This document shows, piece after piece, positions 1 to 35,449 of a stretch of DNA of 35,449 nucleotides. Source of the DNA: Actinomycetota bacterium (GTDB taxonomy: Bacteria > Actinomycetota > Actinomycetes > S36-B12); contig VGBL01000022.1 in the NCBI GenBank assembly GCA_016870515.1, positions 1 through 35,449 on the forward strand, written 5' to 3'. The translations under genes were made by a program, and so were the position numbers. The notes beneath the pieces were generated by a model, which saw only the letters and a program-made list of their open reading frames with translations, ran no database searches and was not told the DNA's origin. Numbering within the stretch: position 1 is the stretch's first letter; every line of letters starts with the position of its first letter.

Positions 1-680
1 CGCAGACTTATCTCCGCCAAGCTCACCCGCTCCCCGACGACCAGGCCCACGACCAGCAGGACGACACCACCGCTGAGGAGCTCGTAGGTGGTCAGGGCAA
101 ACGAGTCCGTCGGTGTTGGCATGCGCGATGAGAAGAAACTCGCAGTTGCCCAGATCGTGCTGGAGATGAGCACCATCACACTCCAGAAGACGACATCACC
201 ATCTGTGCCGGAGACCGGGCGCGTGCCGCCAGGCAGGAGCATCCACCCGATCCCGGCGAGGCCCACGACCACGCCAATGAGCGTCAGCAAGGGAGGTCGA
301 TCACCGGTGACCCGCCGCCAGATAACGATGGTGAGCGGCGTCGACGCGATGATGAGCGCCATGATCCCTGTCGGCACGTAGGCCTGCGCCAGTCCTACCG
401 TGCCTAGCCCGACCCCCAGAAGCGCGACACCGAGGAAGCACGCCGTCGCAAACTCCCTAGGTGTCAGGCGAAGGGTGCCGGGCCCGCGGATGATCGACGT
501 CAGCACGATCATGATGACGAATGCGGTCAGGAACCTGGTGCCGCTGGCCAGGAACGGCGGGATCGTCTCAGTAGAGAATCGGATCCCCATATAGGTCGAG
601 CCCCACACGACCCAGATGATGAGCAGGTTGGTCCACAGCAGCGGGCCAGAGCTGACCTTTTTGGTGGCTGTCGAGGACAT
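1..680 (-). CDS. EamA/DMT-family transporter (3' end outside window)
   Basis: Reading leftward from ATG at 680, the frame stays open to the window edge, giving about 226 residues of a protein whose family is usually near 300. The start carries the EamA signature: a first membrane helix followed by WGSTYMGIRFSTETIPPF near residues 27-44, then alternating hydrophobic helices. About seven helices are visible, covering the first EamA repeat and the start of the second. Members of this drug/metabolite transporter superfamily export amino acids, metabolites or drugs through the cytoplasmic membrane; the substrate cannot be told from sequence. A TACGCT hexamer lies 9 nt upstream of the ATG. The gene diverges from cydD across about 80 nt. 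The C-terminal part is missing only because the window ends. Confidence 0.88.
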   Translation of the reverse strand, partial: MSSTATKKVSSGPLLWTNLLIIWVVWGSTYMGIRFSTETIPPFLASGTRFLTAFVIMIVLTSIIRGPGTLRLTPREFATACFLGVALLGVGLGTVGLAQAYVPTGIMALIIASTPLTIVIWRRVTGDRPPLLTLIGVVVGLAGIGWMLLPGGTRPVSGTDGDVVFWSVMVLISSTIWATASFFSSRMPTPTDSFALTTYELLSGGVVLLVVGLVVGERVSLAEISL

Positions 681-761
681 CTCGGATGCAGCGTAGACCG
701 GGTCCTGGACCAAATCGTGGCGCGTCGTGACAGCAGTCGAAAGAATATAGGCGTGAGGGCC

Positions 762-2519
762 ATGGATCCGCGGTTGATGCACTATGCGCGCAGTACGCGC
801 CGCTTCATCGCGATAGCTGTAGTCCTGGGCGCCCTTGTCGCCCTATTGGTGATCGCCCAGGCACGTCTGCTGTCGACAGCCATCGTCGACGTTGCGCAAG
901 GCGGTAGCCCGCTGTCAGCCATAGCCGCCACCCTCCTAGCGCTGCTGGTCGTCATCGTGGCTCGCGCTGCCGTGAGTTGGCTTGGCGAGGCCATCGCCTA
1001 CCGGAGCGCCGCAACGGCCAAGTCCGAGCTAAGGGAGCAGGTGGTTGATCACGTGCTGCACGGTTGCCCCCTCGGCCCTGCCGGGCAGGACGCCGGTGCC
1101 ACCGCAGCCCTGGTAACGCGTGGGGTCGACGCACTCGACAGCTACTACGCCCGTTATCTCCCGCAGTTGATCCTCGCCGTCATCGTGCCGCTTGCCGTGC
1201 TGCTCACGGTGGTGGGGCAAGACGTCGTGAGTGCGCTGATCGTCGCTCTTACGCTGCCGCTCATCCCCATCTTCATGACCCTGATCGGGCTTTACACGCG
1301 TGCGCGGGTAGATCGACAGTGGGCGACACTCGCGCGACTGTCCGGCCACTTCCTCGATCTTGTTGCCGGTTTGCCCACGTTGAAGATCTTCGGCCGCGCG
1401 AAGGTGCAGGCGGAGGCCATCCGCTCCATGGGGGAGCGGTATCGATCGACGACCATGGGAGTACTTCGCATCTCATTCCTGTCATCCCTGGTCCTCGAGC
1501 TGCTCGCAAGTCTCTCGGTGGCGCTGGTTGCCGTGACAGTGGGTGTGCGCCTGGCAGAGGGTGGGATGACCTTCAGCGCGGCGCTCTTCATCCTGATCCT
1601 GGTGCCTGAGGCGTATCTGCCACTGCGCTTGGTGGGACAGCACTTCCATGCAGCGGCGGAGGGCCTGGGCGCGGCCGACCGGATGTTCGCGATCCTTGAG
1701 GCACCGACGCCGACCAGTGGCACTCGCGCCGACATTCCGATCCGCCCGGCCATTCATATCGATGGCCTATCGGTCACCTACCCCGGCCGGGACAGCCCGG
1801 CGCTGTATCCGACGACCGTGGTCATGCCCCCGGGCAGGCTCGTCGCGATCATCGGGCCCAGCGGTGGTGGCAAGTCCACCCTCATGTCGGCCCTCCTCGG
1901 CTTCGTCGCACCGACTTCCGGCCGTGTCGTCATCTCCGGTGATGGCGTGGACATCGATTTTGCGGATGTCGATGTCGCGGCCTGGCGTGCGCGCATCGGA
2001 TGGGTGCCGCAGGCTCCCAGGCTTGTGTCGCCGGGGCACGGCCCCACCACCATTGCCGCCGCCGTGCGCCTCGGTCGTCCCGACGCGTCGTCCCTTGACG
2101 TTGCGGCAGCGCTGGATGCGGCCGGCGTGCTCGCCGAGATCGAGGCACTGCCCGACGGCGTCCAAACCCTCATTGGAGATGATGGGCAGGGCGTCAGCGC
2201 GGGTCAGTATCGCCGGATCGCGCTTGCCAGGGCACTCATCAGGCAGCCAGGCATCCTGCTCCTCGATGAGCCGACCGCAGCACTCGACGGAGTGAGCGAA
2301 GCGGCCATCGTTGATTCGCTGATGCGGGCCCGCGATGCTGGCGTGACCGTGGTTGTGATCGCGCATCGCCCTGCCATCGTCAACGTGGCCGACGTCATCG
2401 TGCACATCGCTGCTCCCGCCCAGCGCGGCGTCGCAGGGATGACCGACTCAGCGATCGCCAGTGCTGAGGCGAAGGCCATGGACTGGACGCGGACCACGCT
2501 CACGGGCAGTGACTTGTAA
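762..2519 (+). CDS. cydD: Thiol reductant ABC exporter subunit CydD
   Basis: A fused membrane-ATPase half-transporter of 585 residues. CydDC exports cysteine and glutathione-type thiols (and has been linked to haem) across the membrane and is needed for assembly of cytochrome bd oxidase. About six membrane helices fill residues 15-320. The ATPase domain shows Walker A GPSGGGKST near 363, a signature loop VSAGQYRR near 476 (variant first residues, as is common in CydD), Walker B ILLLDEPTAALD near 498 and the H-loop His near 533. I chose ATG 762 because GTGAGGG precedes it; GTG 717 and GTG 753 are in frame and possible. The stop overlaps the cydC start by one base (TAATG), implying coupled translation. 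No cydA or cydB gene is in the window, which is unusual but not unknown. Confidence 0.9.
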   Translation: MDPRLMHYARSTRRFIAIAVVLGALVALLVIAQARLLSTAIVDVAQGGSPLSAIAATLLALLVVIVARAAVSWLGEAIAYRSAATAKSELREQVVDHVLHGCPLGPAGQDAGATAALVTRGVDALDSYYARYLPQLILAVIVPLAVLLTVVGQDVVSALIVALTLPLIPIFMTLIGLYTRARVDRQWATLARLSGHFLDLVAGLPTLKIFGRAKVQAEAIRSMGERYRSTTMGVLRISFLSSLVLELLASLSVALVAVTVGVRLAEGGMTFSAALFILILVPEAYLPLRLVGQHFHAAAEGLGAADRMFAILEAPTPTSGTRADIPIRPAIHIDGLSVTYPGRDSPALYPTTVVMPPGRLVAIIGPSGGGKSTLMSALLGFVAPTSGRVVISGDGVDIDFADVDVAAWRARIGWVPQAPRLVSPGHGPTTIAAAVRLGRPDASSLDVAAALDAAGVLAEIEALPDGVQTLIGDDGQGVSAGQYRRIALARALIRQPGILLLDEPTAALDGVSEAAIVDSLMRARDAGVTVVVIAHRPAIVNVADVIVHIAAPAQRGVAGMTDSAIASAEAKAMDWTRTTLTGSDL

Positions 2520-4309
2520 TGTCACCGGTGCGCCAGATGTGGGAAGGAATGCGCGGCCAACGTGCCCGCATCGCCCTTGCGGCATTCCTGGGATTCATCG
2601 CTGCAGGCAGCAGTGTGGCTCTCCTGGGCACCTCCGGATGGCTCATTTCGTACGCCGCGCAGTTGCCGCCGGTGCTCTCCTTGTCGGTGGCCGCCGTGCT
2701 GGTCAGGACCTTTGCACTGAGCCGATCACTGTTTAGATATGGCGAGCGCCTTATGGGTCACGACGCGGCACTGCGCGGCCTCACTTCCCTTCGGGTCCAG
2801 GCGTACCAGCGTCTTGAGGTGCTCGCACCGGTGGGTCTTGCGCGCTTCCGACGGGGGGACCTGCTCGCACGCCTCGTGGGAGACATTGATGCTGCACTGG
2901 ACCTGCCACTGCGGGTCATCCTGCCCTGGGCGCAGGCGGCCCTCGTGTCTGCCGCCACCGTCGCCTTCCTCGCGTGGCTGGTGCCTGGCGCCGGTGTTGC
3001 ACTGGCCCTGGCGTTGCTCGCAGGACTCACGGTCATCCCCTGGATGGTCGGGCACATCTCCTCGAGGGCGGAGGCGCTGCTGGCGCCAACCAGGGGTTCT
3101 CTGTCAATCTCGATCGTCACGAGCCTCGAAGCGAGAGCCGACCTCCTCGCCTTCGGTGCCACCGATGCTGCCCGCACGGAGATAGCCAGCTGCGATTGCC
3201 GACTGACGGAGTTGGCCCGCCGAGAAGCCGCAGGGCTAGGGCTGGGTGCGGGCGTCGGCGTCCTCGCCCAAGGCCTTGCGGTCGTCGCATGTCTGGCGCT
3301 TGCCGTGCCCGCGGTCCTCGACGGGCGAATCGGTCCGGCTTGGCTGGCCGTGGCGGCTCTGCTCCCGCTCGCTGCGTACGACATCGTCATGACGCTTCCG
3401 GCGTCGGTTATCGCCTATCAGCGGGTGCGGGCATCGGCGATACGCGTGGCTGAGGTCCTGGATGCTCCACCGCCGGTGACTGACCCTCCCGATCCGGACC
3501 CGGCTCCCTTGCCACCACTGGTGATGCAATGCAGCGGTCTCTCGGCCCGGTGGTCAGCCGAGACTGACTCGACACTCCGATCCATCGACCTCAGCCTCGG
3601 GACACGCGAGCGCGTGGCTGTCGTGGGGCCCAGCGGCGCGGGCAAGTCGACACTGGCGGCGGTGCTCGTGAAGTTCCTTGCCTACGACGGCTCGGTCAAG
3701 CTGGGTGACCGGGAGATCCACCGACTCGGCGGAGACGCCGTACGCGGCGATATTGGACTGCTCGGCCAGGATGCGCATGTCTTCGACGCGACCCTGCGCG
3801 ACAACCTCCGGCTGGGTTGCCGAGAAGCCGATGATGCCGCTCTGTGCGACGTACTTGCACGTGTGCGACTTCATCGATGGTTTGAGACCTTACCTCTGGG
3901 TCTAGACACGCAATTGGGCGCACGCGGAACCGCCATGTCAGGGGGTGAGCGTCAGCGCTTATCGCTCGCTCGGCTGCTCCTGGCCGATCGCAGAATCCTC
4001 ATACTCGACGAACCAACAGAGCATCTCGACACCCCGACCGCAGATCTTCTAATCGACGACGTCCTTGGTGTGACACACGATCGAGCCACTCTGCTCATCA
4101 CCCACCGCTTGAAGGGGCTCGACTGCGTCGACCGTATCGTGGTCCTGGTGCACGGGCAGATTCGGGCGCAGGGCACCCATCATGAACTCCTCGCCCAAGG
4201 TGGCTGGTACGCCGACCGATGGACAACGGAAATGGAACGCGAGGACGTCGCGGCCATAGCGGTCAGCATTCCACCGGGTACCGCCATGAGCCGGGGAAGA
4301 CCGGGCTAG
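2519..4309 (+). CDS. cydC: Thiol reductant ABC exporter subunit CydC
   Basis: The partner half-transporter to CydD, 596 residues, a normal length for the family. The start ATG shares its A with the cydD stop codon, so the two subunits should be made together in equal amounts, as expected for a heterodimer. The N-terminal half holds about six membrane helices, beginning with the typical segment LLGTSGWLISYAA near residue 38. The ATPase domain has Walker A GPSGAGKST near 368, a canonical signature MSGGERQRLSLARLLL near 471, Walker B ILILDEPTEHLD near 493 and H-loop THR near 527. This nucleotide site looks intact, while CydD has the less regular signature loop. A short hairpin-like sequence follows the stop; no strong terminator was seen. 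Confidence 0.9.
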   Translation: MSPVRQMWEGMRGQRARIALAAFLGFIAAGSSVALLGTSGWLISYAAQLPPVLSLSVAAVLVRTFALSRSLFRYGERLMGHDAALRGLTSLRVQAYQRLEVLAPVGLARFRRGDLLARLVGDIDAALDLPLRVILPWAQAALVSAATVAFLAWLVPGAGVALALALLAGLTVIPWMVGHISSRAEALLAPTRGSLSISIVTSLEARADLLAFGATDAARTEIASCDCRLTELARREAAGLGLGAGVGVLAQGLAVVACLALAVPAVLDGRIGPAWLAVAALLPLAAYDIVMTLPASVIAYQRVRASAIRVAEVLDAPPPVTDPPDPDPAPLPPLVMQCSGLSARWSAETDSTLRSIDLSLGTRERVAVVGPSGAGKSTLAAVLVKFLAYDGSVKLGDREIHRLGGDAVRGDIGLLGQDAHVFDATLRDNLRLGCREADDAALCDVLARVRLHRWFETLPLGLDTQLGARGTAMSGGERQRLSLARLLLADRRILILDEPTEHLDTPTADLLIDDVLGVTHDRATLLITHRLKGLDCVDRIVVLVHGQIRAQGTHHELLAQGGWYADRWTTEMEREDVAAIAVSIPPGTAMSRGRPG

Positions 4310-4343
4310 GTCCTCCGCGGACGTCCCACCCGAAGGAGTCACC

Positions 4344-4598
4344 ATGCCGCGTCTTGGCCGAGCAGTTGCCCGCACCGCCTTCGTCGCAGGAACCGCCACC
4401 GCCGTGAGCGGCAAGGTCCGGCAGCGTCAGGCCCATCAGCAGGGTTGGAGGGAGGCCGCCCAGACCGCGGCCGCTCCTGCGGCCGAGCCCGAGGTCGACG
4501 CCGTGGCCGAGACTGAGCGCCTGGGTGAGCTCAAGGACAAGGGGCTTCTCACCGACAAGGAGTTCGCGGCCGCCAAGGCCAAGATCCTCGGCATCTAG
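4344..4598 (+). CDS. Small SHOCT-domain protein
   Basis: An 84-residue protein. The last 30 residues, with RLGELKDKGLLTDKEFAAAK, match the SHOCT (short C-terminal) domain, an oligomerisation-type helical motif found at the ends of many bacterial proteins of unknown role. The first half is basic and alanine-rich and has no clear membrane helix. A strong ribosome site GAAGGAG sits 6 nt before the ATG. The stop codon TAG interlocks with the stop of the next gene on the other strand through the shared tetramer CTAG at 4595-4598. The function is unknown; only the domain is recognised. Confidence 0.75.
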   Translation: MPRLGRAVARTAFVAGTATAVSGKVRQRQAHQQGWREAAQTAAAPAAEPEVDAVAETERLGELKDKGLLTDKEFAAAKAKILGI

Positions 4599-5110
4599 TC
4601 GCGCACCGCTCCTGGCACCTCGCGGTAGCCCACGCCGATCACGGCCGGGACCTTACTGCGGTCGCGTCCGGTGATGATCACCTGGTAGGTCCCACTGCGT
4701 GCTGTGGTGCTCCAGCGCGAGAGGTAAAGGTATGCGGTCTGCGAGTAGGGCTCGAAGAACGCCGTGCGCTCGTCGATGACCAACGAGGTACGCCGCCCTG
4801 CCGGATCGATGATGGTGACGAGCGGCAGTTGGGCGTTGGTGAATCTGTTGACCGGTGGCCGGTCGTTGACAAGGAGTTGAATGTCGAGTCGCTGCCCTTC
4901 ACGCATGCCCACGCGAAATCCACGAGTGGCTCCCTTGCGCACAGTCGCGTAGACCGCGAAGGAGACGGTGCCGTCGACCAAGAGAGGACCCTGCGACGGA
5001 GTGCGGTCGGCAGAGGTCAGCTGCACGGGCTGGTGAGCCTGTGCAGGGCCGATCGGTCCGAGAGCAAGGGCGCCCACCGCCAGAGCTAGCACAGCAACCC
5101 ACGTCGGCAT
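4595..5110 (-). CDS. Secreted hypothetical protein
   Basis: A 171-residue protein starting at ATG 5110 with a clear signal peptide: MPTW, a hydrophobic core VAVLALAVGALALG, then a likely cleavage after AQA near residue 24. A longer in-frame start at 5239 would bury this signal peptide behind 43 proline/arginine-rich residues and is unlikely. The mature part is rich in beta-strand-like segments, for example DIQLLVNDRPPVNRF, LPLVTIIDPAGR and GTYQVIITGRDR, and resembles the beta-sandwich domains found in exported proteins. I do not recognise a family. It lies divergent from bkdA and ends in a stop shared with the SHOCT gene. Confidence 0.65.
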   Translation of the reverse strand: MPTWVAVLALAVGALALGPIGPAQAHQPVQLTSADRTPSQGPLLVDGTVSFAVYATVRKGATRGFRVGMREGQRLDIQLLVNDRPPVNRFTNAQLPLVTIIDPAGRRTSLVIDERTAFFEPYSQTAYLYLSRWSTTARSGTYQVIITGRDRSKVPAVIGVGYREVPGAVRD

Positions 5111-5222
5111 GCAGTGAGTATGGCGGCGTACGGGGGGTTCCGCCCGGGGAGGCGGGGTAGGCAGCCGCACAGGGTGCCAGGATGTGCCCAGGCCCACAAG
5201 GCCGGCGTCGAAAGGGTCCACT

Positions 5223-6290
5223 ATGGCCGAGACAGCCATTCAGTTGCTCACGCCAGAGGGCACCCGTGTTGAGCACCCCGACTACCCGCTGGAGGTGTCG
5301 GCTGAACAATTGCGGACGATGTATCGCGATATCGCCATCACACGACGCATGGATGTCGAGTCAACGGCGCTTCAGCGCACCGGTGAACTCAGTCTGTGGT
5401 GTCCGACCCTCGGCCAGGAGGGCGTGCAGGTCGGGGCGGGCCATGCAATGCGTCCGGGCGACTACGGCTTCACGACCTATCGCGAATCCGGCATATTCCA
5501 TGTGCGCGGGGTCGAAGCCGACGAGCTCCTGCAGCTCTATCGCGGCAATACGCACTCGAGTTGGGATCCACAGCGCGTAGGCCTGGGCCTCTTTACCATC
5601 GTCATCGGCAGTCATGCCCTTCATGCGGTCGGCTACGCCATGGGTATCCAGCGCGACGGTACCGACGATGCTGTCTTGGCCTGCTTCGGTGACGGAGCCA
5701 CGAGCACCGGCGACGTCCACGAGGCCATGGTCTTCGCGGCCGCCTTCTCCTCCCCTGTCGTCTTCCTCGTGCAAAACAATCAGTGGGCCATCTCCGTGCC
5801 GGTCGAGCGACAGAGCCGGGTGCCCATCGCGCAGCGGGCGCTCGCCTACGGCATGCCGGGCATACGTATCGACGGCAACGACGTACTCGCGGGTTTGGCT
5901 GTCACTCGCACTCTGCTCGACCGCGCGCGAGAAGGTGGTGGACCGGCACTGATCGAAGCGATCACCTATCGCATGGGACCGCACACGACATCCGACGATC
6001 CCACGCGCTATCGCGATGAGTCTGACTACGCTCACTGGGACGAGCTCGATCCACTCGAGCGCTTGCGCAGGCATCTGCTGCTGATCGGCGAAGCCGACGA
6101 GGTGTTCTTCGCCGCCGTAGAGGCTGAATGCGAAGAGCTCGGCGAGAAGGTCCGCGGCTCCATCCGCGGGATGCCTGATCCTGATCCCATGCTGATGTTC
6201 GATGCCGTCTACGCAGAGCCGCATCGCGATGTAGAGGCCGATCGCGCTCAGATGGGTGCGTACTTCACGCGCCTGCAGGAGTCGGCATGA
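5223..6290 (+). CDS. bkdA: Branched-chain 2-oxoacid dehydrogenase E1 alpha
   Basis: A 355-residue thiamine-diphosphate enzyme subunit. With E1 beta it decarboxylates 2-oxoacids (leucine, isoleucine and valine derived, possibly pyruvate) and passes the acyl group to the lipoyl arm of E2. The cofactor motif runs from GDGATSTGD near residue 155 to QNNQWAIS near 185. The segment TYRMGPHTTSDDPTRYR near 260 is typical of branched-chain E1 alpha. I chose ATG 5223, preceded by GAAAGG, over in-frame ATG 5184. The stop overlaps the E1 beta start (ATGA), so subunits are co-translated. The alternative is a pyruvate dehydrogenase E1; substrate preference cannot be settled from sequence. Confidence 0.88.
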   Translation: MAETAIQLLTPEGTRVEHPDYPLEVSAEQLRTMYRDIAITRRMDVESTALQRTGELSLWCPTLGQEGVQVGAGHAMRPGDYGFTTYRESGIFHVRGVEADELLQLYRGNTHSSWDPQRVGLGLFTIVIGSHALHAVGYAMGIQRDGTDDAVLACFGDGATSTGDVHEAMVFAAAFSSPVVFLVQNNQWAISVPVERQSRVPIAQRALAYGMPGIRIDGNDVLAGLAVTRTLLDRAREGGGPALIEAITYRMGPHTTSDDPTRYRDESDYAHWDELDPLERLRRHLLLIGEADEVFFAAVEAECEELGEKVRGSIRGMPDPDPMLMFDAVYAEPHRDVEADRAQMGAYFTRLQESA

Positions 6291-7264
6291 CCGGAATGAC
6301 GATGGTGCAGGCGCTCAACGCTGGGCTGCGTCGCGCGATGGAGAATGATCCCAAGGTGTTGCTCATGGGTGAGGACATCGGCCCGCTGGGTGGCGTCTTC
6401 CGGGTGACCGATGGTTTGCAGAAGGACTTCGGCGAGTTGCGCGTCGTCGATTCGCCGCTCGCCGAGAGTGGCATCGTCGGCACGGCGGTCGGCCTCGCGA
6501 TGCGCGGCTACCGGCCGGTGCTGGAAATCCAGTTCGATGGCTTCGTCTTCCCCGCTTTCGACCAGATTGTGACGATGGTGGCCAAGCACCACTATCGCTC
6601 GGAGGGCAGGACACCGATGCCGATGGTCATCCGCATTCCATATGGCGGGGGCATCGGTGCGGTGGAGCATCACAGCGAGTCACCGGAGGCCTACTTCGCG
6701 CATACGCCCGGCCTCCGCGTACTCACACCGGCAGACGCTGCCGAGGCCTACGTCACGATTCAGCAGGCGATCGCATCGGACGACCCGGTCATCTACTTCG
6801 AACCCAAGCGCCGCTACTGGGACCGCGCCGAGGTGGACGACGTCTCGCCGATCACGGGGGACCCCTGGACATCGCGTGTCGTCCGCGCAGGCACCGATGT
6901 GACCCTGGTGGCCTACGGGCCGATGGTGCGCACCTGCCTCGAGGCAGCCGCCGCGGCCAACGACGATGGGGTGTCGTGCAGTGTCGTCGACCTGCGCTCG
7001 CTGTCACCCCTCGACCTCAATCCGGTCTACGTCGATGTTCGACGTACCGGTCGCTGTGTCGTCGTGCACGAGGCGCCTGTGACGCTCGGCATTGGCGCGG
7101 AAGTTGCGGCGCGTGTCAGCCAGGAGTGCTTCTTCGCGCTGGAGGCGCCGGTGGCGCGGGTAGGCGGTGCCTTCCTTCCCTATCCACCGAATCGATTCGA
7201 GAAGCACTATCTACCCGATGTCGACAGAGTGCTCGACGCCATCGACGGGGTGCTGGCGCTGTGA
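6287..7264 (+). CDS. bkdB: Branched-chain 2-oxoacid dehydrogenase E1 beta
   Basis: A 325-residue transketolase-like beta subunit, normal length. It opens with MTMVQALNAGLRRAM and GEDIGPLGGVFRVT near residues 27-42. It carries ESGIVGTAVGLAMRG near 62-76, the typical GAVEHHSESPEAYFAHTPG loop near residue 123, and the C-terminal domain ending in PYPPNRFEKHYLPDVDRV. E1 beta completes the thiamine-diphosphate active site with the alpha subunit. The ATG overlaps the bkdA stop by 4 nt and the TGA stop overlaps the bkdC GTG by 4 nt, so the three subunits form one coupled unit. Confidence 0.89.
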   Translation: MTGMTMVQALNAGLRRAMENDPKVLLMGEDIGPLGGVFRVTDGLQKDFGELRVVDSPLAESGIVGTAVGLAMRGYRPVLEIQFDGFVFPAFDQIVTMVAKHHYRSEGRTPMPMVIRIPYGGGIGAVEHHSESPEAYFAHTPGLRVLTPADAAEAYVTIQQAIASDDPVIYFEPKRRYWDRAEVDDVSPITGDPWTSRVVRAGTDVTLVAYGPMVRTCLEAAAAANDDGVSCSVVDLRSLSPLDLNPVYVDVRRTGRCVVVHEAPVTLGIGAEVAARVSQECFFALEAPVARVGGAFLPYPPNRFEKHYLPDVDRVLDAIDGVLAL

Positions 7265-8502
7265 CCGCCACGCACGTGCTCGACTTCCCGCTGCCGGATG
7301 TAGGCGAGGGGCTGACCGAGGCTGAGATCGTCACCTGGCGAGTGGCGGTCGGTGACCTGGTTGAGATCAATCAGCCGATCGTCGACATCGAGACGGCGAA
7401 GGCCGTCGTGGAGCTGCCGTGCCCGTTCAGTGGCAGGGTGAGCGCGCTGCTCGTGGCGGAGGGCCAGGTCGTGCCTGTGGGCACGCCGATCCTGTCGGTC
7501 GAGGTATCGTCACCCGCGGAGCCGCTGCCGCACAGCGAGTCACGCGAGGCCGTGTTGGTCGGCTACGGAGTTGCTCACGGCACGACGCGCCGGCGCCGCC
7601 TCACGTCGAGGGCAGCCCCGCGACCCAGTGCGCCAGCTCCCGTGGTTGCCGGGCGTCCTATTGCCAAGCCTCCCGTCCGTCTACTCGCTCGCCAGTTGGG
7701 TATCGACCTCGCCCTTGTCGCGCCTACCGGACCCCATGGCGACATCACGCGCGACGACGTTCAGCGCGCCGTCACGCCACTCGTGGAGGCGAGGCCCGTC
7801 AGGGGGGAGCGAATCCCGGTTCGCGGTGTACGCCGGGCCATGGCGGAGGCGATGGTGCGCTCGATGTCAACTGCACCCCATGTCACGGAGTGGCTCGATG
7901 TAGATGTCACCGGCACGGTGCGCCTGGTCGATCAGATGCGAGACCACGCGGCCTTCGCCGGCATGAAGCCGACTCCACTCACTGTCGTCGCGGCCGCGAT
8001 GATCCACGCCGCCAAGCGCACGCCGATCGTCAACTCCTCCTGGATAGACCTGCCCGATGGCAGCAGTGAGATCGAGGTGTACTCACACATGAATCTGGGC
8101 GTCGCTGTTGCCAGCGATCGAGGACTTGTCGTCCCCAATGTGCGCGACGCAGGATCGCTGTCGGTGAGTGGACTCGCTCGTGCTCTCGGGGAGCTCACGC
8201 AGCGTGCGCGACGGGGCGACCTCACCCCCGCCGACTCGGTCGAGGGCACGATCACCGTCACTAACGTCGGTGTCTTCGGCGTCGACGGTGGGACACCGAT
8301 TCTCGTGCCGGGAGAGGCAGTTATCCTTGCAACGGGGCGCATCGTCGACCGGCCGTGGGTGAGCGACGGCGGGCTGTGCGTGCGTCCCGTCATGCAACTC
8401 TCGCTGTCTTTCGACCACCGGATTGTCGATGGCGCTGCGGGCTCGACGTTCCTCGCCGATGTCGCGGCATTCCTTGAGGCACCGCCCATCACCCTCGCCT
8501 GA
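7261..8502 (+). CDS. bkdC: Dihydrolipoyl acyltransferase E2
   Basis: A 413-residue E2 core subunit with three parts in order. First is a lipoyl domain (residues 5-80) with the lipoyl-lysine in DIETAKAVVELP near residue 47. Second is a peripheral subunit-binding domain around KPPVRLLARQLGIDL (about 135-170). Third is the catalytic acyltransferase domain with the active-site motif SFDHRIVDGA near residue 386. Only one lipoyl domain is present. Start GTG 7261 is supported by the 4-nt GTGA overlap with the bkdB stop and by the lipoyl domain beginning just after it. No E3 (dihydrolipoamide dehydrogenase) gene follows, so E3 is presumably supplied from elsewhere in the genome, as is common in actinomycetes. 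Confidence 0.9.
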   Translation: MTATHVLDFPLPDVGEGLTEAEIVTWRVAVGDLVEINQPIVDIETAKAVVELPCPFSGRVSALLVAEGQVVPVGTPILSVEVSSPAEPLPHSESREAVLVGYGVAHGTTRRRRLTSRAAPRPSAPAPVVAGRPIAKPPVRLLARQLGIDLALVAPTGPHGDITRDDVQRAVTPLVEARPVRGERIPVRGVRRAMAEAMVRSMSTAPHVTEWLDVDVTGTVRLVDQMRDHAAFAGMKPTPLTVVAAAMIHAAKRTPIVNSSWIDLPDGSSEIEVYSHMNLGVAVASDRGLVVPNVRDAGSLSVSGLARALGELTQRARRGDLTPADSVEGTITVTNVGVFGVDGGTPILVPGEAVILATGRIVDRPWVSDGGLCVRPVMQLSLSFDHRIVDGAAGSTFLADVAAFLEAPPITLA

Positions 8503-8550
8503 GCCGGTTGGCTGCCGGGATTGCTCCAGCTTGCCTTCACGGTTGCGCGC

Positions 8551-8556
8551 TAGCCT
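8551..8556 (+). promoter_or_regulatory. Leaderless -10 hexamer
   Basis: TAGCCT lies exactly 6 nt before ATG 8563 and no ribosome site is present. This spacing puts the predicted transcription start on the first base of the start codon. The same layout recurs at six other genes in the window. Confidence 0.55.
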
Positions 8557-8562
8557 CGCTCC

Positions 8563-9402
8563 ATGACAGCACCCATTCCCGAAGACGCTGACTTCGACGA
8601 CCTCTTTGGCGCCTGGCAGTCTGCGTCTGCCGACTTCAGCGATCTCGTAACTCCGCTGTCGCTGGAGGAGTGGAACGCGCCCACAGCCCTGCCGGGGTGG
8701 ACGGTGGGCGACATTGTCTCGCACGTCGGATGGCTCGAGGGCATCCTGCTCGGCAGGTTCGACGCCGCGCACGAACCCGACTGGGACGCGCTGCCGCATG
8801 TGACGAGCGATTTCGGAAGGCTCATGGAGATCCCCGTGGATCTCCGCCGGACATGGACGCGCGAGGACGTGCTCATGGAGTTGGCCTCCAACGTGGCCGA
8901 TCGATGGGTGGCGCTGGACTCAGGCCCACACGATGTCACTGTCGATACGCCAGGCCCGTTTGGCCCAGCCCCGCTCGGTCGGGTCCTGCGCATGCGCACC
9001 CTTGACACGTGGGTCCATGAGCAAGATATTCGCGACGCCCTCGGCCGACCCGGTCATCTCGACTCTCTAAGCGCGCAGACCACGGCGTCGCAGTTGCTTT
9101 CCGGCTACGGCAAGGTCTGGGTCAAGTTCTGCGGCGCCCAGCCCGGTGAGGTGCTTCGCTTGGATGTCAGTGAGCCCGGCGTCACTTTCGCCCGAGACAT
9201 CGTCGTCGATGACGACGGTCGCGCGAGAGTCGTCGACGAGCAGTCCGGCCCAGCCACTGTCACACTCGCCATGAACTGGCCGACGTTCCTCAGCCTGTCA
9301 TGCGGACGTGGCGACGCGACCCAGCACCGAGAGCGTGTCAACGCTAAGGGGGATCTGGCGCGTGCGGCAGTCGTGCTCGACAACTTCCGGGTGATGATCT
9401 AG
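8563..9402 (+). CDS. Mycothiol-dependent maleylpyruvate isomerase family protein
   Basis: A 279-residue protein of the DinB-like, mycothiol-dependent maleylpyruvate isomerase (MDMPI) family. The N-terminal four-helix part has the family hallmark LPGWTVGDIVSHVGWLEGIL near residues 44-63, whose His is one metal ligand, and later HEQDIRDALGRPG near residue 152. The C-terminal part (about 190-279) resembles the MDMPI C-terminal domain. Most members have no assigned substrate; thiol-dependent isomerisation or transfer is typical. It appears to be transcribed alone from a leaderless promoter. Its stop interlocks with the stop of a minus-strand remnant at CTAG 9399-9402. Confidence 0.82.
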   Translation: MTAPIPEDADFDDLFGAWQSASADFSDLVTPLSLEEWNAPTALPGWTVGDIVSHVGWLEGILLGRFDAAHEPDWDALPHVTSDFGRLMEIPVDLRRTWTREDVLMELASNVADRWVALDSGPHDVTVDTPGPFGPAPLGRVLRMRTLDTWVHEQDIRDALGRPGHLDSLSAQTTASQLLSGYGKVWVKFCGAQPGEVLRLDVSEPGVTFARDIVVDDDGRARVVDEQSGPATVTLAMNWPTFLSLSCGRGDATQHRERVNAKGDLARAAVVLDNFRVMI

Positions 9403-9530
9403 CGACGATCGCCGAGAGCGGGAAAGGCTTCGCGCCACTCACCAGTGCACTCAGGCTCGACGTCGGCGAAGAGAATCGTCTCGGAGTGGCCAGCCTCATC
9501 TGCGGCAAGGCGACGCGAGTCATGGTCCAA
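9399..9530 (-). pseudogene. Remnant of a carbon-nitrogen hydrolase (C-terminal tail)
   Basis: The minus strand encodes about 43 residues in frame, ending HSETILFADVEPECTGEW and then REAFPALGDRR before TAG. This resembles the last strand and tail of nitrilase/omega-amidase family proteins, where a segment like 'lvaDldp...R...PvL.DRR' is typical. Only this tail remains: the catalytic Glu-Lys-Cys region is absent, and upstream sequence is the end of the ctaG gene. A TTG at 9530 could start a tiny peptide, but no ribosome site is visible. I infer a decayed gene from the short resemblance alone. Confidence 0.4.
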
Positions 9531-9532
9531 GC

Positions 9533-11593
9533 CTAGGTGCCGTTGCCACCGGACTTTGATCGGCGATCGAGCGACGCCAGGTAGTCGTTGTAGGAGTTGA
9601 GCTCGGCGTTGCCGTCGCGATCCGCCTGACGGTCATGCCGACGAGCGGCGCGCTCCTCGCTGCGCATCCACTGCCAGGCGACGGTGAGGATCATGAAGAG
9701 CATGGGGATCTCGCTGATGCCCCAGGCGATCTGCCCACCGAACTTCGTGTCCTGGAGCAGATCGCTCGCCCAGTCGGGCCGGACGATGCCGTACCACTCC
9801 TCGGCCACGGGCTGAGTGCCCATCATGATGACGATGGCAAAGAGAGCGTGCACGCCCACCATGAGCAGGATGAGTCCGAACTTCGCCCAGTAGGGCAGCG
9901 GCTTGGGCACGGGGTCGACGCCCATGACGATCCACGCAAACAGATATCCGGCCAGGATGAAATGCAACTGCATGCTCAGGTGACCGATGTGGCTGCCCAT
10001 GAGCCATGGCAGCAGCGGCGTGAAGTACAGCACGAAGAGACTCATGCTGAACACCACGAAGACGAAGATCGGGTTTGTCACGACTCTGGCGATCGTCGAG
10101 TGGATCCCCCAGACAATCCACTCGCGAGCGCCCCACCGGCCGGTTGTCGAGGGAGGCAGCGCACGAAGCGCCAGCGTGCAGGGGCCTCCCAGCACCAGGA
10201 ACATCGGCGCCAGCATCGACATGGTCATGTGCTGGACCATGTGCAGCCCGATCGACACCTGGGAGTAGACGGCAATGCCTGCGTTGGTGGTCCAGATGAC
10301 GAGGCTGACGCCGATCAACCAGCTGATCGTGCGGCCCCACGCCCACTTGTCACCACGCGAATAGAGCGAGATGACCCCGGCGATGTAGAGACCCGCCAGC
10401 GTGAGCATCCCGACGAGGAAGATGGGCTCGAGACGGAAGCCGAGGATCACGTTGGCCGCAGTCGGCGCCGGTGGGTAGGGGAAACCAAGAAGCGACTCGC
10501 CGTAGGTGGGCAGCAGCGACTCGATGCGTGGATAGGGGCTGACTGCCAGCGTTACGCCGAGTGCAATCGAGACCACCGGCAGCGATACTTCGACACCAAG
10601 CACCCGCAAGAAGGCCCGAGCGCGATCATCTGTGCTCAGCCGGGGAATCAGGCGTCGGCGTATGACCGCCGCGATCGCGACGAGGATGACGAGGAGGATG
10701 ATCTTTACCAGCGTGACCTGGCCATAGCCGGTGGTGAGGAGTTGGTCAGGCGTGTCCAGACGCGTGTAGGCGTTGGCCGCGCCGCTCGCCGCAAGGAGGA
10801 CCACACACACAAGTGCGGTCACGCCGAAGCGCCGAGCAGCCACCGCCAGCGCACCCGGATCGTCGTAGCCGGCGTCTCGTCGAAGGCCATGGAAGGCCAG
10901 GACGATCAGGCCCCCGATCCATACCGTCGCAGCCGCGACATGCGACAGGCCCGCGCTAACGGCGAGGGCATGATCACCGAGGCCAGCGCCGTGACCGGCA
11001 AGCGCGGGCAGTGCCATCGCGACGACAGCGAGAAGGGTCCACAGGGCGGACAGGCCCAGCGTCGCGGTGAAAAGGCAGCCGACGGCGATGATGACGGCGA
11101 TGACCGCGACGATCGCGAGTGCCCGAGTGTTGGGGATTTCCCACGCGTAGGTCGCGGCAACGTCGGGGGTCATCGCCCGATCGAGCGTGACACCGAGCAC
11201 CTGTGCGAGGAGCAGGAACATCTGCAGCAGGGCTAGGACAGCCCAGATTCCGGCCGCCGTGACCGCGCGCATGAGATCGGCGCGACCGGTTGGCGACACG
11301 ACGCCGCCCTTGCCGTGCGGGTCGAGGAAGGCCGCCCCAATCAGCCAGCCGGCGGTGAGGATGCCGGCCAGGTCGGTGAGGAAGCGGACGATGGGCAGGC
11401 CCCATCCGACGACGGGCCCGGGGTCGGGAAGGCCCGTTTGCGGCGCTTCATACGCACCCCCGGCGACGCTGAGCGAGATCGACAGGGCGACGAGGCCGAG
11501 CACGAGAGCGCCAACAGCGAAGAACGCGATGCGTGAGCGCACGCCAGCAGACCGCGCGTCGCGCGGTCCGGGTCGTGTTGCCGTCGTTGTCAC
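9533..11593 (-). CDS. ctaG: CopD-CtaG fusion: copper transport and cytochrome oxidase assembly protein
   Basis: A 686-residue polytopic membrane protein with roughly 14-16 helices. The first half has a CopD-type copper-import domain (about residues 180-350, including GLSHVAAATVWIGGLIVLAF, a typical CopD helix with His). The second half is a caa3-type CtaG domain, with GLHMVQHMTMSMLAPMFLV and MQLHFILAGYLFAWIVMG carrying the conserved histidines. CtaG-family proteins help insert copper into cytochrome c oxidase. Such fusions are common in actinomycetes. GTG 11593 starts 1 nt after the copC stop, so it is the last gene of the antiporter-copC-copD/ctaG operon. The cytoplasmic tail is charged (EERAARRHDRQADRDG). 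Confidence 0.88.
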   Translation of the reverse strand: MTTTATRPGPRDARSAGVRSRIAFFAVGALVLGLVALSISLSVAGGAYEAPQTGLPDPGPVVGWGLPIVRFLTDLAGILTAGWLIGAAFLDPHGKGGVVSPTGRADLMRAVTAAGIWAVLALLQMFLLLAQVLGVTLDRAMTPDVAATYAWEIPNTRALAIVAVIAVIIAVGCLFTATLGLSALWTLLAVVAMALPALAGHGAGLGDHALAVSAGLSHVAAATVWIGGLIVLAFHGLRRDAGYDDPGALAVAARRFGVTALVCVVLLAASGAANAYTRLDTPDQLLTTGYGQVTLVKIILLVILVAIAAVIRRRLIPRLSTDDRARAFLRVLGVEVSLPVVSIALGVTLAVSPYPRIESLLPTYGESLLGFPYPPAPTAANVILGFRLEPIFLVGMLTLAGLYIAGVISLYSRGDKWAWGRTISWLIGVSLVIWTTNAGIAVYSQVSIGLHMVQHMTMSMLAPMFLVLGGPCTLALRALPPSTTGRWGAREWIVWGIHSTIARVVTNPIFVFVVFSMSLFVLYFTPLLPWLMGSHIGHLSMQLHFILAGYLFAWIVMGVDPVPKPLPYWAKFGLILLMVGVHALFAIVIMMGTQPVAEEWYGIVRPDWASDLLQDTKFGGQIAWGISEIPMLFMILTVAWQWMRSEERAARRHDRQADRDGNAELNSYNDYLASLDRRSKSGGNGT

Positions 11594-11594
11594 G

Positions 11595-12182
11595 TCAGGA
11601 CGAGCGCCGTCTCGTGAGGAGTCCGACGATGATAATGATGATGAGCGCGATCACGCCGACGATCGCGATGATCCAACCGGTGCTAAGGCCGGACGACTCC
11701 GTATCGGCCGCGGGGCTCACGGAGGGCGATGGCTGCACCGACGTCGGCGAGGGAGCCGGAGCGGCGGACGACGTAGACGGGCTTGGCGCCGCGCTCGAGC
11801 TTGATGGCGACGGTGAGGGTGAGGCAGCGGCGTACGCGAACGAGATCGCGCCCTCGACGGGGTGCCCGTCCTGCGAGACCACGCGGTAGTCGACCCGCCA
11901 ATCCCCGCCCGGTGCATCGGCGGGCCAGGCGATGGTGGCCGTGGGTCCGCTGACCCCATTCACTCGGAGTTCGGTGACGACTCCCGCTGAGTCGGTTGCG
12001 ACGAAGTTCACGAAGTCGGGCATGAGGTCTTCGTTGAACGTGAACGTCACCTCGGTGGGGGGCGCATCGAGCACCTGCCCGTCCTCGGGGATGGTCGACA
12101 CGAGTTCGGAGTGGGCTCGTGCGACGCCGCCTCCGATGAACACGAGCAGGACGACGCCGAGGAGGGCGAGGAGACGCTTCAC
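11595..12182 (-). CDS. CopC-domain copper-binding protein, membrane anchored
   Basis: A 195-residue exported protein starting at GTG 12182. A signal peptide (VKRLLALLGVVLLVFIGGG) ends at ARA, leaving a mature protein beginning HSELVSTIPEDGQVL. The N-terminal His is a copper ligand in CopC proteins. The second hallmark, SQDGHPVEGAISFAY, lies near residue 112. A Ser/Pro-rich linker (about 120-165) leads to one C-terminal membrane helix and a basic tail RRR, so the copper domain is held outside the membrane. The GTG overlaps the antiporter stop by 4 nt (GTGA), which fixes the start. It probably hands copper to the CopD-CtaG protein encoded directly downstream. Confidence 0.87.
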   Translation of the reverse strand: MKRLLALLGVVLLVFIGGGVARAHSELVSTIPEDGQVLDAPPTEVTFTFNEDLMPDFVNFVATDSAGVVTELRVNGVSGPTATIAWPADAPGGDWRVDYRVVSQDGHPVEGAISFAYAAASPSPSPSSSSAAPSPSTSSAAPAPSPTSVQPSPSVSPAADTESSGLSTGWIIAIVGVIALIIIIIVGLLTRRRSS

Positions 12183-13402
12183 ACCTCGAGGGTACGACCC
12201 GCCCGTGGCGGACGCTGCTGCCACCACCATCCGAGGGGCTCGGCGAACCGTGCGAGCAGGGGGCCGGCGCTGGCGGTGATGAGGACGTAGGCCGCTACGA
12301 AGGCCTGGAACTGGGGTGGCAGAACCAGGCTTACGGCGACCAAGCCGGCGATGACCACGCTGAATTCACCCCGGGCCGACAGGAGGGCACCCGCGCGCAG
12401 GGTGCCGATGGGAGTGCTTCCGACCGTGCGTGCGGCGAACCATCCCGTGAGGAACTTCGTGCCGATCGTCACGAGCGCGAGAAGGGCAGCGGGCAGAAGC
12501 ACAGCGGGCAGGTCGCCGGGATTCACGGCGATGCCGAAGTAGGCGAAGAACACGGCAGCGAGTACGTCGCGCAGCGGGTCCAGACGGCGGCGGGCAACCT
12601 CGGCGACCTCTCCTGTGAGCAGCAGCCCGACCAGGAAGGCGGCGACCGCGGGCGAGAAGTCGACAAGCCCGGCCAGGCCAGCAGCGGCGATGGCGGCCCC
12701 GAACACGATGAGGAGTAGGCCGACCGGATCGCGTGGACTCAGCAGGCGATGGAAGCGCACCGACCCCTTGACCGCGATGACGATGAGGATCGTTACGACG
12801 ACCAGGGCCGTGCCCACGGAGATGAGCCCGGAGACAAGCCCCGTGCCCGTCAGCAGGACCGTGAGAATCGGCAGGTAGGGCGCCATCACGAGGTCCTCGA
12901 TGACCAGGACGCTGACGACCGGTGCGCTCTCGGGATTGCGACGCCAGCGCAGATCGCGCATGACCTGGCTGACGATGCCCGAGGACGAGATGTAGGTGAC
13001 GCCGCCCAGTGCGAGCGCACCGATCCATCCCCACCCGAGGAGTAGTGCGACAGCTGCGCCCGGTAGCGCGTTGAGCACGATGTCGACCAGACCCGTGCGT
13101 GCCTGGCGTTGCGCGGTGCGCACGAGTTCGGTGCCGGAGTACTCCAGCCCGAGGAGGAGCAGAAGGAGAACCACTCCGAGCTCGGCCACCGTGGAGATGA
13201 AGCTGTCGCTGGCGGGAATGCCGACGACGCCACCGTCACCGAAGAACAGCCCGGCGATGAGGTAGAGCGGCACGGGGGAGATCGACAGGGCCTTGGCAAT
13301 GCGCGCGAGTACGCCGAGCCCGAGCAGCAGGAGGCCGAACTCAAGGAAGAGAGCGGGAAGACTTTCGGTCGCGTCGACCCCAGGCATGCGCCATTCTCGC
13401 AT
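12179..13402 (-). CDS. CPA2-family monovalent cation/proton antiporter
   Basis: A 407-residue membrane protein with about 12 helices, a sodium/hydrogen exchanger of the CPA2 (KefB-like) type. Typical segments are LYLIAGLFFGD, ELGVVLLLLLLGLEYS, ISSSGIVSQVMRDL and FAYFGIAV near the end. The usual C-terminal NAD-binding or TrkA domain of KefB is absent; only the transport core is present. An in-frame ATG at 13384 is an alternative start, because a strong hairpin ends 4 nt before ATG 13402. It heads an operon with CopC and CopD-CtaG, overlapping copC by 4 nt. Ion specificity (sodium or potassium) cannot be decided. Confidence 0.83.
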   Translation of the reverse strand: MREWRMPGVDATESLPALFLEFGLLLLGLGVLARIAKALSISPVPLYLIAGLFFGDGGVVGIPASDSFISTVAELGVVLLLLLLGLEYSGTELVRTAQRQARTGLVDIVLNALPGAAVALLLGWGWIGALALGGVTYISSSGIVSQVMRDLRWRRNPESAPVVSVLVIEDLVMAPYLPILTVLLTGTGLVSGLISVGTALVVVTILIVIAVKGSVRFHRLLSPRDPVGLLLIVFGAAIAAAGLAGLVDFSPAVAAFLVGLLLTGEVAEVARRRLDPLRDVLAAVFFAYFGIAVNPGDLPAVLLPAALLALVTIGTKFLTGWFAARTVGSTPIGTLRAGALLSARGEFSVVIAGLVAVSLVLPPQFQAFVAAYVLITASAGPLLARFAEPLGWWWQQRPPRAGRTLEV

Positions 13403-13405
13403 GAC

Positions 13406-13439
13406 AGCGCCCGCGGCCTCCGAGGAAGTCGCGGGCGCT
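13406..13439 (-). terminator. Strong hairpin between fadE-like gene and antiporter operon
   Basis: A perfect 10-bp inverted repeat, AGCGCCCGCG and CGCGGGCGCT, with a 14-nt loop. It lies 20 nt after the stop of the acyl-CoA dehydrogenase, without a T-tract, and ends just before the antiporter start. It could end transcription of the dehydrogenase or fold over the next start region. Confidence 0.6.
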
Positions 13440-13459
13440 CAGGTCAATCTGAGAGCAGG

Positions 13460-15304
13460 CTAGAAAGCAGTCTCCGGGAGCGTCATGATCGCGTCGTCGG
13501 TCGCCTCAGCCACCGCACGCTCTGCGGCGAGCAACGGCAGCCGGTTTTGCGCGAACCACTTGGCGGTCAGGACCTTGCCCTCGTAGAAGTCCTTGTCCTT
13601 GCCCGAGGCGCCCGCCTCGAGCGCGGCAAGGGCGACTTCGGCCTGGCGCAGGAGCAGCCACCCGATGACGAGGTCACCGGATGCGAGGAGCAAGCGCGTG
13701 CTGTTGAGGCCCACCTTGTAGATCTGCGCGGGGTCCTCCTGCGAGGCCATGGCCCAACCGCCGAGGGCGGCGATTATGCCCTGGACGTCTTCGAGTGCGT
13801 TGCCCAGAAGTTCGCGCTCGGCCGCGAGAACGCCGTTGCCGGCATCTCCCTTGACCGTCTCGGTGATCTGCGCGGCCAGGTAGAAGATCGCCTTGAACTG
13901 GTCGCGGATCATCTTGCGGAAGAAGAAGTCCAGGCCCTGGATCGCCGTGGTGCCCTCGTAGAGGGTGTCGATCTTGGCGTCGCGGATGTATTGCTCGATG
14001 GGGTAGTCCTGCAGGTAGCCTGAACCGCCGAAGGTCTGCAGCGAGGTCGCGAGGAGCTCGTAGGAGCGCTCGGAGCCGACGCCCTTGACGATGGGCAGGA
14101 GGAGGTCGTTGACGCGCTCGGCCATGTCGAGATCGATGCTGTCGGCACCGGCCTTGGCCATCATGATGAGGTCCTGCCACATGGCCGCGTAGTGCACGAG
14201 TGCGCGCATGCCCTCGACATAGGACTTCTGCAGCATGAGGCCACGGCGTACGTCAGGATGATGGATGATCGTCACGCGCGGGGCGGTCTTGTCCAGCATC
14301 TGAGTCAGGTCAGCACCCTGCACGCGGGTCTTGGCGTAGTCGAGCGCGGCGAGGTAGCCAGCTGAGAGTTGGGCGATCGCCTTGGTGCCCACCATCATGC
14401 GGGCGTTTTCGATGACCATGAACATCTGCGCGATGCCGTCGTGCACATCGCCCACAAGCCAGCCCACCGCCGGCTTCTTCTCGCCAAACGTGAGCTCGCA
14501 GGTGGTCGACACCTTCAGGCCCATCTTCTTCTCGACGTTGGTGGCGTAGACACCGTTGCGCTCGCCGATCTCACCGGTCTTGAGGTCGACGTGGTGTTTC
14601 GGCACGAGGAAGAGCGACAGGCCCTTGGTGCCGGGGCCGCCTACGCCCTCGACGCCAACGGGGCGCGCAAGGACGAGGTGCACGATGTTGTCGGCCATGT
14701 CGTGCTCGGCCGAGGTGATGAAGCGCTTGACGCCCTCGATGTGCCAGGTGCCGTCGTCGTTCGGGAAGGCCTTCGTGCGGCCGGCCCCTACGTCGGATCC
14801 AGCGTCGGGCTCGGTAAGCACCATGGTGGCGCCCCACTCGTGGTCGACGATGAGCTGACCCCAGCGCTTCTGGTCGTCGTTGCCGATGCGATCGAGAATG
14901 GCGGCGAAGCCGGGGCCTGACATGTAGAGGAAGGTGCCGGGATTCGCTCCGAGGAACATCTCGGCCGCGGCCCAGCGCAGCGACGGGGACGACCCCGCCC
15001 CGCCCATGTGCTCGGGCAGGTCGAGGCGCCACCATTCGGAGTCCATCAGCGCGCGGAACGACTTCTTGAAGTCCTCAGGCATCGTGACGGTGCACGCGGC
15101 GGGGTCGTAGACGGGCGGATGGCGGTCGGAGGAGAGATAGGAATCCGCGAGCGGGCCGACGGCCAGTCGCTCGATCTCACCCAGGGCGTCCTTCGCCGTC
15201 TCGGGATCGACGGAGAAGGGCGGGGTGCCCAGGCGGTCGGCGGCACCGAATACCTCAAAGAGGTTGAACTCGATGTCTCGCAGATTGGCCCTGTAGTGCG
15301 ACAT
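13460..15304 (-). CDS. FadE5-type acyl-CoA dehydrogenase
   Basis: A 614-residue flavoprotein, the long form of acyl-CoA dehydrogenase (about 600 residues rather than 380) seen in mycobacterial FadE5 and in DmdC-type proteins. The order is an N-terminal extension [18 protein letters not shown], the acyl-CoA dehydrogenase N, middle ([14 protein letters not shown] near 177) and C domains, the catalytic-Glu segment [15 protein letters not shown] near 440, and an extra C-terminal helical domain. It forms the 2,3-double bond of acyl-CoA and passes electrons to ETF. The EtfD-like gene at the window's right end is the expected outlet. AGAGGAG precedes ATG 15304. Three copies of a palindromic operator lie upstream. 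The family also contains methylmercaptopropionyl-CoA dehydrogenases, so the substrate is open. Confidence 0.88.
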
Positions 15305-15327
15305 GGCTGCTCCTCTGTTCGCCGTGG

Positions 15328-15378
15328 CTACCCACCGGTAGTACCAGCCGGTAGCCCCATGGTGCTACTCGCGGGTAG
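15328..15378. promoter_or_regulatory. Three-copy palindromic operator upstream of fadE-like gene
   Basis: Three 14-bp imperfect palindromes share the pattern CTACYnnnnGGTAG: CTACCCACCGGTAG (15328-15341), GTACCAGCCGGTAG (15341-15354) and CTACTCGCGGGTAG (15365-15378). Centre spacings are 13 and 24 bp. They lie 24-74 nt upstream of the dehydrogenase ATG, in the divergent gap with the membrane-protein gene. The arrangement suggests cooperative binding by a TetR-type fatty-acid regulator; the regulator is not in the window. Confidence 0.6.
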
Positions 15379-15422
15379 GTATTGCAAGAGGACGCACGAA
15401 CCTCGACCGGCCTTCGTGCGAG

Positions 15423-15428
15423 TAGCGT
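15423..15428 (+). promoter_or_regulatory. Leaderless -10 hexamer
   Basis: TAGCGT is followed by exactly 6 nt and then GTG 15435, predicting a transcript that begins at the start codon. No ribosome site is present. Confidence 0.55.
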
Positions 15429-15434
15429 GTCGGG

Positions 15435-15920
15435 GTGGCCGCTACCTGGGCTGACTCCGTCACCCCCGTCCCGCCCCCTGTGGCGCAGGCCCCCCACACC
15501 TCCAACCTCGTCTACGCCGGCCTGGTCACGGGGATCTGGGCGGGGCTGCTGAGCCTGGCGGTATACGGCATCGGCCGCCTGCTGGGCGTCCCCTTCGAGG
15601 TCTTCCGGCCAGGGAGCGACACCCTCGAGGTGGTGCCGTGGCTGCTGGTGCTCCTCGTCCCGGTCGCCGCCGCCGTCGGGAGCGCACTCCTGGCCGCCAT
15701 TGCCCTGGGGCGCCGGCATGCGCGCCGCATCGTCCTGTGGGCGGGCACGGCGCTGGCGCTAGTGTCGTGCGTCAATTCGCTGGTCCAGCCGTCCGAAGTG
15801 CTGTGGTCCAGCCGCCTGTGGCTGCTCATTCCCCACGTGATCACGTGGTTCCTCGTGGTCCCACAATTGGCCCGCATCGTCGGCGATTCAGAGCCCGGGA
15901 TGTACGTCGTTCGCGATTAG
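15435..15920 (+). CDS. Four-helix membrane protein, DUF6069-like
   Basis: A 161-residue protein with four predicted membrane helices: about 25-48 (LVYAGLVTGIWAGLLSLAVYGIG), 65-92, 98-115 and 128-150. The pattern of a first helix followed by a small loop with LLGVPFEV and a final HVITWFLVVPQLAR fits my recollection of the DUF6069 family of actinobacterial membrane proteins of unknown function. The match is by general layout, not a search. The start GTG fits the leaderless hexamer. It diverges from the acyl-CoA dehydrogenase and shares its operator region. Confidence 0.65.
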   Translation: MAATWADSVTPVPPPVAQAPHTSNLVYAGLVTGIWAGLLSLAVYGIGRLLGVPFEVFRPGSDTLEVVPWLLVLLVPVAAAVGSALLAAIALGRRHARRIVLWAGTALALVSCVNSLVQPSEVLWSSRLWLLIPHVITWFLVVPQLARIVGDSEPGMYVVRD

Positions 15921-15926
15921 CCCCGC

Positions 15927-15932
15927 TATCTT
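15927..15932 (+). promoter_or_regulatory. Leaderless -10 hexamer
   Basis: TATCTT is followed by 6 nt and ATG 15939. It sits just after the previous gene's stop, so the second membrane gene can be transcribed independently. Confidence 0.55.
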
Positions 15933-15938
15933 GGATGC

Positions 15939-16415
15939 ATGTCCGAGACCATGGAGCGACCCAGTCAGGTCACGATCGTCGTCATCCTCATCTGGCTTGG
16001 CTTCGCCCTCACCGTGGCCGGTGCCATTGCCGTCATCCTCGTGGGTACCGGCATCGCAGCCAGCGATCAGGCAGCCGTCGCCGAGCAACTCAAAAACCTG
16101 GACCTTCCGCAGGAGTGGGCGACGACTATCGGCCCGATTGTCATCGTGACCGGCGCGCTCTTCTTCGTCGTGGCGATCATCGAGGCGATTTTCGCCATCG
16201 CCATCGGCCGTGGTAGCAATATCGCCCGCATTCTGTTGACGATTCTCATTGCCATCCGGCTCGCCGGCGGACTGGTCTTCATCCTGACGAGCTGGGGCGC
16301 CAGCTCGTTCACCTTCGGGATCTTCCTCGACATGGGACTCGGCATCATCGTGCTGTTCTTGCTCTTCAACCACGCGTCCAATCAGTTCTTTACTGACCGT
16401 GTAGCACGCGCCTAG
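15939..16415 (+). CDS. Hypothetical four-helix membrane protein
   Basis: A 158-residue protein with four hydrophobic segments near residues 12-36, 65-90, 95-118 and 125-143. Between helices one and two is a short external-type loop containing AEQLKNLDLPQEW. I do not recognise a family. It begins at ATG 15939 with a leaderless-type hexamer in front. It converges on the AbiEi-type gene, with a long hairpin element filling the gap between the two. Confidence 0.7.
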   Translation: MSETMERPSQVTIVVILIWLGFALTVAGAIAVILVGTGIAASDQAAVAEQLKNLDLPQEWATTIGPIVIVTGALFFVVAIIEAIFAIAIGRGSNIARILLTILIAIRLAGGLVFILTSWGASSFTFGIFLDMGLGIIVLFLLFNHASNQFFTDRVARA

Positions 16416-16434
16416 TCGACCCACCCACCCCACA

Positions 16435-16492
16435 CGATTGCGCTGGGTGGCTGCAATCTCGGTGAGTTAGCAGCCACCCAGCGAAATGGTGC
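16435..16492. repeat. Palindromic element, copy 1 (also a likely bidirectional terminator)
   Basis: An inverted repeat with 18-nt arms at 16437-16454 and 16470-16487 (17 of 18 pair) and a 15-nt loop. It fills the gap between two convergent genes and ends 1 nt from the stop of the AbiEi-type gene. Its reverse complement matches copy 2 at 45 of 58 positions by hand alignment, including part of the loop, so it is more than a chance terminator. Confidence 0.75.
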
Positions 16493-16493
16493 G

Positions 16494-17306
16494 CTAGGCG
16501 CCCTCGGCCTGCAGAGCGCGTTGGCGGCTGACTTCCTCGGCCTTGGCGCGACGAAACGCCTTCGGGTCATCGCCGTACTTCGCTAACCCGTCGGCCTCTC
16601 CGATAAGCCGAGCGTCGGGCCAGTAGAAGTCGACTCGGTAACTCATGCCATCAGCTCCTACCAAAGTGTGCTGGAGGAGCGGCATGGGTAGGCCATACAC
16701 AACCATGTAGCCGCGCGACCAGGACTCCAGCGGTGATTCCGCCCGGGGGTCGACGTAGAGGGCCTCTGGCAACGACAGACTCTTGGCTCGCGCCGTGCGG
16801 GCCGGCCGCAATCCCATGCGTGCCAGGTCGACCGCTGTGTGCAATAGCCCAGTGATCGGCATACCTTCCACCGTGAGGAAGTCGTCCGGCCAGACATCAA
16901 CGGGGCGAAGAATCACGCGGGGGAGTTTGCGCCCGAAGTCAGTCATCGAGTCCCGAAGGACAAGGACTTCCGTCAACTCGTGCTGGAAGCCCGCGTGACT
17001 CGCAGCGATGAAGGTCATGTCATGAAGTTGTCCCGCGATGCGGCCTGCGACGATCCCGGGGACGTCGCCCAAGGACCTCAGCGCCGTGCGTGCGAGGTCA
17101 GCGGGGGCCTCCGAGCGGTGCTCACTGCGAACGGTGAAGAGTCCTCGCTTGACGACGTCGACGTAGCCCTGGCTCGGTGCCGCGCGCAATTGGCTACGGG
17201 TGATCCCCATAGTCGCAAGATCAGCGTGCGTGAATGGGACGTGCCCGAATCTGCTGGTGAATAATTCACGTGTGTGCGCTGTTGCCGTGTGCGCGTGACT
17301 GGGCAT
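16494..17306 (-). CDS. AbiEi-type antitoxin-like / Vsr-like nuclease-fold protein
   Basis: A 270-residue protein. Residues 10-65 form a winged-helix domain typical of AbiEi-type antitoxins (FTHADLATMGITRSQLRAA, then GYVDVVKRGLFTV). The C-terminal third has a Vsr/DUF559-like nuclease-fold pattern: SPLESWSRGYMVVYGLP, then YRVDFYWPDARLIGEADG and KYGD, with spaced acidic residues E, D, D and E that resemble a metal-binding site. AbiEii, the usual toxin partner, is absent, so this is a lone gene. Such solitary proteins are frequent in actinomycetes and their role is not established. The gene is bracketed by two copies of a palindromic element. A CATGGT hexamer sits 6 nt before the ATG, hinting at leaderless transcription. 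Confidence 0.75.
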   Translation of the reverse strand: MPSHAHTATAHTRELFTSRFGHVPFTHADLATMGITRSQLRAAPSQGYVDVVKRGLFTVRSEHRSEAPADLARTALRSLGDVPGIVAGRIAGQLHDMTFIAASHAGFQHELTEVLVLRDSMTDFGRKLPRVILRPVDVWPDDFLTVEGMPITGLLHTAVDLARMGLRPARTARAKSLSLPEALYVDPRAESPLESWSRGYMVVYGLPMPLLQHTLVGADGMSYRVDFYWPDARLIGEADGLAKYGDDPKAFRRAKAEEVSRQRALQAEGA

Positions 17307-17364
17307 GGCAGAACCATGGCCGAGATCAGGAAAAAGCCGCGCTCCTTATCCACAGCCCCCTCCG

Positions 17365-17427
17365 CGCACCATTGCGTCCACTGGCTGCTAACCGACCGCG
17401 ATAGCAGCCACTCAACGCAATGGTGCG
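17365..17427. repeat. Palindromic element, copy 2 (also a likely desaturase terminator)
   Basis: An inverted repeat with 25-nt arms at 17365-17389 and 17403-17427 (22 of 25 pair) and a 13-nt loop. It starts 3 nt after the stop of the desaturase gene and 58 nt upstream of the AbiEi-type gene's start. It is related to copy 1 in opposite orientation: both begin GCACCATT and share GGCTGCTAAC and GCAGCCAC blocks. Confidence 0.75.
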
Positions 17428-17430
17428 GGG

Positions 17431-18369
17431 TTAGTCGACCCAGCCGAGACGCTGCTTGAGAGCGGGTCGCTTCTCCTCGAAGCGAGCGGCCTGCTTCTCG
17501 AGGCCGTCGATGAAGTCGACGAGTTCTTGGCGGGCGATCTCGCCGTCGGGCCCTAGGTCGCTGCGCTCGAGGACCTTCCAATAGCGCAGCACCGGCATGA
17601 GCACCTCGTCGACGTGCTGGCGGATGTCGTAGATGCCAGCGACGGCGATCTCCATGGCCTTGCGGGTGAACCCGTCGATGCCGTGACCGGGCATCGCGAA
17701 GTCCTTGACCGTGTCGGTGACAGCGCGCATAGCGGCATCGGGAGCGAGATCGAAGGCCGCGGCAAAGACGTTGCGGTAGAAGACCATGTGCAAGTTTTCG
17801 TCCAGCGCGATGCGCTGGAAGAGCTGCTCGGCGAGCGGGTCGCCCGTGGCAGCACCGGTGTTGCGATGCGAGACGCGCGTCGCCAACTCTTGGAAGGACA
17901 CATAGGCGACGCCGTGCAGCAGCCCGGGATGGATCGCCTGGAAGCCCTCGGTCATGTGAACCATGCGAGCGTTTTCGAGTGCCACCGGATCCACCGCACG
18001 AGTGACGACAAGGTAGTCGCGTATCGCGACCGCGTGGCGGCCTTCCTCTGCCGTCCAGCGGCCTACCCATGTGCCCCAGGCTCCGTCGAGGCCGAAGATC
18101 CCGGCGATCTCGCGGTGATAGCTGGGCAGGTTGTCTTCGGTGAGCAGGTTGACGATCAGGCTCGAACGTGCGGCATCGCTGTAGCGCTGCTGCTCCGGTG
18201 ACCAGTCCTCGCCACCGAGGAAGGCGAAGTTGCGCCCTTCGCTCCACGGCACGTAGTCGTGGGGCATCCACGGCTTGGCCATCTTCAGGTGGCGCTCCAA
18301 CTCGGTCGTGACGACCGGCTCGAGGTCGATGAGGAGCCGGACGTTGGGCGAGTCAGCCAGTGCAGTCAC
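17431..18369 (-). CDS. Acyl-ACP desaturase (diiron)
   Basis: A 312-residue soluble desaturase of the stearoyl-ACP desaturase (DesA) type. It inserts a double bond into acyl carrier protein-bound fatty acids using a diiron centre, oxygen and reductant. The ligand motifs are all present: E78 and H85 in ENLPSYHRE (the first Glu just before N80), EEGRH at 108-112, E161 in FQELATRVSH and DENLH at 190-194. The start is GTG 18369. No reductase or ferredoxin gene is next to it. The gene is followed after 3 nt by palindromic element copy 2. Mycobacterial DesA1/DesA2 are the closest known group by motif layout. Confidence 0.87.
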   Translation of the reverse strand: MTALADSPNVRLLIDLEPVVTTELERHLKMAKPWMPHDYVPWSEGRNFAFLGGEDWSPEQQRYSDAARSSLIVNLLTEDNLPSYHREIAGIFGLDGAWGTWVGRWTAEEGRHAVAIRDYLVVTRAVDPVALENARMVHMTEGFQAIHPGLLHGVAYVSFQELATRVSHRNTGAATGDPLAEQLFQRIALDENLHMVFYRNVFAAAFDLAPDAAMRAVTDTVKDFAMPGHGIDGFTRKAMEIAVAGIYDIRQHVDEVLMPVLRYWKVLERSDLGPDGEIARQELVDFIDGLEKQAARFEEKRPALKQRLGWVD

Positions 18370-18448
18370 CCATTTAGCGTCTCACGGCCGGTGGACTTGG
18401 GCCAACCAGTCGGTGATTCGGTGCCCTTTGGGGGATAGACACTCTCGT

Positions 18449-19588
18449 CTAGGAGCCGGGTAGCGAGGCGTATCGGTAGCCGTTGCGCTCGGTTCCGAAC
18501 CAGGAGTTGATCGTCCGGTCGAACCACGGCCACATGGTGTCGGGGGCGTTCCATCCATAGGGCGCCCCACGGCCCGGCTTGTAGTGAGATCCACCCTGGA
18601 GCTCCCAGGCCGCCCAGATGCGATCGACATTGGCGTGGTGGAGGAAGAAGACGGGATCGTTGGGCGAGGTGTTGTAGGCCATGGTGCCTTCGCTCACCTT
18701 GTTGCCGGTCTTCCAGATTCCTCCGACGTAGATGTGCACGACGTTGTGCATGACGTGTGGCGAGCCATCCGCCTGGGACTGGTTGACCCATCCCGAATCG
18801 CACTCCGCCGCCTTGGGCTCGCGCCAGCCCTCGAGACGGTTGCGGAACGACTCGGAAAGAGGGGAACGCGCGTTGTACGGGGAGTGGTCGTAGAGGTGCC
18901 CGTCAAGCGTCTCCTGGACGTCGGCCGCGCTAGGGAGTTGCACGGGATCCGGCAGGAATGCCGCGAAGTTGCGCACAAGGTAGGGCTTGGGGGCGGTCTG
19001 ACCCTCCAGGAGCACGCCCGGGTCCTGGATGGTGATCTTCCACTGGCCCTTGCGGAACGGGCCCGTCGTCACGGCCCAGTCCTGCTTCGGATTGCCGTTG
19101 CCCCCCATGAAGTCGTTGGCGAAGACGGCGGCGGTGGATGCGGGATTGGTCCAGTCCCAGTAGGGAACCGTCATGCTGGGATCGCCACTCATCTGCTGAA
19201 TCATCTGATCGAACCTGTGTAGATACTCGCGGTGCCAGGGCAGGAAAGTGGGCGAGTTGTGCGCCGCTCCCGCCCAGTTCTTGGACTGCTTCCAGCTGAC
19301 CTCGCAGTCGAAGGCATCCCTGTGCCACGCGACGAACTGGTCGTAATAACTGATCGAGGGGTCCCGCGGTGAGGGCATGGTCTTCGCCTTGAGGATGGCC
19401 GCGGTGAAGGCCGCCTTTTGAGCGGGCGTCAGGTCCTTGACGTCTTAGCGCACCAGGACGGTGACATCACCACTGGGTGCGCCGCCGCGCAGCGCGGACA
19501 GGGCCGGAGTCGCGAGGCCCACGGTGACGAGGATGGCGGCACTGATGGCCACCGCGATGGCGGCCTTGGGCACGCGGGGTGAGGTCAT
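18449..19588 (-). pseudogene. Secreted tyrosinase interrupted by an in-frame TAA
   Basis: One continuous frame from ATG 19588 to the stop at 18449 encodes a type-3 copper tyrosinase (o-diphenol/monophenol oxidase), broken by a single TAA at 19445-19447. Upstream of it are a signal peptide and VTVLVR; immediately downstream is [19 protein letters not shown], the usual start of the mature domain, where homologues generally read R-K/R-D-V. All six copper ligands follow: [30 protein letters not shown] and [13 protein letters not shown] shorter protein from ATG 19378 (309 residues) would keep the copper sites but lose export. A TACCCT hexamer 6 nt before ATG 19588 supports the longer start. It could be a nonsense mutation, a sequencing error or, less likely, readthrough. 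Confidence 0.8.
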
Positions 19589-19594
19589 GCGCAG

Positions 19595-19614
19595 AGGGTA
19601 TTCCCCTATGGGGA
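19595..19614 (-). promoter_or_regulatory. Tyrosinase -10 hexamer with overlapping CsoR-like palindrome
   Basis: On the minus strand TACCCT (19595-19600) lies 6 nt before ATG 19588. Directly upstream, 19602-19614 is the perfect palindrome TCCCC-TAT-GGGGA. G/C-tract palindromes of this shape are the usual operators of CsoR-type copper sensors. Placement between -10 and -35 would let a repressor block transcription of a copper enzyme. Confidence 0.45.
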
Positions 19615-19738
19615 CTCCGGAAGGGAAATCGGTCAGTCCCCGTAGCGTGTGCCCATGGCTAGCGAACCGGCCGGTGTGAGGTGCGGAAAATCCCAGGCTC
19701 GCATGGCGAGGGGGCGCTCCAGCGGTCATGATGGTTCC

Positions 19739-22342
19739 ATGTTCAAGCGTGCCGTCCTGGCCGTGGCCCTCCTCGTCGCCTTGATGCCGAGTGCACCCTC
19801 GCTGGCGGCGCAGGCCCCACTGTCTCCCACCACGGCGATGCCGCGTGCGTCGGGAAACTACACCCTGACGCCGCTTCTGACCGGGGGGATCCTGGAGACC
19901 AAGCGCACGGTGCAGCTCAACCAGGAGATCGACGCGCACGACATCGATGCGGGCGACTGCACTCCCTACGCAACGGGTTCGGTGGCCGTCAACGACACCA
20001 TGAGAGTGGAAGGGCTTGTCGACCTCGGCTACGACACCGTGCCTAGGGCTAACCCGCAGCCCATGTATGCCGCACTTCCCGCGACCGACTACTCACTCAG
20101 CGGCTCCTATGTGACACGGGGCGGCGCATACGCATGCAAAGGCGATCAGCTCTATCTCAGCCAGGGGGGCACCTGCTCCGGTGCGGTCGCCGCATTTGGC
20201 CCGGGCGCTATCTACGAGCCGACGGCCGATGCCTACTGGGGAGGGGATCAGTACGTCCCCGGCGAGAGCGGACGTGTGGTGGGGGCTGCCACGTCTGCCA
20301 ACGGCATGGACTGTGTCGTGCAGGATGGTGAAGTGCCGTGGGCGCCGGGCGCGTCGTTCGCCGAGTACGAGCCTGAAGCGCGACTTAACAGCGCGTTCGT
20401 GCGGCCGGCCACACCTCTTGAACTGGATGAGAAGGTGACGAGATTCGACTTGGCCAAGCGAGACACCTCCTGCGCCTACGGTGATATCTCGCAAGGAGCC
20501 CACGCAACGGGCATCTACGCCTGGACGGGGGCAACTGTCGACTACACGTCTGACTCGCGCGCGGCCACGTGCCTGAGCGTGCGCAGCGGATACCAGCAGA
20601 CCACGTTGAAGCGAGCCCTCGTTGTCAATGAAGTGAAGGTCTTCCAGATGACTCCCTCCGGTGACTTCGCAGAGGTGCCACCCACGGAGAAGGTCGTCGA
20701 CGGCAACCAGGTGCGACTGGAACTGCTCATCGAAAACCGCTGGAAGCGCGACATCACCACGGAGGTCAAGCTCTTTGACACCGAGTACAAGCGGCCGATC
20801 GAGGTGGAAAAGGAGGAGAAGAACCCCCGCACGGAGACCTTCGTCGCCGGGGCGCAGAAGAAGGTCACCATCAAGATGCGCACCGACGGCATGGCGTGGG
20901 AGACCCCGGGCAAGCCTGTCGCCTGGCGCAAGATCGGCATCCTGACGGCCTTCGGTGGCGCACGCTTCACTTTGCAGGTGGCTCCGCGCCCGGCCCTGCT
21001 GCTCCACGGCTGGAGATCCAATGCGGCTGCCTGGGACACGTGGCCCACTTTCGTGAAGTCCGTGCGAGATGCCTGGACAGTCCGTGCCGTCACAGGCATG
21101 GACACCGATCCCGTGACGGGCTACGCCATCCAGGTCAATGCCGGCACCCTGAAAGCCACGGTTGCGCAGATCCGCAAGGAGACCGGCGCTGTCCACGTTG
21201 ATCTCGTTGGCCACTCGATGGGCGGACTCATCTCGCGCTGGTACATCAGCAGGCTCATGGGCGGTCCCGCCCAGGATGGTCGTCCCATCGTGCGCAGTCT
21301 CACGATGTTTGGTACGCCCAACCTGGGATCGGACTGCGCGTACGAGGTGCTCGGCATTGGAGGAGCGAGCATGTTGGGCGCGTCGATCTTCGACGAGAAG
21401 TTGGCGGGGGCAGTGGGCAGTTATATCCCCACCTTCCAGTTGACGCCCTTCTACCAGATCACCCAGTTCGCACCGAGCGCACAACCGAAGGCGGGGGTCT
21501 ACTACTCGCATCGCGCGGGCACGCCGCTCCCCGTGTTTCCGTGCGGCCTGCCCGGGCCGCTTGGCCAATCGGGGTGGAACGACGGCCCGGTGGTGCACCC
21601 CTCGGTGATCGGCGGCGGCCTCGGCGGTGCGCAGCTCGCCCCTGCTGACTGGACGATCCACACGAGCATGACGGATGAGCGTAGCTATTTCGACAGTGCG
21701 CTCAACAAGGTTCTCGGCCTGGGACCTCCCGAGGCCGTGCGGCTCGTGCCTGCTGCGCGCTCCTCCATCGGCGTGCGGGACAGCCTTCCCGCGGCGGGAC
21801 CGGTGCCCGGCACGTGGATCGATGGAGCTTCGGCAGATGTGGGCTCGGGCGTGACGCTCAAGGTGACGACGCCCGGTGGGGTCTCGCGCACGTCCGTCCT
21901 TGCGCCCGCCGGAGCCGCGGTGACCGTCACGGATCCTGCGGGCAAGGTGCTGACCACCGCCGAGGGGACCGCCTGGCCGATCGTCGTCCAGGCATCCACT
22001 TCCGCGGGTGAGATCCAGGTCGACGTACAACCGCAGGGGACGACAGGCAAGGTCGGCGTCGCGCTGTCCCTGCCTACCTCTCCGTTCAAGGTGTCGGCAA
22101 CGGCAAAGCGTGCCGGGACGAAGGTCACCCTGACGGCGACGGTGTCCGGGCCAAAGAGCGCCACCGCCCGGGTGCAGGCCATCGTCGGTATGGGTACTCC
22201 GGCCGCCAAGGTCATCACCCTCAAGAGGGCGGGCAAGGCTTACGCTGGCACTGTGACCGTGCCATCGACGACCATGGTGACGATCGCGGTCGCGGCCAAG
22301 GTCGGTGCCGAGCGCCGCGTCACCTTTGCTGCCGTGGACTGA
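19739..22342 (+). CDS. Large secreted alpha/beta-hydrolase (lipase-like)
   Basis: An 867-residue exported protein starting at ATG 19739 with signal peptide MFKRAVLAVALLVALMPSAP and cleavage near AQA. Residues about 30-410 form an N-terminal region of unknown fold containing several cysteines. From about 415 comes an alpha/beta-hydrolase domain: the oxyanion segment LLLHGWRSNAAAWDTW and the nucleophile elbow VGHSMGGLISRWY near residue 491, as in PGAP1/DUF676-type lipases. The final 180 residues are Thr/Val-rich beta-sandwich-like repeats (for example KVSATAKRAGTKVTLTATVS). It probably hydrolyses esters outside the cell. A CATGAT hexamer 6 nt before the ATG resembles a leaderless promoter. It diverges from the tyrosinase gene. 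Confidence 0.8.
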   Translation: MFKRAVLAVALLVALMPSAPSLAAQAPLSPTTAMPRASGNYTLTPLLTGGILETKRTVQLNQEIDAHDIDAGDCTPYATGSVAVNDTMRVEGLVDLGYDTVPRANPQPMYAALPATDYSLSGSYVTRGGAYACKGDQLYLSQGGTCSGAVAAFGPGAIYEPTADAYWGGDQYVPGESGRVVGAATSANGMDCVVQDGEVPWAPGASFAEYEPEARLNSAFVRPATPLELDEKVTRFDLAKRDTSCAYGDISQGAHATGIYAWTGATVDYTSDSRAATCLSVRSGYQQTTLKRALVVNEVKVFQMTPSGDFAEVPPTEKVVDGNQVRLELLIENRWKRDITTEVKLFDTEYKRPIEVEKEEKNPRTETFVAGAQKKVTIKMRTDGMAWETPGKPVAWRKIGILTAFGGARFTLQVAPRPALLLHGWRSNAAAWDTWPTFVKSVRDAWTVRAVTGMDTDPVTGYAIQVNAGTLKATVAQIRKETGAVHVDLVGHSMGGLISRWYISRLMGGPAQDGRPIVRSLTMFGTPNLGSDCAYEVLGIGGASMLGASIFDEKLAGAVGSYIPTFQLTPFYQITQFAPSAQPKAGVYYSHRAGTPLPVFPCGLPGPLGQSGWNDGPVVHPSVIGGGLGGAQLAPADWTIHTSMTDERSYFDSALNKVLGLGPPEAVRLVPAARSSIGVRDSLPAAGPVPGTWIDGASADVGSGVTLKVTTPGGVSRTSVLAPAGAAVTVTDPAGKVLTTAEGTAWPIVVQASTSAGEIQVDVQPQGTTGKVGVALSLPTSPFKVSATAKRAGTKVTLTATVSGPKSATARVQAIVGMGTPAAKVITLKRAGKAYAGTVTVPSTTMVTIAVAAKVGAERRVTFAAVD

Positions 22343-22644
22343 GCGACCCTCGTCTGACGCCTCGCGCTGGCCGAGTGGGTAAGGGTGGTACACCGCCGCG
22401 CCCGGAGGTGGGGTGCCGCGGGTACGGGCGTCTCCCACTAGTCGCAAGACGGACAATTCCCCCTTGTTTCCTGGCGGCCAATTCCCCCTTGCTTCCTGCC
22501 TTGTGGGTGCCCTGATCAGCACATTGAGGGGCCAGCCTTCCTGCTGGCGCGCGTACCCCTGCCCCTCTGGCGCGTGCCGCTGTCGTGGGATCGCGGGCCT
22601 AAACGAAGAGGCAAGAGGGGGGCTCCCCCGGCGCCCTTGCGCGT
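22343..22644. other. Gene-free gap with insertion-sequence-like repeats
   Basis: This 302-nt gap separates two convergent genes. The first 100 nt contain GC-rich runs, including GCCGAGTGGGTAAGG, which looks like a tRNA D-arm, but no complete cloverleaf could be built. A tandem repeat lies at 22454-22498. The remainder is low in recognisable features, and I see no convincing gene. Confidence 0.5.
22454..22498. repeat. Two 20-bp direct repeats, 25-bp period
   Basis: CAATTCCCCCTTGTTTCCTG (22454-22473) and CAATTCCCCCTTGCTTCCTG (22479-22498) differ at one base and are separated by GCGGC. Repeated short terminal sequences like this are known at the ends of IS21-family insertion sequences. No transposase gene is present, so this may be a leftover element end. 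Confidence 0.55.
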
Positions 22645-22923
22645 CTAGCGCTTGCCCGCGGCCTTCTTGCGGTTGGCCTCGGCCGCCTTCTTGTACTTCT
22701 TCTTCCACGCGGCGGCCTTCACCCTGAGCGTGCAGGGCGGCTTCGAGAACTGGAAGTTGAGGGCAAAGACGCTGATGACGCCGCGGCGCGCGGCCACGGA
22801 GTACTGCACCGGCACGTCCTCGCCGTTCTCGTTCTCCACGCTCAGATCGAGCACGGCCTTGACCTGCATGCCATCCGGCAGCGGGTCGAGGGGCAACGCC
22901 GGAGCACTCAGAGCTGCTGTCAC
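22645..22923 (-). CDS. Small lysine-rich hypothetical protein
   Basis: A 92-residue protein starting at GTG 22923, fixed by a 4-nt overlap (GTGA) with the PEBP-family gene's stop. The middle is beta-strand-like (MQVKAVLDLSVENENGED, VPVQYSVAARRG), and the last 25 residues are strongly basic: KKKYKKAAEANRKKAAGKR. Basic tails of this kind suggest nucleic-acid or membrane-surface binding, but I recognise no family. It is the last gene of the long minus-strand operon. Confidence 0.6.
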   Translation of the reverse strand: MTAALSAPALPLDPLPDGMQVKAVLDLSVENENGEDVPVQYSVAARRGVISVFALNFQFSKPPCTLRVKAAAWKKKYKKAAEANRKKAAGKR

Positions 22924-23411
22924 GACCCCACCTCGTAGGTACCGGTCAGGCACGCCGTCGCAATCACGTGGTCACGCATGAGGTACTGCAGCATCGCGTA
23001 AGTCGTGACCTGTCCTTCAACGTGCAAAGCCACTAGATCGAGCGCATAGACCGTGAAGAGGTATCGGTGCGGGCCAGAACCGGGTGTGGGTGCGGGGCCG
23101 CCATAGCGGCAGTTGCCCCAATCGGTGAACCCCGCCTCGATGCTGGCATCGGGCCATACCCCTGGTGTGAATCCCTCGGGAAGGGCGGTTCGATTCACAG
23201 GGATGTTAAAGAGTGACCAATGGACGAACCCAACTCCCGTAGGTTCATCCAAGTCAAACATAGTGACAGCAAAACTCTGCGTTTCGCTCGGGGCGCCCCG
23301 CCATTCCAAGGCAGGACTCAGGTTCGATCCACCGGCATCTTGATGGCCGTGCAATTCAGGCATCGGCCCATCTTGAGAAAAGGTCGCTGCAACGAGACAG
23401 AAGTCGGTCAT
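22920..23411 (-). CDS. PEBP-family (YbhB/YbcL, Raf-kinase-inhibitor-like) protein
   Basis: A 163-residue cytosolic protein of the phosphatidylethanolamine-binding family. Hallmarks are GSNLSPALEWRGAP near residue 28, FDLDEPTGVGFVHWSLFNIP near 52-71 and GGPAPTPGSGPHRYLFTVYA near 103-122, which form the small anion-binding pocket. Bacterial members have no firmly established function. It starts 1 nt after the acyl-CoA ligase stop and overlaps the next gene by 4 nt, so it belongs to the same transcript even though its role in that pathway is unclear. Confidence 0.85.
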   Translation of the reverse strand: MTDFCLVAATFSQDGPMPELHGHQDAGGSNLSPALEWRGAPSETQSFAVTMFDLDEPTGVGFVHWSLFNIPVNRTALPEGFTPGVWPDASIEAGFTDWGNCRYGGPAPTPGSGPHRYLFTVYALDLVALHVEGQVTTYAMLQYLMRDHVIATACLTGTYEVGS

Positions 23412-23412
23412 A

Positions 23413-24984
23413 CTACGTCTCCTCGGAGTCCCGATTTGGTTGAAAATTCTTGAGTGATTGGCGAAGTTCGGACTTCAAGATCTTCCCCGTCGATCCCTTC
23501 GGCAGCTGTCCGAAGAAGACCTGCTTGGGCACCTTGAAAGGCGCTATTCGTTCGCGGCAGTGATCCAGCAATTCGGCGGAAGATGTGGATGCCCCCTGCC
23601 GAATTTCTACGAAGGCGACAGGCACCTCTCCCCAGCGGGAATCCGGCTTTGCGACGACGGCACATTCGAGCACGTTTGGGTGTGACGCGATCGCACGCTC
23701 GATCTCGACCGTACTGATATTCTCTCCACCCGAGATGATCAGATCCTTGAGACGATCTTTGATCTCCACCTGACCATTAGGATGTTTTACGCCAATGTCC
23801 CCCGTGTGGAACCATCCTCGCCGAAATGCGTCGCACGTTGCGCTGGGGTCGCGGTGATACTTCGACATGATGCCGTTTCCGCGCATGACAATTTCACCTA
23901 GAGTTTCGCCGTCTGCTGGGACCGGCGAGTCATTCATGTCCCACACCTCGACCTGCCCGGAAAGCGTGTTGGCGTCACCCTGTCGAGCGCGCCGAACAAG
24001 GCGTCCGGTTGGTTCGTCGCGCAGATTCTCCACATTTACTGTGAAGGGTCCATAGGTTTCGGTCAGCCCATAAACATGGTCGACGACAAAGCCGAACTCC
24101 TCCATCCGTCCCAGAATCGTGGGAGAAGGCGCCGCACCTGCGGTGATTATCCGAACTGGACGGTCCAGTTGCCGCGCATGGTCAGACTCGGACAGCATCA
24201 CCAGAACGGTGGGTGCTGCGCATAGATGAGTGACGACCCCACTGACGCACAGCTCCCAAACCGCCTCTGGGTCGACCTTTTCCATGCAGATATTCCGAGC
24301 ACCCACCGCCACGGTCGCCCAGGGGAAACACCATCCGTTGCAGTGGAACATCGGCAGAGTCCACAGGTACGAGCTGTCAGCCGTAAGTCCATGGTCAAGA
24401 GCCATAGCAAGCGAGTTCAGGTAAGCCCCTCGGTGGTGGTAAACCACGCCTTTGGGCCGACTCGTCGTCCCTGATGTGTAGTTGATGGCCAGCGGCCCGA
24501 GCTCGTCCCTGACAGGGGAGAGTTCAGTCAACTCCATCTTCATGAGTTCGGCTTCGAGTCGTTCGTCGATCACTACGATGCGCGTGCCCGACGAGCCGCG
24601 AACGACTGAGAGGAGATCTTCGGAGACGAACAGTAGCCGCATCGAGGAGTGCTCCACGATGTAGTCGACATCATCACCATTCGACCGTACGTTCATCTGG
24701 ACCAGCAGACCCCCCACCATGGGAACGGAATAGTGGGTCAGCAATGAGAACTCGCCATTCCGGGCCAACACGCCAACGGAATCCCCTTGGCCGATCCCTT
24801 TGCTAACGAGATAGCTGGCAAGTCGGTTCGCCCGCTGGTACCACTCCGCATAGGTGTAGGCGGCGTCGCCGTCCTGCACGACAATGCGATCTGCGTGAAC
24901 TCGGCTGGATCGGGAGAGAAAGTGGAGAGGGGTCAACGCCTCAAAGTTGGCGACGTCATCGTGAGTGGATCCAGGGGAGGTCAT
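23413..24984 (-). CDS. Acyl-CoA ligase (AMP-binding family)
   Basis: A 523-residue ANL-superfamily enzyme that activates a carboxylic acid to its CoA thioester using ATP. Core motifs are present: the phosphate loop YTSGTTSRPKGV at 169-180, YGLTETYGPFT near 300, GWFHTGDIG near 390 with the adjacent KDRLKDLIISGGENIS, and the catalytic-Lys motif PKGSTGKILKSEL near 503. The length and motif spacing fit medium/short-chain acid ligases of the AlkK/DmdB type rather than long-chain FadD. Its ATG shares one base with the stop of a decayed oxidoreductase gene (TGATG). In this operon it would activate the acid left after demethylation. Confidence 0.87.
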   Translation of the reverse strand: MTSPGSTHDDVANFEALTPLHFLSRSSRVHADRIVVQDGDAAYTYAEWYQRANRLASYLVSKGIGQGDSVGVLARNGEFSLLTHYSVPMVGGLLVQMNVRSNGDDVDYIVEHSSMRLLFVSEDLLSVVRGSSGTRIVVIDERLEAELMKMELTELSPVRDELGPLAINYTSGTTSRPKGVVYHHRGAYLNSLAMALDHGLTADSSYLWTLPMFHCNGWCFPWATVAVGARNICMEKVDPEAVWELCVSGVVTHLCAAPTVLVMLSESDHARQLDRPVRIITAGAAPSPTILGRMEEFGFVVDHVYGLTETYGPFTVNVENLRDEPTGRLVRRARQGDANTLSGQVEVWDMNDSPVPADGETLGEIVMRGNGIMSKYHRDPSATCDAFRRGWFHTGDIGVKHPNGQVEIKDRLKDLIISGGENISTVEIERAIASHPNVLECAVVAKPDSRWGEVPVAFVEIRQGASTSSAELLDHCRERIAPFKVPKQVFFGQLPKGSTGKILKSELRQSLKNFQPNRDSEET

Positions 24985-25480
24985 CAGTCGCTCCCAACCT
25001 GGTTGCGGGCGAGATGTCGATTGGCCACCACTTGAACCGGATCCCCAACTGGCGCGAAAGGAGGCGCGTAGCCGCGGCCGGCATTGAGGCCATCCAACTG
25101 CGGCACCCTGGCGACGGCCCCAGTGGCGATCAGGAACTTGTCGACTTCGCGCCTAACGACCTCTCCGGTCTCGATGCACCCAGCGGTGAGGAGCCCGACG
25201 TCGGGGTCAATGTCAGTTACTTCGTGGCCCCGGAGCAGTTCAATACCTTGACTTACGAAAAAACCCGGCGCCCGCACGAGCAGCGTGTGAGAGTCTCGGA
25301 TCTCTCCGCTCACAAAGTACGGCAACCCGCAAGCGGCATACGAGACAACGCCTCCACGCTCGAATACCGTCACGGTCACGTCGTCACCGTGACGTCGAGC
25401 CAGGAATGACGCGGCACTCATACCGGCCGCGTCTCCGCCGACAATCGCAATACGTGTGCGAGCCGGGGTTGTTGACTCAC
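24984..25480 (-). pseudogene. Degraded FAD/NAD(P) disulfide oxidoreductase
   Basis: The frame encodes an FAD-binding Rossmann start RIAIVGGDAAGMSAASFLAR and the family marker VSYAACGLPYFVSGEI seen in CoA-disulfide reductase/NADH oxidase relatives. It continues to KFLIATGAVARVPQLDGL at about residue 120. It then jumps straight to YAPPFAPVGDPVQVVA, which belongs near the C-terminus of that family (normally 'YAPPF.PVWDPV', over residue 400). The NAD-binding domain is missing. There is also no start codon in frame: GTG 25480 is in another frame, implying a small indel. Two independent lesions make a functional enzyme unlikely. It lies between the short-chain dehydrogenase and the ligase with no intergenic gap. 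Confidence 0.75.
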
Positions 25481-25482
25481 AA

Positions 25483-26286
25483 TCATGATGGCATCGTCGG
25501 CTCGATGAGACCGCCGTCCACGGGGAGGGCCACTGCGTTGACCATTGCTGCCGGGTCCGAACTCACCCAGATGACTGCGTCGGCCACTTCTTGAGGTGCT
25601 AAAAACCGCTCGACCAGTTGATCCTTTGCCCGAAGACTCTCGGACTCTGAATGCGATAGACCGTTGGCCTCTGCCTGGATGTCGATCATCGCCGTATCGA
25701 CCCGACCGGGATAGACGGCGTTTACGCGCACCCCGTGGGTTGCGAAGTCGTTTGCCCAACTGCGCATGGGGCCAATAACGGCATGCTTCGAGGCGTGGTA
25801 CGCGATGGAGCCACTCCAGCCGCGCAGACCGGAAACCAAGGATGCAATCATGATCGTTCCGGACTCGTCGCACACCTGGGTGACGAATGCCTTGACGGGC
25901 GACGTCACGCCCGTGACGTCAACGTCCAGCGTCCTTCGCCGTGCATTCTCGTCCGTGTCAGCTGTTGGGCCCAGCGGGCCGATGATGCCCGCGTTGGCGA
26001 TGAGATGACGACATGGGCCCAGTGTTTCCCGGGCTGTCGCCGCCGCCTCCCGCATCGACTGGAAACTCGTGACGTCGGCATGGATCGCGATCGACTGCAC
26101 TCTACGTCGAGCAATTCCGTCGGCCACCCTCCGGGCGCCGGCCTTATCGATGTCTAGGCAGGCCACGGAGGCCCCGGCAGAGGCGAAGGCGTCCGCGTGA
26201 GCCGCGCCGATGCCGTTAGCTGCCCCCGTGATCACCGCGCACACCCCATCGATCCCGGACAGTCGACCACCGCGCGAGGTTGTCAC
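25483..26286 (-). CDS. Short-chain dehydrogenase/reductase, SDR 1
   Basis: A 267-residue classical SDR oxidoreductase. It has the cofactor motif TGAANGIG near residue 20, IANAGI near 95, a Ser in ASLVSGLRG and the catalytic YHASK near 166. The acidic residue after the second strand (CLDIDKAG) suggests NAD(H) preference. It ends at TGA 25483 and starts at GTG 26286, overlapping the preceding SDR stop by 4 nt. It is somewhat divergent from textbook SDRs but retains all catalytic residues. The substrate is unknown; in context it may oxidise a hydroxyacyl or alcohol intermediate of the operon's pathway. Confidence 0.83.
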   Translation of the reverse strand: MTTSRGGRLSGIDGVCAVITGAANGIGAAHADAFASAGASVACLDIDKAGARRVADGIARRRVQSIAIHADVTSFQSMREAAATARETLGPCRHLIANAGIIGPLGPTADTDENARRRTLDVDVTGVTSPVKAFVTQVCDESGTIMIASLVSGLRGWSGSIAYHASKHAVIGPMRSWANDFATHGVRVNAVYPGRVDTAMIDIQAEANGLSHSESESLRAKDQLVERFLAPQEVADAVIWVSSDPAAMVNAVALPVDGGLIEPTMPS

Positions 26287-27068
26287 TGAGCCACCATGCC
26301 GCCGTCGATCACCAGGGGGTGACCAGTGATGTAGGACGCATCGTCGGACATGAGAAACGCGACCGCCGGTGCTACGTCCTCCGCAATGCCTTGGCGTCGC
26401 ATAGGAACCGAATTCTCTACGAGCCTCTCGATGTCAGTCGCAGACATGCCAGCCGCCTCGAAAATCACGTCGTTGAAACCAGTGTCGATCCAGCCAGGGC
26501 AAACACAGTTGACCCGGATTCCGTATGGGGCGAGGTCGACGGCGAGTTGTCGGGTGAGGTTGACGACCGCACCTTTGCTTGAGTCGTAAGCCACACAATT
26601 CGGCTCTCCGACGAGACCCGCGGTTGATGCAGTGTTGACGACAACGCCAGCACCGACTGCCTTCATGCCCGGCACTACAGCCCTCGTCATGAGAAGCAGG
26701 CCCCGGACGTTCACGGCGTAGGTGAGGTCCCAGTCGCTCATGGAGATAGACGTAACGGAACCCGGGATGAGCACACCGGCGTTGTTGTGCAAGAGCTCGA
26801 CGGGTCCCATCTCCACAGTGATCCGTTCGACGAGCGAGTTCACCTGTAGTTCATCGCTCACATCGCATGCATAAGCACGGGCTCTTCCACCTTCGGCAAG
26901 GATGTCCGTTGCGGTTCGCGTGGCGGCGTCTTCCTTGAGGTCGACCACAGCCACGTAGGCGCCCTCCTGGGCCAGACGCACGGAACTCGCCCGACCGATC
27001 GATCCGCCAGCGCCGGTTATGACGGCGACCTTCCCATCGAGTCGGCGGCGGTTGAATGTTTCAGCCAC
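26283..27068 (-). CDS. Short-chain dehydrogenase/reductase, SDR 2
   Basis: A 261-residue classical SDR. It shows TGAGGSIG near residue 20, VVDLKED (acidic, NAD-type), NNAGV near 95 and the catalytic YDSSK near 160, followed by NCVCPGWIDTGF. I chose GTG 27068 because GGGAG stands 8 nt upstream; TTG 27083 and GTG 27077 are in frame. The start region overlaps the DmdA-like stop by 8 nt. It resembles FabG-type 3-oxoacyl/3-hydroxyacyl dehydrogenases but the true substrate is unknown. With SDR 1 it gives the operon two separate dehydrogenases. Confidence 0.83.
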   Translation of the reverse strand: MAETFNRRRLDGKVAVITGAGGSIGRASSVRLAQEGAYVAVVDLKEDAATRTATDILAEGGRARAYACDVSDELQVNSLVERITVEMGPVELLHNNAGVLIPGSVTSISMSDWDLTYAVNVRGLLLMTRAVVPGMKAVGAGVVVNTASTAGLVGEPNCVAYDSSKGAVVNLTRQLAVDLAPYGIRVNCVCPGWIDTGFNDVIFEAAGMSATDIERLVENSVPMRRQGIAEDVAPAVAFLMSDDASYITGHPLVIDGGMVAQ

Positions 27069-28251
27069 GGTCGCCACTCCCAACGGACTGCCGCGCGGCG
27101 GACTTCTCGCTGTCCAAGAAGGGCATGGGCGTGACCACCGCTTCGCGTAGTTGTCCGTCGACTCTCACGCTCAGATGCTCGCCAACCGCGGATCTCTCGA
27201 CGCCTACGAGCGCCATGCCGATGTTCTGACCCAAGCGCGGCGAATGACAAGCGGAGGTGACCTTGCCAACGACAGCGGTCCCACTCGAGACGGGGAACGC
27301 TTCGAGCATGGTCCCATCGTTGTACGTTCCCAACGCCTCCCCATCGATGTGGAGGCCTACGAGCTTGCGGCTGACTCCCTCCGCCGAGATGGCCTGGAGC
27401 GCATCTCGACCAATGAATCCCCCTTCCTTATCCATGCTCAGCATCCAGGGGTAGCCCATACCCACCTCGAACGGGTTCGTCGTGAGGTCAATATCTGCGC
27501 CAAGCGCCAAGATTCCGGCTTCAATTCTACGCAGGTGGCACACTCCGGCCGGCTGTACGCCAAGGGGTTGGCCGGCTTCCATGACCGTCCGCCACAGCCT
27601 GGTCCCGTTCTCGGTGGCGTCAAAGAGGTAGATCTCGTAACCAAGTTCTGCGCTGTAGCCCGTCCGCGAGACCAGCACACGCATGTCTTGGAGTTCGTAC
27701 TCCTTGAAGAAGTAGTACTCCAGGTCGCGAATCGACTCGCCAAAGACACTGACCATCAGATCAAGCGACTTCGGCCCCTGGACCTGGATCGGGCCCATGT
27801 CCGGTTCGTCGATGGTCACGTTGAGACCGCTGTTCACTGCAAGTCCGCGCGCCCAGAGCAGCGCGTCGCTGTCCGCGAGGGTCAGCCAGAAGCGATTCTC
27901 CTCCAGCCGAAGAAGGACAGGGTCGTTGATGATCCCGCCATGCTGGTCTGTCAAGAAGGTGTATTTGCACTGCCCAACATCGCACCTCGAGAGGTCGCGA
28001 GTGACTAGCTTGTTGGTGAAGGTGAACGCATCAGGGCCGGAGATCTGCAGCGCTCGCTCGACTCCGACGTCGGAGATGTTCACATTCTCGAGAAGGTTCC
28101 AGTATTCCCCTACTGGGTCCCCAAAGTGCCGCGGGATGTACATGTGGTTGTACACGCTGTACATCGCAACGCCATGCTCCCTGGCGGCATAGAAGTAGGG
28201 CGACTTGCGAATGCGAGGGTAGAGAAGCATCTGTGGAGCCGTCACCCGCAT
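27061..28251 (-). CDS. DmdA/GcvT-like folate-dependent demethylase
   Basis: A 396-residue protein of the aminomethyltransferase (GcvT) fold, closest in visible motifs to DMSP demethylase DmdA. It has YSVYNHMYIPRHFG near residue 30, ISDVGVERALQISGPDAF near 59-76, TRDLSRCDVGQCKYTFL near 84 and HGGIINDPVLLRL near 103, where GcvT has 'GGI.DD'. It also has IQVQGPKSLDLMVSVFG near 155, and a C-terminal barrel with IGRDALQAI near 285. These enzymes move a methyl group from a substrate to tetrahydrofolate in the cytosol. LigM/DesA methoxy-aromatic demethylases share the fold but look less similar. The substrate is not proven. GGATGAG precedes ATG 28251. Confidence 0.8.
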   Translation of the reverse strand: MRVTAPQMLLYPRIRKSPYFYAAREHGVAMYSVYNHMYIPRHFGDPVGEYWNLLENVNISDVGVERALQISGPDAFTFTNKLVTRDLSRCDVGQCKYTFLTDQHGGIINDPVLLRLEENRFWLTLADSDALLWARGLAVNSGLNVTIDEPDMGPIQVQGPKSLDLMVSVFGESIRDLEYYFFKEYELQDMRVLVSRTGYSAELGYEIYLFDATENGTRLWRTVMEAGQPLGVQPAGVCHLRRIEAGILALGADIDLTTNPFEVGMGYPWMLSMDKEGGFIGRDALQAISAEGVSRKLVGLHIDGEALGTYNDGTMLEAFPVSSGTAVVGKVTSACHSPRLGQNIGMALVGVERSAVGEHLSVRVDGQLREAVVTPMPFLDSEKSAARQSVGSGDRG

Positions 28252-28459
28252 GTTCTCATCCGTTCTTAGGCGCTAAATTGTCAGGGTTTCGGACCGGCCG
28301 GCGGGGAAGTCGCCATCCGACCGGGAGATCTGCGCGAGTCGTAGCGTCATGAGCGCCGCCTGCTCGAGATTCATCGCGCGTTGCAGATTGTGCGAAAGAG
28401 GTAGTTCTCACGGAGCCGGAGGAGACCGGACGTATCCTCCGACATTGTCGGGGCGAGCG
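28252..28459 (-). other. Gap in operon with two mini-ORFs and a hairpin
   Basis: This 208-nt stretch separates the crotonase-like gene from the DmdA-like gene. It contains a 7-bp hairpin (28417-28423 with 28435-28441) near the crotonase stop. Two tiny frames are chained by ATGA overlaps: 28371-28463 (30 residues, beginning on the crotonase stop) and 28273-28374 (33 residues). I recognise neither; they may be remnants of one decayed gene. Confidence 0.35.
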
Positions 28460-29260
28460 TCATTTGCCCTGCCACTGCGGCGCCCTTTTCGTGAGGAACG
28501 CGTCAATACCCTCCTGCGCGTCACAAGTGACGGCGTTCTCAGCCATCGTCTTGGCCATGAGTTCGTAGGCATCCGCCTGGGGGAGTTCGATCTGCCGATA
28601 GAAGGCCTGCTTTCCAATCTTGAGCGCAAGGGGACTGCTCGACATGACCCTGGTGCACAACTCCTGAACGGCGCTTTCAAGATCTCCTTCCGGAACGGAG
28701 CGATTGATCAGGCCCCACTCGGCAGCGGTCGAAGCGTCGATGGCCTCGCCGGTGAGAAGCATTTCCATGGACCGCTTTCGGCCGATGTTCCGACTTATCG
28801 CCACCATCGGCGTGGAGCAGAACAATCCAATCTTGACGCCGGGCGTGAGAAACAAGGTGTTCTCCGCCGCGATCGCGAGGTCGCACGTGGCTACGAGCTG
28901 GCAGCCGGCCGCAGCCGCCACCCCATGCACTTGCGCAATGACCGGCTGCGGGATTCGCTGAACCGCAGCCATCATCTCGTTGCATGTGTCGAAGATCCTC
29001 TGCTGATCGTCGAGGTCGCGGTCGACCATCTCGCGCAGGTTGTGCCCCGACGAGAAGACCTTGCCGATCCCCTTGATCACCACCACACGAACTCCATGGT
29101 CATCACCGATAGCACTCAGCGTCGCGGTCACCGCCGACATGACCTCGACCGAAAGTGGATTGCGCTGATCTCCCCGATTCAGGGTCAGCGCCGCCACCCC
29201 GCCCAGGTGATCGACGATGACGGGATCCGGCTGCGGCGGGTAGGCGGATGTCCTGACCAC
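28460..29260 (-). CDS. Crotonase-fold protein (ECHDC3-like enoyl-CoA hydratase family)
   Basis: A 266-residue crotonase-family protein. It has the CoA-binding GKVFSSGHNLREM near residue 69, the oxyanion-hole region HGVAAAAGCQLVATCDLAIA near 113-132 and FLTPGVKIGLFCSTP near 136. The last two resemble the ECHDC3 branch. Both catalytic glutamates of ordinary enoyl-CoA hydratases are replaced (Q in AAGCQLV, G in TPGVKIG), so simple hydration is doubtful. It is the first gene of the operon, starting at GTG 29260 where the predicted transcript also begins. In the DMSP route the equivalent position is held by the hydratase DmdD; equivalence here is not shown. Confidence 0.82.
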   Translation of the reverse strand: MVRTSAYPPQPDPVIVDHLGGVAALTLNRGDQRNPLSVEVMSAVTATLSAIGDDHGVRVVVIKGIGKVFSSGHNLREMVDRDLDDQQRIFDTCNEMMAAVQRIPQPVIAQVHGVAAAAGCQLVATCDLAIAAENTLFLTPGVKIGLFCSTPMVAISRNIGRKRSMEMLLTGEAIDASTAAEWGLINRSVPEGDLESAVQELCTRVMSSSPLALKIGKQAFYRQIELPQADAYELMAKTMAENAVTCDAQEGIDAFLTKRAPQWQGK

Positions 29261-29266
29261 GCGAGC

Positions 29267-29294
29267 AGCATAACGATCACATTGTGCCTGTCAA
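29267..29294 (-). promoter_or_regulatory. Promoter of the demethylase operon (leaderless)
   Basis: On the minus strand a perfect -35 TTGACA (29289-29294) and a -10 TATGCT (29267-29272) are 16 nt apart. Exactly 6 nt separate the -10 from GTG 29260, so transcription should begin at the start codon. It is the strongest housekeeping-type promoter I see in the window. Confidence 0.7.
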
Positions 29295-29423
29295 CGGGCA
29301 TGTGCGATGGCCGGTGCGGCTCCGTGGTGAAGCGTGGCGGGAGCCCGCATGGGCCCCCGGCACGCGTTCTATCCCGCGGCTCCCCACGGTCGCAGGTCGT
29401 GCTGCTGAGGGATGTCGTTGCTT

Positions 29424-29440
29424 CGTCTCACGGTGAGACG
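29424..29440. promoter_or_regulatory. 17-bp perfect palindrome, candidate operator
   Basis: CGTCTCAC-G-GTGAGACG has 8-bp arms around a single base. It lies about 130 nt upstream of the operon promoter's -35, in the gap before the lipoprotein gene's end. The shape suits a dimeric regulator, but distance to the promoter is large. Confidence 0.4.
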
Positions 29441-29456
29441 GGATCTCTCACGCCCA

Positions 29457-29496
29457 GATGCGGGCTGGGCCACGGGGGTGGAGCCCTGCCCGCATC
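29457..29496 (-). terminator. Terminator hairpin after lipoprotein gene
   Basis: A perfect 9-bp stem, GATGCGGGC (29457-29465) with GCCCGCATC (29488-29496), extended inward by four more pairs after one mismatch. It starts 2 nt after the lipoprotein stop and has no T-tract, as is usual in GC-rich genomes. Confidence 0.6.
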
Positions 29497-29498
29497 GC

Positions 29499-30107
29499 TC
29501 AGGGGCGGTATTCCTTGGGGCACTCCCGACGCGGGGGAAGGCCCAGGGCCAGGCGTGAGGCCGTCGCTGCCTTAGCCAGCCTGCCACTTCCCCTCACCGT
29601 GTCTACGTCTTCCCATGCCTTCGCTTCCGCGATCGAGGCGTACCAGGCGGCCTTCTCATATGCCCCGTTGGCCACCGTGGTGATGTCCTTCCGGACATTC
29701 TCCGGCCAAACGTAGTCAGGATCGGCCAGAGCCTGCGCTGTCTCCTCGTAGGCTTTAGCCCCGCGCTGAGCGGCTTTCACTGTCTTCGGGTGCGGAGTGT
29801 CGCTGGAGCCAGAGAAGGCATCGAACTTGTCAACGGTCGCGTAGTACTTTTCGTTGGCCGCGTTGGATGCGCACACGTAGGTCAGGAACCGATCCCCGGC
29901 CTCCTCGATGGTGAGCTCCACCGGCCCCGTTGGAGTGGGCGTCGGGGTCGGAGTGGGCGTGGGTGTCGTGCTCGGTGTGGGCGTCGCACTGGGTGATGCC
30001 GAGGTCGGCAGTGGCGTCGATGACGAGCCCGCATCCGTGGCCGAGCCGGTGCAGCCGGCGAGCAGCGTGGCCGTGGCGACCCCCACCGCGAGCATCAACT
30101 TCTTCAC
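29499..30107 (-). CDS. Hypothetical lipoprotein
   Basis: A 202-residue exported lipoprotein. The signal MKKLMLAVGVATATLLAGC ends in a lipobox LLAGC, so Cys19 should be lipidated and anchored outside the membrane. Residues 20-62 are a Ser/Thr/Pro spacer including seven TP repeats, a flexible linker through the cell wall. The remaining 140 residues are helical (for example TIEEAGDRFLTYVCASNAANEKYY), with no family recognised. The start is GTG 30107 after GGGGGAC. It is probably a single-gene unit closed by its own hairpin. Confidence 0.72.
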   Translation of the reverse strand: MKKLMLAVGVATATLLAGCTGSATDAGSSSTPLPTSASPSATPTPSTTPTPTPTPTPTPTGPVELTIEEAGDRFLTYVCASNAANEKYYATVDKFDAFSGSSDTPHPKTVKAAQRGAKAYEETAQALADPDYVWPENVRKDITTVANGAYEKAAWYASIAEAKAWEDVDTVRGSGRLAKAATASRLALGLPPRRECPKEYRP

Positions 30108-30149
30108 AATGTCCCCCGTTCGTCGCGTTGCTCACCACCCTACTCGCCG

Positions 30150-30464
30150 CTACTGCCACCACGGGTCCTCCTCACCGAAAGGCGGCTCATCGTGGCGGTG
30201 CGGCACAGGATGTCCTGCGATGAGGTGCAACGCGGTGCGCAGCAGGTGAGCAACATGAGCGCTGGTAACGCACATGATGATGAGCGCTCCTCCGGCCGTG
30301 GTGATGGTCGCCGGGTACAGCGGGTCGGTGGCAAGGCGTTGGCGATGCCAGGCGAGCACGACTCGCCACCAGCGCCTGACCTCGGCGACAGCAGTGATCG
30401 CGCGGGACCTCGCGTGCCGCAGCAGGCGATGGACGGGTGAGTGAAGAGCGCGTACAGATGTCAT
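30150..30464 (-). CDS. Small single-helix membrane protein coupled to integrase remnant
   Basis: A 104-residue protein starting at ATG 30464 with a textbook ribosome site AGGAGG 5 nt upstream, placed inside the integrase remnant. The ATG overlaps the integrase stop (ATGA). The N-terminal half is Arg/His-rich (LLRHARSRAITAVAEVRRWW), followed by one helix TITTAGGALIIMCVTSAHVA. No family was recognised. Its position suggests a small gene carried by the same lost mobile element. Confidence 0.55.
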   Translation of the reverse strand: MTSVRALHSPVHRLLRHARSRAITAVAEVRRWWRVVLAWHRQRLATDPLYPATITTAGGALIIMCVTSAHVAHLLRTALHLIAGHPVPHRHDEPPFGEEDPWWQ

Positions 30465-30694
30465 GAAACCTCCTGAATCGTGGAGAGCGGATGCTTTGCT
30501 GCCAGGACGGCACCGCGGCGCTGTGCGGATACCCGCGCGGTCGCACGCAGGATGCCGTCGTAGACATTGGCGGTGATGGAGATATCGGCGTGACCGAGCC
30601 GCCGGGAGACTTCGAGCAGGCTCTCGCCCTGGCTGAGGCCGAGGATCGCCGAGACATGCCTGAGGTGATCCGGGCTCGTGCAGCGAACGTGCAA
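30461..30694 (-). pseudogene. Tyrosine integrase remnant (C-terminal)
   Basis: About 77 residues of a phage-type tyrosine recombinase remain. They include the catalytic box PDHLRHVSAILGLSQGESLL, SRRLGHADISITANVY (LGH motif and the catalytic Tyr) and the tail to EVS. The N-terminal 250 or so residues, including the first catalytic Arg, are missing. An in-frame TAG lies about 30 nt upstream of TTG 30694. Integrases of this kind commonly insert at tRNA genes, and an intact tRNA-Gly lies 100 nt upstream in the same orientation, on the expected 3' side. Confidence 0.8.
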
Positions 30695-30794
30695 CGAAAC
30701 GCGGCGTAACAGGGTCAGAAACGGCTAATGAGACCTGCCGGCACGAGGTCGTCAGAGCGCAGAAATCCCCTATGACATACAGGTTTCTAGGTGG

Positions 30795-30865
30795 AGCGGG
30801 TGACGGGAATCGAACCCGCACTGTCAGCTTGGGAAGCTGATGTTCTGCCATTGAACTACACCCGC
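30795..30865 (-). tRNA. tRNA-Gly (anticodon CCC)
   Basis: The minus strand folds into a complete cloverleaf. The acceptor stem pairs GCGGGTG with CACCCGC and the discriminator is T. The D-stem is GTTC/GAAC, the anticodon stem TCAGC/GCTGA encloses loop TTCCCAA (anticodon CCC), and the T-arm is GCGGG-TTCGATT-CCCGT. CCA is not encoded. Confidence 0.95.
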
Positions 30866-31024
30866 GCGGGAGGTCGCCCTCCGCGGGAATCGAGTATGCC
30901 ACCGCCGCCGATCCACCATGTACAGACCATGACGCCGACCGCTAGGCAGCAGCTGGCCGCGAGATCAGGGAGGCGGTGCTTGTCGGCGAGGAAGGCGGTG
31001 ATCATGACCAGTGCCGCCATGTCG

Positions 31025-31315
31025 TCAATTCCGTCTCGAGGCCCAGCTGGCGAGCATGGTCCATGCCCGGTCGAGCGGAACGGCCACGGTTGTCGCTGCA
31101 ACGTATACGACGGTCATGGCGGGTGCACCGCTGGCGACAGACCCATGCAGGACCGCGGCAAAGGCAAGCAGCGTGCCGATGACCAGGGTGACGACGACCG
31201 CGCTGACGGGCGTGAGTCCGGCGACGGCACCGATCGCGATCAGGATCGCCTCCACCGGGGCCCTGATCCCGCGACGAAGCGCTATGTGACCGGGGTCGTG
31301 GATGCGCGGCGCCAC
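31025..31315 (-). CDS. Short membrane protein, possible FUSC fragment
   Basis: A 96-residue frame from GTG 31315 with DPGHIALRRGIRAPVEAIL at the start, a pattern seen at the beginning of FUSC-family (aromatic acid exporter) proteins. Two or three hydrophobic helices follow. It stops at TGA 31025, well short of a full FUSC domain. A second short membrane-like frame (about 54 residues, from ATG 31020) follows 4 nt later and runs into the tRNA gene; the pair may be one frameshifted gene. It is divergent from the intact FUSC-like gene at 31350. Function is not claimed. Confidence 0.4.
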   Translation of the reverse strand: MAPRIHDPGHIALRRGIRAPVEAILIAIGAVAGLTPVSAVVVTLVIGTLLAFAAVLHGSVASGAPAMTVVYVAATTVAVPLDRAWTMLASWASRRN

Positions 31316-31337
31316 AGCGTGACCCTGGCGACGGCCC

Positions 31338-31343
31338 TAGGGT
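31338..31343 (+). promoter_or_regulatory. Leaderless -10 hexamer
   Basis: TAGGGT is followed by 6 nt and GTG 31350, matching the leaderless layout seen across the window. Confidence 0.5.
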
Positions 31344-31349
31344 TCTGCC

Positions 31350-32519
31350 GTGGCCAGTGGTGCACGCATCCCAGACGATGGCCGGGAGATCCTGCCGGAT
31401 TTCCGCGTCACCGACGTGCTGCAGCAGCGACCCGAGCCCTTTCGCTCACCGTGGCAGGTTGCTCGCATCGCTGTAGCCGTCACGGTGTCGTGGGCGGTCG
31501 GCTATTGGCTATCCCCGTCGTCGTTCGGCATCTTCGCGCCGCTCACCACGCTGATGGTCGTAGCTACCTCGCCGTGGAGTACCTGGGGACTATCGATTCA
31601 GCGGGTGGTCAGCAGCGGCGTCGGGGTCTTCCTCGCAACGCTGTGGGTCACGTGGGTGGGCGTCACCTGGTGGTCGGTGCTCATCGCCATGGTCGCCGCG
31701 TTGGTCTTGGCCAGTCGATTGCCGCTGTCGCTGGGCGGGCAATTCCAGATCCCGACCTCGGTGCTCTTCGTGTTTGCCCTCGGCCAGGTCACGTGGGAGC
31801 AGGCGGCCTGGCGTGTGCTCGACGTGGCCATCGGCGGTGCCGTGGGAATCCTGGCGATCTACCTGCCTCCGCCCAAGCCGCGGCCGGAGAAGTTCGAGGT
31901 CAGTCTGCAGTCATATCGCGACCACATCCTGGATCTGCTGGAGGCGATCGCTCGGGAGATCCGCGAGCAATCCGAGCCGCTCGGTGCCGACGTGCTCCAC
32001 AGTTTCGTCCAAGACAGTCGATCCCTGCGCGGGGATGCCGACGTGGCACGTCAATCGCTGGTTGCCCTCGCTGAGAGCATCACCTTGAATCCGCGGGGGC
32101 GTGGGTATCGCCCCCTCCTGGCCGAGGACGCGCTGCGGCTACGGCGATTGGCCAGTATCGGCGTCCACGTGCGCGGCATTGCGGGGGTGGTCAACAAGGA
32201 CTACGACCGACAGTGGATTTACCCCGCCCTGCAGGAGTCGACGCTCGCCGACCTCCTCGACGAACTCGCCGTGCTCGGACGCCTGGCGCTGGGGTCACCC
32301 GGCATGCCCGTGCGCCCTGAGGCACCCGAGGAGTTGTCGGTGCGGGCCGGAGCCTTCGATACGCGTCTGCGCAGTCTGGCCGATCACATCGTCAACGACA
32401 GCACGGGTGAGGTGCTGGAGTCGGTCTCGCTTCTGGGGCGACTGGAATTCGTGGCCGACCAACTCGAGGGCTTCGATCGCCTGCCCGGAGAGGCAGACGA
32501 CAGGTTCGAGGACGACTAG
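31350..32519 (+). CDS. FUSC-family membrane protein
   Basis: A 389-residue protein with an N-terminal block of about six membrane helices: FGIFAPLTTLMVVATSPWST near 70 and VVSSGVGVFLATLWVTWVGV near 92 are typical of the FUSC/ArAE half-domain. A long soluble helical region (about 190-389) follows. Relatives such as AaeB export aromatic acids, but the substrate of this single half-size protein is unknown. The soluble part is charged and coiled-coil-like (YRDHILDLLEAIAREIREQ). It ends 25 nt before the dcd start and is probably transcribed on its own. Confidence 0.75.
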   Translation: MASGARIPDDGREILPDFRVTDVLQQRPEPFRSPWQVARIAVAVTVSWAVGYWLSPSSFGIFAPLTTLMVVATSPWSTWGLSIQRVVSSGVGVFLATLWVTWVGVTWWSVLIAMVAALVLASRLPLSLGGQFQIPTSVLFVFALGQVTWEQAAWRVLDVAIGGAVGILAIYLPPPKPRPEKFEVSLQSYRDHILDLLEAIAREIREQSEPLGADVLHSFVQDSRSLRGDADVARQSLVALAESITLNPRGRGYRPLLAEDALRLRRLASIGVHVRGIAGVVNKDYDRQWIYPALQESTLADLLDELAVLGRLALGSPGMPVRPEAPEELSVRAGAFDTRLRSLADHIVNDSTGEVLESVSLLGRLEFVADQLEGFDRLPGEADDRFEDD

Positions 32520-32532
32520 CCGGGGCAGCCGA

Positions 32533-32538
32533 TAGCCT
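32533..32538 (+). promoter_or_regulatory. Leaderless -10 hexamer
   Basis: TAGCCT is followed by 6 nt and GTG 32545, so the dcd transcript should start at its own start codon. Confidence 0.55.
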
Positions 32539-32544
32539 GCGGCC

Positions 32545-33126
32545 GTGCTTCTCTCCGATCGCGACCTACGTGCCGAACTCGATGCAGGGCGAGTGGGCCT
32601 CGAGCCCTACGACCCCGCGATGATTCAGCCATCGAGCGTGGACGTGCGCCTCGACCGCTACTTCCGGGTCTTCGAGAATCATCGCTATCCCCACATCGAC
32701 CCCGCGGAAGAACAGCCAGACCTGACGGAGTTGGTCGAAACCCGACCCGACGAGGCCTTCATCCTTCATCCGGGTGAATTCGTGCTCGCCTCGACCTACG
32801 AGGTCGTCACCTTGCCCGACGACATCGCCGGACGCCTCGAAGGCAAGTCATCCCTGGGGCGACTTGGCCTGCTCACTCACTCGACGGCTGGATTCATCGA
32901 CCCTGGTTTCTCCGGCCACGTGACTCTTGAGCTGTCCAATGTCGCAACGCTCCCCATCAAGTTGTGGCCCGGCATGAAGATCGGGCAGCTTTGCCTCTTC
33001 AAGCTGTCGTCGCCGGCTGAGCATCCCTACGGGTCAAGCGTCTACGGGTCGCGCTATCAGGGTCAGCGCGGCCCCACGCCGAGTCGCTCGTTTGCCAACT
33101 TCCATCGAACGGAGCTGGGCGAGTAG
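32545..33126 (+). CDS. dcd: dCTP deaminase
   Basis: A 193-residue enzyme of thymidylate supply. It deaminates dCTP; actinobacterial members such as the M. tuberculosis protein also release pyrophosphate to give dUMP directly. It shows [12 protein letters not shown] at the start, [18 protein letters not shown] near 26-43, [15 protein letters not shown] near 95-109, [20 protein letters not shown] near 112-131 and [19 protein letters not shown] near the end. The length is normal for the trimeric family. The start is GTG 32545, consistent with the leaderless hexamer. Confidence 0.94.
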
Positions 33127-33135
33127 CCCGTTCGC

Positions 33136-33288
33136 ATGCAGGGGGACAAGGCAGCGCTCACGCTGGCGGCTCGATGCATGCAACGACGCGACGTCGACGC
33201 AGTGCCGCTTGGTATGCCGCTTGGTGGGGATGTCGTGACGGGGGCGTTTCGCGCGCTGCTCGGGGCGTCCGTGGCGCGCAGCGCCTAG
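33136..33288 (+). CDS. Possible small ORF, unrecognised
   Basis: A 50-residue frame from ATG 33136 fills most of the gap between dcd and the Fe-S oxidoreductase. It ends at TAG sharing CTAG with the opposite gene's stop. Third-position GC is about 75% by hand count, lower than its neighbours appear, and no ribosome site is seen. It may be a gene or chance; evidence is weak. Confidence 0.22.
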   Translation: MQGDKAALTLAARCMQRRDVDAVPLGMPLGGDVVTGAFRALLGASVARSA

Positions 33289-35449
33289 GCGTCCTTCTTC
33301 ACTCCGGCGAGCAACAGCGACGCGAGGTCGACTACCTCGAAGCCCTCCGCCTGGCCCTGCTGCTGGAACGACGTCACCGCGTCGTTGAGCATCACGCTGC
33401 AGAACGGGCATGCCACGGCGACCTTGGCTGCACCGGTCGCGACGGCTTCCTCGGCCCTATTGGCATTGACGCGAGTGCCGAGCTTCTCCTCCATCCACAT
33501 GCGGGCGCCACCCGCACCGCAGCAGAATGATTGCGCGCCGTGGCGCGGCATCTCGACGAGCTCGACGCCGGGCACGGACTCCACGAGCTCGCGCGGCGGC
33601 ACGTAAATGTTGTTGTGGCGTCCGAGGTAGCACGGATCGTGGTAGGTGACCTTCTCCGTCATCCCCGTCTCAAGCGGGGTGACGGGAATCAGGCGACCTT
33701 CTCGCACGAGAGTGGCCAGCAACTGCGAATAGTGGACGACCTCGTAGTTGCCACCAACCTGCGGGTATTCGCGGCCCAGGGTGTTGAGGCAGTGCGGGCA
33801 TGTGACAACGATCTTCTTGGCCTTGATCTCGTTGAGCACCTCGACGTTCTGCATTGCCTGCATCTGGAAGAGGAATTCGTTGCCTGCTCGACGAGCCGGA
33901 TCGCCATTGCAGGTCTCGCCCTCGCCGAGCACCATAAAACTGACCCCAGCAATGGTGAGGAGTTCGGCGACCGCCTTCGTGGTCTTCTTCGCACGGTCCT
34001 CGAAGGCCCCGGCGCACCCGACCCAGAAGAGGTATTCGACGTCGGCGGGGATCGTGTCTTCGCCGTCCATGCCGAAGACGCGGACCTCGAAGTCGACTTC
34101 CTCGATCCAGGCATTGCGCATGGAGGCGTTCATGCCCCACGGGTTGCCTTTGGTCTCGACGTTCTTGAACATGCCGTTGAGTTCGACCGGGAAACTCGTG
34201 TCGATCATCACCTGGTAGCGACGCATGTCAATGAAGTGGTCGATGTGCTCGATGTCGACGGGGCACTGGTAGACGCAGGCTCCGCAGGTGGTGCATGACC
34301 ACAGGGCGTCCTCGTCGATGACCGGACCCGACTGGTCGCGGTGGCCCGACGCGTCGTAGCCGTCGGTGTCCTTGTGCGCCACGTCATCGCGCGGCCCGAC
34401 GAGCGGGCGCTCGACGGCGTCCTTGACCGACTGCGGCATCGTGGCGAGCACAGCCTCATCGACATCGCCAAGCGGCGGGTTTGCGCCGTCGTTGGCCTTC
34501 TGTGCGGCCATGACATAGGGCGCCTTCGCAAACGACGCCTCGCGCAGGTCCATGATCATCAACTTGGGGCTCAGTGGCTTACCGGTGTTCCACGCAGGGC
34601 ACTGCGACTGGCAGCGTCCGCATTCGGTGCAGGTGGCGAAGTCGAGCGTGTCCTTCCACGTGAAGTCCTCGATGCGCCCGACGCCGAAGGTGGCGTCGTC
34701 GGCAGGGTCCTCGAAGTCGATCGGCTTGCCACCGGAATACATCGGCAGGAGCGGGCCGAGGGCGTTGGGAAGCCGCGAGAACGCGACGTTGATGGGCGCG
34801 AGCCCGATGTGCAGGTGCTTGGAGTAGAGCACGATGAGGAGGAAGCCGAGGATCACCGCGATGTGCAGGATGACCCCGAAGAATTCGAGCACCTCGAGCG
34901 TGGATACACCCAGGGGCTCCATGAGCGAGGCGATCCAGTTGGAGAAGAAGGCACCGGGCAACTGGCCGTGGAGGGCGAGCTTGGCGCCGCGGTAGAGCTC
35001 CAGCGTCCACAGGACGTTGAAGATCATGAGGAGCACGATCCACGCGGCTCCGGTGTGAGAGCCGAAGAAGCGGGACCGGCGGCCCTCCTTGGCGGGGTTG
35101 TTGAGCAGTCGGATGATCGCGAATATCACGATGCCGACGAACACCAGGATGACGAAGAGATCCTCGAGGAAGAGCACGATCGGCCAGGTGCCGATGACGG
35201 GGAACCAGAAGTTTTCGATGTAGACCTCGCCGAGGGCCTCCGCGACCGTGATGCCCAGCACAAGGAAGCCCCAGAACGCGAAGACGTGCGCGACGCCGGG
35301 GATGGCCCACTGCAGCAGCTTCTTCTGCCCGAGCACCTGGCTGCCCTCGAGTTCGGCGCGCTTGCCCACGTGGCTGGTCCGGCCGACAGCCGGCTGGCCG
35401 GAGCGGATCATGCCCTGCAGGAAGAGGATGCGCCGGGTCGCGAAGAAGG
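33285..35449 (-). CDS. etfD: EtfD-like membrane Fe-S oxidoreductase (5' end outside window)
   Basis: At least 720 residues. The frame continues past ATG 35411 to the window edge with FFATRRILFLQG, so the true start lies outside. The N-terminal part has about five NarI-like membrane helices. It is followed by two ferredoxin-type clusters, CTECGRCQSQCP and CTTCGACVYQCP, and two cysteine-rich CCG domains (CNGDPARRAGNE with CPHC, and HDPCYLGRHN with FCCGAGGARM). The layout matches heterodisulfide-reductase-like proteins such as M. tuberculosis Rv0338c (EtfD). That protein takes electrons from electron-transfer flavoprotein, reduced by acyl-CoA dehydrogenases, and passes them to quinone. It would be the outlet for the FadE5-like enzyme encoded at 13460-15304. 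The etfBA genes are not in the window. Confidence 0.85.
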   Translation of the reverse strand, partial: FFATRRILFLQGMIRSGQPAVGRTSHVGKRAELEGSQVLGQKKLLQWAIPGVAHVFAFWGFLVLGITVAEALGEVYIENFWFPVIGTWPIVLFLEDLFVILVFVGIVIFAIIRLLNNPAKEGRRSRFFGSHTGAAWIVLLMIFNVLWTLELYRGAKLALHGQLPGAFFSNWIASLMEPLGVSTLEVLEFFGVILHIAVILGFLLIVLYSKHLHIGLAPINVAFSRLPNALGPLLPMYSGGKPIDFEDPADDATFGVGRIEDFTWKDTLDFATCTECGRCQSQCPAWNTGKPLSPKLMIMDLREASFAKAPYVMAAQKANDGANPPLGDVDEAVLATMPQSVKDAVERPLVGPRDDVAHKDTDGYDASGHRDQSGPVIDEDALWSCTTCGACVYQCPVDIEHIDHFIDMRRYQVMIDTSFPVELNGMFKNVETKGNPWGMNASMRNAWIEEVDFEVRVFGMDGEDTIPADVEYLFWVGCAGAFEDRAKKTTKAVAELLTIAGVSFMVLGEGETCNGDPARRAGNEFLFQMQAMQNVEVLNEIKAKKIVVTCPHCLNTLGREYPQVGGNYEVVHYSQLLATLVREGRLIPVTPLETGMTEKVTYHDPCYLGRHNNIYVPPRELVESVPGVELVEMPRHGAQSFCCGAGGARMWMEEKLGTRVNANRAEEAVATGAAKVAVACPFCSVMLNDAVTSFQQQGQAEGFEVVDLASLLLAGVKKDA

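Follow-up and report, generated by a model that had tools for sequence, protein, structure and literature searches.

In the 35,449-bp window (the whole stretch of DNA analysed here), a single gene combining an AbiEi domain with a Vsr/DUF559-like nuclease lies between two palindromes of ~60 nt, and we consider this feature to be, probably, a decayed member of a group of ~1.0–1.5-kb mobile units that share this organisation and are moved by the mechanism described below. The best reading of these units is a REP/RAYT-like palindrome-plus-enzyme system, with an AbiEi-Vsr nuclease in place of the HuH transposase. REP-like palindromes tied to a nuclease-fold protein had been suggested in the initial annotation, and the suggestion is supported by bracketed relatives, by families of solo hairpins that track the nuclease, by a prediction borne out in a second hairpin family, and by insertion of the unit as a whole.

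The window unit

The whole window unit, hairpins included, has been inserted between two convergent genes, one encoding a 158-aa membrane-type protein (15939–16415, forward strand) and the other a fatty-acid desaturase (PF03405; 17431–18369, reverse strand). The site is empty in five genomes of the same genus (G008, G004, G010, G003, and G006), where these two genes converge with their stop codons overlapping (GCGCGCTTAGTCAACCCAGCCGAGG in G008); in the window, 1,005 bp interrupt this site, their ends coinciding with the outer ends of the two hairpins. A 14-nt direct repeat (TAGTCGACCCA[C/G]CC, 93% identity) abuts the outer edges of both hairpins, with the left copy (TAGTCGACCCACCC) at 16413–16426 and the right copy (TAGTCGACCCAGCC) at 17432–17445, inside the final codons of the desaturase gene. 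Direct repeats of at least 13 nt between non-matching flanks occurred in 0.13% of cross comparisons. The initial annotation mentioned neither the 14-nt repeat nor the truncation and internal deletion of the gene (see below). The window unit therefore shows both an empty site in relatives and a 14-nt target-site duplication, as insertion sequences do. Direct repeats of at least 11 nt accompany just 3 of 54 units, so a long target repeat is unsupported as a general rule of insertion, and we do not treat it as a feature of the group. Further along the reverse strand, we noted a tyrosinase-domain gene (18449–19378) with another ORF directly upstream (19445–19939), possibly a split or frameshifted gene.

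The two palindromes, first placed at 16435–16492 and 17365–17427 and described as related by inversion, were confirmed as such by a repeat search of the window. The aligned arms (16427–16494 and 17364–17431, 68 nt) share 79% inverted and 70% direct identity, and both palindromes are individually 86% self-complementary. The left end hairpin (16427–16494) has imperfect arms of ~28 bp and adjoins the nuclease gene at its truncated 3′ end. The right end hairpin (17362–17431), inverted with respect to the left, precedes the predicted start codon of that gene by ~55 nt. Each was also said to sit 1–3 nt from a stop codon, which holds: the left hairpin begins 1–3 nt past the nuclease gene stop, and 3 nt separate the desaturase stop from the right hairpin. 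When folded as single strands, the hairpins gave z-scores of −9.2 and −6.3 against shuffled sequence, with none of 200 shuffles folding as well, and they are the only hairpins scoring at least 13 in the window; independent control DNA of 110.7 kb yielded two hairpins and no matched pairs. These z-scores, and the scarcity of hairpins in the window and control DNA, rule out chance palindromes. The whole-genome search that had been proposed for the hairpins recovered only two real copies in the 2.4-Mb window genome, both flanking the gene (other matches were 14–26 nt with E of at least 0.5), ruling out a high-copy repeat of that genome. No Rfam family came near its gathering score (the two weak matches were to miRNA models), excluding a known RNA family, and T-tract terminator prediction called nothing at either hairpin.

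The only gene between the hairpins (16494–17306, reverse strand, 270 aa) is decayed. Its product shows a weak Pfam match to AbiEi_4, a PADLOC match to AbiEi (E 2.8e-6), and, in its C-terminal half, homology to Vsr/DUF559-like nucleases. Compared to 13 homologues, it carries an in-frame internal deletion near residue 183 (~16757), between LPEAL and YVDP, and has lost its last ~45 residues (GWxVVRWTWDEL onwards) at the hairpin edge. Residues invariant in 37 homologues are retained up to R317, and the protein ends before G325; in the predicted structure of an intact homologue (mean pLDDT 89.5), the tail that is lost here supplies the final strand and helices of the nuclease domain. Given that the window copy is decayed and its protein probably inactive, conclusions about mechanism rest on its relatives. 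The protein found no match in phage records and two weak matches in plasmid records, and the hairpin core matched no viral contig, so we set aside phage or plasmid cargo as an explanation of the unit.

Hairpin-bracketed relatives and solo hairpins

Of 248 Actinomycetota genomes sampled, 98 contain the AbiEi-Vsr family, often with multiple copies each, and its full-length homologues are repeatedly bracketed by matched hairpins, as had been anticipated for relatives of the window gene. Both flanks were available for 84 units; strong hairpins stand at the two sides of 36 of them, and the pair matches in 33 of these 36. Of 26 neighbouring genes used as a control, none had any strong hairpin, and the count of matched pairs was 0 of 26. 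The pairing is more than a coincidence of terminators. Matched pairs are also carried by loci from distant actinobacterial families. Each locus has its own hairpin sequence (e.g., CGTCTGAGTTACCTGAATGGTCGCTAACT...AGTTAGCGACCATTCAGGTAACTCAGACG on both sides of the L079 unit in G038), with a median similarity of 90 within a unit's own pair vs. 16 between units. More than half of the homologues scored (n = 84) are without a strong hairpin pair, through decay, contig ends, or independence. In two genomes assigned to different genera, the units L032 (G013:C23) and L033 (G020:C4) are near-identical together with their flanks, which points to an error in contig binning or to transfer in the very recent past.

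Across 54 units, length ranges from 998 to 1,534 bp and the median hairpin arm is 25.5 bp. The two hairpins are inverted in 29 units, direct in 20, and undecided in 5, so that a fixed orientation of the pair is unsupported. The sole cargo of the sampled units is one AbiEi-Vsr gene, and no classical transposase gene lies inside. The lack of a transposase gene would suit a MITE-like element with palindromic ends, mobilised in trans by an unrelated DDE or HuH/RAYT transposase and carrying the nuclease as a passenger or defence cargo, and the window unit would suit it too, with a target repeat resembling those of DDE insertions and a broken nuclease of its own. Against it, the sampled units all have one and the same gene as their only cargo, hairpin sequence co-varies with that gene (see below), and the mixed pair orientation is unlike classical terminal inverted repeats; we regard this explanation as quite improbable.

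Hairpins of the same families also occur alone. The window family is represented by seven solo copies after unrelated genes in G007, of the same genus, and in their alignment we noted compensatory stem changes, both sides being altered in 12 cells (0 of 500 shuffles). One of these solos, on contig 128, is absent from the same place in G008, G006, G000, and G004. The initial annotation would have been contradicted by hairpins after unrelated genes in a genome lacking any such gene, and G007 partly presents this situation: the seven solos are there and no nuclease bracketed by the window hairpin family was found, the assembly being 88% complete. In these solos (L067–L073), pairing frequently continues beyond the conserved stem for a few bases, into C-rich/G-rich flanks that are not conserved, the paired flanking bases differing from copy to copy. 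A different actinobacterial repeat (L094, VFJZ01000050.1, 480–600) contains the same GCACCATTGCG word as the window family; as it shares this core word but its arms look different, it was not counted as a copy.

In genus g43, the number of solo copies tracks the cognate nuclease. A 56-nt palindrome is found 7–33 times in the eight genomes whose nuclease shares 76% identity or more with the query, other genomes mostly having 0–3 copies (Mann-Whitney p = 2e-6 when grouped by nuclease at 65% identity, with phylogeny not corrected). Related nuclease clades in the genus carry variant hairpins, and the palindrome also matches a Mycobacterium plasmid record. What occupies one conserved intergenic site varies by species, from a unit or a solo hairpin to an unrelated hairpin or an empty gap; at another site, the hairpins belong to different families, that of G447 resembling the hairpin of its own unit. 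At the L187 site, the place taken by the unit in other species holds, in G428, a solo hairpin from the same family. In several g43 genomes (L283, L285, L286, L288, L291, and L293), we also observed a third hairpin family (CGCCGA[A/G]CGTG... / ...CACG[C/T]TCGGCG) at one and the same intergenic position, upstream of the L238-type site.

A second hairpin family was first noticed as solos in G445 and is present in 10 of the 40 genomes of its genus. In line with the prediction, AbiEi-Vsr genes are flanked by it, on either side of the gene in G447 and G430 and to its left in G441; the G445 regions examined showed no matching unit. In 22 aligned solos, the arms are nearly invariant, the loop motif CTCG is invariant, and the rest of the loop is variable, so that each hairpin of this family has an orientation. 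The invariant CTCG occupies loop columns 30–33 (alignment A4; L353–L371) and reads ACTCG in nearly all copies, and a similar AACTCG is seen in the loops of the window hairpin family and of L079.

Units lie in convergent (32) or tandem (16) gene gaps and never in divergent ones, and solos are placed likewise (14 convergent, 13 tandem, 0 divergent), mostly 1–20 nt after a stop codon, a spacing that units share. This placement is what would be seen if the hairpins were ordinary bidirectional terminators of convergent genes, into which the nuclease gene homes, its insertion duplicating the hairpin with no sequence recognition by the protein; the solo of G428 at the L187 site would suit this account as well. 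Against this, the target repeat in the window lies outside both hairpins, five relatives have no hairpin there, and neither window hairpin was called as a T-tract terminator. Plain terminators, moreover, have no need to group into sequence families whose numbers follow a single nuclease clade, or to track its AbiEi part. We consider this account unlikely.

Protein architecture and co-variation with the hairpins

Pfam, NCBIfam, and fold searches of the family returned AbiEi_4, DUF559, MTES_1575, and the AbiEi and Vsr/I-Bth0305I folds. In predicted structures, the N-terminal part of an intact homologue matches the AbiEi antitoxin 6y8q over residues 19–242 (Foldseek E 1.8e-5), and the C-terminal domain of L079 resembles I-Bth0305I (3r3p, Z 13.3), NGO0050 (3hrl, Z 12.7), and Vsr (1cw0, Z 11.0). 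The predicted architecture is thus an AbiEi winged helix and C-terminal domain fused to a PD-(D/E)XK domain of the homing-endonuclease/Vsr fold. Five residues, E250, D282, E293, D295, and K299 (L079 numbering), are invariant in 37 proteins and all kept in the window copy; on the basis of these models, we infer that they are the putative catalytic residues.

Hairpin sequence varies with the protein. At the same locus in G045 and G038, the units have different hairpins, with all four arms altered alike, and over 54 units hairpin similarity correlates with protein identity (Mantel r 0.81, 0 of 2000 permutations), a correlation inflated by shared ancestry. When each part is controlled for the other, the association stays with the AbiEi part (partial r 0.70) and is absent for the nuclease part (partial r −0.01), although the former evolves faster, an effect that can lower the correlation seen for the latter. 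Given this faster evolution and the shared ancestry, we take the co-variation of AbiEi part and hairpin as support, not proof, of recognition. AbiEi antitoxins are known to bind pairs of 23-bp inverted repeats set 3 bp apart, and two such antitoxins do not bind each other's repeats (PMC7319586); both the co-variation and the median arm of 25.5 bp fit this mode of binding. The trans-transposase and terminator explanations each leave either the AbiEi co-variation or the link between hairpin number and nuclease unexplained.

AbiEi antitoxins also repress their own promoters via the 23-bp inverted repeats (PMC7319586), and the upstream palindrome might accordingly be an operator in autoregulation, with the downstream one a terminator matched to it by gene conversion and the solos off-target or regulatory sites. 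This reading leaves the matched downstream copy, the tens of solos after unrelated genes, and the insertion of whole units unexplained, and we find it very unlikely.

We instead favour a REP-like system in which the AbiEi-Vsr protein would bind, cut, and mobilise DNA. The AbiEi part would bind the ~25-bp palindrome arms, either as duplex or as extruded hairpin, with two AbiEi-Vsr monomers per palindrome, and the nuclease part would cut at or beside the hairpin. Repair or copying may then carry units, or single hairpins, into the gaps that immediately follow genes, where insertion would be least harmful, and lone hairpins would persist as REP-like repeats. More broadly, and more tentatively, AbiEi-Vsr could be a new kind of palindrome mobiliser, in which an antitoxin-type module reads the ~25-bp arms and a homing-endonuclease-fold domain cuts, moving its own units and spreading solos in actinobacteria without a HuH or DDE transposase; we rate this possibility at somewhat below even. 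If true, it would account for the very large number of "orphan AbiEi antitoxin" and DUF559 genes that have no toxin, represent a route to palindrome dispersal independent of HuH enzymes, and provide a pairing of DNA-binding module and target with a specificity code readable from natural co-variation.

Comparison with known systems

REP-like stem-loops of actinobacteria, mycobacteria included, have been catalogued for years. The families Myt-1, Myt-8, Cod-1, and Cod-3 (PMC2267715) are, like the hairpins here, dispersed and structured; we found no mobilising enzyme assigned to their spread. Our literature search, with most subscription journals outside its coverage, found no paper on hairpin-bracketed AbiEi/DUF559 genes or containing these hairpin sequences.

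The N-terminal fold is that of type IV AbiEi antitoxins (6y8q; Rv2827c, 1zel), which share the capacity to bind paired inverted repeats. However, no AbiEii nucleotidyltransferase toxin adjoins the gene, its neighbours in the window being those for the membrane-type protein and the desaturase, and the AbiEi part here is fused to a nuclease domain, with palindromes that bracket the gene and are dispersed elsewhere. The AbiEi-Vsr unit is therefore not an AbiE toxin-antitoxin system. The C-terminal domain, in turn, shares its predicted fold and its conserved acidic and lysine residues with the EDxHD homing endonuclease I-Bth0305I, Vsr, and DUF559/MTES_1575 proteins, but unlike I-Bth0305I and Vsr, it lies in a hairpin-bracketed unit and not in an intron or intein, with no mismatch-repair partner seen.

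The closest parallel in organisation is with REP/RAYT systems (TnpA-REP; REPtrons and REPINs; PMC8266576, PMC3116915, PMC2817692). As in these, the enzyme gene is flanked by palindromes in the relatives, palindromes occur in tens of extragenic copies (the window genome itself having only the two flanking ones), and each enzyme lineage has its own palindrome family, with families turning over between species. In contrast to these systems, the enzyme here is an AbiEi protein with a Vsr/EDxHD-fold nuclease and not a HuH/Y1 tyrosine transposase, the palindromes are ~60 nt with ~25-bp arms, and no constant GTAG/CGTC tag adjoins them in the aligned families, as judged by eye. The AbiEi-Vsr units are thus not members of the REP/RAYT group, which they resemble in pairing dispersed palindromes with a dedicated enzyme.
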